From positions 1 to 45,471 of the forward strand of contig CAMAUZ010000067.1 of assembly GCA_945861535.1 (NCBI GenBank): a stretch of DNA of 45,471 nt, read 5' to 3'. Made by a program: the position numbers and the translations under genes. Positions 1-45,471 of the stretch are shown piece after piece; position 1 is the stretch's first letter; every line of letters begins with the position of its first letter. The DNA comes from Akkermansia muciniphila. GTDB taxonomy: Bacteria; Verrucomicrobiota; Verrucomicrobiia; Limisphaerales; BJHT01. The notes under the pieces are model-generated. The model was not told the DNA's origin. It searched no databases and saw only the letters and a list, made by a program, of their open reading frames with translations.

Positions 1-91
1 CCCGCTGCGAGGCGGTGGGCCGATTGACGAGCCGTCGCAGCTCGGATCGCTGTTCGGGGGTGAGGGACAGGGTTTGAATGGGTCGAGCCAT
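1..91 (-). CDS. IS630-family transposase, N-terminal fragment (runs off window)
   Basis: Reading the minus strand from the ATG at 91 gives 30 residues that begin MARPIQTLSLTPEQRSEL and continue with an Arg/Leu-rich helix to the window edge. This is the typical start of IS630-family DDE transposases, whose N-terminal helix-turn-helix region opens with a similar LTxEQRxxLxxL pattern. The catalytic domain lies outside the window, so its integrity cannot be judged. The gene points away from the interrupted surface-protein gene that begins near 127, which suggests that 1 to roughly 100-160 is the left end of an inserted element. Confidence is limited by the short visible length. Confidence 0.72.
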   Translation of the reverse strand, partial: MARPIQTLSLTPEQRSELRRLVNRPTASQR

Positions 92-126
92 GCCGTGAGT
101 TTATCGCCAAAACCTGTTATGTATAG

Positions 127-2781
127 TCAATTCGGAGACACTACACTAGATATGATTGGAAACGCAATAACACTACCGTCCAAACAAACACCAACGGAAC
201 TTACCTTGTCACTGGTGATACCCAAATCCGCGATTCGGCCTCCTATTCCGTGACGGTTTACGATGACTTGGGGACAACAACGTCCGCAACTATCTCATTG
301 CTTGTCACTGTAGATGACCCGCAATTCAACTTTAGTACGGTGGTGGATTCCTCCCGCATCCCCAGTGCGGTCAATTCGTTTGTCGTGGGTACGGATGGTT
401 GGCTCTATTTTGCGGAGCCGCAGCGACAGGTGGTCTCCCGGATCAATGCCACCAACGGCGTGTTCGAAATCCTGGCGGGTTTTGCCGGCCTAAGCGGTGT
501 GCTGGACGGCGTGCGCGGAGCCGCCCGCTTCAACGCTCCGCACAGTTTGGCCTTGGATGCCACTGGCAACATCTACGTGACCGACTCGGGCAATCACACC
601 CTCCGCAAGATCACTCCCAGTGGACAGGTGACCACCCTGAGCGGAGCCGCCCAAGTCCCCGGCTTCACGGATGGCCTGCCGGTCAACAGCCGTTACTCCG
701 GGCTGAGTTACTTGATTAATGGCCCCGGCGGGCTGCTCCTAGTCTTGGATGGTCCTCGCATCCGCACCGTGGATGCAATAGGAAACTCCTCTACTATCTA
801 TGAGCTCAACAACCCAAGCTACTCTCCCACGTTTTCTCCAAGCGGGCCAATCCGGGCGCTCGCTACGAATAGCAGTTCCTCAGTGCGGTTCTTTGCACAC
901 CGACTTGGGAACCTCACAGAAATTCGCGAAGTCGGCAATGCGGGGGTGATAGCAGGTAGCGGTTTTGGAACCAGCGATGGCACTGCCGGAAACGCTGGTT
1001 TCGGAGGTGTTTTTTCCCCATTTTTTGGTTCGGTGATCGACGGCCCGCGAAGCATGGTGTACGACTCCTTTAGCGGGCCCAACAACTACATCATCGTGGA
1101 CACCGTCAACCACTCCCTGCGCCGCCTCCGCAGCACCAATGTAGTTACCACCCTGGCCGGCGGAACCCAGGGCTATCGTGACGGTCTGTCACCGCTTTTT
1201 GACACCCCGGCGTGGGGCCAACTGGATTCATTCGGCAGCCTCTGGATTCTGGACGGGGGAGGCCGGCGCATTCGCAAAGGCGTGCGGTACTATCGGAGCC
1301 CCGTGATAACCAGCCCCAGCACCGCTCTGGCCGTGGCCGGGCAGAGTTTTGCCTATCAGATCGTCGCCAATGGCATCCCCACGAGTTACGGTGCCACCGG
1401 CCTGCCCGGGGGGTTGTTCATCAATGTGACTACCGGTCTGATTTACGGTATACCTAATCAGGGCGGCACCTTTGCAGTGACACTGAGAGCGGGAAATGCC
1501 ACGGGGACGGGGACGCTGGCCCTGACTCTGACCGTGGACCCGGGCAATACGCCAGTCATTACCAGTTCCAGCTCGCCAACCGCGGTCTTAGGGGAGGCGT
1601 TCACCTATCAGATCACGGCCACCGCTGCGCCCTCCAGCTTCGATGCCGTCGGCCTTCCGGTCGGTCTGTCAGTAGATACCGCTACCGGGGTGATTTCCGG
1701 CACACCAACCCAAGTCGGCGGCTACAGCGTTACGCTGAGCGCGCGGAATGCCTCGGGAGCCGGTTCGCGGGCGATTATTTTGACCGTGGCCCTGCATCCG
1801 GCGCCGGTGGTCACCAGCGCCACGAACGCAATCGCGGTCGTCGGGCAAACCTTCACTTATCAGGTCACGGCTACAGGTGCGCCAACCACCTACCTGAGCA
1901 CGGGCCTGCCTGCCGAGTTGAGGCTCGATCCGATCGCCGGGCTGATCTCGGGAATTTTGACGGCGGTGGGTAATTTCACGTTTTCGATAACTGCCGCGAA
2001 CAGTTGGGGCACGGACAGCAGGACCGTGACGGTGACGGTGACACTGCCGGTCGAACCGGTAGTCACCCAGCAGCCGCAGGCCCAGCGGGCGCATGTGGGG
2101 GGTGAGGTTAGTTTCACCGCGGCGGCGACCGGGACGCCACTCTTGAGTTATCTGTGGCGCTTCAATGGTGCCAACGTTCCCGGCGGCGACACTCCAACGC
2201 TGCGATTGCAGAACTTAACCACCAACCAGACGGGCGAATACCGTGCGATCATCGCCAATTCAGCGGGGGTGGCCTTCACGGACAAGGTCTATCTGGAGGT
2301 TGATCCGGCTCCGTTTGTGTTGGACCCACCGCGCAACCTGACAGTGCCGCTGAGGACGCCGGCAACGTTCGGAGTGCAAATGCTGGGCGAGCCTCCCTTT
2401 ACGTTTCAATGGCGCGTCAACGGTGCGAACTTGGCAGGAGAGACTAACATGAGCCTGAGTCTGGCCATCGTGAACACGACCAATACTGGTCGATACAGTG
2501 TGGCGGTAACCAATGCTTTTGGTGGAGTAGTGAGTGCGGAGGGTGAGTTGTCCGTGATGCGTCCATCCTTCGCGTTTAGCCGCGCAACCAATGGCAGCGG
2601 TGGTTTGGCACTGACGTTCCCGGCGGAGGCGACGGGATTCGTGCTGGAGTGCTCGCCGACGGTGGGTGGGGGTGCAGTTTGGACAGTGGTGACGAACTTG
2701 GTGACGTTACCGACTGGGCAATTGGTGCTTCCGATCGATCCAGCGGGTGGGCCGAGGTATTACCGGCTCCGGACCCCGTAA
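127..2781 (+). pseudogene. 5'-truncated NHL/Ig-repeat surface protein
   Basis: The frame is open from just after the in-frame TAG at 124-126 to the TAA at 2781. It already encodes Ig-like sequence (YDWKRNNTTVQ, then SASYSVTVYDD) upstream of the first possible GTG start at 250, so the true N-terminus and signal peptide are missing. From the GTG, NHL-type propeller repeats cover about residues 40-350 (DATGNIYVTDSGNHTLRKI). Three putative-Ig (He_PIG-like) domains follow at about 350-600 (GLPGGLFINVTTGLIYG), then two Ig-like domains at about 605-770 (SYLWRFNGANVPGG), then a C-terminal module ending GPRYYRLRTP. That module is shared with the large protein at 4468-10821. The likely role was an exported or cell-surface binding protein. 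The missing start next to an IS630-type transposase suggests insertional inactivation. Expression from an internal start cannot be excluded, but the product would have no export signal. Confidence 0.8.
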
Positions 2782-2786
2782 CTCTT

Positions 2787-2799
2787 GGGGGCTAGCCCC
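2787..2799. repeat. 13-bp target-site duplication, left copy
   Basis: GGGGGCTAGCCCC lies directly before the left terminal repeat of the IS element and is repeated exactly at 4156-4168. Twelve of the 13 bases form a perfect palindrome, just 5 bases after the stop codon of the upstream gene. IS4-type elements are known to make target duplications of about 10-13 bp. Confidence 0.92.
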
Positions 2800-2818
2800 A
2801 TAAGCGCTAACTTAACAA
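2800..2818 (+). repeat. IS terminal inverted repeat, left
   Basis: The 19 bases ATAAGCGCTAACTTAACAA are the exact reverse complement of 4137-4155. Identity stops at the next base, which defines the repeat length. Confidence 0.92.
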
Positions 2819-2857
2819 TTGATTCATCGCGGCATCGTGCTTAATGAATGCAGCTTG

Positions 2858-4148
2858 ATGATCAAGCAAGAACTCGCGGACGGGAATTGGAACTATGTGC
2901 TCACCCTGTTGCCGGCCAATTGGGAAGCGCTGGCCAAAAGCTCCGGGGCGGTGCGGCGCCTGCGTGGGGCCGCGTCGGTCGGCGATCTGCTGCGCACGCT
3001 GCTGCTCCATATCGGGCATGGCTGCTCGCTGCGGACCACGTCGGTGGTGGCCAAGGCGGCGGGTTGGGCCACCATGTCCGATGTGGCGTTGCTCAAGAAA
3101 CTGCGTGGTTCGGCCGGTTGGTTGCAGGCGCTCTGCGCGGGCCTGCTCGCGGAGAGCGGCCTGCGGCTGCCGCCGGCCCATCGGGGCCTGCGGATGCGCC
3201 TGGTGGACAGCACGCTGATTCAAGAACCCGGCGACACCGGCAGTCAGTGGCACGTGCTCTACAGCCTGAGGGTGCCCGCCTGGCAGTGCGATTTTTTCCG
3301 GCTCACCCCGGCCCGCGGCGCGGGGCACGGCGAATCGCTCAAGTATTTTCCCGTCCAGCCCGGTGACTGCCTGCTGGCCGATCGCGGTTTCAGCCATCTG
3401 GCCGGCGTCGACCATGTGCATCGCTGCGGCGGGCGGGTCATCGTACGCCTCAACGATCAGAACACCCCCTTGGAACACGCGGACGGCCAGCCGGTCGTGC
3501 TGCTGGACTGGCTCCAACAACTGACCGCGCCCGGGCAAGTCGGCGGGCTGCCGGTCTGGTTGCCGGCCGCGCCGGGCACGCGTAAACGAATCCCCGCGCG
3601 GCTCTGCGCCGGGCGCAAAAGCGTGGAAGCCGCCGCGCTGGCCGGGCGCAAACTCAAACGCCGGGCCTCGCGCAAGCAAACCACCCTGCGTGCGGTCACC
3701 TTGAAGCACAGCGCGTGGATCGTGGTGCTGACCACGGTGGAGCCGGAGGTGCTCACCGATCTGGAAGTGCTGGAATGGTACCGGGTGCGCTGGCAAATCG
3801 AACTGGCCTTTAAACGCCTCAAGTCCCTGGGGGACGTGGGGCATCTGCCCAAACGGGATCCCGCCTCCAGCCGGGCGTGGATTTACGGCAAACTGCTGCT
3901 GGCCCTCCTGACCGAGAAAATGCAACGCCACGCGGCGGATTTTTCCCCTTGGGGCGGACGCTGGCTGGAACAAGACCCGCCCCCGGAGTTTCTGGCGTGA
4001 GGCGGAGGTGCTGCTCAACTTGCTCCGCGACACCCTCTGGCCCGCCCTCTCGATCTCCGACTGCCTGGCCAACTGGGGCGACATCCAACGGGATCTGGCC
4101 GAAGCCAGCCGCAACCGCGTTCCTCGGGTCAAGGATTTGTTAAGTTAG
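2858..4148 (+). pseudogene. IS4-family transposase with a +1 frameshift near its C-terminus
   Basis: The DDE transposase starts at ATG 2858 (MIKQELADGNWNYVL); an upstream TTG at 2819 is less likely. The first Asp is in MRLVDSTLI, the second in CLLADRGFSHLAG, and the IS4 signature Y-(2)-R-(3)-E-(6)-K is in YRVRWQIELAFKRLK. The first frame stops at TGA 3998-4000 after PPPEFLA. The expected C-terminus continues in the next frame (FWREAEVLLNLLRDTLWPAL to VKDLLS) and stops at TAG 4146-4148 inside the right terminal repeat. Removing one C from the run CCCCC at 3980-3984 joins the two frames. The catalytic triad lies before the break, so activity is uncertain. The cause may be mutation, sequencing error or, less likely, programmed frameshifting. 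Confidence 0.88.
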
Positions 4149-4155
4149 CGCTTAT
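4137..4155 (-). repeat. IS terminal inverted repeat, right
   Basis: This is the exact reverse complement of 2800-2818. It contains the stop codon of the frame-restored transposase (4146-4148). Confidence 0.92.
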
Positions 4156-4168
4156 GGGGGCTAGCCCC
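4156..4168. repeat. 13-bp target-site duplication, right copy
   Basis: GGGGGCTAGCCCC is identical to 2787-2799 and directly abuts the right terminal repeat. Confidence 0.92.
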
Positions 4169-4467
4169 GATGCACCTGTGCCGGAAATAGCATGTACTCC
4201 CGGCTTCCATTTTCTCTTCTCGGCGGGGAAAAGCCGGGGCTTCAGGGGACCTTTATGATGGCAAATTAGCGGTATCTGGTTGTTACGAGTGCGGGCTTTC
4301 ACATGCCGATGAGCGGGAGAGTATTCGGCTGGGCGGCTACCCCGCCGTTCGCCGGTCTGCCCCCGCTTCCGGAGTCGAATGAAAGCGCTCTTTCTAGGGA
4401 TTTACCGGGTTTGACTTTACCCGGCGGCTTGCGGCAACGTCCACCCCAGCAATACCCAATAACGCCA
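4169..4467. other. Leader region before the large surface-protein gene
   Basis: About 300 bases with no convincing gene. The coding frame of the downstream gene is open back to 4303, but the residues there (MPMSGRVFGWAAT) resemble no export signal. A signal peptide begins only at 4468 or 4498. No clear promoter or ribosome-binding site was recognised. Confidence 0.5.
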
Positions 4468-7400
4468 ATGCGCCAAACGAGTTTGAAACCACTTCTTATG
4501 ACCTCCCCTGTTGCTCTCCGGCGATCTCACTTACCGACGCTCCTGGCGGCGCTCGGATTGCTGCTGCTGTTGCTGGCTCCGACGCCCCACGCGCGGGGAC
4601 AGGCGGGTCCGATCGCCCACTGGAAATTCGACGAGGTCGGCGGCCCGACGGCCTTTGACAGCGCGGGCACGAATCACGGCACCCTCTCGGCCGCGGGCGC
4701 GACGTTCGTGCCCGGCGGTATTGCCGGCAACGCCATCAGCCTGGACAAGGCTGCGGATGGATTGGTGGACATGGGAAACGTCCTGAGCCTGACCAGTGGC
4801 GACCATTCCATCGTGGCCTGGGTCAAGACGGCTCCGGGTGATGTCACAGTCCCTTTGGTGGTGGTGGGCAAGCACCTAAGCGGCACGCGCAACGGGTATG
4901 CGCTGATGGTGAATGGCGACGGCGGGACGCTGACACCCCTCAGCAAGGCGCTGTTCTACGAAGGCGGCATTGGTATCACCCCCGTCACGTTGGCCGAAAC
5001 GCCAATCTCGACGACGGCTGTGAATGATGGCAACTGGCATCAAATCATCATTGTTGTGCAGGTTGGCGGCACCAAGCGGATGTTCGTGGATGGCGCGCCG
5101 GCGGAGGACGCGAAACCGACCCAAGCCTTCATCCCCAACATGGCGGCTTTTCTTATCGGCGGCACGCAATCGGGTGTTACTCCCACGGCCCTTTTCACCG
5201 GATTGATTGATGACGTGCAGATTTATGACCGCGCACTCTCCGACTCGGAGATAGATCTTCTGTTTCGCACTCCCGGCAGCGAGGCGAAAGCCGCACCGGT
5301 GTCAGCAACGGGTCCGATTGCCCACTGGAAATTCGACGAGGTCGGCGGCCCGACGGCATTTGACAGCGCGGGCACGAATCACGGCACTCTCTCGGCCGCC
5401 GGCGCGACGTTCGTGCCGGGCGGCATTGCCGGCAACGCCATGAGCCTGGACAAAGCCGCCGATGGGTTGGTGAACATGGGCAACAATCTGATGCTGGGCA
5501 GCTCAGACTTCACGGTGTCCGGGTGGATCAAAACGGCTCCGGGAGCCGCCCCTGGGTTTGGTAATTTCCTCAGCAAACACGAGGCCAACACCGCCAACGG
5601 CTACATTCTCGGTTTTGACCACACGACGATAGCGAACGGGGCCGATCACGCGTTCTTCTACGCCGGCACCCGGACCATTCCCTCGGGCGGCTTTACGATC
5701 GTTGACGTGCCCGTCTCCACCACCAGCGTGAACGATGGCAACTGGCATCACATCCTCGGCGTCTATCGACCGTCGGGAAACACCACCATCTATGTGGACG
5801 GGGCACCGCTGGAAGGCAGCATCGCCAGTTCCCCCATTGCTGTGAACGCGGCGGCGTTTCTAATTGGCGGGGCCAATGTGGCGAATGTTCCGACGGCCTT
5901 TTTTACCGGTCTGGTGGACGACGTTCAAATCTACGACCGCGCCCTGGCCGACACGGAGATTGACTTCCTCTTTCGCAACCCAGGCAGCGAGGCCAAATCT
6001 ACCGGGAACAGCGCCTGCTCGCCGCCACCCAACATGATCGCGTGGTGGCAGGCGGACGGGAATGCCAATGACACGGTCGGCAACAACCACGGACTGAACA
6101 TTGGCGGGGTCACTTATGCGCCGGGGAAGCGGGGGATGGCATTCAGCTTCAGCGGGAGCGGGACGGATTACATCGGGGTGCCGGCGAATCCGACGTTGGA
6201 TTTTGCCACGAACGGTCCGATCACCATCGAACTGTGGGCCTATCGAACTGGCACCAATGCGTCAGTGATGCACCTGCTCGGGAAGCGGGTTGGTTGTCTC
6301 GGCGCGGGCGGGGGCGACACGGCGAATTATCAGATGTTTCTCAATCGGGTCACGTTGCAACAGGGTTTGGGAATCGGTGGTGTGGGACCCGCGAATATTG
6401 TCACCACGGGGTTGGACCTGCCGGGGAATGTGTGGACTCACCTGGTGGGAACCTTCGACGGGTCCAACTACACCTTCTATTTGAATGGCCAGTCTGTGGC
6501 GACGGCGACCGGGCCGCTGGGAGCGCCCAACGCCGCTCCGCTTCGAATTGGAACGGCCGGCGATTGCTTTCAAGCTCCGTTTTCCGGGCTGTTGGATGAC
6601 ATCGCCCTCTATAATCGCGCCCTAACTGCGGCCGAGGTTCAGGCTCTATTTTTTGCCGGTGGTGACAAGTGTCAGCTTTCCACGACTAGTGGCATCACCA
6701 CCCAGCCCGTGGACACGACCGTCACGGCTGGCACGACGGCCACCTTCTCGGTTGGAGTCAGTGGCACTCCGCCTTTGGGGTATCAATGGACTTTCAATGG
6801 CATCAATCTTCCGGGGTCCACCGCAAACTCGATCACCATCCCCAACGCTTCCTTCACCAATGCCGGGACCTATGCGGTTCGTGTGCTTTATCCGTCCGGC
6901 TCGGTGGCGAGCGGGAATGCTACCCTGACAGTGTTTTATCCGCTGCCGGTGATTACCAGCCTGTCCCCCAGCCAAACGGCGACCCTCGGTGGTTCAGTGG
7001 TATTCTCTGTGACTGCCACCGGGCCGGGGCCGCTGAGCTATCTGTGGCGCAAAGGGGGAGTCAATATTCCGGGAGCCACGAATTCCAACTACGGGATGAC
7101 TGACATCCAGGCAGCTGATTCCGGTGACTATCAGGTCGTGGTGAGCAATCCCGGCGGGGCGGTGGTGAGTTCCAACATTGTCCTGAGCATCGCCGGAGCG
7201 CCCGCGATCACGACGCAGCCGGCGAGCCGGGTGGTCGCGCTCGGCAGCCCGGTGAGTTTCGAGGTGACAGCCAGCGGTGCGGGACCGCTGCTGTATCAAT
7301 GGCGGTTCAATCGCGCCGACCTGCCGGGTGAAACGAATGCGAGCCTCTCGTTCGCCAGCGCGCAGGTGCCGGATGCCGGTCTCTACAGTGTCGTGGTCGC

Positions 7401-10400
7401 CAATCTGGCGGGGGTTGCCCGCAGCGTGGGCGCCGAACTGCGCTTTATCGGCGGGCCGGTGATTGTCGCCCAGCCGCGCGGGCAGACCGCTCCGGTCGGG
7501 GGCAGCGTGACGTTCGACGTGGGCGTGCTCGGCGATGCGCCGTTGGCCTATCAGTGGCGGTTCAACGGCGCGGCGATGCCGGGCAAAACCAACCAGAGTC
7601 TCACACTCACGTCACTGTCACTCGCGGCGGCGGGCAATTACTCCGTCGTAGTGACGAACAGTCTCGGATTGGCGGTCAGTGCGGATGCCGCGCTGACGGT
7701 GTTCGTGCCGCTGGCCATCATCAGTGAGCCGGTCAGTCAGGTGATCGCCATTGGTGGGACCGCCCGGTTCAGTGTCGGCGCGGTCGGGTCGCCGCCGTTT
7801 TCCTATCAATGGTTGTCCAATGGAGTGCCGATCACCAACGCCATCGCGGCCGACCTACAACTGGACAACGTCCAGCCGGCGCAGTCCGGCGGTTACTTTG
7901 CGGTGGTGGGAGATGCTCGCGGGTCAGTGACCAGTTCCGTCGCGGGTCTCCAGGTCTTTGAGCCGCTGCCGAGCTTCGTACTGTTCGATGGCACGGATAC
8001 TTCCAAGTTTGTTTCGTCCGTGGGCGGCGGACCGGTGCAGTGGCCCATTGTCGCGCCGAATATTCTGGAGGTCGTGCCGGGGACCGGGAGCATTCAGAGC
8101 ACCCAGACCTTCACGGATTTCAAACTACACCTGGAGTTTCGCACGCCCAATAACCCGCGCGACCCGGTCGGACCTACTCGTGGCAATAGTGGTGTCTATG
8201 TCCAGGGTCGCTATGAGATTCAGATCTTTGACTCCTTCGGTGTGACTGTGCCCAGCGCCAACGATTGCGGGGCCATCTGGGGGCTGACTCCGCCACGGGT
8301 GAACGCCTGTCTGGCTCCGGGGCAGTGGCAGGTTTACGACATCACTTTCCATGCGCCCCAATGGAACGGGAACACCAAGGTGCGAAACGCCCATGCGACC
8401 GTCGTGTTGAATGGCGTGGTAGTGCAAGATGACGTCCTGATTGCTGGTCCGACCGCCGGCGGTCGCATTGCCGAAGGTCCGACGGCGGGGCCAATTCTAC
8501 TTCAGGACAACGGCTCGCGGGTGCAATTCCGCAATGTCGTGGTGACGCCGCTGGATACCGCGCCAACCTTTACTTGGGGAGTTTCGGGTGGCGGTAACAC
8601 TGCGGGCGACGATCCGTTCGGCGATCTGGCAGTGGATCCGTCGGGATATAGTTACTTCGCGGCGATGTATCGGGGTGATCTGACCGTGGGAACCAATGTC
8701 CTCACCGCCACCACGACCCGCAACGCGATGTTCGGCAAGCTTGATCCGTCCGGCAAGGTCGTCTGGCTGCGGCGCGCTTCGAGCGGACTACCTCATGTGA
8801 ACTACGGTACAGGCGTGGCGGTGGACGGGCAGGGCAATGTGTTTGGCGCGGGGACGTGCGAACGCTATATCTCATTTCTTGGCCAGCAGTATTACCCCGA
8901 TGGAACGGGCGCGTTCTTGGCGAAGTACGACGGTGCGGGCAACGAAGTGTGGATTCGGACCGGCGGCACGGCCGTCACTGCGGACGGATCGGGAAATAGC
9001 TACACGGCGGGTGACGGTTCGGCTGTCTTGAGCTTTGGCACCACCGTCCTGGCCGCCGGAGCAAAGGGATTTGTCGCGAAGTATGATCGGAATGGCACTG
9101 TCGTCTGGGTGACGAGCTACAGCGGATCGACCACGACGTCGTCCGTGCGCGTGGATGGCGGCGGCAATGTCTATGTCGGCGGTTCCTTCAGCGGCACGGT
9201 GGCGTTCGGCGGCCTGCAACTTACCAGTGTCGGACAGACGGATGCCTTCATTGCCAAGCTCGACAGCAGCGGGCGGTTTGCGTGGGTGCGGCAATTCGGC
9301 GCTGGGGGAAGAGATGGAGTGTCAGGCCTCGCGCTGGATCCGCGGGGGAATCTCTTCGTCGCCGGAACGTTCCAGGCGACTGTCACCATCGGCACCAACA
9401 CCCTGTTCAAAGCTTCCAACAGCGAGGGCGTCCTCGTGAAATATGATGCCAGCGGCAATGTGTTGTGGGCGCGGCAGACCGGCGGGGCTTCACAAAAGCA
9501 GATGGGTGGCCTGGCGGTGGATGCCGCCGGCGGTGCCTATATCGTGGGCAGCTTCGTCGGCCCGGCGACCTTCAGCAGCCGGGGAGTGACACCGAGCACC
9601 AATGTTTACGATGTCTTTGTCGCGAAATATGACACCGTGGGTGACTTCGTCTGGGCGCGCTCGGCGGGCGGGGCGGGCGACAAGTTCGGCTTGGGAGTGG
9701 GTGTGGATTCCAGCGGCAATGTCTTCGTGGGGGGTGACCTGACCAGTTCCATCGTATTGGATGCGCAGACGCTCACCACCAGCGGAGCGCAGGATTTCTT
9801 TGTCGCCAAGCTGGGGGATAATCGGGTGTTCCTCCAAGGACCGCTCATCAGTGTGCAGCCGCTGCCCCAGGATGTGGGTGAGGGTGTGACGGTTGTGTTC
9901 GCACCCACGGTGGGCGGGCCGGAGCCACTAACTTATCAGTGGCGGCTGAACGGAACCAATCTTCCCGGCGCGACCAATGTGAACCTGCTGTTGAACGCCG
10001 CGGGACCACTGGACGCGGGAGTTTATTCTCTATTTGTCACCAATCAGTACGGTGCGGTACTTAGTTCCAACGCCGTGCTGACTGTCCTCGGTGTGCCGGT
10101 CGTCACCTTGCAGCCCCAGGATCAGCAGCTCTATGTCGGTGAGGATCTGAACTTGCGCGCGGATGCTGCGGGCACGCCGCCGTTGAGTTATCTGTGGCGT
10201 TTCAATGGGGTGAACATTCCGGGTGCCACCAACCTGACCTTGCGCGTGCCTAATGTGACTACCAACGAAGCGGGAGAGTACTTTGTCATCGTCGCCAATC
10301 CCGCGGGCGTCGCACTTAGTCAAAAGGCGTTCGTGGGCGTGAACCCGGCACCGTTTATCCGCGTGTCGCCGCAGGATCAGAATGTTGCCTTGGGCACGAC

Positions 10401-10821
10401 GGCCATGTTTGGGGTACAACTGCTTGGCCACCCGCCCTTCACCTATCAATGGCTGTTCAATCAGGTGGCTCTGCCCGGGCAGACCGGGGCTACCTTGAGC
10501 CTTGCCGGGGTGCAACCGGTGCAGGAAGGGCGATATAGTGTGGCAGTGACAAACGCGTTTGGCAGCGTGGTGAGTTCCGAGGCGCAACTGACGATCATTC
10601 GCCCGGCCTTTACCTTTGCTCGGGCCACCAATGGCGGCGGTGGGTTGGCGCTGACCTTTCCGCCGGAGGCCACGGGATTTGTGTTGGAGTCATCGCCGAC
10701 GCTGGGTGCGGGCGCGGTATGGACGGTGGTGACCAATCTCGCCACGTTGCCCAGCGGACAGATCATTCTCCCCATCGATCCCTCCGGCGGGCCGCGGTAT
10801 TTCCGGCTCAGGACGCCTTAG
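4468..10821 (+). CDS. Giant multidomain surface protein: LamG x3, Ig-like x5, DUF1080, beta-propeller, Ig-like x3
   Basis: From ATG 4468 the protein has 2117 residues; ATG 4498 is an alternative. It opens with Arg/Lys residues and a hydrophobic stretch (LLAALGLLLLLLAP), a good Sec signal. Approximate domain order: LamG-type jelly rolls at 46-271, 281-508 and 511-735; five Ig-like domains at 741-1166 (YQWTFNGINLPG and variants); a DUF1080 domain at 1170-1364 (LFDGTDTSKF, GNSGVYVQGRYEIQIFDSFG); SBBP-type propeller repeats at 1371-1788 (VDGGGNVYVGGSFSG); three Ig-like domains at 1793-2045; and a terminal module ending GPRYFRLRTP. DUF1080/LamG folds are commonly carbohydrate-binding or glycoside-processing, so a secreted or surface polysaccharide-binding role is reasonable but inferred. 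The last 240 or so residues match the end of the truncated gene upstream, so the two are tandem paralogues. Confidence 0.9.
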   Translation: MRQTSLKPLLMTSPVALRRSHLPTLLAALGLLLLLLAPTPHARGQAGPIAHWKFDEVGGPTAFDSAGTNHGTLSAAGATFVPGGIAGNAISLDKAADGLVDMGNVLSLTSGDHSIVAWVKTAPGDVTVPLVVVGKHLSGTRNGYALMVNGDGGTLTPLSKALFYEGGIGITPVTLAETPISTTAVNDGNWHQIIIVVQVGGTKRMFVDGAPAEDAKPTQAFIPNMAAFLIGGTQSGVTPTALFTGLIDDVQIYDRALSDSEIDLLFRTPGSEAKAAPVSATGPIAHWKFDEVGGPTAFDSAGTNHGTLSAAGATFVPGGIAGNAMSLDKAADGLVNMGNNLMLGSSDFTVSGWIKTAPGAAPGFGNFLSKHEANTANGYILGFDHTTIANGADHAFFYAGTRTIPSGGFTIVDVPVSTTSVNDGNWHHILGVYRPSGNTTIYVDGAPLEGSIASSPIAVNAAAFLIGGANVANVPTAFFTGLVDDVQIYDRALADTEIDFLFRNPGSEAKSTGNSACSPPPNMIAWWQADGNANDTVGNNHGLNIGGVTYAPGKRGMAFSFSGSGTDYIGVPANPTLDFATNGPITIELWAYRTGTNASVMHLLGKRVGCLGAGGGDTANYQMFLNRVTLQQGLGIGGVGPANIVTTGLDLPGNVWTHLVGTFDGSNYTFYLNGQSVATATGPLGAPNAAPLRIGTAGDCFQAPFSGLLDDIALYNRALTAAEVQALFFAGGDKCQLSTTSGITTQPVDTTVTAGTTATFSVGVSGTPPLGYQWTFNGINLPGSTANSITIPNASFTNAGTYAVRVLYPSGSVASGNATLTVFYPLPVITSLSPSQTATLGGSVVFSVTATGPGPLSYLWRKGGVNIPGATNSNYGMTDIQAADSGDYQVVVSNPGGAVVSSNIVLSIAGAPAITTQPASRVVALGSPVSFEVTASGAGPLLYQWRFNRADLPGETNASLSFASAQVPDAGLYSVVVANLAGVARSVGAELRFIGGPVIVAQPRGQTAPVGGSVTFDVGVLGDAPLAYQWRFNGAAMPGKTNQSLTLTSLSLAAAGNYSVVVTNSLGLAVSADAALTVFVPLAIISEPVSQVIAIGGTARFSVGAVGSPPFSYQWLSNGVPITNAIAADLQLDNVQPAQSGGYFAVVGDARGSVTSSVAGLQVFEPLPSFVLFDGTDTSKFVSSVGGGPVQWPIVAPNILEVVPGTGSIQSTQTFTDFKLHLEFRTPNNPRDPVGPTRGNSGVYVQGRYEIQIFDSFGVTVPSANDCGAIWGLTPPRVNACLAPGQWQVYDITFHAPQWNGNTKVRNAHATVVLNGVVVQDDVLIAGPTAGGRIAEGPTAGPILLQDNGSRVQFRNVVVTPLDTAPTFTWGVSGGGNTAGDDPFGDLAVDPSGYSYFAAMYRGDLTVGTNVLTATTTRNAMFGKLDPSGKVVWLRRASSGLPHVNYGTGVAVDGQGNVFGAGTCERYISFLGQQYYPDGTGAFLAKYDGAGNEVWIRTGGTAVTADGSGNSYTAGDGSAVLSFGTTVLAAGAKGFVAKYDRNGTVVWVTSYSGSTTTSSVRVDGGGNVYVGGSFSGTVAFGGLQLTSVGQTDAFIAKLDSSGRFAWVRQFGAGGRDGVSGLALDPRGNLFVAGTFQATVTIGTNTLFKASNSEGVLVKYDASGNVLWARQTGGASQKQMGGLAVDAAGGAYIVGSFVGPATFSSRGVTPSTNVYDVFVAKYDTVGDFVWARSAGGAGDKFGLGVGVDSSGNVFVGGDLTSSIVLDAQTLTTSGAQDFFVAKLGDNRVFLQGPLISVQPLPQDVGEGVTVVFAPTVGGPEPLTYQWRLNGTNLPGATNVNLLLNAAGPLDAGVYSLFVTNQYGAVLSSNAVLTVLGVPVVTLQPQDQQLYVGEDLNLRADAAGTPPLSYLWRFNGVNIPGATNLTLRVPNVTTNEAGEYFVIVANPAGVALSQKAFVGVNPAPFIRVSPQDQNVALGTTAMFGVQLLGHPPFTYQWLFNQVALPGQTGATLSLAGVQPVQEGRYSVAVTNAFGSVVSSEAQLTIIRPAFTFARATNGGGGLALTFPPEATGFVLESSPTLGAGAVWTVVTNLATLPSGQIILPIDPSGGPRYFRLRTP
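4605..4779 (+). repeat. Near-identical internal LamG repeat, copy 1
   Basis: About 175 bases encoding GPIAHWKFDEVGGPTAFDSA and the following residues recur with few, mostly silent changes at 5310-5484, offset by 705 bases (235 codons). This indicates a recent in-frame domain duplication. Confidence 0.88.
5310..5484 (+). repeat. Near-identical internal LamG repeat, copy 2
   Basis: Second copy of 4605-4779. After this stretch the two LamG domains diverge strongly, although they keep the same fold pattern (DGNWHxI, VDDVQIYDRAL). Confidence 0.88.
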
Positions 10822-10832
10822 CTGTAACCATT

Positions 10833-11022
10833 CAGTGAGGGCAACAGGAGCGCGGCCTTCAGGCCGCAGAAACGTGCGTCCTGTCGAGGGGGAACGAATT
10901 TTCAGACGATCGCTTCCGCCTCGCAAAATAGTGAGTGGGGGTACGGGTTCGGGTTGCTGGGAACGGTCGCTGCGAATGGACGTTTCTGCGGCCTAAAGGC
11001 CGCGCTCCGGTTGCCCTCACTG
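10833..11022. repeat. Inverted-repeat element with about 43-bp arms
   Basis: The left arm (10833-10875) and right arm (10980-11022) are nearly perfect reverse complements. Each contains a smaller palindrome (GCGGCCTTCAGGCCGC and GCGGCCTAAAGGCCGC). The roughly 100-base centre has no gene. It looks like a REP- or MITE-type non-coding element just after the stop of the giant gene. Confidence 0.8.
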
Positions 11023-11036
11023 CATCGTTACGCCTT

Positions 11037-11169
11037 AGAGCCTGTTTGATAACCCCGGTTTGGAGTTCCGCGTTTACGCGGTTCAGGTGACGTGCGAACA
11101 CCGGGTCGCGTAAACGCGGAACTCCAACCACAGTTCCTCGCGGTTCAATGGACTTTTCAAACAGGCTCT
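11037..11169. repeat. Inverted-repeat element (GGAGTTCCGCGTTTACGCGG family), copy 1
   Basis: The outer arms are AGAGCCTGTTTGA and TCAAACAGGCTCT. The inner arms are TTGGAGTTCCGCGTTTACGC (from about 11060) and its complement ending about 11127. The inner unit recurs at 11693-11757, so this is a repeat family. Confidence 0.8.
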
Positions 11170-11224
11170 TGGCGAAATGGGCGCTCAGAGCTAACTGGAA
11201 GCTCTTGTCTGTGTTCGGTCATTC

Positions 11225-11622
11225 TCATTAGCGCCCGGCTTCGTAAGTGTTTAGCGCCAAAGGCGCGGCTCATACCAGCCTGGGGCAACGCCCCAGGTCA
11301 GATGCCAGCCAATGAATTCAGGGCTGAAAGCCCGTTCCATCTTCGTGATGAAGGATGATCTGTCCCCGCGATGGACCGCGCTTTCAGCGCTCAAATGGTA
11401 AATGGCTCGCTTCCTGGGGCGTTGCCCCAGGCTGGTATAAGTCCGCGCCTTTGGCGCTAAACAGAGATCCGGCTTCAGCCGGGTGTCGCCGCGATTGGAA
11501 TCGGAGAGCCGTTTCAACGGCTTCGGCAGATGGAACTGGTGCATTCTATAATCCAAAAACCGCTAAAGCGGTTGTGGTAATTCGTGGGGCCTAAACACCC
11601 GGCTAAAGCCGGGTGCTAATGA
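11225..11622. repeat. Nested composite inverted repeat made of short palindromes
   Basis: Outermost arms CTCATTAGCGCCCGGCTT and its near complement (about 11604-11622) enclose a second inverted repeat (11249-11462). The inner arms carry GCGCCAAAGGCGC, CCTGGGGCAACGCCCCAGG and GGGCTGAAAGCCC, with complementary partners CTTTCAGC, CTGGGGCGTTGCCCCAG and GCGCCTTTGGCGC. Further palindromes at 11463-11580 (GGCTTCAGCC, GCCGTTTCAACGGC, CCGCTAAAGCGG) are also enclosed. Open frames over this stretch look like chance by-products of the palindromes. Confidence 0.82.
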
Positions 11623-11648
11623 GAGGGCGAACCGGCTTGATGAGACAG

Positions 11649-11758
11649 AGAGCCTGTTTGGAAAGTTGCTTGAGCCGCGCGGTCCTTGGTTCGGAGTTCC
11701 GCGTTTACGCGGTCCGCTGGTCGCACGACGTCCGAACCGCGTAAACGCGGAACTCCAA
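11649..11758. repeat. Inverted-repeat element (GGAGTTCCGCGTTTACGCGG family), copy 2
   Basis: AGAGCCTGTTTGG is followed by GGAGTTCCGCGTTTACGCGG (11693-11712) and the complementary arm at about 11736-11757. It matches the element at 11037-11169 but lacks the right-hand outer arm. It lies about 50 bases beyond the stop of the class V aminotransferase gene. Confidence 0.78.
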
Positions 11759-11808
11759 ACCTTGGGACACCGGCAATTCTGCTTTGGTCTCTACTCCGGG
11801 GACTCCAC

Positions 11809-12897
11809 TTACAGCTTCGCCAGCGACTGATCCAGCGCGGCGATGACCGGGGTCATGCTCGCCTCGGTTTCATCACCCATGTTGGAGATGCGGAAGGTGG
11901 TGCCTTTGATTTTGCCGTAACCGCCGTCGATCAGGATGCCTTGGTCCTTCATCGACTTCTGGAGCTTGGCGACATCGACGGTGCGGCCGCCGGGTTTGGC
12001 CCCGTTGTTCACGCAGGTGAGGGTGAGGGACTCGTAGCCGGGTTCGGGGAAGAGGGTGAAACCGTGGCCGGTCGCCCAGTTGCGGACCATGGCGTTGGTG
12101 CGGAGATGGCGGGCGTAGCGATTTTCCAGACCTTCGGCGAAGAACTCGTCCAGCTTGCTCGAGAGCGCGTAGATGTGGCTGATGCTCGGCGTGCTGGGGG
12201 TCATGCTTTCCTGCGCGTTTTTCTGGAACTCAACGAAATCGAAGTAATAGCCGCGGTCCTTGGCGGTGGCGGCCTTCGCGAGCGCGGCGGGCGAGGCAGT
12301 GAAGACGGTCAGGCCCGGCGGCAGCGCGAAGGCTTTCTGCGTGCCGGCGAGCAGCACGTCGATGCCGAGCGCGTCGAACGCCAGCGGCGTCGCGGTCATC
12401 GAGCTGACGGCGTCGATGATGAACATCACGTCGGGATATTTCTGTTTCAGCGCGGCGATCTCCGGCAGCGGACTCATGGTGCCGGTGCTGGTCTCGTTGT
12501 GGATGAGCGTGAGGGCGTCGAACTGACCGGTGGCGAGTTTCTTGTCGATGGCCTCGGCGCGGATGGGCGAACCCCACGGCACCTGGAGTCCCTCGGCGTC
12601 TTTGCCGCAGCGCTTGGAGACATCAAGCCACTTGTCGGAGAATGCGCCGCACATGCAGTTGAGGACCTTCTTGGCGACGAGGTTGCGGAGCGAGCCTTCC
12701 ATGACGCCCCACGCCGACGAGGTGCTGAGATAGACGAGCTGCTTGGTGGCGAGCAGCGTCTGCAACTGCGGTTGCATCTTCGCGCACAGGTCTTTGAAGC
12801 CCTGGCCGCGATGGCCGATCATCGGCTGGCAGAAGGCCGCAAAGGTTTTCGCGCTGACTTCGACCGGTCCGGGAATGTGGAGTTTTACGTGTCCCAT
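11809..12897 (-). CDS. Class V aminotransferase (serine/alanine-glyoxylate or phosphoserine aminotransferase family)
   Basis: This is a cytosolic PLP-dependent fold-type I enzyme. The chosen start gives 362 residues beginning MGHVKLHIPGPVEVS, matching the usual N-terminal GPxxV motif; an upstream ATG at 12939 would add 14 unlikely residues. Asp162 (FIIDAVSSM) should bind the PLP pyridine nitrogen and Lys188 (LLAGTQKAFALPPG) should form the Schiff base. The family covers serine-glyoxylate, alanine-glyoxylate, aspartate and archaeal-type phosphoserine aminotransferases. Sequence reading alone cannot settle the substrate, and no serA or serB neighbour is visible here. The neighbours on both sides are repeat-rich intergenic DNA, so it is probably a single-gene unit. 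Confidence 0.88.
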   Translation of the reverse strand: MGHVKLHIPGPVEVSAKTFAAFCQPMIGHRGQGFKDLCAKMQPQLQTLLATKQLVYLSTSSAWGVMEGSLRNLVAKKVLNCMCGAFSDKWLDVSKRCGKDAEGLQVPWGSPIRAEAIDKKLATGQFDALTLIHNETSTGTMSPLPEIAALKQKYPDVMFIIDAVSSMTATPLAFDALGIDVLLAGTQKAFALPPGLTVFTASPAALAKAATAKDRGYYFDFVEFQKNAQESMTPSTPSISHIYALSSKLDEFFAEGLENRYARHLRTNAMVRNWATGHGFTLFPEPGYESLTLTCVNNGAKPGGRTVDVAKLQKSMKDQGILIDGGYGKIKGTTFRISNMGDETEASMTPVIAALDQSLAKL

Positions 12898-13395
12898 AAA
12901 AAGGTGGCGGAAGTTTTCACGCGAAGGCGGTGAAGGCAAGCGGAGTTTGGAAAAATGCCGGGAAATCGCGGAGCAGCGGTGGCAGGGCGCGCGGGTCGAG
13001 ACCGGGATAGCTCAGGCGTCCTCGCCTGCGACACCACTTGTGCAACCGTACGTTGGCCGGATCGGAGCCGTTTCGACTCAGGTGGAACGGGAAAGAAGAC
13101 CACAGCGACCCGATGAACCCAGGGTGGCGGGGCTGCAACCCAAGGAGCGCGGCGTGTGCGCCGGGGGCACCCGCTCCACCGATTGTAAGACAGGCGTTAA
13201 CGGGGTGTGAACCCCACACTCATTCCGTCTATGCCACGCACACGACTTAAAGAGTGGTCCCAATCAGCCAAGCTCTTCTGTCTCCTGCCGCCCCTTTTTT
13301 TGAGAGACTCGGAATCTCCACACGTCGGCTCCGGCAGCGACTGGCGGGTCACGGGTGCGACTCCAAACTTTGATCGCCGCGGGGCTCCGCGCCGG
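12898..13395. other. Intergenic region, no gene recognised
   Basis: About 500 bases. Between 13010 and 13240 there are remnants of palindromic repeats (CAGGCGTCCTCGCCTG; GGGGTGTGAACCCCACAC), more decayed than elsewhere in the window. No frame shows recognisable protein similarity. A promoter for the aminotransferase gene should lie near 12900-12960 but was not identified. Confidence 0.5.
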
Positions 13396-13797
13396 TCATT
13401 TGGCGAAGGTGAAGCGGATCAGGCTCATGGCAAAGGCGAACCCGAACCCGTTCAGGAAACGCTCCAACCCCGCGCGTTCGCCCCCACGTTTTGCCTGCCA
13501 TTTTCCAAACGCAGACATCGCCCAACCCACCAACGGCGGAACGAGCACCAGCGCCGTCACCCGGAGCGCCGGGCCGTGGAGGATTTGGTGTTTGAACAGC
13601 AGCAGCGAGATGAGTCCGGCGATCACCCCGAGCATGACGCTGCCGAGGAAACCCAGCACGGGATGCCGCCGCGCCGTGTGCCTGTCCGTCAAGCTCCGCA
13701 GACCGAAATCCACGAGGAACTCGCCAACAATCTGGATCAATATCTCGGCGAGGAACTGGAAGAGGATTTCAAAAAAGAACTCCATCGCCGTCGGCAT
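13396..13797 (-). CDS. Small integral membrane protein, unknown function
   Basis: 133 residues from ATG 13797; an internal ATG at 13785 (MEFFFEILFQFL) is an alternative start. There is an amphipathic or hydrophobic N-terminal segment, then two clear transmembrane stretches (about residues 47-66, FLGSVMLGVIAGLISLLLF, and 79-95, VTALVLVPPLVGWAMSAFG). A basic loop and a last hydrophobic segment (GFGFAFAMSLIRFTFAK) follow. The start is only 4 bases after the proA stop codon on the same strand, which indicates co-transcription and probably coupled translation. No family was recognised, and a role in proline synthesis is not implied by the protein itself. Confidence 0.75.
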   Translation of the reverse strand: MPTAMEFFFEILFQFLAEILIQIVGEFLVDFGLRSLTDRHTARRHPVLGFLGSVMLGVIAGLISLLLFKHQILHGPALRVTALVLVPPLVGWAMSAFGKWQAKRGGERAGLERFLNGFGFAFAMSLIRFTFAK

Positions 13798-13801
13798 TCG
13801 T

Positions 13802-15088
13802 TCACCCGCGCACCTGCCCGGTCCCGTCGCCCAGCCATTTGTAGGTGGTCAACTCCTCGAGACCCATCGGTCCGCGCGCCCCGATCTTGTCGGTGCTGAT
13901 GCCGATTTCCGCACCCATGCCGTACTCGCCGCCGTCGGTGAAGCGCGTGCTCGCGTTCCAGTAAACCGCCGCCGAGTCCACCTCCGCTTGGAACTGCCGG
14001 GCGCGCGTCTCGCTGCGCGTGACGATGCTGTCCGAGTGCGCCGAGCCGTAGTGGTTGATGTGGTCAATCGCCGCCCGCACGCCGTCCACCACGCGCACGT
14101 TGAGGATGTAATCGTTGTACTCCGTGAACCAGTCGCGCTCGGTCGCCTCTTTCACGGTGATTTTTGCGTGCGGGATGGTCGCTTGGACGATGGCCTTGCT
14201 GGCGGGGTCGGCGCGCAGCTCGACATTTTTCTCGCCGAGGCGCACGGCCATCAGCGGCAGGAAACGGTCGGCAATCGCGCGGTCCACCAGCAGCGTCTCG
14301 GCGGCGTTGCAGACGGCGGGGCGCTGACATTTGGCGTTCAGCACGATGTTCTCGGCCATCGCGAGATCGGCGTCGGCATCCACATAAACATGGCAGACGC
14401 CCTTGTAATGTTTGATGACCGGCACCTTCGAGCACTCGCTGACGGCGCGGATCAAACCCTCGCCGCCGCGCGGCATGCACAGGTCCACGTACTCGGTGAG
14501 CGAGAGCAGTTCCTTGATCGCCTCGCGGTCGGTGGTCGGCACCACCTGGATGGCGTGCTTCGGAAAATTGCCGATCTCGCGCGCCGCCGTCTCGACCATG
14601 ATCTCCGCGATGGCGCGATTGGAATTCATCGCCTCGCGACCGCCGCGCAGGATCACGACGTTGCCCGACTTCAGGCACAGGCTGGCCGTGTCGGCCGTCA
14701 CGTTCGGGCGTGATTCGTAAATGATGACCACCACGCCGATGGGCACGGAGACCTTGCGCAACCGGAGGCCATTGGGCCGCACGCGTTCGTCGAGCAGGCG
14801 ACCGACCGGGTCTGACAACGCCGCCACTTCGCGCAGACCGCGCGCCATCGCGGCGACGCGTTTGTCATCCAACAGCAGCCGGTCGAGCATCGCGCCCGAG
14901 AGGCCGGCCTCGCGTCCGGCGGCCATGTCGAGGGCATTGGCGGCTTGGATGACGGCGCGGTCGTGCTCGAGCGCGTCGGCCATGGCGAGCAGGCAGTCGT
15001 TCTTTTCCGTCGTGGTGAGCCGTGCCAGTTCGCGCGACGCGGCCTTGGCCTGGCGCGCGAGCTGGATCATTTCTTCCCGTAAAGTCAT
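13802..15088 (-). CDS. proA: Glutamate-5-semialdehyde dehydrogenase (gamma-glutamyl phosphate reductase)
   Basis: ProA reduces gamma-glutamyl phosphate with NADPH to glutamate-5-semialdehyde, the second step of proline synthesis, in the cytosol. The 428-residue protein has the usual length. Diagnostic segments are VIIYESRPNVTADTASLCLK (about 121-140) and GNVVILRGGREAMNSN (about 142-157). The catalytic Cys260 lies in CQRPAVCNAAET, and the C-terminal region has GTGQVRG. No proB is present in the window, so the glutamate kinase must be encoded elsewhere. A TATAGC sequence lies only about 10 bases before the ATG, so a very short leader is possible. Confidence 0.97.
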   Translation of the reverse strand: MTLREEMIQLARQAKAASRELARLTTTEKNDCLLAMADALEHDRAVIQAANALDMAAGREAGLSGAMLDRLLLDDKRVAAMARGLREVAALSDPVGRLLDERVRPNGLRLRKVSVPIGVVVIIYESRPNVTADTASLCLKSGNVVILRGGREAMNSNRAIAEIMVETAAREIGNFPKHAIQVVPTTDREAIKELLSLTEYVDLCMPRGGEGLIRAVSECSKVPVIKHYKGVCHVYVDADADLAMAENIVLNAKCQRPAVCNAAETLLVDRAIADRFLPLMAVRLGEKNVELRADPASKAIVQATIPHAKITVKEATERDWFTEYNDYILNVRVVDGVRAAIDHINHYGSAHSDSIVTRSETRARQFQAEVDSAAVYWNASTRFTDGGEYGMGAEIGISTDKIGARGPMGLEELTTYKWLGDGTGQVRG

Positions 15089-15140
15089 AGCGCGCGACGC
15101 TATACACTGGGCGGGGGGAGAAAAGGGGGAAGTTCCGGGC

Positions 15141-15273
15141 AGGAGCGCGGCTGTGTGCCGCGCGGCGCGGGATCAGCCGCGGCAGTTGTGCTGGGAGCGA
15201 CACATCACAGAAAATCACGGCGTGCGCAGTGTTAAACGTGCTGCGGCTGGTCTAGGCGACACAGCCGCGCTCC
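15141..15273. repeat. Inverted-repeat element upstream of proA
   Basis: GGAGCGCGGCTGTGTGCCGC at the left pairs with GCGACACAGCCGCGCTCC at the right, with internal arms built on GCCGCGGCAG and CTGCGGCTGG. No coding potential was recognised. Confidence 0.7.
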
Positions 15274-15292
15274 GGGGGCGCACCGCCCTGTG

Positions 15293-15446
15293 GCGCGGGT
15301 TTCCAAACCTGCTGTATCGCCGATTTCTAAATCGGCAGCGGCCGCGGGGTTTCGAGCGCGTCCGACAAGCCGGGGCGTTTCGGGTGGCTGAACCGTCAGC
15401 GGGTTTGGAAACCCGCGATACAGCAGACTTGGAAGTCTGCGGTACG
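15293..15446. repeat. Inverted-repeat element with GGGTTTCCAAACC and GCAGACTTGGAAGTCTGC palindromes
   Basis: The left arm carries GCGGGTTTCCAAACCTGC-like and CCGATTTCTAAATCGG palindromes around GCTGTATCGC. The right arm carries GCGGGTTTGGAAACCCGC and GCAGACTTGGAAGTCTGC around GCGATACAGC. The whole unit folds into one long structure containing smaller hairpins. Together with 15141-15273 it fills the gap between proA and the next gene. Confidence 0.75.
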
Positions 15447-15462
15447 CAGCCAGTGCGCAGGC

Positions 15463-15978
15463 TCAGGCCGCGCGCGCCAGATTGAAGTTGGGCTTGCGCC
15501 GTGTCGGCATTGCGGACGGCAGCGGCAGACCCAGCGGGGCGTTGTTCAGCGGGGCCGTGAAATTCTCGGGGGTCAGGGAGGCGACGGCGCGGGCGGCACC
15601 TTTGCTCTCGGCGCTGGCGGCCAGTTGGAAGCTGCGCATCTGTTCGGCGAACAGGTGCTTCACTTCCTCGGCGACCCGCGCGTGCATGGCGGGCAGCATC
15701 TGTTCGTTCATCTGGGCAGCAAGCATCCGCTGCAGCATCCGCGTTTCATCCACGCGTTTGCGTTCCACGGCGAACATCGCCTCCAGTTCGGTCTTCTTGG
15801 CGGCGATGGGTTGGGGATTCGCGGCGGACCAGGCGGCGATCACCCCCGGCAGGTCGTCTTTCAAGACCCGTTCCGACTCGGCCAGCTTGGATTCGCGTCG
15901 CAGCACACAGACCTCGCGATATTTGGCGACGACTTTTTCCCACGCGCTCTCGACGTTGATGGCTTCTTTGGCGGACAT
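15463..15978 (-). CDS. Hypothetical protein, mostly alpha-helical
   Basis: 171 residues from ATG 15978. The first 110 or so residues are rich in Glu, Lys, Arg, Ala and Leu with heptad-like spacing (SAWEKVVAKYREVCVLRRE, RMLQRMLAAQMNEQML), which suggests a helical bundle or coiled coil. The last 50 residues are Pro/Ala-rich and probably flexible. There is no signal peptide or membrane segment. The gene lies in the same direction as proA but is separated from it by two repeat elements. No family was recognised. Competing frames on the opposite strand are low in plausibility (Gly/Arg-rich without pattern), so this strand is preferred. Confidence 0.6.
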   Translation of the reverse strand: MSAKEAINVESAWEKVVAKYREVCVLRRESKLAESERVLKDDLPGVIAAWSAANPQPIAAKKTELEAMFAVERKRVDETRMLQRMLAAQMNEQMLPAMHARVAEEVKHLFAEQMRSFQLAASAESKGAARAVASLTPENFTAPLNNAPLGLPLPSAMPTRRKPNFNLARAA

Positions 15979-16170
15979 ATAAAGGCTCGGATTGATTGGT
16001 TAAAACTCGCGACTGAAATAGTTAGCAGTGCGTGTGCCGGGCGGAAAATGCTGGAGAACTGCGAGACCCACGGCGTTCTCCGGCCCGCGAGTGGAAGAAC
16101 TTGCCGCCTCCCGCGTCCGCTGAATGTTCCGGCGGCAGATTTGGCCGCGGCGGCCTGGGGGTCGGTTACT

Positions 16171-16249
16171 GGTAGGGCGCGTCTATCCTCAGCGCGCCGC
16201 GGGCCGTGCGTACGCGCAACCGGCGCGCTGCGGACAGACACGCCCTACG
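16171..16249. repeat. Inverted repeat with GTAGGGCG ends
   Basis: GGTAGGGCGCGTCT at 16171 pairs with AGACACGCCCTAC ending near 16248, enclosing a GC-rich centre. It is the first of three different inverted repeats arranged in a row. Confidence 0.75.
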
Positions 16250-16258
16250 CACTGACTT

Positions 16259-16330
16259 CGTAGCCGCCGAGGTGACGAGGCGGAGCGGTGGGTGTTCGGG
16301 GTCGTCCGCCTCCTCACGTCGGCGGCTACG
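16259..16330. repeat. Inverted repeat with CGTAGCCGCCGA ends
   Basis: The left arm CGTAGCCGCCGAGGTGACGA with GGCGGA pairs with TCCGCCTCCTCACGTCGGCG with GCTACG, allowing few mismatches over 26 bases and a loop of about 20 bases. Confidence 0.82.
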
Positions 16331-16373
16331 CGGTCCACGCTCCAAACGTGCCTCCGGGCACTGCCCCGACGCT

Positions 16374-16476
16374 GGTACCGCAGGCGTCCCGCCTGCGAGT
16401 TCGGGCGGCGTCTCGCCGCCCGGACCGACTCGGGGTGAGACCCCCGCGAACTCGCAGGCGGGGACGCCTGCGGTAC
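16374..16476. repeat. Inverted repeat with GGTACCGCAGGCG ends
   Basis: The left arm GGTACCGCAGGCGTCCCGCC with TGCGAGTTCG pairs with the right arm CGAACTCGCAGGCGGGGACG with CCTGCGGTACC. A small GGGCGGCGTCTCGCCGCCC palindrome lies in the centre. It sits about 70 bases before the start of the next gene. Confidence 0.82.
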
Positions 16477-16543
16477 CGCGACTCTTTCCCCCGCAAACCG
16501 CGGCTTTGCATTCCGGCGCATCCGGCGTTTGATACGCCGCAGC

Positions 16544-17590
16544 ATGTCATCACTGCTTCGCGTCGCCGTGTTGGGAACTGGTTCGTTGGGCAAGGAACAC
16601 GCGCGGCTCTATGCCGCGCTGGCTGCGGCGGGCGCGGTGGACTTCGTCGGGATTTACGATGTGAACCCGGAGCACGCCGCGCGCGTGGCCGAGAAACATC
16701 GCGTCCGCGCGTTCGGTTCGCTCGGGGAAATCGCCGCCGCCAGCGACGCCCTGAGCATCGTCACGCCCACGACCACGCACTTCGAGCTTGCCCGCCAGCT
16801 TCTCGGGCTCGGCCGCCATGTGCTTGTCGAGAAGCCCATGACCGACAACACGGCGCAGGCCGCGGAACTCGTGCAACTCGCGCAGCAACGCGGCCTGGTG
16901 CTCCAGGTCGGCCACGTCGAGCGCTTCAACCCCGTCTTCACCTATCTCCAGCAGGTGGCGACCGAGCCGCGCTTCATCGAGACGCACCGGCTCTCGCCGT
17001 ATCCCGCGCGCAGCACCGACATCGGCGTGGTGCTGGACCTGATGATTCACGATCTCGATGTGCTGCTGGCCTTCGTGAAATCGCCCGTGGTGGGCGTGGA
17101 TGCCGTGGGCATTCCGGTGTTGAGCAAGTCTGAGGACATCGCCAATGCGCGCCTGCGTTTCGCCAACGGCTGCGTGGCCAATCTCACCGCCAGCCGCGTG
17201 AGTCCCGAGCGGATGCGCAAGATTCGCGTCTTCAGCGGCGGCGCGCAGCCCAGTTACATCTCGCTCGATTACCGCGCGCAGGAGGGCTTCATCTATCGCA
17301 TCGCGCGCGACGGCGAGGAGGAAAGCTCGCTGCTCAAGAAACTGCTCGCAGCGCGGGACAGCACCATCGTCAGCGAATTCGCCGGCAAACGCATCGTGCG
17401 CGAACCGGTGCCGATCGAGAAAGACGAACCGCTCAAACTCGAGCTCGCGCACTTCGTCGAGTGCGTGCGCGAACGCCAGACGCCCAAGGTGAGCGGCGCC
17501 TCGGCCAAGCAGGCGCTCGACCTGGCGTTCGAGATCACCCGGCAGATCGCGGCGGCGGAAGCCGGCGCGGCGGCGGCGCGGGGCGGGTGA
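16544..17590 (+). CDS. Gfo/Idh/MocA-family NAD(P)-dependent oxidoreductase
   Basis: 348 residues from ATG 16544 (MSSLLRVAVLGTGSLG); an in-frame ATG 15 bases upstream is less likely because the Rossmann strand should begin close to the N-terminus. The NAD-binding fold has GTGSLGKEHARL at about 10-21 and VEKP at about 95. GHVERFNPVF at about 127 and LMIHDLDVLL at about 171 are in the substrate half. The GHxERFNP motif recalls the group that includes UDP-N-acetylglucosamine 3-dehydrogenase (GnnA) and other nucleotide-sugar dehydrogenases. With lpxD elsewhere in the window a lipid A or surface-sugar role is conceivable, but that is inference. A second, distantly related family member lies at 33703-34866. 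Confidence 0.85.
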   Translation: MSSLLRVAVLGTGSLGKEHARLYAALAAAGAVDFVGIYDVNPEHAARVAEKHRVRAFGSLGEIAAASDALSIVTPTTTHFELARQLLGLGRHVLVEKPMTDNTAQAAELVQLAQQRGLVLQVGHVERFNPVFTYLQQVATEPRFIETHRLSPYPARSTDIGVVLDLMIHDLDVLLAFVKSPVVGVDAVGIPVLSKSEDIANARLRFANGCVANLTASRVSPERMRKIRVFSGGAQPSYISLDYRAQEGFIYRIARDGEEESSLLKKLLAARDSTIVSEFAGKRIVREPVPIEKDEPLKLELAHFVECVRERQTPKVSGASAKQALDLAFEITRQIAAAEAGAAAARGG

Positions 17591-17759
17591 GGGCGGGGCG
17601 GGTTACTTGCAGGTAGGTTTACCTTGGCATTGGCGCCGGGGGGGCGGGAGCACGACCCGACAGGCTGGGGAATCCTCGGGCCGCTGCATTGCCGAAACTG
17701 ATGGGCGCGCAATTGTTTCGATTCACGGTGGCGACGCGCGCGGGGCTAGAAAATGGCGC

Positions 17760-18353
17760 ATGAAAAAACCACTCTGTTTCGCCCTTCTCCTCGCGGTCAT
17801 CTCCACTGGCTGCGTGACCCATGCCGTCCAAGACTATTATCGCGAGTCGCACTGGTGGCGCGCCGCCGAGGCTCCGCAGCTCGCGTTGTTCCGCAGCGCC
17901 GACGGTCAGGATGTCCTGGTCCGCTACTCCGAGGCGCGCGGTGGAACTGGCCCCGCCACCGCCCGCGCCTATTATCTGGCCCCGAATGCGCGGAGAATTT
18001 TCGCCGGGCAAAAGCCGGTCTTCGTCGAACCCAGCGTGACGAATGGACTGAAGCCAATCGAGCTGCTGCCGTGCTCCACCGAGCTGGCAAAGCTGTCGCC
18101 GCCGGCGGGCTTGGGCGAAATGCGCGCGCGATTGCTCGCGAGCGGACGGGGCTTCACCCTCATCACGGACCAGCGCGAATCTGATCCTTACACCCTGCCC
18201 GCCTACGAAGCCGGCGGTTGGCGCGCTGCGAAGGCGGTGGCGACGGTGCCGGCGATTGCGTTCGACAGTGTCATGGTCCTCGGTGGTTCGCTGGGTGGCG
18301 GGAATGTCGGAGGTTATGCGGAGGCCAACGGACCCGGCTCGAAGGCAAAGTAA
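17760..18353 (+). CDS. Predicted outer-membrane or periplasmic lipoprotein
   Basis: From ATG 17760 (MKKPLCFALLLAVISTGC) the protein has 197 residues and a short lipoprotein signal, with Cys18 as the likely lipidated residue; the -3 position is Ser rather than the usual Leu. The frame is open further upstream, but those residues do not fit a signal peptide. The mature part has alternating hydrophilic segments and a Gly-rich C-terminus (VLGGSLGGGNVGG). No domain was recognised. The gene follows the oxidoreductase by 169 bases and converges on the gene at 18374. Confidence 0.7.
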   Translation: MKKPLCFALLLAVISTGCVTHAVQDYYRESHWWRAAEAPQLALFRSADGQDVLVRYSEARGGTGPATARAYYLAPNARRIFAGQKPVFVEPSVTNGLKPIELLPCSTELAKLSPPAGLGEMRARLLASGRGFTLITDQRESDPYTLPAYEAGGWRAAKAVATVPAIAFDSVMVLGGSLGGGNVGGYAEANGPGSKAK

Positions 18354-18373
18354 TTTTCTGTGGCGCGGCGATT

Positions 18374-20011
18374 TCAGCGTGCCCGCGCCTGTATTTCCTG
18401 CCACGCCGCGAGAGCCGCTTTGAATTCCGCGAGTCCTTCCTCCGGGATCACGCCGGTGTTGCGGCGGATTTCTTCCTCGGTGCGGGCGACAAACCAATCG
18501 ACGTGTTCGCGTTTCGGGCGCAGCGGGCGGCCTTCGATTTCGAACCACCACGGCGCGGTGTGGGCGAAACGGAAACGGTCGCCGGGACGATTCTCGAAGC
18601 AGCGCACGGCGAGCCAGCAGGAGCCGGTGAACTCGACATCGGCGGTGAAGGCGCTGGTGAAAGCGCCGCTGGGCTGCGGTTGGTTCGCGGGCGTCACGCG
18701 CTGGACGACTTCGCCGTTGAGGAGAATCTCGAGGCTGGCGAGGCGTTGTTCGCTGTGGGCTTCGCCGGTGACGCGCAGGGTGGGTTTCGCGCCGCGGCCG
18801 GGATTCACGTTCAGGGTTGGCACTTTCGCGAGCAGCATCGGGCCGGTGGTGACGAAGCTGCGGCCTTCGCCGAGGCCTTTCATCCAGGCGTCGTAGGTGA
18901 AGCCTTCGGGGCACTGCACATACACGCGGCTGAAGCCGAGCGGGACGGGGTGGACGCCGTTGCCGGTGCTCGCGGTGGGGCGCAGGCGGAAGCCGCAGTT
19001 GAGGAGCGCGTACCATGTTTGGAGATTGTAGGAAACCCAGTCGCGTTCGGTTTCGCCGCCGCCACCGGCGAGTTTCATCCACGGCGGCGCGGGCACGCCG
19101 AAGCTGCGGACGGCGTAGTCGGTGCGCCAGACGTGGTTGTTCGACAGTTCGAAAAGATCGAGGCCCATGACCGGGAGAATCACGAACGACCACGGCCAAC
19201 TGTGTTTTTCCATGTCGAGCAGCGCACCCTCGGCGTGGGCTTGACGCGCGATGGGGCCGAGGGGCAGCGCGAGTTGGGTGAAGGGGGTTTTGTGATTGAT
19301 GATGACGACCGCCCCGAGCGTGTGCGGTTTCGCGCCGACCTTGAAGATTTCGTACTCGGTGTTGCGCGGATGCCAGGCGTGCGTGGCATCAATGCTCACG
19401 GGGCGGTCGCCGAAGTCGCCCTTCATGTTCTGCGGGCTGTTCGCGGGCGCGATGGTCGAGACGGTGGTCCAGTGGACCATCGGATGGGTCACGTTCACAT
19501 CTTCAGCGAGCAGGACGTTCGGCAGATCGGCGGGCGCGCGGTGGACGTGGGTGTCGCCGCTGAACCAGCCGCGGCTCGCCATGTCCACCCAGCGCCGGAG
19601 CGGCAGGCGGAGCGAGAGGGGCGGGGCGGGTGCGGCAGTCGTGGCGGGCGGGGCGGCGACGGTGAACTGGTTGGTGAGCGGGAAGTATTCTTTGCCGCGC
19701 TCGACGATGGCGGTGTAGCGGCCGGCGGGCAGCTCGGCGATGAACCGATGCGCGGACAGGGTGGTGTGCATTTCGCTCACGGTGGCGCTGCGGAATTTTT
19801 CGTAGCGTATCGCGCTGCCGTTGGTCGCCGTTGATTTGGCGAAGAACCATTTGCCGTCGTCGCGCTGGAGGTAGAGCCGCGCGGGCAGCGGTGCGCCGGA
19901 AGTGGCGTCGAAGATCTCGCCGGTGACGGTCACGAGGGCGTCGGCGGCAGAGAGGGGCGGGGCGAGCAATGAAATCAGGGCGATGGTGCTGGTGACGAGC
20001 CGTGTAAACAT
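18374..20011 (-). CDS. Secreted CehA/McbA-type (PHP-like) metallohydrolase family protein
   Basis: 545 residues from ATG 20011, which opens a signal peptide (FTRLVTSTIALISLLAPPLSA). A carboxypeptidase-regulatory-like beta domain covers about residues 25-115 (ALVTVTGEIFDATSGAPLPA). The PHP-like core starts at GWFSGDTHVHRAP (about 143) and includes VVIINHKTPF and LFELSNNHVW, likely metal-binding segments. The related CehA and McbA enzymes hydrolyse carbamate or ester bonds, but many environmental relatives have no known substrate, so the activity here is unproven. It probably acts in the periplasm. The gene stands alone on its strand next to a repeat-rich gap. Confidence 0.8.
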   Translation of the reverse strand: MFTRLVTSTIALISLLAPPLSAADALVTVTGEIFDATSGAPLPARLYLQRDDGKWFFAKSTATNGSAIRYEKFRSATVSEMHTTLSAHRFIAELPAGRYTAIVERGKEYFPLTNQFTVAAPPATTAAPAPPLSLRLPLRRWVDMASRGWFSGDTHVHRAPADLPNVLLAEDVNVTHPMVHWTTVSTIAPANSPQNMKGDFGDRPVSIDATHAWHPRNTEYEIFKVGAKPHTLGAVVIINHKTPFTQLALPLGPIARQAHAEGALLDMEKHSWPWSFVILPVMGLDLFELSNNHVWRTDYAVRSFGVPAPPWMKLAGGGGETERDWVSYNLQTWYALLNCGFRLRPTASTGNGVHPVPLGFSRVYVQCPEGFTYDAWMKGLGEGRSFVTTGPMLLAKVPTLNVNPGRGAKPTLRVTGEAHSEQRLASLEILLNGEVVQRVTPANQPQPSGAFTSAFTADVEFTGSCWLAVRCFENRPGDRFRFAHTAPWWFEIEGRPLRPKREHVDWFVARTEEEIRRNTGVIPEEGLAEFKAALAAWQEIQARAR

Positions 20012-20059
20012 GCGGCGAGTGTAGGGGATGCGGCGCGGGCGGGAAGAAGGGAGTGCGAT

Positions 20060-20118
20060 GGGAAAAGCTCCAAGGGCAAAGCTCAAAGCTCAAGGAAAGG
20101 GTCAAGAAGCAAGCTCCG
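20060..20118. repeat. Short imperfect tandem repeat (AAAGCTC units)
   Basis: The motif AAAGCTC/CAAGG recurs several times in about 60 bases (AAAGCTCCAAGGGCAAAGCT, then CAAAGCTCAAGG). It resembles the heptamer-type low-complexity tracts found at several other gene borders in this window. Confidence 0.6.
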
Positions 20119-20169
20119 GGGGGGGCGTCGGGACAGGGTGGGTGAAGCGGGGGGCTCGCCGCGAGTGGG

Positions 20170-20350
20170 TTTGTAGGAGACGACGTGAGGAGGCTCTGGC
20201 CCTTTCTGCGCGAGCAGCGGGCGGAGGCTTGTAATATTACTTGGGCAAAGCGTGTGAAGCCCAGGTTCGGTTTCAAAACGCGACGTGGGGAAGTTTTGCC
20301 AAGCCTCTTGCAGAAGGAGGTTAGAGTCTCGTTACCTCGACTCCTACAAG
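20170..20350. repeat. Inverted repeat of the TTGTAGGAGTCGAGGTAACG family, locus A
   Basis: The left arm begins TTTGTAGGAGACGACGTGAG and the right arm ends GTTACCTCGACTCCTACAA. The same arm sequence bounds another element at 38091-38271. The interior contains no recognisable gene. It lies just beyond the stop of the YggT-type gene. Confidence 0.78.
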
Positions 20351-20367
20351 GAACGGACTCCGGGCGC

Positions 20368-21210
20368 TCAGAGTGGCAGGCGGAGGTAGAGGCGGTGGAG
20401 CAGGGGCGGGAGCCAGTGGTCGAGGGCAACCACAATCGCGCCGGCGACGAGCGGGGCGAGGTCGATGCGGCCGAGTTGGAGCGGGATGATTCGCAGCGGC
20501 TGGAGCAGGGTGCGGGTGGAGTGGCTGAGGAAGGCCCAGAAGGGATGGGCCCCGAGATAGACGTAGCTATGCACCGCGTGGAGGACGAGCAGCCCGAGGA
20601 GCAGATATTTCCAATCGAGGTAAGCGCACAGGCCGATGACGGCTGCCTGTTCCCAAAGCAGCGTGGTGGTCGCCGGTTTTGGAATGATGCCAAGTTTGGC
20701 GAGCAGGGGCTGGAGCGCAGCCCAGAGCAGCGTGATGGTGATACCGGGCACGAGCAATTTTAACGGCCAGGGCAGGCGGGCGAGGATGCTCAGATTCAGC
20801 CGCACCCAGCGGGGCCAGGTGTCGCTGTCGGGCAGTTGGCGGCAGAGGATCGAAAGGAGGAGCAGGCTGAACAGGAAAGCGCCCAGCGCCAGCGCGAAGC
20901 TGAGCACGGAGAAGAGGAGCATTCGCGGCAGGCTGTCGCCGCGCAGGGCCGGGGCGATGACGGTGAGGGGCAGGGTAGGGGACCAGCTCACGGAAGTGGC
21001 CACGGAATCGTAGAAGACCGCGCGCAATGCGAGCAGCGCCAGCAGGCCAATCAGCGGACTCCAGTGCCAGCCGGACGCGCCTCCGGCGGGGCGGACGAGG
21101 GAGACGCGCGAGAGGCCGGGCGTGAGGTTGCTGGTGGCCGGCGCGAAGGTCCGCCAGGCAATCCACAGCAGAATGCCGACGACGTTCAGGATGGCGTTCA
21201 GCAGGGTCAT
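20368..21210 (-). CDS. YggT-family integral membrane protein
   Basis: 280 residues from ATG 21210 (MTLLNAILNVVGILLW); the frame is open upstream but over palindrome-rich DNA. At least five hydrophobic segments are visible. The C-terminal repeat has the YggT signature: Pro-Leu-Arg-Ile-Ile-Pro, then an Ile-Asp-Leu-Ala-Pro-Leu-Val motif (RIIPLQLGRIDLAPLV). YggT proteins are small inner-membrane proteins usually of about 90-190 residues, so this is a long, probably duplicated form. Function in the family is poorly defined; osmotic-shock and division links have been suggested. It lies downstream of sucD in the same direction, with a 183-base gap containing GC-rich hairpins. Confidence 0.8.
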   Translation of the reverse strand: MTLLNAILNVVGILLWIAWRTFAPATSNLTPGLSRVSLVRPAGGASGWHWSPLIGLLALLALRAVFYDSVATSVSWSPTLPLTVIAPALRGDSLPRMLLFSVLSFALALGAFLFSLLLLSILCRQLPDSDTWPRWVRLNLSILARLPWPLKLLVPGITITLLWAALQPLLAKLGIIPKPATTTLLWEQAAVIGLCAYLDWKYLLLGLLVLHAVHSYVYLGAHPFWAFLSHSTRTLLQPLRIIPLQLGRIDLAPLVAGAIVVALDHWLPPLLHRLYLRLPL

Positions 21211-21393
21211 CGGGCGGGGCGGGGGCGCGGAGTTCAGCGGCGGGCGAGGGGGACGGGCAACCTGCCCGCTCCGCGCGGCAACTTGCCGCGCGGAAGGCGG
21301 AGCGCGGGCGAACTTTTTGCAGTGTTGGTTTTCAAGTTCAGCCCCTCGCCGTTCCGCCAGGCTGGCAGCCTGTGCCACCCGTTCCAGCGGCGG

Positions 21394-22293
21394 TTACATC
21401 ATTTTGAGCAGCGTGTCGGCCATCTCGCTGGGCGTGACGGCGATGCCGATGCCGGCGGCGCGGAAGGCGTCGATCTTGGCGGCGGCGGTTCCTTTGCCCC
21501 CACTGACAATCGCGCCGGCGTGGCCCATGCGGCGTCCGGGCGGCGCGGTGGCGCCGGCGATGAATCCGGCGACGGGCTTGGTGCCGAACTGGCGAATCCA
21601 GTCGGCGGCTTCCTCTTCACCGCTGCCGCCGATTTCACCGATCATGATGATGCCGTGGGTCTCGGGGTCGGCCATGAAGAGTTTGATGACGTCGAGGTGC
21701 GAGGTGCCGTTGACAGGGTCGCCGCCGATGCCGACGCAGGTGCTCTGACCGACGCCGCGCGAGGTGAGCTGCCACACGGCCTCGTAGGTGAGCGTACCCG
21801 AGCGCGAGACGACGCCGATGTTGCCGGCCTTATGAATGTAGCCGGGCGCGATGCCGATGCGGCAGCCGCCGTGCGAATCCTTGCCGGTGCCGGGCGTGAC
21901 GACGCCGGGGCAGTTCGGTCCGATGAGACGGGTTTTGCTGCCGGCCATCGCGTGTTTGGCGCGGATCATGTCGCGGACGGGGATGCCTTCGGTGATGGCG
22001 ACGACGAGCCCGAGACCGGCGTCCACGCCCTCGAGAATGGCGTCGGCGGCAAAGGGCGGCGGGACGAAGACGGCGCTGACGGTGGCGCCGGTGGTTTTCA
22101 CGGCGTCGGAGACGGTGTCGAAGATGGGCACCTTGACGCCGGCGTGCTCGAAGATTTGGCCGCCTTTGCCGGGCGTGACGCCGGCGACGACTTGCGTGCC
22201 GTAGTCGATGGAGAGCTTGGCGTGGCGCGCACCGAATTCACCGGTGATGCCTTGAATGAGTAGTTTGGTTTGGGGGGTGACGAGGATGGACAT
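21394..22293 (-). CDS. sucD: Succinate-CoA ligase (succinyl-CoA synthetase) alpha subunit
   Basis: SucD pairs with SucC to interconvert succinyl-CoA and succinate with ADP or GDP phosphorylation in the TCA cycle. The 299-residue length is normal. The CoA-binding Rossmann domain has [13 protein letters not shown] at about 13-25 and GGKGG-type turns. NCPGVVTPG is at about 127, and the phosphorylated active-site residue is His258 in [14 protein letters not shown]. Normally sucD directly follows sucC. Here about 3 kb of toxin-antitoxin and other genes separates them (22404-25256), although all genes still run in the same direction. Confidence 0.97.
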
Positions 22294-22341
22294 GGGTGGG
22301 TGGGGGTGAGTGCTAAGGGATGGGGGCGGTGGGTGGTGAGG

Positions 22342-22373
22342 AGTGATTAGTAATTAGTAATTAGTGATTAGTA
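22342..22373. repeat. Heptamer tandem repeat (TTAGTAA/TTAGTGA)
   Basis: AGTGATTAGTAATTAGTAAT and the following bases form four or so imperfect 7-base units between the first toxin gene and sucD. The same unit recurs in mirrored form at 45307-45337. Confidence 0.8.
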
Positions 22374-22403
22374 GCCGGTGGGCTTGAATGGTGGGTAACT
22401 CAG

Positions 22404-22706
22404 TTAGCGGAGACGGGAGTGCAATTCTTTCGGGTCGCGCGCGCCGTGCCAGGCGGCGAGCACACGGATTTCGTCGGCGACGAGTTCAAAGTAAATCGAG
22501 TAAGGAAAGACGGACATTTTGCGTTTGCGAAGGCGGCGCTTTCCGCTGGGACGGCCAAGTTCAGGATTTCGCTGGATGTCGCGCAGGCACTGCTTGACTC
22601 CCGTCCAGAAGCGCATGCCTGTCCCTGGCGATTCCTGCTCATACCAAACAAAGCCTTCGCGGATGTCATCCCGGGCGACAGAAGTGATGCGGACGCGGGC
22701 ATTCAC
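22404..22706 (-). CDS. RelE/ParE-family toxin (TA pair 1)
   Basis: 100 residues from ATG 22706, overlapping the antitoxin stop by four bases (ATGA). The RelE/ParE pattern is present: GFVWYEQESPGTGMRFW in the first helices, an IQRNPELGRP turn, and a basic strand region (RRLRKRKMSVFPYSIYF) before the closing DEIRVLAAWHGARDP. The family either cleaves mRNA at the ribosome or poisons gyrase; which one applies here is not decided. It is one of three toxin-antitoxin pairs lying between sucC and sucD. Confidence 0.88.
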   Translation of the reverse strand: MNARVRITSVARDDIREGFVWYEQESPGTGMRFWTGVKQCLRDIQRNPELGRPSGKRRLRKRKMSVFPYSIYFELVADEIRVLAAWHGARDPKELHSRLR

Positions 22707-22924
22707 GCAACGGGACGTGAGGAGAGGAGTTTGGCCTCGACTTCCTCGATGGTGTAGCTGACGGGATTCTTCTCGAACTCATCTGCCCGCCGCTCTAGTT
22801 CAGCGAGCAGATGTGCTGGTATGTCGTCGTCACGGCCAACGACGGCGGGCAGCAGCAGGTCGATGACCTCCGCCTTTTCTTCGACGGACAGGGCCGAGAG
22901 TTCTTTTTCGAGGGTGGCGTTCAT
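22703..22924 (-). CDS. Addiction-module antitoxin (TA pair 1)
   Basis: 73 residues, acidic and helical (LSALSVEEKAEVIDLLLPAV, VSYTIEEVEAKLLSS). It matches the small 'putative addiction module component' type of antitoxin. It precedes its toxin with a four-base overlap, the usual order for type II systems. The start lies 12 bases after the VOC-family gene stop, so it is probably transcribed with the upstream genes. Confidence 0.82.
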   Translation of the reverse strand: MNATLEKELSALSVEEKAEVIDLLLPAVVGRDDDIPAHLLAELERRADEFEKNPVSYTIEEVEAKLLSSRPVA

Positions 22925-22936
22925 GGGTTGAACCTA

Positions 22937-23305
22937 TCAGTGCGTGTGGCGCTTGTGGATGCAGAGGGTGTTGCCGTCGGGATCGAAGACCATCACCATG
23001 CGGCAGCCGGGCGTGGGGAATGGCTCCATGCGGAACTTCACGTTGGCAGCCTTCAGCGTCGCGATCGCGGCGTCGAAGTCCGCGACTTCGAGCGCAACGG
23101 TGCAGCCGTCGGGGCTGGGTTTCCAGCCGGGCGCGGAGCCGAGGGACAGGGCGTAGGGGCCGAACTCGTATTCCACCCAGTTCCCGTTGGGCGTGTCGGT
23201 GACGGTGGTGGGCTTGAGGCCGAGCACGCCTTCGTAAAAGCCGCGGGCGCGGGTCATGTCGGTGACGGCGTAGCAGGCAAAGGCGATTTCAGTGACTTGG
23301 AGCAT
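22937..23305 (-). CDS. VOC-family (glyoxalase/bleomycin resistance-like) protein
   Basis: 122 residues from ATG 23305 (MLQVTEIAFACYAVTDMTRA). It shows one vicinal-oxygen-chelate module: ARGFYEGVLGLKPT at about 20-33, VALEVADFDAAIATL in the middle, and MVMVFDPDGNTLCIHKR at the end, where the conserved Glu metal ligand of the DPDGNxxE pattern is replaced by Cys (NTLCIH). Metal-dependent catalysis is therefore uncertain. The start is two bases after the stop of toxin 2. A truncated copy of its 5' end lies at 23935-23970. Confidence 0.85.
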   Translation of the reverse strand: MLQVTEIAFACYAVTDMTRARGFYEGVLGLKPTTVTDTPNGNWVEYEFGPYALSLGSAPGWKPSPDGCTVALEVADFDAAIATLKAANVKFRMEPFPTPGCRMVMVFDPDGNTLCIHKRHTH

Positions 23306-23307
23306 AA

Positions 23308-23628
23308 TCAGCGGAGGGGAATTAAATCGTCCTCCGTCGGTTCGGCGCGGGACGCGTGCCAGATGCGGCTGATGAAGACTGTCTGTAAATCGTGGTGGAC
23401 GTAATAGATGATCCGGTGGGGCGGGCAAACAATCTGACGCCATGAGGGACCGAGGAACCGCAGCACCCGGCCAAACTCAGGGAATTGGGCCAGCTTTCGC
23501 ACGGCGAGGATGATCTCGTCTTTCCGCTTCTGCGTGGTGTGTTCATCGGGATACGAGGTCTGGCACTCCAGGCACTTCAAGTCGCGGTCGGCTTTGGCCG
23601 ACCAGCTTATGCCGTAGGCTTTTTCCAT
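23308..23628 (-). CDS. RelE/ParE-family toxin (TA pair 2)
   Basis: 106 residues from ATG 23628 (MEKAYGISWSAKADRDL), overlapping the antitoxin gene by 22 bases. The ParE-like core is visible: DEIILAVRKLAQFPEFGRV, then SWRQIVCPPHRIIYYVHHDL and a terminal strand VFISRIWHASR. It closely resembles type II toxins that end with an Arg-rich strand. It is followed two bases later by the VOC gene. Activity is inferred from the fold pattern and the partner gene. Confidence 0.85.
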   Translation of the reverse strand: MEKAYGISWSAKADRDLKCLECQTSYPDEHTTQKRKDEIILAVRKLAQFPEFGRVLRFLGPSWRQIVCPPHRIIYYVHHDLQTVFISRIWHASRAEPTEDDLIPLR

Positions 23629-23858
23629 GACGCGTGGCGCTGCTCGATTTCCTCGTGGGGAATGCCGCGTCCGGCCTTGAAGTCCAGCATCGTTTCCTCC
23701 ACCGCCGCGCGCAGCCGGGCTTCCTCTTCTTTGGAGATCGGCCAATCATCGGTCTGGTTGGTTTTGAGTTGCTGATAAAGCCCGGCGAATAGCTCCTCCT
23801 GCTCTTCGCGGTTCAACGTCGCAAAATCCTTCTGAATTTTTTCAGCGGTGGCAGTCAT
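23607..23858 (-). CDS. Addiction-module antitoxin (TA pair 2)
   Basis: 83 residues (MTATAEKIQKDFATLNREEQ), strongly acidic and helical, with the KEEEARLRAAVEETMLDFKA segment expected for a DNA-binding or toxin-neutralising helix. It resembles the addiction-module protein family. The gene lies between the remnant VOC start (23970) and the intact VOC gene (23305), so pair 2 appears inserted at the start of that gene. Confidence 0.78.
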   Translation of the reverse strand: MTATAEKIQKDFATLNREEQEELFAGLYQQLKTNQTDDWPISKEEEARLRAAVEETMLDFKAGRGIPHEEIEQRHASWKKPTA

Positions 23859-23934
23859 GGCGGCAGCGTATCATTTCGCCCGGGGCTTGACCATCTTCGG
23901 CGTCACGGCGTTTCGGCGTCGCGGCGGCGATGGG

Positions 23935-23970
23935 ATGACAGGTGAAGGCGATTTCGGTGACTTGGAGCAT
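23935..23970 (-). pseudogene. Truncated copy of the VOC gene 5' end
   Basis: Reading the minus strand from ATG 23970 gives MLQVTEIAFTC, nearly identical to the first 11 residues of the intact VOC gene (MLQVTEIAFAC at 23305). The bases are almost unchanged over about 34 positions. After residue 14 the similarity stops and low-complexity sequence follows (AAATPKRRD). The copy and the intact gene border toxin-antitoxin pair 2. Confidence 0.75.
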
Positions 23971-23987
23971 GGGATTGGGAGAAAATT

Positions 23988-24185
23988 TCAGGCCGCGAGT
24001 TTCAGTCGCCGCTTCGGGCTGACCACCGGGGCTTCGCCTCGATAAACGTTGTAGGAATGTTTCGCCGCTGCCTGCCGGCACACCTCCGCTTGCTTCGCCA
24101 GATCATGGCCGCAATCCGTCGCAATTTTGCGACGGAGACCACGCAGCCATCCCAAGCCATCGTCGTAGGTCTCAGTTGTTTTCAT
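23988..24185 (-). CDS. Small hypothetical protein
   Basis: 65 residues from ATG 24185 (MKTTETYDDGLGWLRGLRRK). It is basic, with a short helical segment (AKQAEVCRQAAAKHSYNVYR), and resembles the small unnamed partner-type proteins that occur near toxin-antitoxin genes. It sits between pairs 2 and 3 on the same strand. No function can be assigned, and it may be a remnant antitoxin or regulator. Confidence 0.55.
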   Translation of the reverse strand: MKTTETYDDGLGWLRGLRRKIATDCGHDLAKQAEVCRQAAAKHSYNVYRGEAPVVSPKRRLKLAA

Positions 24186-24243
24186 CGCTTTCCAGCAGTT
24201 GAACCGGCGTGACAATCTCGGCGCCTCTTGCGCGTTCCCAGCC

Positions 24244-24546
24244 TCAGCGCAGCCGCCGCCGCTGCCAGACGCTTGGATCGCGGCTGCAATGAAACACGGA
24301 GACGATCCTGAGCTTTTCCGGCGTAGCGACATAAATCAGCCAGTAGGGAAATCGGTCGAGCCGGATTCTTCTCGCGTTGGCTCGGATGACCCGAGGCGTT
24401 TCTGGTGATCGCTGCATCCGGGCCAATGCTTGGTCGAGCTCCTGCAGGAACTCGTGGCCGAGGCCGGGCCGTTTGTCTTCATAGTAGTCAAATGCTTCGC
24501 TGGCATCCCGCAGAGCCGCGCCACGAAATATGACGGGCCGTGGCAT
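24244..24546 (-). CDS. RelE/ParE-family toxin (TA pair 3)
   Basis: 100 residues from ATG 24546 (MPRPVIFRGAALRDASEAFD). The typical segments are FDYYEDKRPGLGHEFLQEL, MQRSPETPRVI and RRIRLDRFPYWLIYVATPEK, ending IVSVFHCSRDPSVW. The ATG overlaps the antitoxin stop (TGATG), so translation is coupled. Its family resemblance to toxin 1 is close in layout, but the sequences are clearly different. Confidence 0.87.
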   Translation of the reverse strand: MPRPVIFRGAALRDASEAFDYYEDKRPGLGHEFLQELDQALARMQRSPETPRVIRANARRIRLDRFPYWLIYVATPEKLRIVSVFHCSRDPSVWQRRRLR

Positions 24547-24767
24547 CAGGGCTTCCGTGACGCCACGATGCGTTTTCGCGCTTCTTCCCAAGGCATTTCG
24601 TCTCCCGGATTCTCCTCCATGTCATTCAGTCGGCGATCAAGCTCGGCAGCTTGCGCATGAGTTAGAGTCATCTCCTCATCTTGGAGGCTGTCCCACAACG
24701 CGCCGATCAACTCAAGGCGGTCCGGGGCGGGAAGCTTTACCATCTCGTCAACGAGAGCAGTTTTCAT
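24546..24767 (-). CDS. Addiction-module antitoxin (TA pair 3)
   Basis: 73 residues (MKTALVDEMVKLPAPDRLEL). It has the 'addiction module component' layout: a first helix (RLELIGALWDSLQDE), the TLTHAQAAELDRRLNDMEEN segment and a C-terminal PWEEARKRIV. The start is 12 bases after the stop of the retropepsin-like gene, consistent with one long transcript. Confidence 0.85.
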   Translation of the reverse strand: MKTALVDEMVKLPAPDRLELIGALWDSLQDEEMTLTHAQAAELDRRLNDMEENPGDEMPWEEARKRIVASRKP

Positions 24768-24779
24768 ATTCCGATCCTA

Positions 24780-25256
24780 TTACTGAGCCACGGTCTTGAC
24801 CACCTTCTGCGCCTCGTCGGCCATTAAGCTACAGCCGCAGCGGGTGGGATCATTTTCAGCCAAGGTTTTCTTGCCGACGGCGGCGAGTATGGGTCCGCCG
24901 GCCACGAGCTTCTTTGCCCGTGAATCGACACGCAGATTCAAGCCTTCCAGCGAGCGCGCGCCCAGCAGTTCCAGATCGCCCGGTTCGCCGAAGACGACCT
25001 CGTCCACGGTGAACGTGTCGCCGACGCGGATGATCGCAAAGCCCACGGCGCGGGTGATCTGCTGGCCGGTGGCGGTGACAAACGTGTAGTCCTTCTTCTC
25101 GCGGGAGACGCCCAGCTTGCTCAGCGTCGCCCCGTTGACCCAGGTGAATTCCGCACCGGTGTCCACGAGAAGCTTGGGAATCTCCACGGCTTTCTTGCGA
25201 TCACCGACGAGTTCTATCCGCGCATTCGTGTAAAAGGTGCCCATTCGCGTTTTCAC
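24780..25256 (-). CDS. Retropepsin-like aspartic protease with a SucC-derived C-terminal tail
   Basis: 158 residues from GTG 25256; GGA lies 5 bases upstream, and ATG 25244 ([12 protein letters not shown]) is an alternative. The single catalytic motif [12 protein letters not shown] is typical of clan AA retropepsin-like proteases, followed by the flap region [10 protein letters not shown] and the closing [16 protein letters not shown]. About 125 residues form the protease. The last 30 or so ([10 protein letters not shown], then [14 protein letters not shown]) copy the C-terminus of the neighbouring SucC ([25 protein letters not shown]). Such proteases act as homodimers; the substrate is unknown. 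It begins 9 bases after sucC and runs into TA pair 3. Confidence 0.85.
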
Positions 25257-25265
25257 AGTTCCATC

Positions 25266-26474
25266 TTATCCTTGGGCAACCGTCTTCACCACCTTCTGCG
25301 CCGCATCCGCCATCGAGTCCCCGGTGATGAGGGTGAGGCCGCTGTCGGCGAGTGTCTTCTTGCCGGCGAGGACGTTGTTGCCTTCGAGGCGGACGACGAG
25401 CGGGAGCCTGAGGCCGGTCTCCTTCACCGCGGCGACGATGCCGGTGGCGATGACGTTGCAGTCCATGATGCCGCCGAAAATGTTCACGAAGATCGCCTTC
25501 ACCGAGGGGTCGCTGAGGATGATCTTGAACGCGGCGGTGACCTGGTCTTTCGAGGCGCCACCGCCGACATCGAGGAAGTTCGCGGGGTTGGCGCCGAAGT
25601 GCTGGATGATGTCCATCGTGGCCATGGCGAGGCCCGCGCCATTGACGAGGCAGGCGATGGAGCCGTCGAGCTTGATGTAGTTCAGGTTGAACTTGCTGGC
25701 TTCGATTTCTAGGGGCGATTCCTCGGCGAGGTCGCGCATTTCCTGGATGTCCTTGTGGCGGTAGAGGGCGTTGTCATCGAGGCCGATCTTGGCATCCACG
25801 GCGATGAGCTTTTCCTTGCCGTCGGGGCCGACGCAGATGCAGAGGGGGTTGATCTCGACCATCGCGGCGTCGCATTCCCACCAGGTCTTGTAAACACCGG
25901 CGAGGAGCTTGCCGGCCTGGTTGGCGAGGTCGCCCTTGAGGCCGAGCGCGGCGGCGATCTTGCGGCCCTGCCAAGGCTGGAAACCGAGCGCGGGATCGAC
26001 GTGCTCCCTGATGATTTTCTCGGGCGTTTTCTCGGCGACTTCCTCGATGTCCACGCCGCCTTCGGTGCTGGCCATGATGAGCGGGCGCGAGTTGGCGCGG
26101 TCGAGGAGCACGGCGAGGTAGAACTCCTTCTTGATGTCCTCGGCGGCGGCGACGAGCACGGTGCTGACGACGCGGCCTTCGGGGCCGGTTTGTTTGGTGA
26201 TGAGCGTGTTGCCGAGCATAGCCTGGGCGTGCGCGGTGGCTTCGTCGGCGGACTTGCCGAGTTTCACGCCGCCTTTGAAGCCGTCTTTGAAGACGCCCTT
26301 GCCGCGGCCTCCGGCGTGAATCTGCGACTTGATGACGGCGAGCTTGTGGCCGGCGGCGAAGATTTTGTCCGCGGCGGCCTTCGCCTCTGCGACGGTCTTG
26401 CAGGGCTGGCCGGCGGGTACGGCGACGCCGTATTGAGCGAGGAGTTGTTTGGCTTGGTATTCGTGGATGTTCAC
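25266..26474 (-). CDS. sucC: Succinate-CoA ligase (ADP-forming) beta subunit
   Basis: 402 residues, of normal length. The ATP-grasp half begins [20 protein letters not shown] and contains [20 protein letters not shown]. The Mg-binding region has [16 protein letters not shown]. The C-terminal CoA-ligase half has [20 protein letters not shown] and [18 protein letters not shown]. It forms the heterodimer or heterotetramer with SucD in the TCA cycle. It is read after gltA and a four-helix-bundle gene. Its final 30 codons have a diverged copy at the end of the adjacent retropepsin-like gene. Confidence 0.97.
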
Positions 26475-26484
26475 TTGGGAAGAT

Positions 26485-26520
26485 GTTTCGGGTTTGGGGT
26501 TGGGAGTTTCGAGTTGTTCA
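26485..26520 (+). repeat. Left arm of an inverted repeat flanking the four-helix-bundle gene
   Basis: GTTTCGGGTTTGGGGTTGGG with AGTTTCGAG matches the reverse complement of 26936-26968 at about 24 of 29 positions. It also contains the stop codon of the four-helix-bundle gene at 26518-26520. Confidence 0.72.
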
Positions 26521-26919
26521 GGTTGGTCGGCCGCGGAATTTTTGGCCGCGGATTTCGGTTTGTTGCAGGTATTTCATGAAGCCGCCGACTTTGCCGGCGA
26601 CCGCGGCGGTCTGGCTGTAGAGGCGTTGGAACTCGGACTGTGGCACGTAACCTTCGTCGAGGGCCGTGTAGAGGTGGTCTTGGACTTCGCCGCAGGAACC
26701 CTGTGAGTTGCTTAGGAACTGGACAAACTCCCGGTTGCCGCCTCGTTCAAATCCTTCGGCGATGTTGGCCGTAATGGAGATGGCGGCGCGACGAATCTGG
26801 TCACGCAACGGAAAGTCCTTGGCAAAGTCCCCTTTCTTGGAGGCGGCGTAGATGGCGCGTTTCAACTCCCGCCCCAACTGCCAGGCTTCGATGTCTTCAA
26901 ATCGGGTGATGCTGGCCAT
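26518..26919 (-). CDS. Four-helix-bundle protein (S23/IVS-encoded family)
   Basis: 133 residues. It begins MASITRFEDIEAWQLGRELK, the usual start of this family, followed by DFPLRDQIRRAAISITANIA and EGFERGGNREFVQFLSNSQG, then a third and fourth helix (GSCGEVQDHLYTALDEGYVP). Relatives are often encoded inside 23S rRNA intervening sequences or scattered through genomes next to short repeats. The biochemical role is unknown, although diversity-generating retroelements use a related protein as accessory. The gene lies between gltA and sucC, flanked by inverted repeats (26485-26520 and 26936-26968), which suggests that it moved there. Confidence 0.9.
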   Translation of the reverse strand: MASITRFEDIEAWQLGRELKRAIYAASKKGDFAKDFPLRDQIRRAAISITANIAEGFERGGNREFVQFLSNSQGSCGEVQDHLYTALDEGYVPQSEFQRLYSQTAAVAGKVGGFMKYLQQTEIRGQKFRGRPT

Positions 26920-26935
26920 GGCGTGCGTGGTTGCA

Positions 26936-26968
26936 GAACTTCAAATTCCAAACCCCAAACTCGAAACG
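26936..26968 (-). repeat. Right arm of an inverted repeat flanking the four-helix-bundle gene
   Basis: GAACTTCAAATTCCAAACCC with CAAACTCGAAACG is the near complement of 26485-26520. It lies between the start of the four-helix-bundle gene and the stop of gltA. Confidence 0.72.
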
Positions 26969-26969
26969 G

Positions 26970-28109
26970 CTAGCGTTGCTCGATCGGCACGACCTTCAAC
27001 CCGACCGGTCCGGTGTAGATGGACTGCGGGCGAATGAGGCGGTTGTCGGCGAGCTGTTCGAGCACGTTGGCGGTCCAGCCGCTGGTGCGGGCGATGGCGA
27101 AGATCGGGGTGAAGAGGTCGGTCGGGATGCCGAGCGAGAAGTAAACGGTGGCCGAGTAGAAATCCACGTTGGCGTGCAGTCCCTTCTTCGTGAGCATCAG
27201 GTCCGCGATGCGCTCGCTCATCTGAATCCACTTCGGGTCGCCGAGCTGGCTGCTGAGGATTTGCGCCATGCGCTTGAGGTGCGGCGCGCGGGGATCGAGC
27301 ACTTTGTACACGCGATGGCCGATGCCCATGATTTTCTTCTTCTGCGCCAGCGCGTCGTCGATGAAGGCGTCCACTTTGTCGAGCGAACCGATTTCCTGCA
27401 GCATCTTGATGACGCCTTCATTCGCGCCTCCGTGGAGCGGTCCCTTGAGCGTGCCGATGGCCGTGGTGATCGCCGAATACATGTCGCTCAGCGTGGCGAT
27501 GGTCACGCGCGCGCTAAAGGTCGAGGCGTTCATGCCGTGGTCGGCGTGGAGGACGTAGCAGACATCCATCGTCGCTTCCATTTCGCCGGTGGGCTTCGTG
27601 CCATTGATCATCCAGAGGAAGTTGGCCGCCTCGCCGAGTTTCGGGTCGGGCTGCACGAGGGGCAGCCCCTGCCGATAGCGGTGGAAAAAGGCGGTGACGA
27701 CGGGGATCTGCGCGATCAGGCGGAGCGCTTTGCGACGCTGCGAATGTTGCGAGTCATCTTCGGCCGTGGTGTCGAAACAGCCGAGCGCGCTGACCGCCGT
27801 GCGGATGGCGTGCATCGGCGGCGTGGTCTTCGGCAGGGTCTCGATGATGTCGATGATGCCCTTGGGCAGATCACGGAAGCCCGCGAGCGTGACCTTCAGT
27901 TCGTCGAGTTCCTTGCGGCTCGGCAGGTGGTTGTGATGGAGCAGGTGGACGACCTCCTCGTAGCTCACTTTGCCGGCCAGTTCGTCAATGTTGTAGCCGC
28001 AGTAAACTAACTGGCCGATGTCGCCACGGACATCGCTTAGGCGGGTCGAGGCGGCGACGACGCCTTCGAGGCCTTTGGTCGGAGTGGCAGGGGTGGCGGG
28101 GGTGGTCAT
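26970..28109 (-). CDS. gltA: Citrate synthase
   Basis: Condenses oxaloacetate and acetyl-CoA to citrate in the TCA cycle. The 379 residues are in the range of the shorter, dimeric citrate synthases. The active-site triad is present: His226 (LKGPLHGGANEGV), His265 (MGIGHRVYKVLDPR) and Asp316 (GLHANVDFYSATVY). Further conserved segments are VLHADHGMNASTFSARV (about 187-203) and IFAIARTSGWTANVLEQ near the end. It is the first gene of the interrupted gltA-sucC-sucD operon and is preceded by a clear sigma70-type promoter. 2-methylcitrate synthase is an alternative within the family, but the succinyl-CoA ligase neighbours favour citrate synthase. Confidence 0.95.
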   Translation of the reverse strand: MTTPATPATPTKGLEGVVAASTRLSDVRGDIGQLVYCGYNIDELAGKVSYEEVVHLLHHNHLPSRKELDELKVTLAGFRDLPKGIIDIIETLPKTTPPMHAIRTAVSALGCFDTTAEDDSQHSQRRKALRLIAQIPVVTAFFHRYRQGLPLVQPDPKLGEAANFLWMINGTKPTGEMEATMDVCYVLHADHGMNASTFSARVTIATLSDMYSAITTAIGTLKGPLHGGANEGVIKMLQEIGSLDKVDAFIDDALAQKKKIMGIGHRVYKVLDPRAPHLKRMAQILSSQLGDPKWIQMSERIADLMLTKKGLHANVDFYSATVYFSLGIPTDLFTPIFAIARTSGWTANVLEQLADNRLIRPQSIYTGPVGLKVVPIEQR

Positions 28110-28169
28110 GCGGTTGAAAATGTTACGTTTAGGGCGGTGGGGCGGTTTTCGCCCGGCAAATGCGGCGCG

Positions 28170-28198
28170 AATCTAGGTACGGGTCGGGGGAGCGTCAA
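28170..28198 (-). promoter_or_regulatory. Sigma70-type promoter for gltA operon
   Basis: On the minus strand TTGACG (28193-28198), a 17-base spacer and TAGATT (28170-28175) match the consensus well. The predicted start would be near 28163, giving a leader of about 54 bases before the gltA ATG at 28109. Confidence 0.68.
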
Positions 28199-28299
28199 CG
28201 GATTTCACCGGTTCCTTTTTTTGGCGCGCGCGAAATCGTTTCGCGCCGGGTAAGAGCGCGGAATGGCCCGGTAAAACGGCCTTACAACGCACTTTTGGA

Positions 28300-28337
28300 G
28301 AAAAATAAAAAACGCCGTCCAGCAGGGCCGGACGGCG
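28300..28337 (-). terminator. Rho-independent terminator after the HAD phosphatase gene
   Basis: On the minus strand an 8-bp GC-rich stem (CGCCGTCC and GGACGGCG with a 9-base loop, 28313-28337) is followed by TTTTTTATTTTT. It lies about 40 bases after the stop of the gene ending at 28380 and separates that gene from the gltA promoter. Confidence 0.85.
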
Positions 28338-28379
28338 CGGGAAAATCGCTCGTGCGACTAGTTCTTGGTCTGTGCTCGG

Positions 28380-29264
28380 TCAGTGCTTCCAGTGCGGATG
28401 CTCGGGCAGACTGGCGTCAAATTCATGCACCAATCCGGCTTCGTAGGCACCGGCGTAGGTGCCCGCGAAGAAGCGGTCGAGCGCTTCCTTGAAGAGGCGT
28501 TCCCAGGAGGCTTCTTCGTTGCCGGGGACGATGGGGAAGAACAGCGCTTTGTTGCCCTTGGCGGCTTTGAAATCTCCCGGCGCGTCGCCGATCATGAGGA
28601 TTTTCTCGGGCGCGTACTTGGGGGCGGCGGCGTATTTGATGTGCTCGGTCTTGGTGCCCATTTCCTGGCCGGCGATGATCTTGACGAAGCCGTCGATCCC
28701 GTGCTCGGACCATTCGCGCTTGAGGGCGTCGGCGGGTGTTTGGGAGATGCACATGCAGTCGGCCAGCGCGGTCATTTTCTCCAACGTCTCGCGCACGAGC
28801 GGGAAGGGCGGCACGCCGTGGACGATGTCTTCGACCGCCTTGTTGACGGCGTCGGACCAGACCTTGATGTGGGCCAGTGACTGGTTGCCGCCCTTGACCT
28901 CGTTGTTGAGCGTGGCGTTGCCGAGCTTGGTTTCGCGCTTGATCCATTCCTCCAGCCCGGTGATGTCGGGCATCTTCACATGGCGGGCCTGCACCTGCGG
29001 GCGGACGCCGAGCAGCTTGATCGCGCGGACGAGCGCGGGGAAGCGGTTCGCGCCCCGGTCCTTGGAGTAGAGATTTACGAATTCCCACACCTCGCGGGCG
29101 TATTTGCTGACCGCCTGCAGGTGGAAGTTTTTGATGAACATCGGCGTGAAGCACTCCTTGTGCTTGATTTCCATGCTGTCGAAAATGCAGCCGTCGGAAT
29201 CGATGCCGATGAAGAATTCTTTGGTCGGGGTGAAGTCGCGGAGAACTTGTGCTGGATCGCTCAT
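28380..29264 (-). CDS. HAD-superfamily hydrolase (phosphatase)
   Basis: 294 residues from ATG 29264 (MSDPAQVLRDFTPTKEF); the frame stays open far upstream, but only over palindromic DNA. Motif I is IGIDSDGCIFDS with nucleophile Asp22 and acid/base Asp24. Motif II is MCISQTP. The conserved Lys is probably in the MGTKTEHIKYA region, and motif IV is ILMIGDAPGDFKAAKGN. The cap is a large insertion between motifs I and II. Substrate unknown; the fold is closest to small-molecule phosphatases. It is followed by a strong terminator and preceded by a palindromic repeat element. Confidence 0.85.
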   Translation of the reverse strand: MSDPAQVLRDFTPTKEFFIGIDSDGCIFDSMEIKHKECFTPMFIKNFHLQAVSKYAREVWEFVNLYSKDRGANRFPALVRAIKLLGVRPQVQARHVKMPDITGLEEWIKRETKLGNATLNNEVKGGNQSLAHIKVWSDAVNKAVEDIVHGVPPFPLVRETLEKMTALADCMCISQTPADALKREWSEHGIDGFVKIIAGQEMGTKTEHIKYAAAPKYAPEKILMIGDAPGDFKAAKGNKALFFPIVPGNEEASWERLFKEALDRFFAGTYAGAYEAGLVHEFDASLPEHPHWKH

Positions 29265-29375
29265 AAAAATAGGGCGGGACGTTGGCGGCGAAGCGAAGGG
29301 TGAGTCAAACACGTTTTTGGCGCGGCGGAGGAAGGGGGCGCAGCTTGATCCTCCCCCGCAAATGGCACTGGGGTG

Positions 29376-29475
29376 GCGCGGGGCCTTTACGCCGCTGCAG
29401 CGTCCACACGCCGCCAGGACATGCGATTCGCCCAGGTCTGCACGGACGCTGAAGCGGCCTGAAGGCCGCGCCCCG
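29376..29475. repeat. Inverted-repeat element between tmk and the HAD gene
   Basis: GCGCGGGGCCTTTACGCCGC with TGCAGCGTCC at the left pairs with GGACGCTGAAGCGGCCTGAA with GGCCGCGCCCC at the right. Its CGGCCTGAAGGCCG core resembles the element at 10833-11022. No coding potential was recognised. Confidence 0.72.
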
Positions 29476-29508
29476 GGGCGAGTGTCAGGCTGCGCCCGGC
29501 CCTGACCA

Positions 29509-30159
29509 TCACGCGCCGCTGTCCCCCACGAGCGGGGCCACGAGCGCCCAGATTTGTTCGCTGACGGCGGGAATGGTGGCGGTGGCGGTGATGAGCTTGA
29601 CGCGGTGCGGTTCGGCGGCGGCGATGGCAAGGAAGCCCGCTTCGACGCGCTCGAAAAAAGCGACGTCGGATTCCTCGAACCGATCGCGCACCGGCCCCGA
29701 GACGGCATTGCGACTGGCGCGGCGTTGTTCGCTGACCGTCTGCGGCAAATGCAAGAAGAGTGTCAGGTCAGGTCGGGTTGGGCCGACTGCGAACGCAATG
29801 ATTTCACGGACTCGCTGCGGATCCAGGCCGCGACCGTAGCCTTGATAGGCGGTGGTGGAATCGTAGAAGCGGTCGCACAGCACGATCTCGCCGGCGGCCA
29901 GCGCGGGGCGGATGATTTCGCGCACGAGCTGCGCGCGGCTGGCATTCATCAGCAACAGTTCCGCCTCGGCGGTCATCGCGTGGTTGTGCGGGCTGTGCTT
30001 GAGGGTGTGGCGGATTTCCTCGCCAATGGGGGTGCCGCCGGGTTCGCGGAGCTGGCGGACCGTTAAGCCGGCGGCACGGAGTCGCGCGGCGAGAATCTCG
30101 ATCTGCGTGGATTTTCCGCCCCCCTCGGTGCCTTCAAACGTGATGAACCAACCCTTCAT
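29509..30159 (-). CDS. tmk: Thymidylate kinase
   Basis: Phosphorylates dTMP to dTDP with ATP. The 216 residues are a usual length. The P-loop is FEGTEGGGKSTQ (about 8-19). The substrate-binding REPGGTPIGEEIR follows at about 40, and the DR(Y/F) motif is DRFYDSTTAYQGYGR (about 96-110). The C-terminal lid region carries basic residues (RNAVSGPVRDRFEE). It starts 18 bases after the stop of the DUF1573-cytochrome gene, so the two are probably co-transcribed. Confidence 0.96.
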   Translation of the reverse strand: MKGWFITFEGTEGGGKSTQIEILAARLRAAGLTVRQLREPGGTPIGEEIRHTLKHSPHNHAMTAEAELLLMNASRAQLVREIIRPALAAGEIVLCDRFYDSTTAYQGYGRGLDPQRVREIIAFAVGPTRPDLTLFLHLPQTVSEQRRASRNAVSGPVRDRFEESDVAFFERVEAGFLAIAAAEPHRVKLITATATIPAVSEQIWALVAPLVGDSGA

Positions 30160-30177
30160 CGGCCGGAAAATCTCCGG

Positions 30178-31092
30178 CTAGTTTTTGCCTTGGGGCGGCA
30201 CGGGCGGCGCGGGAGGCAGGGGCGGCACGGAGCCGGGATTTTGCGCCACCGGCAGATTGCGCGTGCCGAGGAAGGCCGCCGGTCGCGACGGAATGGTTTT
30301 GGCGAGATAAGCGGAGAGCGACTCGATCTGTTCGGGCGAGAGCGGGCCGCCGAGGTTTTTGGCGAAGGCCGGCATGAGCGAGTTGGGTTTGCCGCTGGCG
30401 GTCCAGAATTTCCAGTACTCGTAGTTGGTGGGGTGCTTGAGCGTGTGCAGGTCGGGCACCATGCCGGCGCGGTGCGGCCCGTCGTGGCAGATGGCGCAGG
30501 CAGCCGTGTAGAGTTCCTTGCCCATTTTGCCGCGCGCGGGTTCGACGTGGCATCGGGCGCAATCGCCTTTGAAGACGGCCTGCCGGTCGTTCATCGCCAC
30601 CAGCATGTTGCGTTGGCGGTTCATGTCCACGCCGGACGGGGCTTGGGCGGGGGCGGCCGGCTCGGGAATGTTGACGCGGATAATGAGCGGCTTGTAGCCC
30701 GCTGACGTGTCGAGCGTGATGCTCTTGGTGAGCACGCCCCACTTGTTCCGCAGGTCCACGTTCACTTTGACTTCACCACGTTCACCGGGTGCCAGATTCC
30801 ACGGCTTGCTGGGCAGGCTCGCCACGGTGCAGCCGCAAGAACTGTTGACCGCTTTGACGACCACCGGTGCCGGGGACGTGTTGGTCAGCGCAAAAGTAAA
30901 CACACTGGTCTCCTGTCCCACCTTCGCATCTTGCGTTTTCATCGTCGCGTCGAACGCCAACGGGAACGGCGGTTCGGCGGGCGGCGGCGGGATGACCAGG
31001 ACCTGGCCGGGAGCCTGCGCCCGTAGGGCGGACGTGCAGCACGGACTGAATTGAACCAACATTACCGCGATAATGACCAGCAATTGCCTCAT
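30178..31092 (-). CDS. Exported DUF1573-cytochrome c fusion protein
   Basis: 304 residues from ATG 31092 (MRQLLVIIAVMLVQFSPC), with a signal peptide. A DUF1573 Ig-like domain occupies about residues 50-130 (FALTNTSPAPVVVKAVNSSC then GCTVASLPSKPWNLAPGERG). The second half carries two haem-binding motifs, CARCH (about 175) and CAICH (about 195), and an SLMPAF stretch that could provide a Met axial ligand. A role in periplasmic electron transfer is likely, with no defined partner visible here. DUF1573 is often found in exported proteins of this phylum. It is followed closely by tmk. Confidence 0.85.
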   Translation of the reverse strand: MRQLLVIIAVMLVQFSPCCTSALRAQAPGQVLVIPPPPAEPPFPLAFDATMKTQDAKVGQETSVFTFALTNTSPAPVVVKAVNSSCGCTVASLPSKPWNLAPGERGEVKVNVDLRNKWGVLTKSITLDTSAGYKPLIIRVNIPEPAAPAQAPSGVDMNRQRNMLVAMNDRQAVFKGDCARCHVEPARGKMGKELYTAACAICHDGPHRAGMVPDLHTLKHPTNYEYWKFWTASGKPNSLMPAFAKNLGGPLSPEQIESLSAYLAKTIPSRPAAFLGTRNLPVAQNPGSVPPLPPAPPVPPQGKN

Positions 31093-31430
31093 GGGCGGGC
31101 ACCGTACCACGCGAAGGTCGGAATGAAAGATGGATTTTGGCCGTCGGTGGCTTTTTGCGGGTGAACTGCCGGTTTGCAGGGATGGGCGGGTTGACGGGTG
31201 TCGCGAAGGGATCGTAGGGAGGCACCCGTGGAACGGACGGCGTGGGCGGAGTTCGCGGTGCCGATTCAACCCACCTCGCGATCCCTTTCAGCCGCCCCGG
31301 CGTGACTGGCGTGGTGGTCGCACGATCTTGCGCCGGATCAGAGGGCGGCGCTCGTGCTGATCTGCCGGGCGTGGTGCGGTGCGTGGCTGCGCCGCGGATT
31401 TCGCGATTTTGCCCAAAGTGAACCTCGCCG
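31093..31430. other. Intergenic region between divergent genes, no gene recognised
   Basis: About 340 bases between the cytochrome gene and the rpsT promoter. A hairpin-forming pair (GCGAAGGGATCG and CGCGATCCCTTTC, about 31203-31286) is the only structure noted. No convincing coding frame was seen. Confidence 0.45.
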
Positions 31431-31458
31431 TTGACAAGCCTCGCGCGTTCGCTAGCGT
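31431..31458 (+). promoter_or_regulatory. Probable sigma70-type promoter for rpsT
   Basis: A consensus -35 box TTGACA (31431-31436) is followed after 16 bases by TAGCGT (31453-31458). Transcription would start near 31465, about 25 bases before the ATG. Confidence 0.55.
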
Positions 31459-31489
31459 GGCGGCCCTTTATTTGATACTGCACTAAATT

Positions 31490-31753
31490 ATGCCGAATAC
31501 GAAGTCAGCCGAACGCCGCACGCGCAGCAATGCCCGCAAGCAAGTAGTCAATCACACCCGCAAGGCCAATCTCAAAACCATCGAGCGGACTTATCTGTCG
31601 CTGGTCAAGGAAGGTAAGAAGCCCGAGGCCGCCACGTCGCTGCGCGAAGTCGCCTCGCTGCTCGACAAAGCCGCCAAGACCGGCGTGATGCACAAGGGCA
31701 CGACCGACCGCAAGAAATCGCGGCTGACCCTTATGCTCAACACGCTGAAGTAA
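31490..31753 (+). CDS. rpsT: 30S ribosomal protein S20
   Basis: 87 residues, the normal length (MPNTKSAERRTRSNARKQVV). Strongly basic and helical, with the characteristic NHTRKANLKTIERTYLSLVK, a middle helix and the end KKSRLTLMLNTLK. S20 binds 16S rRNA early in 30S assembly. The gene is single, with its own promoter and a strong terminator, as is usual for rpsT. Confidence 0.97.
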   Translation: MPNTKSAERRTRSNARKQVVNHTRKANLKTIERTYLSLVKEGKKPEAATSLREVASLLDKAAKTGVMHKGTTDRKKSRLTLMLNTLK

Positions 31754-31775
31754 TCCTTTCGCCTACTTTTCCCCG

Positions 31776-31811
31776 GCTGACGCACGGAGCGATCCGTGCG
31801 TCAGCTTTTTT
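31776..31811 (+). terminator. Rho-independent terminator of rpsT, overlapping the lpxD stop codon
   Basis: A perfect 12-bp stem (GCTGACGCACGG and CCGTGCGTCAGC, 6-base loop) at 31776-31805 is followed by TTTTTT (31806-31811). The right arm contains the lpxD stop codon of the opposite strand (31801-31803). On the minus strand only purines precede it and no U-tract follows, so it works mainly for rpsT. Confidence 0.92.
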
Positions 31812-32850
31812 CCGGTCCGGCGTCCGCTGCCGCGGCCGTTTCGATCCCGAGCCGCTGTTCGAGGGCGCGGGTGCGGCGGAGCAATTCCGGCAGTTGGGCA
31901 AGTGCCAGAAGCTGCCGTTTCATCTGCCGGTCGGGCAGGGCAGGGGAGCCAAACCATTTCGCGCCGGCCGGCATGTCGTGCATGACGCCCGACTGCGCCG
32001 TCACTGTCGCGCCGTCACCAATTTTGCGGTGCCCCGCAATTCCTGACTGTCCGGCCAGCGTGACGTAATTCCCCAACTGCGTGCTGCCGGCGACGCCGAC
32101 CTGCGCAACCAGCAGACAGTGCTCGCCGATCACGACGTTGTGGCCGAGCTGCACGAGATTGTCGATTTTCGTGCCCCGCCCGATCACCGTCGGCCCGAGC
32201 GCGCCGCGATCGATGGTCACGTTGGCGCCGATCTCCACGTCGTCGCCGATGATCACGTTGCCCACCTGCGGCACCTTGCGATGCACGCCGCCGTCGAGCA
32301 CGTAGCCGTAGCCATCGGAGCCAATCACAGTGCCGGCATGGATGCGCACGCGTCGGCCGATCTCCGTGCGGGGATAAAGGGTCACCTGCGGAAACAGCCG
32401 TACGTCCTCGGCGAGCCGGCAGTCCGGGCCGACGTGATTGTTGCCGACCAGCACGCAACGCGGACCGATCACGCAGTGCGCGCCGACCACGCAGTGCGGC
32501 CCCACCGTCGCCGTCGCGTCGATCTGCGCCGTGGCGTCCACGACTGCGAGTGGATGAATCCCGGCGGCGTAAGTCGGCTCCGGGAAAAACAGTGGCAGCG
32601 CCTGCGCAAAGGCCAGCCGCGCCTGCGGCACGCGGATCAAGGTCTTGCGCTCCGAACGCCGGTCGCCATCCACCAAGATGGCCGTGGCCGCGCTGCGCTC
32701 GGCGTGCGCAAAATACACGTCGTTCTCCGCGAATGTCAGGTCGCCAGCCTTCGCCGTTGTCGCGGGAGAAAACCCCGTGAGCGGCAGCGCGCCGTCACCC
32801 ACCACGCTCCCGCCCAGTTTTCCGGCAATTTCCGCAACGGTGTAAGGCAT
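31801..32850 (-). CDS. lpxD: UDP-3-O-acylglucosamine N-acyltransferase
   Basis: Adds the second, amide- or ester-linked acyl chain in lipid A synthesis using acyl-ACP. 349 residues, as expected. The N-terminal uridine-binding domain has [20 protein letters not shown]. Left-handed beta-helix hexapeptides run from about residue 105 ([20 protein letters not shown]). The catalytic His lies in [14 protein letters not shown] (about 237-250), followed by [20 protein letters not shown]. The C-terminal helical extension is typical. It is preceded by panD in the same direction with a 151-base gap. Its stop lies within the rpsT terminator stem. Confidence 0.96.
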
Positions 32851-33001
32851 GAAATTTTTTTGTTGGTTAAGCTATTGCTGACTCCGATTCCGAATCGCTC
32901 GTACCCGGAGGATTGGCAGCGAACCCGCCAACCGCGCTGCGAATCGGCGCGGTGGGCCGGGCCGCCGCCCGCGTTCGCCCGCTAAATCCCCCGCGCATTG
33001 A

Positions 33002-33343
33002 TCACCGCATTTTCTCACCCAACTTAATCAAGCGCGGCTGCCAAACCGTCGCCCGCGCGGCCGCGACCTCGGTGAAGCTCATGCTCGTCGCACGATCCCC
33101 CACCTTGCCCAGATGCGCCGTCCCACCACTGCGGATGATCGCGCCAGAGCCGCTCTCGCCGGGGATTCCGGAGGTTTCAAGCCGCTGACCGTCAGCCAAA
33201 TTGCTGAACAGAATCCGCTCGTAAGGCACGAAGCCCACCCGGTCCATCAGGTCGCTCGCAATCGTCAGGCTGCCCTCGTAGCCCAAGCCCGAGGCCGCGA
33301 CCCGGGCGCGATGAACTTTCGATTTCAGCAAATGAACCTGCAT
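33002..33343 (-). CDS. panD: Aspartate 1-decarboxylase (PanD) homologue with altered active-site residues
   Basis: PanD makes beta-alanine for pantothenate and CoA. Start ATG 33343 (MQVHLLKSKVHRARV) gives 113 residues and places Lys9, the self-cleavage site Gly24-Ser25 (GYEGSLTI) and Arg54 (DGQRLETS) at the positions known from E. coli; ATG 33349 is two codons upstream. The family features GESGSG and a GDRATSMSF strand are present. Unusually, the catalytic Tyr58 is Ser (TSGI for TYAI) and Asn72 is Ser (RSGGTAH for VNGAAAH). Self-processing may occur, but decarboxylase activity is doubtful. CoaB elsewhere in the window acts later in the same pathway. Confidence 0.85.
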   Translation of the reverse strand: MQVHLLKSKVHRARVAASGLGYEGSLTIASDLMDRVGFVPYERILFSNLADGQRLETSGIPGESGSGAIIRSGGTAHLGKVGDRATSMSFTEVAAARATVWQPRLIKLGEKMR

Positions 33344-33425
33344 AACCAAACGACCGCTGGACGACTTTTTGCCGGGGATCCCGCACGAGTGCCGCCCCGC
33401 CCTCGGGAATGGGCTGACAGGGGCG

Positions 33426-33450
33426 TTTCAAGTCGTCAGTTGACTTGAAA
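33426..33450. promoter_or_regulatory. Palindrome overlapping the -35 box (possible operator)
   Basis: TTTCAAGTC (33426-33434) and GACTTGAAA (33442-33450) are perfect reverse complements spaced by 7 bases. The right half overlaps the -35 hexamer at 33440-33445. This layout fits a repressor-binding site controlling the gene at 33703 and perhaps panD. It is not followed by a U-tract, so it is not a normal terminator. Confidence 0.6.
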
Positions 33451-33468
33451 AACGCGCGTCACTATAAA
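33440..33468 (+). promoter_or_regulatory. Sigma70-type promoter for the Gfo/Idh/MocA gene
   Basis: TTGACT (33440-33445), a 17-base spacer and TATAAA (33463-33468) form a strong consensus. The predicted start near 33475 leaves a leader of about 230 bases before ATG 33703, which contains no recognised gene or riboswitch. Confidence 0.68.
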
Positions 33469-33702
33469 AACCGCACGACCTAATTCAACACCTACTTTCG
33501 CCCCGTGCCGAGGATATCCCGCAACTGCACCCGCCCACGAAAAAGCCTGTCATCGGCCCGCGCGGACACGGTGAATTGTCGTGCTGGTTTCCGCCCGGCA
33601 CCCCGCGATTAGCCTAGACCGAACTCGTTGTTTTCCCCCACTTTTGCTTCCCGACAAAAATTTAAATCCAATCAAAACTCCCAACCCATCCTTCAAAAAC
33701 CT

Positions 33703-34866
33703 ATGAGCAGAAAAATTCGTTACGGCATGGTCGGCGGCGGTCGCGGTGCGTTCATCGGCGCGGTGCATCGCATCGCGGCGGCGATGGATCAGCAAGTTGA
33801 ACTTGTCTGCGGGGCGTTCTCCAGCGATCCCGAACGCTCCAAAGCCAGCGGCGGCGACCTCTTTCTCCCCGCCAACCGCTGCTACGGCACCTTCGAGGAA
33901 ATGATCCTCGCCGAGAAGGCCCTGCCCGCCGACCAGCGCATGGATTTCATTGCCATCGTCACGCCGAACCACATGCACTTTCCGCCGGCGAAAATGGCGC
34001 TCGAAAACGGCTTCCACGTCCTGAGCGACAAGCCCGCCACCTTCGACCTCGCCGAGGCCAAGGCCCTCGCCGCGCTGGTGAAAAAGACCGGCCTCCTCTA
34101 CGGCCTCACGCATAACTACACCGGCTACCCGCTCGTGAAGCAGGCGCGCGACATGGTCGCCACCGGCAAACTCGGAAAAATTCGCAAGGTCGTCGTCGAG
34201 TATCCGCAGGGCTGGCTCGCCACGCGCCTCGAAGCCAGCGGCCAGAAGCAGGCCGGATGGCGCACCGACCCCAAGCGCTCCGGCGCGGGCGGCTGCGTCG
34301 GCGACATCGGCACGCACGCCGAGAATCTCGCCGAGTACATCACCGGCCTCCACATTTCCGAACTCGCCGCCGACCTCACCAGCTTCGTCAAAGGCCGCCA
34401 GCTCGACGACGACGCCAACGTCCTGCTCCGCTTCAAAGGCGGCGCGAAAGGCGTGCTCCACAGCTCCCAGATTTCCGTCGGCGAGGAGAACAACCTCAAC
34501 ATCCGCGTCTATGGCGAACTCGGCGGTCTCGAGTGGCACCAGAAGGAACCCAACACCCTGCTCGTGAAATGGCTCGATCAGCCCATGCAGGTCTATCGCA
34601 CCGCCAACGGCTATCTCTGCGACGCCGCCAAAGCCGCCGGCCGCACCCCGCCCGCCCATCCCGAGGGTTATCTCGAAGCCTTCGCGAACATCTACAAAAA
34701 CTTTGCCAACGCCATCCGCGCCCGCGCCGAAAAGCGCAAGCTCGCCAAGAGCGACCTCGCCAACGACTTCCCGAAAATCGAAGACGGCGTCCGTGGCATG
34801 GCGTTCATCGGGGCCGTCGTGAAGTCGTCAAAGGCGAATGCGGCGTGGACGAAGCTGGACGTCTGA
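33703..34866 (+). CDS. Gfo/Idh/MocA-family NAD(P)-dependent oxidoreductase
   Basis: 387 residues from ATG 33703 (MSRKIRYGMVGGGRGAFIGA); an A-rich stretch precedes it. The Rossmann motif GGGRGAFIGAVHRIA is at about 10-24. SDKPATFDLAEAKAL is at about 108 (the EKP motif reads DKP), with THNYTGYPLVKQAR at about 150. The substrate region GGCVGDIGTHAENLAEYI at about 202-219 holds the likely catalytic Asp and His. Family members oxidise sugars, inositols or sugar acids; no substrate can be named. It is divergent from panD and appears to be controlled by the promoter/operator at 33426-33468. Confidence 0.9.
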   Translation: MSRKIRYGMVGGGRGAFIGAVHRIAAAMDQQVELVCGAFSSDPERSKASGGDLFLPANRCYGTFEEMILAEKALPADQRMDFIAIVTPNHMHFPPAKMALENGFHVLSDKPATFDLAEAKALAALVKKTGLLYGLTHNYTGYPLVKQARDMVATGKLGKIRKVVVEYPQGWLATRLEASGQKQAGWRTDPKRSGAGGCVGDIGTHAENLAEYITGLHISELAADLTSFVKGRQLDDDANVLLRFKGGAKGVLHSSQISVGEENNLNIRVYGELGGLEWHQKEPNTLLVKWLDQPMQVYRTANGYLCDAAKAAGRTPPAHPEGYLEAFANIYKNFANAIRARAEKRKLAKSDLANDFPKIEDGVRGMAFIGAVVKSSKANAAWTKLDV

Positions 34867-35334
34867 CCTCGTCGGGACGGGCACGACCATGGAGCTAAAG
34901 CTCCCTCATCAAGGCGAGCCTCGTTCTGTTACCTCGCGGTTTGCAGTCAGGCGGATGTGGGACTGCCTCGGGGGTGGGGCAGTTCCTTGCGACAGGACAG
35001 TTCGGAGAATATGCGCGACTCGGCGGGTTTTGCTCGTCAGGCCGCCTTGCGCTGGTGGGACTATTCGGACCAGCGACTCGCGGCGATCTCGTGAGAAAAG
35101 GCACGGCGGAGGAGCCAAGGTCGCGCGAGCAGGAGTTTGCAGCGCTCTTGGATCTGGAGGCGGATTGGCGGTTTGATGCCGGTCAGGCCTTGGCGCCCGC
35201 CTGCATTCGCAGAACTTGGTCTGGGGGGATCTTTTTGGAAATTCACCGCTGGCCATCCTATGGCGGAGTGAAGTGGTATTCGCGGCATCCTCCGCGCAGC
35301 AGCGGTTCTGAATATAGCTTAGCTAGACCCCACA
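34867..35334. other. Intergenic region between convergent genes, no gene recognised
   Basis: About 470 bases. A small GGAGCTAAAGCTCC palindrome (34891-34904) follows the oxidoreductase gene. An open frame of 152 codons crosses the region into the antisense strand of the next gene, but its composition and lack of pattern do not support it as a protein. Confidence 0.45.
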
Positions 35335-37878
35335 CTAGTGCGTCTTTTCCGGCACCAGCAGCGCGCCGGGCGAGGCGGCGAAGCAGTTGGGGGCGTTGAG
35401 GAGCCAGAGCTGATGGTGCGCGTGCGGCGAGAAGCTCCAGACCTGGCCGGCGAGGTCGGCGGGCACGGGCACGGTGACCACTTCGTCGTCGGTCTTCACT
35501 TCGGCGATGAGTTTGCGGTCGGGGCCGAGGAGTTTCAGCGGGCCGCCGCTGTAGAAGAACTGGAGGTTTTTCGTGCCGGTGGGGACGAGGAAAAACAGCT
35601 CGGGCACCTGGCCGAGCGAGATCACTTTGCGACCGCGCTGGGGGAGCCAGGTGAGCGGAGCGCCGGGGCGGCCTTGGATGCGCCAGCCGGCGGCGGAGTC
35701 GTCGCACTCGAAGAAGTAAACGCCCGCCGCGGGCACGGGCAGCGTGAGTTTGTGGATCGCGCCATCGAGCGGGAGCGAACCCGTGGCGAGCGGGCGCCGC
35801 TGCCCGTCCTGGAGCGTCCATTTCGTCGCCGCGCGATCGCGATACCAGGCAATGATTCCGGTGGTGATGTCGAGTTCGAGCGGCTCGCCGTTGGTGCTGC
35901 GGAGCGCGTAGCGTTCGACGCGTTGGAAGGCCTGGTTGTGCGCCGCGGGTTTGGCGCTCGCGGCGTTGGTGGCGTTCGCCGCCGCGGCGGGGAGGAGCTT
36001 CGCGTAGTCGTACGTTTTCTCGTTCAGTTCCAGCGGCTGAAAATAGGCGAGTCCGTCGCGGAACCATTGCTCCGTCTCGGCGGCGGTCACGAAGCCGGCG
36101 CCGCTCCACGGCTTGGGTTCGCGGCTGTTCCGCTCCCAAGTCGGCTCCGCAAATTTTTTGGCCGCATCGCTGGCGAAGGTGCTCTGGATGGCGTTCCAAT
36201 GATTCATGTACTCGTAGCGGGTGCGGTAGGTGAAGGTGAGGACGTCGAGCGTGAGGGCTTTCTGTTTCGCCTTGTCCTTCTCGTGATCGAGCAGCCAGCG
36301 GAGGTGGCTGTAGCGCAGGTAATGCTTGAGCTGATCGAGGCGCGCGAGGACGTCGGCGCGGTCGCGGGCGAGCGTCGCGGCTTCGTCGAGATCGCGGAAG
36401 AGCAGGCCCATGAACTGACGGCTCACCAGCGGCGAATAGGTCGCCGTCGGCAGCCAGCGGTCGTAGTAACGGCGCATGACCGCGGCGGCGGGGCCGAATG
36501 CGTGCGCATAAAAATCCGCGGTGATCGCGGCCACGTCGGCCGCGGGATTCCACATCAACCGGTTGGCGACGTAGTAGCCAAGACCGTGGACGCCCCAGTT
36601 GTTGCCGCTCTCGGCGTCCATGCTCGTCGCGCCGAGCGCGGCGGATTTGCGGATGCTCTCGGCGATGTGCGGCAGGTTCGCGCCGTGGCCGCCGGGCAGT
36701 TTGTCGAAATCCCAGAGCCACACCGAGTAGTAGTCGTAGAAGCCCATCGAGCGGCATTTTTGCGGCCACAGATCGCGCAGTTCATCGAAGGTGTAGCGGC
36801 CGCGGATGAAGCCCATCGTGAGCTGCACGTACACGTTGGGTTCGAGCGCGAAGTCCGGCGGCTCGCTGTGTTCGTTGTAGGCGAGCAGGCCGATCATCTT
36901 GCCTGGATGCGCCTTCGCCAGTTCGCGCGCGGCGTGGTTGGCGAGGCCGAAGACGCGGTTGCTGATGCTGCCGAGCTTTACGCACGGCTCGCATTCGCAA
37001 TGGCCGTCGCCATCCGCGCAATCGAGCGAGACCATTTCCTTGTCGGGATTTTTCGCGAAGTAATCCAGCGCCCACTGCACCGCGAGGGCGCGTACACCAG
37101 GGTTGCTCACGCAGAGCTGCTGCCCCTGCCGCTTGCCCTTCGTCAGCGCGAGATACTCGGGATGGGCCGCGAACAACGCCTTGTGCGACGCGATGATCGC
37201 CTCGTAGGCGTGGCCCGCATGAACGCGGAAGGAGGCCGCCATGCGATTGCGCCGCGCCCAGTCGGTGTAATCCGCGGCGCACGAGCGCCCGAGCGGATGC
37301 TGCTTGTCATCGGGGAACGGCCCGTAGCCATACCAAATGCGGCGCGCGAGAATCTTCGGCCGGTCCGCGAGCGACAGCGACACGGTCAAGTCGCGGCGCT
37401 GCGGAATCACCTCCCACGCTCTGGCCGGAAAGAACCACCGACAGCCGAGGTGTTCGAGCAACGTGAACGCCGCGTGCGGCACGGCAAACTCGGTCGCGCC
37501 CAGCAGCAGCACGCGCTCCGGCGTCGTGTGGATGACGAAGGCCTCCTTGCCATCGTAGGTGTTGCGGATCGCCAGCTCGGTTTGGAATCCGGCCTGCGGA
37601 AATTCCGCCACCGTCCCGAGCACGATGCCGCGCGCGCCATCGCCGGTGGTCACGGCGAATCTTGCGCCGCTGATTTGTTCCAGATACGCCGCGAGTTCGG
37701 CGGCCACGGCCTTGGTCGGTGCGGAGGCGTTGGGAGAAATCACGATCGGGAGCAGCGCCTGGCCGGCGGCGGCGAGGGGCGCGGGCGCGGCGTCGGGCAG
37801 CGGGGCGGCGGAGGTGGGCGCGGGCAGCGCGGGTGCGGCGAGCAGCAGCAGGAGGGCGAGGAGTTTGGGCATGTGCAT
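35335..37878 (-). CDS. Exported DUF4838-type (glycosidase-like) protein
   Basis: 847 residues from ATG 37878 with a signal peptide (MPKLLALLLLLAAPALPAP). Residues about 40-170 form an N-terminal domain typical of alpha-glucuronidase-like and hexosaminidase-like proteins (AAELAAYLEQISGARFAVTT). The DUF4838 core lies at about 210-500 (CADGDGHCECEPCVK, NVYVQLTMGFIRGRYTFDEL, DAESGNNWGVHGLGYYVANR). A helical part and a C-terminal beta-sandwich follow. Such proteins are common in Verrucomicrobiota and Planctomycetes polysaccharide systems, so carbohydrate hydrolysis in the periplasm or outside the cell is likely but unproven. The opposite strand is also open over the full length; this strand has the signal peptide and family motifs. 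Confidence 0.9.
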   Translation of the reverse strand: MHMPKLLALLLLLAAPALPAPTSAAPLPDAAPAPLAAAGQALLPIVISPNASAPTKAVAAELAAYLEQISGARFAVTTGDGARGIVLGTVAEFPQAGFQTELAIRNTYDGKEAFVIHTTPERVLLLGATEFAVPHAAFTLLEHLGCRWFFPARAWEVIPQRRDLTVSLSLADRPKILARRIWYGYGPFPDDKQHPLGRSCAADYTDWARRNRMAASFRVHAGHAYEAIIASHKALFAAHPEYLALTKGKRQGQQLCVSNPGVRALAVQWALDYFAKNPDKEMVSLDCADGDGHCECEPCVKLGSISNRVFGLANHAARELAKAHPGKMIGLLAYNEHSEPPDFALEPNVYVQLTMGFIRGRYTFDELRDLWPQKCRSMGFYDYYSVWLWDFDKLPGGHGANLPHIAESIRKSAALGATSMDAESGNNWGVHGLGYYVANRLMWNPAADVAAITADFYAHAFGPAAAVMRRYYDRWLPTATYSPLVSRQFMGLLFRDLDEAATLARDRADVLARLDQLKHYLRYSHLRWLLDHEKDKAKQKALTLDVLTFTYRTRYEYMNHWNAIQSTFASDAAKKFAEPTWERNSREPKPWSGAGFVTAAETEQWFRDGLAYFQPLELNEKTYDYAKLLPAAAANATNAASAKPAAHNQAFQRVERYALRSTNGEPLELDITTGIIAWYRDRAATKWTLQDGQRRPLATGSLPLDGAIHKLTLPVPAAGVYFFECDDSAAGWRIQGRPGAPLTWLPQRGRKVISLGQVPELFFLVPTGTKNLQFFYSGGPLKLLGPDRKLIAEVKTDDEVVTVPVPADLAGQVWSFSPHAHHQLWLLNAPNCFAASPGALLVPEKTH

Positions 37879-38302
37879 TGGTGAGGGCGCATCCTGCGGA
37901 TCGGGAATCGGCTGTCCACTCTCGGCTGCGAGCGGCGCGGTGCCCGGATGGGATCGCGGGAGTGGGCTGGGGATTTATGGTAAAAGATTTGGGGTAAAAG
38001 ACTTGGGGCGAAGGAATGGGGGGGCAGGAGACTTTTTGTCTTCATTCCTTGGCTGCGTTGGCGTCGGCATGACGCGACCCGCTCTCGGTCTTTGTAGGAG
38101 TCGAGGTAACGAGACTCTAACCTCCTTCCACGAGCGGCCCGCTCAAAAACACCGTAAGCCGCGGCTTACAACCAAGGTCCGTTCTCACGCGCCTCACTCA
38201 AGGCAGCCCACAAGACTCAGTCCGTTGCTCGCGGAGAAATGGTCAGAGTCTCGTTGCCTCGACTCCTACAAGAGCAGGCCGTCCGCCTCCTCCCGTCGGC
38301 GA
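37879..38302. other. Intergenic region containing the inverted repeat 38091-38271
   Basis: About 420 bases. The first part (37960-38040) has AT-richer imperfect repeats (GGTAAAAGATTTGGGGTAAA). The second part is the repeat element described separately. No gene was recognised. Confidence 0.45.
38091..38271. repeat. Inverted repeat of the TTGTAGGAGTCGAGGTAACG family, locus B
   Basis: The left arm TTTGTAGGAGTCGAGGTAAC with GAGACTCTAACC pairs with the right arm GGTCAGAGTCTCGTTGCCTC with GACTCCTACAA at about 90 percent identity. The centre has a GTAAGCCGCGGCTTAC palindrome. It is the same family as 20170-20350, about 18 kb away. Confidence 0.82.
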
Positions 38303-38956
38303 CTACAAGGTCTGAATGTCGGCGGCGAGGGCGACGAAGAGTTCATCCAGCGCGCCGTAGTGGCTGGCGTCGCCGGCGCTGCCGACAAGGCCGAAACCGA
38401 CGCCATAAGCCGGGCCGTTGGCGACGCAGGCGTTGGTGCCGTGCTCGTGGATCTGTCGGCGGGCGAGTTCGAGGACCCGGGTGCGGCCGCCATCGACCTC
38501 GTATTTCCAACCGATGATGCGCGCCTGCGGGAACTGTCCGCGCAGGCCGCCAATGAGTTTGGGCGTGGGGAGCAACTCCGCCAGCAGCGTGCCCTGGCGC
38601 GTGGAGATTTTTCCCCCGGTGACTTCGGTGAGCGCGCCGTCGGCGGTGCGCGCGAAGATTTTTCCAAATGTGAAATCACTTACGGCGGCGGCGTGAAAAA
38701 CCGCGCCGATGGCAGCGCCGGCGTGGCGGTCGAGGCGGTCGCGCAAGTCGGTGGTGGTGGTGAAGGTCTCGACGGTTTGCGCCCGCTGCTCGCCGCGATG
38801 GGTGGCGTAATGGCCGAGGAGCAGGGTCACCTCGTGGCCGCGCGCGACAAGGAAGTTGGCGAGCAACGAGCCGAGCCGCCCGGTCGAGAGGTTCGTGAGT
38901 CGGCGGACCTGGTCGAGCGATTCATACGTGGGGCCGGCGGTGACGAGGCACTTCAT
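38303..38956 (-). CDS. Phosphopantothenate-cysteine ligase-type protein (stand-alone CoaB domain)
   Basis: 217 residues from ATG 38956 (MKCLVTAGPTYESLDQVRRL). The nucleotide-binding start is followed by TNLSTGRLGSLLANFLVARG, a segment typical of CoaB. Then come AAAVSDF (about 92-98), GGKISTR with LLPTPKLIGGL, and GTNACVANGPAYG near the end. CoaB joins 4'-phosphopantothenate and cysteine in CoA synthesis. In most bacteria it is fused to the CoaC decarboxylase; here only the CoaB half is present, so CoaC must be separate. It lies 43 bases after the class IV aminotransferase gene on the same strand. Confidence 0.85.
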   Translation of the reverse strand: MKCLVTAGPTYESLDQVRRLTNLSTGRLGSLLANFLVARGHEVTLLLGHYATHRGEQRAQTVETFTTTTDLRDRLDRHAGAAIGAVFHAAAVSDFTFGKIFARTADGALTEVTGGKISTRQGTLLAELLPTPKLIGGLRGQFPQARIIGWKYEVDGGRTRVLELARRQIHEHGTNACVANGPAYGVGFGLVGSAGDASHYGALDELFVALAADIQTL

Positions 38957-38999
38957 CGGATGAGAGTTTTTGGGAAAGTGGAATGCCCGCAGGGAATGG

Positions 39000-39854
39000 C
39001 TAAATCGCCGCGCTGGCCGCGGCGGCGAGCAGTCGTTGGTAGGCGTCTTGCAGCACCCGGACGAGCGGCGAGCGCCGGAGCGGGCGACCGTCGAGCGCGA
39101 CGGCTTCGACAATTCCCAGCGTGGTCAGGGTGAGAAAAACACCGTCGCAGGCGTGCAATTGTTCGGGCGTGCTGCGGGCCTCGCCCACGGGAATCTGGAG
39201 TTCGCGGCAGAGTTCCAGCACCGCGCGGCGCGTCACGCCGTCGAGCGCCCCGGACGCCAGCGCCGGGGTGCAGACGCGGTCGCCGGTGAGCCAGAAAATA
39301 TTCGCGGCGGCGGCTTCGGCCACATCGCCATCGGTGTTCAACAGCAGCCCCTCGTCGGCCCCCGCGGCCTCGGCTTCGGCGCGCGCGAGGATGCTGGGCA
39401 GCTTGTTCAGGGTTTTGTAAACGGCGAGCGCTTCACCGGCCGGAACGCGCAGCGAACTGGTGATTAGCCGCCATGGCGGTGCGGTCGCGGCCGGGGCGAG
39501 CGCGGGCGGGTGCAGGGTCATCACGATGCGCGGTTGATCCGCGCCGCGCAGCGAATAGCCGCGCCCGCCGCCGCCCCGGCTCACGGTGATGCGGAGGATG
39601 GCGGACGGCATTTGGTTGCGGGCGATCAGTTCGCGGATCCCGTCGCGGAGGCGGGACTCATCGGGCGGAATTTTGAGGTGCAAAAACTCCGCGCAGCGGA
39701 GCAACCGCGACCAGTGCTGTTCCCAGAGAAACGGTCGGCCGCCCTGCACCAGCACCGTTTCAAACAAACCGTCCCCGAGCAGAAACGCGCGGTCGCTCAC
39801 CGGGATGAGCGTCTCGGCCTCGGGCAGGAATTGGCCATCAAGATAGACGATCAT
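39000..39854 (-). CDS. Class IV aminotransferase (IlvE/Dat/PabC family)
   Basis: 284 residues from ATG 39854 (MIVYLDGQFLPEAETLIPVS). It is a fold-type IV PLP enzyme. DRAFLLGDGLFETVLVQGGR is at about 21-40, the PLP Lys in YKTLNKLPSILARAEA (about 145-160), EAAAANIFWL at about 178, and SGALDGVTRRAVLELCREL at about 201. Members act on branched-chain amino acids, D-amino acids or aminodeoxychorismate (PabC); the length and the TLNKLP motif lean towards PabC or D-alanine aminotransferase, but this is not certain. It precedes the CoaB-type gene in the same direction, with the prepilin-like gene upstream. Confidence 0.85.
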   Translation of the reverse strand: MIVYLDGQFLPEAETLIPVSDRAFLLGDGLFETVLVQGGRPFLWEQHWSRLLRCAEFLHLKIPPDESRLRDGIRELIARNQMPSAILRITVSRGGGGRGYSLRGADQPRIVMTLHPPALAPAATAPPWRLITSSLRVPAGEALAVYKTLNKLPSILARAEAEAAGADEGLLLNTDGDVAEAAAANIFWLTGDRVCTPALASGALDGVTRRAVLELCRELQIPVGEARSTPEQLHACDGVFLTLTTLGIVEAVALDGRPLRRSPLVRVLQDAYQRLLAAAASAAI

Positions 39855-39902
39855 GGCGGCGGAGCCGGTGCCGGCGGGGCAAGGGAAGGCGGCGGCGGAG
39901 GG

Positions 39903-40721
39903 CTACTCGCTGGTGCGGGATTTGAACCAGTTGGCGTCCGAAGCCCCGTTGGGCCGCGCAATGCCGGGGACGCCACCCACGCTCAGGGAGATCGAATCCC
40001 ACCGATGCACTTCCACATGACCATCCGCAAAACTCAAGGTGGAGCCGCGGTTGTGCATCGCCGCCGGGAGATTGCTGTTGACCCAGGTGCCGTTGTTGGC
40101 GGGATCGAGATCAATGGCGAAATAGCCGTCGTCGATCGAATTGATGTCCTCGTGCGCGAAGACAAAGAGGTCGGTGGGTTTCCCCATCTGCGCGAGCGTG
40201 GTGTACAGACTGAACTGCTGCGCGGGCGGCGTGGGAAAGGGGGCGGGCCGTGTGCCGCCGTTCATCCAGTTGTTCATCGACACGCTGCGGGCGTAAGGCC
40301 CAACCGCACCGGGAAAAATGTATTTGTCGGAGGGGCACCGGAAGATCTCAGCCGTACCCGCGTACGGCCCCAGTTGACCGTGCATGAACAAATCGGTGTT
40401 CGTTTCGTAGCCGGCGACATAGGGCCATGTCGGCGCGCCGCCGGGCCGCATCCAGGCGGCGCACCAGGTCGTGTTGCTGTTGACCAGCGTGACGGCTCCG
40501 CGGTTCCGACAGATGCGGTCATTTTGATCGCCCGCATAGAGAGTCCACGCGAGTTGGAGCTGTTTGTTGTTCGACAGGCATTTGACGGCGTGAGCCTTTT
40601 CCTTGGCTTTGCCCAGCGTGGGCAACAGGAGGGACGCGAGGATGCCGATGATCGCAATGACGACCAGCAGTTCGATGAGCGTGAAAGCAGACGTGCGGGG
40701 CACGGAGGCCTGAATTTGCAT
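39903..40721 (-). CDS. Prepilin-like (type II secretion pseudopilin) protein with H-X9-DG motif
   Basis: 272 residues from ATG 40721. The N-terminal pseudopilin signal is [20 protein letters not shown] with Ala rather than the usual Gly at the cleavage site, common in this group. The mature part has [20 protein letters not shown], a Cys-containing segment FRCPSDKY and the terminal H-X9-DG motif ([19 protein letters not shown]). Such proteins are abundant in Verrucomicrobiota and Planctomycetes and are presumed to be exported and assembled by a type II/IV machinery. Function is unknown. Confidence 0.9.
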
Positions 40722-41482
40722 GGCTTGTCTTTTTAGCGCCGGACCAATGGCGAGGGCGGAGTCCGGAAAGTTGGACTGCGACAGTCGTTTGGGAGACAGC
40801 ATTGCGGGAAACGTTAATCGTGAACGGTCCGGTGGCGAGCATTTTATTTTCGACGCAGTTACCGCGCAGGCCGGGGTGCGTCACGCACGCGGGCAAGGAG
40901 GTGAGTGAACGCGGCGGGGGGCGAGCAGGTGTTGCAGTCGGCGGGGGGGGCGAGCAGGTTGCGCGGTTCGAGTTTGTACCGGTCCGCGCGGAACCGGCCG
41001 GTGGTCGTGGCGGTGGGGCGGAAATTCCGGGGGGGGATTTGCGACCGAGGATGACCGGTAGGCTCTTGGCGGAAGAGAATTGGCGTGACGGCGGCTGGTT
41101 CGGCGTACGGGAATGCGTGCAGCACGCGGCGGGGATGGGCGCACGCCGGGCGCATCGCAGTTTCTTGCACGCGGCTTGGCGTCCGCGCCACCGGGTGGGG
41201 CAGGCATTCTTGCCTGCCAGTTGGCGGGGCATCCCTGCCCCGAGTTCCCGGTTCCGCGGGGGTGCTCGGCCAGGGCAACGGGCGGCAGGGATGCCGGTCG
41301 AACTGGCCGGCAAGGATGCCCGCCCCACCCCGCCGCCGCGCGTGCCGCCGCAGGTTGCCTCGACCACACCACCCGTGCCTGCCGAAGGTTGCAGGAAACT
41401 GCGATGCGCCCGCGCACGCCGGCAGGCGGATATTTTTATTTGCGCGCGGCGCGAGAGCCGGCAAAGAGTCTGCGCGACAAAA
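40722..41482. other. Intergenic region before the hybrid histidine kinase, mostly palindromic
   Basis: About 760 bases. The frame of the kinase is open back to about 40802, but it crosses the composite inverted repeat at 41139-41419 and shows no protein-like pattern. Its start is therefore placed at 41483. No promoter was confidently identified. Confidence 0.55.
41139..41419. repeat. Composite nested inverted repeat upstream of the histidine kinase
   Basis: Outer arms are GCGCACGCCGGGCGCATCGC at 41139 with AGTTTC, and GAAACTGCGATGCGCCCGCG with CACGCC ending near 41419. They enclose a second inverted repeat (41194-41329) with GGTGGGGCAGGCATTCTTGC and GCAAGGATGCCCGCCCCACC ends and a GGGGCATCCCTGCCCC palindrome. 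Confidence 0.82.
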
Positions 41483-43021
41483 GTGGTGAAGCTCCCCGAT
41501 GAAATTCTAAATGCGGTCGCTGGCGTCGTCGTGACGCTGGACGGGGCTGGCTCGGTGTCGGGATGGAACGCCGGCGCGGAGCTCGCTTCGGGTTGTTCCT
41601 CGACGGAGGCGGTGGGTCGGAATTGGTGGGGGTTTTGTCCGGCGTCGTTTCATCCACAGGCGGCAGGGCATGCGGTGGCGCTGCGCGAGCGCGGGGAACT
41701 GCGGCTGGCGCAGCCGATCCAGCACAAAAACGGCACGGTGCGCTGGTTCGAGATCGTGGTGGTGTCCTTGACGGGCGCGGCGGGTTTCCTGGTGGTCGGC
41801 CACCCGGTGCCCGGGGAGCGGGCCGGGACGACGGCCGCGCCGGCGGTGGATCCGGCGCTGTTGCAGGCGGACAAGAACCGGGCGATCAGCCTGTTGGCGC
41901 GCGGGGTGGCGCATGATTTCAACAACATCTTCGCGGCAATCCTGTCGCATCTGGACCTGCTGCGGACGGCACCCGACTTTCCCGCGGACCTGCGGGAGAA
42001 TGCCGAACTGGCGCAGGCCAGCGCGCGGCGGGGGGCGGACTTGGTGGGAAAATTGCAGACGTTCAGCAGCCAGGCCGAGCCGCGGCGGGTGCCGCTGGAT
42101 TTGGCGGGACTGGTCGGGGAGGTCTTTGTGTTGTTGCGGCGCAGCATCGGCGTGGATGTCTCGATGCGGTGGCTGCCGGCGCCCGGCGGGCTGTGGTCGG
42201 TGGCGGCGGACGCAAACCAGATTTTGCAGATGCTCTTCAATCTCTGCCTCACGGCGCGCGAGGCGGTGGCGCAGGGTGGCGAAATCATCATCCGTCTCGA
42301 AAATGTGGCGGTGCCACCGCCGGTGCTGGCGGAGAATCCGACGGGAGATTTCGTGGTGCTGGCCGTGAGCGGGCTGGGGCCGGGCCAGGGTCTCGCGGCG
42401 CTCGGAGCGCTGGGCACGCGCACCGCGGAAGCGGGGGACGCGGCAAAGAGCGGCGGCCTGGGATTGTCGATCGCCGACAGCATCAGCGCGGGGCACGGCG
42501 GCTGGCTCGAGGTGGAGCGACGGCCGGGCGTCGGGACGGAATTCCGCGTGTTCCTGCCGCGCGCGGGCCAGTCAGTCGGCACCACGCCGCAGACGGAACG
42601 GTCGCTGGCCGCCGCGGGTGGCGGGCTGGATGGGACGGAGACGATCTTGGTGGTGGATGACGAGCAGCCGCTGCGGCTCCTGATGCGGGCGGTGCTGGGG
42701 TATCGCGGCTACCAGATCATCGAGGCGGGCAGCGGGGAGGAATCGCTGCAGGTGTTTGCAACGTCGCCGTCGCCGGTGAGCCTGGTGTTGATGGACGTGA
42801 ACCTGCCGGGCCTGAGCGGTTGGGAGGCGATGGCGCAACTGCGGGCGCGAGCGCCGGGGCTGCCGGTGGTGGTGCTCAGCGGCGGGTATGCGGAGGAGGA
42901 ATCGCGGCGGGCGATGGCGTCAGGCGCCGCGGATTTTGTCTCCAAACCGTTCGACAACCAGCAGTTGGTGCAGACCGTGCGGAAGGTGCTGGACGAGGCG
43001 GCGGCGCGGGCACGGCGGTGA
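41483..43021 (+). CDS. Hybrid sensor histidine kinase/response regulator with degenerate ATP-binding motifs
   Basis: 512 residues from GTG 41483; GTG 41486 is an alternative. A PAS-like sensor covers about residues 1-110 (AGVVVTLDGAGSVSGWNAGA). The H-box is RGVAHDFNNIFAAILSHLDL with His144. The catalytic domain has Thr257 in FNLCLTAREAV where the Mg-binding Asn is expected, and SGLGPGQG at 296-303 where the G1 motif DxGxG should have Asp (here Gly297). The F-box is absent; the G2 motif GGLGLSIADS is kept. The receiver domain (388-505) has the DDE acid pocket, phospho-Asp438 (LVLMDVNLPG), VVLSGGY and SKPF. ATP hydrolysis looks unlikely; it may act as a phosphatase or a phosphorelay acceptor. 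It converges on the flagellar genes, but a regulatory link is inference. Confidence 0.85.
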   Translation: MVKLPDEILNAVAGVVVTLDGAGSVSGWNAGAELASGCSSTEAVGRNWWGFCPASFHPQAAGHAVALRERGELRLAQPIQHKNGTVRWFEIVVVSLTGAAGFLVVGHPVPGERAGTTAAPAVDPALLQADKNRAISLLARGVAHDFNNIFAAILSHLDLLRTAPDFPADLRENAELAQASARRGADLVGKLQTFSSQAEPRRVPLDLAGLVGEVFVLLRRSIGVDVSMRWLPAPGGLWSVAADANQILQMLFNLCLTAREAVAQGGEIIIRLENVAVPPPVLAENPTGDFVVLAVSGLGPGQGLAALGALGTRTAEAGDAAKSGGLGLSIADSISAGHGGWLEVERRPGVGTEFRVFLPRAGQSVGTTPQTERSLAAAGGGLDGTETILVVDDEQPLRLLMRAVLGYRGYQIIEAGSGEESLQVFATSPSPVSLVLMDVNLPGLSGWEAMAQLRARAPGLPVVVLSGGYAEEESRRAMASGAADFVSKPFDNQQLVQTVRKVLDEAAARARR

Positions 43022-43067
43022 AAGCGCGGCGGCGGGCGTGTGGGAGTTTGCGGAACGGGGAGACGGC

Positions 43068-43460
43068 TCAGGAATAGCTGTACCAGGCGGAGCCGAGCGG
43101 GTGGCCGTAGGAGCGCTGGACGAGGCGCAGATTTAGCGAGGAGCGGTCGAGTTCGGCGCGCTCACGATCGGCGGCGTGGCGCCGCTCGGCGAGGATTTCG
43201 GCGTTGCGAGTCTCGAGAAGGATGAGTTCCTGCACGACGAGTCGGAAGGGGTTTTCCAGAACGTGACCGGTGGCCTGGGCGCGGGCCAGTTCGGCCTCGA
43301 AGGGTTCCGAGGCGGCGATGATCTGGCGCTGGAGATCGGCCTTGTGGTCCTGAATGCCGGCGAGCCGCGGCCACGCTTCGGCGCGGATGGATTCGGCTTC
43401 ACCTTCGGAGAGGCGGCGCCATTCCTCGTATAAACGACTCAACTGCTCATGGGCGGTCAT
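43068..43460 (-). CDS. FlgN/FliT-like flagellar chaperone (probable)
   Basis: 130 residues from ATG 43460 (MTAHEQLSRLYEEWRRLSEG). Almost entirely helical, with the KADLQRQIIAASEPFEAELA region and a C-terminal RLVQRSYGHPLGSAWYSYS, resembling FlgN/FliT-type chaperones that escort hook-associated proteins. It follows fliS by 42 bases in the same direction, which supports a flagellar function. Similarity is weak at the sequence level. Confidence 0.6.
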   Translation of the reverse strand: MTAHEQLSRLYEEWRRLSEGEAESIRAEAWPRLAGIQDHKADLQRQIIAASEPFEAELARAQATGHVLENPFRLVVQELILLETRNAEILAERRHAADRERAELDRSSLNLRLVQRSYGHPLGSAWYSYS

Positions 43461-43502
43461 GGCGCGAAATCCGGCTGAATCCACATGGCCGGCGACTGGG
43501 AA

Positions 43503-43946
43503 TTACGCACTGGCCTCGGCAAAGGCGGGCTGTTCCTGAGAAACCGCGCCGTGCGGGTTGAAGGTGCGGAGCATCTCGGCCCAAGCGTCGCGCAGGATGG
43601 TGAGATGGCCGATGGTTTCGTCAATGCCCGCCTTGGTTTTGTGCTGGTTGCTCTCCTGCAGCCGCCAGTCCAGATAGTGGTAGAGGCGGCGCTGGTTGGC
43701 GGCGAAGGCCCCGCCTTCCTGCATGTTCAGCGAGAGGTTTAGTTCGTTGATGATGTCCTGAGCGCGGATGACGTTGTTGCTAATCGTGAGGTTGAACTCG
43801 AGGGGATCGTCGTTGGCAAAGCCGAGTTTGGCCTGCTCCAAAAACCGGATGGCTCCCTCGAAGAGCATCAGCACCAACTGACCCGGCGGCGCGGTGCGGG
43901 CGGCGACTTGCCGATACGATTGCCAGGGTGTGGGGCGTGCGGGCAT
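43503..43946 (-). CDS. fliS: Flagellar export chaperone FliS
   Basis: 147 residues from ATG 43946. FliS binds the C-terminus of flagellin and prevents premature polymerisation before export. It matches the family: WQSYRQVAARTAPPGQLVLM then LFEGAIRFLEQA, the NVIRAQDIINELNLSLNM helix, and RRLYHYLDWRLQESN with HLTILRDAWAEM. It lies in a probable flgM-fliS-flgN-like operon with gaps of 40 and 42 bases. The C-terminal 20 residues are Ala/Glu-rich and poorly conserved. Confidence 0.93.
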   Translation of the reverse strand: MPARPTPWQSYRQVAARTAPPGQLVLMLFEGAIRFLEQAKLGFANDDPLEFNLTISNNVIRAQDIINELNLSLNMQEGGAFAANQRRLYHYLDWRLQESNQHKTKAGIDETIGHLTILRDAWAEMLRTFNPHGAVSQEQPAFAEASA

Positions 43947-43986
43947 GGCGGCAGGCGGAAGGCGTCCGGGCGCGTTTGTTTATGGG

Positions 43987-44265
43987 TTACCGATTCTGGA
44001 GGTGGTCGGCCAGCAGTTCGCCGATTTTCTTCACCATTTCGGCGGGGGGATAATCGCTCTGTTTCACCAGTTCCTTGGCGCGGGCGACTTTGTCGGCGCG
44101 GATGTCCGGCGTTTGGGCCAGGGCTTTGTTGAGCGCGTTGGCGTTGGGGAAGGATGCGACATCCTCGGTGGCGGGGGCAGGCCCCGCGGCGGCTTTGGCG
44201 GCGGCGGAGCGGGTGGCGCTGACGCCTTCGACCGGACTGAAGTGATAGTTGGTGTTGATTTGCAT
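43987..44265 (-). CDS. flgM: Anti-sigma28 factor FlgM
   Basis: 92 residues from ATG 44265; a TTG at 44277 is a less likely start. FlgM binds sigma28 (FliA) and holds back late flagellar genes until it is exported through the finished hook. The C-terminal sigma-binding region has the family pattern (PDIRADKVARAKELVKQSDY, then PPAEMVKKIGELLADHL), while the N-terminal half is Ala-rich and flexible, as expected. Upstream is a near-perfect sigma28 promoter (44321-44347), so FlgM probably autoregulates. It is the first gene of the flgM-fliS-flgN-like unit. Confidence 0.9.
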   Translation of the reverse strand: MQINTNYHFSPVEGVSATRSAAAKAAAGPAPATEDVASFPNANALNKALAQTPDIRADKVARAKELVKQSDYPPAEMVKKIGELLADHLQNR

Positions 44266-44320
44266 AACGAATTTCAAAATGGGTGGCAGTTCCAGTCCAA
44301 GATGAACAATTGCTAGGGGT

Positions 44321-44347
44321 TAATCGGCAGGGGCACGGAAAAGTTTA
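44321..44347 (-). promoter_or_regulatory. Sigma28 (FliA) promoter of the flgM operon
   Basis: On the minus strand TAAA (44344-44347), exactly 15 bases, then GCCGATTA (44321-44328). The consensus is TAAA-N15-GCCGATAA, so 11 of 12 bases match. The predicted start near 44314 gives a leader of about 50 bases before the flgM ATG. Confidence 0.85.
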
Positions 44348-44368
44348 GAAAAAAGTGGCGAAGTGGAT

Positions 44369-45103
44369 TCATCGCGGAGGCAGGCTGGCGAAGGTGGCAT
44401 GCGCGGCGTAGCGACCGAAGCGGCGCGGCGAGTTGAGCATCGCGCGGGAATCGCCCAGCGCGCTTTCGTCAACGTGATGTTCGAGGTAATAGCGGCGGGC
44501 GGCGTTGACGACGGTCGGTTCGCCGGCATCGAAGACCTCGTCCACGGCCCACAGGATGCGGGCGTCGGTCAAGGACACGAGCTTGAGGCTCCAGCCGACG
44601 GCGAGGGGTTTGTAGGCGCGGAACTGGGTGAGCCGGGCGAAAAGCACGGCGTCGGAGGCGGTTTCCTCGCGCAGACGGCCCAGGGCGTCGGGCGGGATCG
44701 GATCTTCCGTGGTCCATTCGGCGCGGCCGGTCCATTGCTTGAGTTGCGCGCTGGTGAGCTGGATCACTTCAAAATGTTTGGTCTTGCCGAGTTCGGAGCT
44801 CAACAACGGCTGCAGCGTGTCGCGGCCGGCGGCGGACGAACTGGCGTCGTCGCTGAGCGTCATCGGCAGCAACACCACGCGGCGTACCTGAGCGAGGCGG
44901 TCGGACGGGTGGACGTGGACATTGGTCGGGCGATAGCTGGGGCCGGTGACGCGGTCGGGCGTGTTGTCGGAAAACGGATTGTCAAAGGGGAGTTTTGCCG
45001 ACAGTGCCTTCGCCGAAAACCCCTCCGTGGCGCAACCGGTGCCGAGCAATCCAACCAGCAAACCCAGCGCGGCAAGCGCCGCACTGCCGAGGCTGAGACC
45101 CAC
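44369..45103 (-). CDS. Predicted lipoprotein upstream of flgM
   Basis: 244 residues from ATG 45103. The signal LGLLVGLLGTGCATEG has Cys24 as the likely lipidated residue. The mature protein has VRRVVLLPMTLSDD, then HFEVIQLTSAQLKQW and SDAVLFARLTQFRAYKPLAV, then LKLVSLTDARILWAVDEVFD. This layout recalls CsgG/FlgO-like outer-membrane lipoproteins that hold a beta-alpha nucleotide-fold-like domain. The neighbourhood makes a flagellar outer-membrane role possible but unproven. The stop lies 103 bases before the flgM start, and the sigma28 promoter sits in that gap. Confidence 0.7.
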   Translation of the reverse strand: MGLSLGSAALAALGLLVGLLGTGCATEGFSAKALSAKLPFDNPFSDNTPDRVTGPSYRPTNVHVHPSDRLAQVRRVVLLPMTLSDDASSSAAGRDTLQPLLSSELGKTKHFEVIQLTSAQLKQWTGRAEWTTEDPIPPDALGRLREETASDAVLFARLTQFRAYKPLAVGWSLKLVSLTDARILWAVDEVFDAGEPTVVNAARRYYLEHHVDESALGDSRAMLNSPRRFGRYAAHATFASLPPR

Positions 45104-45471
45104 GGCGGGCGTGGCGGGCGTGGAGCCGGCTCGAGGACTAGGGGTTACGGGAGTGCGAGAGGAAATGGGGGCGAAGGGTTGAAGGGTTGAAGCGTTAAAA
45201 AGTTGAAGGGGTTTCTGCCCGCTGCCGGCTGTCTCCCAATTGCGAATTTTAGATTTCAGATTTCAGATTTTCCATTCCGGCCCCGGCAACCCGGAGCGCG
45301 GCCCGCTAATTACTAATCACTGATTACTAATTAGTGACGGGCCGACATGGATTCATCGGCCTGTAAACATTGGTCTCGGCGGCTCTCTGCGGGTGCGAAT
45401 GTGGAATCATTTCGCGCGACTTTCCTGGTGTTTGCGCAGAATCCCCCCCAACATTCGCCCCGCCATCACCC
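45104..45471. other. Right-edge intergenic region with several short tandem repeats
   Basis: About 370 bases without a recognised gene. It holds GAAGGGTT units (45174-45210), GATTTCA heptamers (45245-45271) and the TTAGTAA/TTAGTGA heptamer tract (45307-45337). A promoter for the lipoprotein gene is expected near 45110-45170 but was not identified. Confidence 0.55.
45307..45337. repeat. Heptamer tandem repeat (TTAGTAA/TTAGTGA), inverted orientation
   Basis: AATTACTAATCACTGATTAC with TAATTAGTGA consists of the same 7-base units as 22342-22373, read mainly on the other strand. Confidence 0.78.

Follow-up and report, generated by a model that had tools for sequence, protein, structure and literature searches.

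Why would a bacterium keep, beside its flagellar genes, a hybrid histidine kinase that has lost most of its ATP-binding residues, and what might such a protein do? The question arises from one gene in a contig stretch of 45,471 nucleotides (the window). A Pfam scan orders the domains of the encoded protein as PAS, DHp, catalytic/ATP-binding (CA), and receiver, and it places HisKA, HATPase_c, and Response_reg in a single chain, all above their Pfam cut-offs, with HisKA barely so (27.7 versus 26.9 bits). The gene and its parts are as follows.

41483 to 43021, forward strand: hybrid histidine pseudokinase gene, GTG start, 512 residues in translation, stop codon ending at 43021
41498 to 41809, forward strand: PAS sensor domain, residues 6-109 (Pfam PF00989, 24.8 bits)
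41843 to 42082, forward strand: DHp region, residues 121-200, as delimited for estimating selection (Pfam HisKA, residues 136-196)
41912 to 41926, forward strand: H144-D-F-N-N148, the phosphoacceptor His with a phosphatase motif of the D-x-x-N type (orthologue alignment)
42083 to 42598, forward strand: degenerate CA domain, residues 201-372 (HATPase_c at 243-360, 40.5 bits)
42251 to 42253, forward strand: Thr257, replacing the Mg-binding Asn of the N-box (orthologue alignment)
42371 to 42373, forward strand: Gly297, replacing the adenine-binding Asp of the G1 box (orthologue alignment)
42392 to 42451, forward strand: former F-box and ATP lid, residues 304-323, canonical residues absent (orthologue alignment)
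42455 to 42466, forward strand: G2 box with its glycines kept, GLGL, residues 325-328 (orthologue alignment)
42641 to 42982, forward strand: receiver domain, residues 387-500, with D392, D393, D438, S466, and K488 (PF00072, 86.1 bits)

The GTG start at 41483 is supported by homology with the kinase of a sister species (G001), which sets in about 17 codons 5' of it. A longer open frame from 40802 was rejected, as the homology begins near 41483 and positions 41190-41345 belong to a dispersed repeat. That upstream element is an imperfect palindrome of 156 bp, found at 40 places (itself included) with at least 85% identity in the window's genome (40 of 252 candidates scored). As single-stranded DNA, it has a hairpin z-score of -4.6, and it is probably a REP/MITE-like dispersed repeat.

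In kinases of this type, the Asn of the N-box binds Mg, the Asp of the G1 box binds adenine, and the D-x-x-N motif serves phosphatase action. Residues were called by aligning the window kinase with 16 orthologues. The original prediction, made from this DNA alone, held that the Mg-binding Asn, the G1 Asp, and the F-box are lost while the G2 glycines remain, and that the phosphoacceptor His and the receiver are intact; the alignment bears this out residue by residue. The G1 box reads VSGLGPGQ rather than the canonical VxDTGxGM, the F-box stretch lacks FxPYFTTK, and G2, present as GGLGLS, is the only ATP-binding box that remains. On the other side of the ledger stand His144 with its HDFNN box and all five receiver residues (D392, D393, D438, S466, and K488), and His144 and Asn148 are conserved in 17/17 orthologues. 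The kinase of the sister species, 88% identical to that of the window, carries identical losses, which argues that they are neither chance nor a sequencing slip.

Comparison with active kinases of the same type, the check that the prediction had proposed, agrees. Asn257 and Asp297 are retained in all 80 control kinases from other named genomes, a count that is biased at position 257, where some loci were fetched with an N-box pattern permitting only N or T, and unbiased at position 297. These controls came from at least 80 matches listed to a profile of the orthologues in the named genomes; the motif tally covers all 80 loci with stops read as X, whereas the structure alignments used 67, excluding nine interrupted by stops or frame breaks and four others. 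Ordinary kinases from relatives likewise retain both the Asn and the Asp (17/17). It is thus very probable, judging from these residues, that the window kinase is unable to autophosphorylate and would act on the phosphate of another kinase.

To place the loss in time, we turned to the orthologues. A family profile built from 13 members and searched against 320 genomes of the order identifies 17 orthologues at 470-612 bits, with the next kinase at 384 bits. Together they are monophyletic relative to seven outgroup kinases, with support of 100/100. Fifteen of the 17 have the canonical Asn at 257 and Asp at 297, the exceptions being the window's genome (G000) and G001, and this pair sits on a long stem of 1.43 changes per column with short tips. 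When a profile of all 17 was run against the named genomes, the best of the matches listed reached 417 bits over a long joined stretch, with 372 bits for its best single domain, compared with 511-617 bits for the orthologues themselves. No orthologue-like score therefore appears among the matches listed, which does not imply absence from those genomes.

The original prediction had also said that canonical N and G1 residues in orthologues of the same gene context would refute it. All six fliS-linked orthologues outside the genus do keep these residues, whereas the sister species G001 does not, and this pattern points to a derived loss limited to the genus. A single loss in the ancestor of the window's genus is the simplest reading of the alignment and tree. 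Within this sample, the ATPase loss is confined to one genus, as a derived trait, and is not a conserved property of the locus.

The receiver has also changed in parts of the family. Two orthologues in fliS context and from another genus, in G012 (L042:9277-10419) and G115 (L049:8694-9851), keep N and G1 and have a degenerate receiver pocket, with VVES or VVEP for VVDD and Val in place of Ser; at the phosphoacceptor position, G012 has Glu and G115 still has Asp. This degenerate receiver is under purifying selection, with a dN/dS of 0.14.

Selection on the window kinase was estimated from the G000 and G001 genes by the Nei-Gojobori method with our own script. The dN/dS is 0.184 for the whole gene and highest in residues 1-120, which include the PAS domain (0.399), with 0.088 in the DHp region and 0.158 in the receiver. 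In the dead CA domain it is 0.104, and neutrality is rejected (p 1.5e-13); the former lid, at 0.124, is similar to the DHp region and receiver. These values bear on the idea that the gene is decaying after its need was lost. The long stem branch to the G000/G001 pair would suit decay, but the low ratios in the gene and its dead domain, together with an open frame in both species, leave us giving it almost no credence. Sequencing error was rejected along with decay, given the losses common to both species and the low dN/dS. A maintained pseudokinase, with strong purifying selection in its dead domain, is well supported by these ratios, which also favor a retained role such as phosphatase action or phosphotransfer.

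Structure prediction suggests that the pseudo-CA domain still folds. The AlphaFold2 model is mostly confident in this domain, with most blocks at a pLDDT of about 90, and drops below 50 in the former lid (residues 304-323), where the blocks of a control kinase, modeled from an almost identical alignment, average 83-96. The low values may come in part from divergence of the lid from the alignment rows or a poor fit to them. A fold search returned a list filled with receiver matches and uninformative on the catalytic domain, so that the absence of ChpT from it is no evidence. The overall fold and the kept G2 glycines could be taken to mean that the protein binds ATP in a non-standard way and is an active kinase. 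We regard this as very improbable, however, because the N, G1 Asp, and F-box residues are missing together in both species, in a family that otherwise keeps the Asn and Asp.

We then examined the genes that face the kinase, all on the opposite strand.

43068 to 43484, reverse strand: FliT-like gene, 138 residues, between the kinase and fliS, with no Pfam match of its own
43503 to 43946, reverse strand: fliS (PF02561, 102 bits)
43987 to 44277, reverse strand: flgM, anti-sigma-28, a weak match (PF04316, 20.6 bits with a cut-off of 25; TIGR03824, 24.0 bits with a cut-off of 40.75)
44369 to 45103, reverse strand: 244-residue protein that by eye resembles a lipoprotein and is conserved next to flgM in five fetched loci

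The kinase had been described as converging on a flgM-fliS unit. The convergent orientation holds, but the contact is not direct, as the 138-residue gene intervenes before fliS. Relatives of this gene match the FliT family below its cut-off of 29.5, at 22.5 bits in G028 and 15.0 bits in G012, and the relative in G078 gave no FliT match. The protein at 44369-45103 belongs to no known family; one of its relatives has a sub-threshold LpoB match.

The proposed role in motility control gains support from gene order, since fliS lies convergent with the kinase, on the same contig and within 2.7 kb, in 8 of the 17 genomes (G000, G001, G012, G028, G034, G078, G115, and G127); 14 of the 17 have any FliS match. 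In G127, our own gene caller places other open frames between the kinase and fliS. A flgM-like match adjoins the kinase in G038 and G011, and flagellin is found in 15 of the 17 genomes. Flagellin and FliS searches gave no match in G011 and G040, yet both keep the hybrid kinase. Beside the kinase of G011 (L038:7396-7809) lie a flgM-like gene and a mere 31-residue piece of fliS; the flagellar locus of this genome is apparently being lost while the kinase persists together with the two proteins described next, K2 and R2.

If the window kinase acts on phosphate from elsewhere, a partner is needed, and the neighborhoods of its orthologues offer a candidate. K2 is a PAS kinase, and R2, in its complete copies, is a receiver protein with an HD-GYP type domain. 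In G011, G034, and G256, the hybrid kinase has K2 followed by R2 next to it; the HD-GYP type domain is present in the two complete R2 proteins, and that of G034 is interrupted by a contig end. In G038 and G040, a diverged K2 copy and a receiver-only protein adjoin the hybrid kinase. The window's genome carries the pair on contig C46, apart from the hybrid kinase, which is on C67. That the K2-R2 pair tends to co-occur with the hybrid kinase, and stands next to fliS or the kinase in several genomes, is new here; literature searches for Verrucomicrobia with flgM/fliS, and for histidine kinases with HD-GYP and flagella in Verrucomicrobia, found nothing on this locus.

All 17 hybrid-kinase genomes have some match to both K2 and R2 (E<=1e-30 and 1e-50). 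At E<=1e-100, R2 occurs in 89 of the 320 genomes, namely, 15/17 with the hybrid kinase and 74/303 without (Fisher p 1.5e-7, kinship ignored); the two kinase genomes below this cut are G034, whose R2 is truncated where its contig ends, and G040, which has a receiver only, at 42% identity. Within FliS-bearing genomes, the figures are 13/14 and 70/124 (p 0.008, kinship again ignored). R2 is thus common in flagellate genomes that lack the hybrid kinase, so the co-occurrence may largely reflect flagella in both, and the weaker link with FliS held fixed lowers our confidence in the explanation that we favor below. Among the 100 strongest FliS places (E 1.2e-34 or better), R2 lies no more than 6 kb from fliS in 46 of the 47 genomes where the two share a contig, although this nearness is partly forced by short contigs. 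The sole exception, G115, is the one complete genome with the kinase; its R2 is 1.6 Mb from fliS and its kinase is beside fliS, so that the kinase and R2 are unlinked there.

A HHExxDGxGYP motif is present in 15/15 R2 proteins from 15 genomes, and the best family for R2 of G000 is a c-di-GMP phosphodiesterase regulator (346 bits, cut-off 400). The HD motif usually takes the form HDIGK; in R2 it reads HD[IV]GL in 12/12 pattern-matched proteins of the 15 examined (e.g., L130:3105-4370). K2 of the window's genome has an HDFSN His-box and intact N, G1, and F-box, and K2 of G001 likewise keeps the His-box, N, G1, and F-box; the C-terminal receiver of K2 is degenerate by eye in both. Directly after K2-R2 on C46 lies a third, ordinary hybrid kinase (L130:4346-6670), canonical in N and G1 by eye, and this stretch is conserved behind the pair in G001 as well.

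Taking these observations together, we favor, with slightly better than even confidence, a maintained pseudokinase of the RetS kind, a phosphatase or phosphate acceptor that drains a partner pathway, with K2-R2 as the best candidate partner and c-di-GMP as the output. The CA domain would fold and stay under selection while no longer binding ATP productively, leaving the kinase unable to phosphorylate itself. The helix bundle with His144 and Asn148 and the receiver would instead act on phosphate supplied by another kinase, presumably K2 signaling to R2 as a c-di-GMP phosphodiesterase; the partner pathway would most likely be dephosphorylated or drained to a degree set by PAS input, and the resulting c-di-GMP level would bias the choice between swimming and stopping. 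The conserved His144 and Asn148 fit a transmitter phosphatase, and a role as phosphate acceptor would suit the intact receiver. We infer the lack of autophosphorylation, the phosphatase or acceptor activity, the partnership with K2-R2, and the effect on motility from this evidence. The original suggestion is thus borne out in part. A dead ATPase with an intact His and receiver is supported, and selection on the dead domain favors a retained role; removing phosphate or passing it on would be a plausible form of that role.

The closest precedent is RetS of Pseudomonas aeruginosa, which, in the sections of the source consulted, is likewise a hybrid with a degenerate ATPase, an intact His-box phosphatase motif, and a receiver Asp (PMC5992135). 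Its degenerate HATPase does not support autophosphorylation, and it acts on another kinase that is active, GacS, both as a phosphatase and by accepting phosphate, as we propose for K2; an HExxT form of the phosphatase motif is described in the same sections (PMC5992135). RetS differs in having lost its G-boxes, where the window kinase keeps G2 and has lost N, G1, and F, and in pairing a periplasmic sensor with two receivers rather than one PAS domain with one receiver (PMC5992135). The best NCBIfam models for the window kinase are those of CckA-type hybrid kinases (NF046020 and NF046026, 202.4 and 179.5 bits), far from the CckA equivalog cut-off of 1000 bits, and its best solved relative is of the CckA type too (PDB 5idj, E 5.1e-26). 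The HDFNN box and the order of CA and receiver are shared, and the ATP-binding residues are lost in the window kinase.

ChpT and Spo0B are not known to have a PAS domain or a receiver. They illustrate a different outcome, in which the window kinase would be a histidine phosphotransferase in a relay, His144 taking phosphate from a receiver and handing it to another as a positive step with no drain. Degenerate kinases that pass phosphate on are known in these two proteins, and PhyT of Sphingomonas melonis is a former kinase with a degenerate ATPase that takes phosphate from others, according to extracts of the sources (PMC5898713, PMC9981736). PhyT differs in its HRxxN DHp and membrane anchor, and the extract describes no receiver of its own (PMC5898713). 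The kept His144 and intact receiver agree with a relay, as does a weak HPTransfase match (PF10090, 15.1 bits), but that match falls short of the 22.9-bit cut-off and is unspecific, K2 of the window's genome scoring 14.1 bits. A receiver and a conserved D-x-x-N equally fit descent from a bifunctional kinase/phosphatase, and we consider a relay rather unlikely.

Selection across the entire pseudo-CA domain, former lid included, suggests a binding surface, and hence an allosteric or heterodimer partner that senses a phosphorylated receiver or pairs with a kinase, with His144 chemistry unneeded. DivL, which keeps the kinase fold without the activity and works in a CckA-type network, and the ChrS pseudokinase are precedents in the passages available (PMC4211667, PMC9491836). 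DivL, however, carries a Tyr (Tyr550) at the phosphoacceptor site (PMC4211667), where the window kinase family has His in 17/17. His144, Asn148, and the receiver active-site residues would not be required for a purely allosteric role, which we judge distinctly improbable. The choice among phosphatase, relay, and non-catalytic partner is an inferential one, and the literature search for precedents found none closer than RetS, PhyT, ChpT/Spo0B, DivL, and ChrS.

A broader proposal, which we hold to be unlikely, treats the K2 family and the hybrid kinase linked to fliS-flgM as a two-kinase unit throughout the order, in which one ATPase is enough, setting c-di-GMP through R2 with a flagellar output. 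Lineages would then have discarded different parts: the hybrid ATPase (G000 and G001), the ATPase of a K2 copy beside an intact hybrid (G040), or the hybrid receiver pocket (G012 and G115). In each of the 17 genomes, one or both ATPases look intact, and none has both dead, a result that chance alone would give with so few losses. The K2-family neighbor of the hybrid kinase in G040 (L035:11630-13201) retains the His but lacks the His-box Asp, N, G1, and F-box, and the hybrid kinase there is intact in N and G1. The main K2 clade (93/96) excludes this dead copy, which groups with a second K2 of G038 in a placement made unsure by its long branch, and a match search did not find the main K2 in G040, which has this diverged copy and the receiver-only protein instead. 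It is therefore a second pseudokinase in the same neighborhood rather than a clean mirror image, and its position lowers the odds of a two-kinase unit.

The mechanism that we favor, phosphatase or acceptor action on a partner pathway, would be of a known kind, and its wiring to a c-di-GMP enzyme is plausible. Histidine pseudokinases of the RetS type are usually encountered at their evolutionary endpoint. In this family, orthologues with their ATP-binding residues intact share the gene order in related genera, which allows the loss to be assigned to a single lineage, and the selection acting on the dead domain indicates that some function was kept or gained. If the link to K2-R2 is true, the locus would connect a pseudokinase to the control of c-di-GMP and flagella in a way that can be tested.
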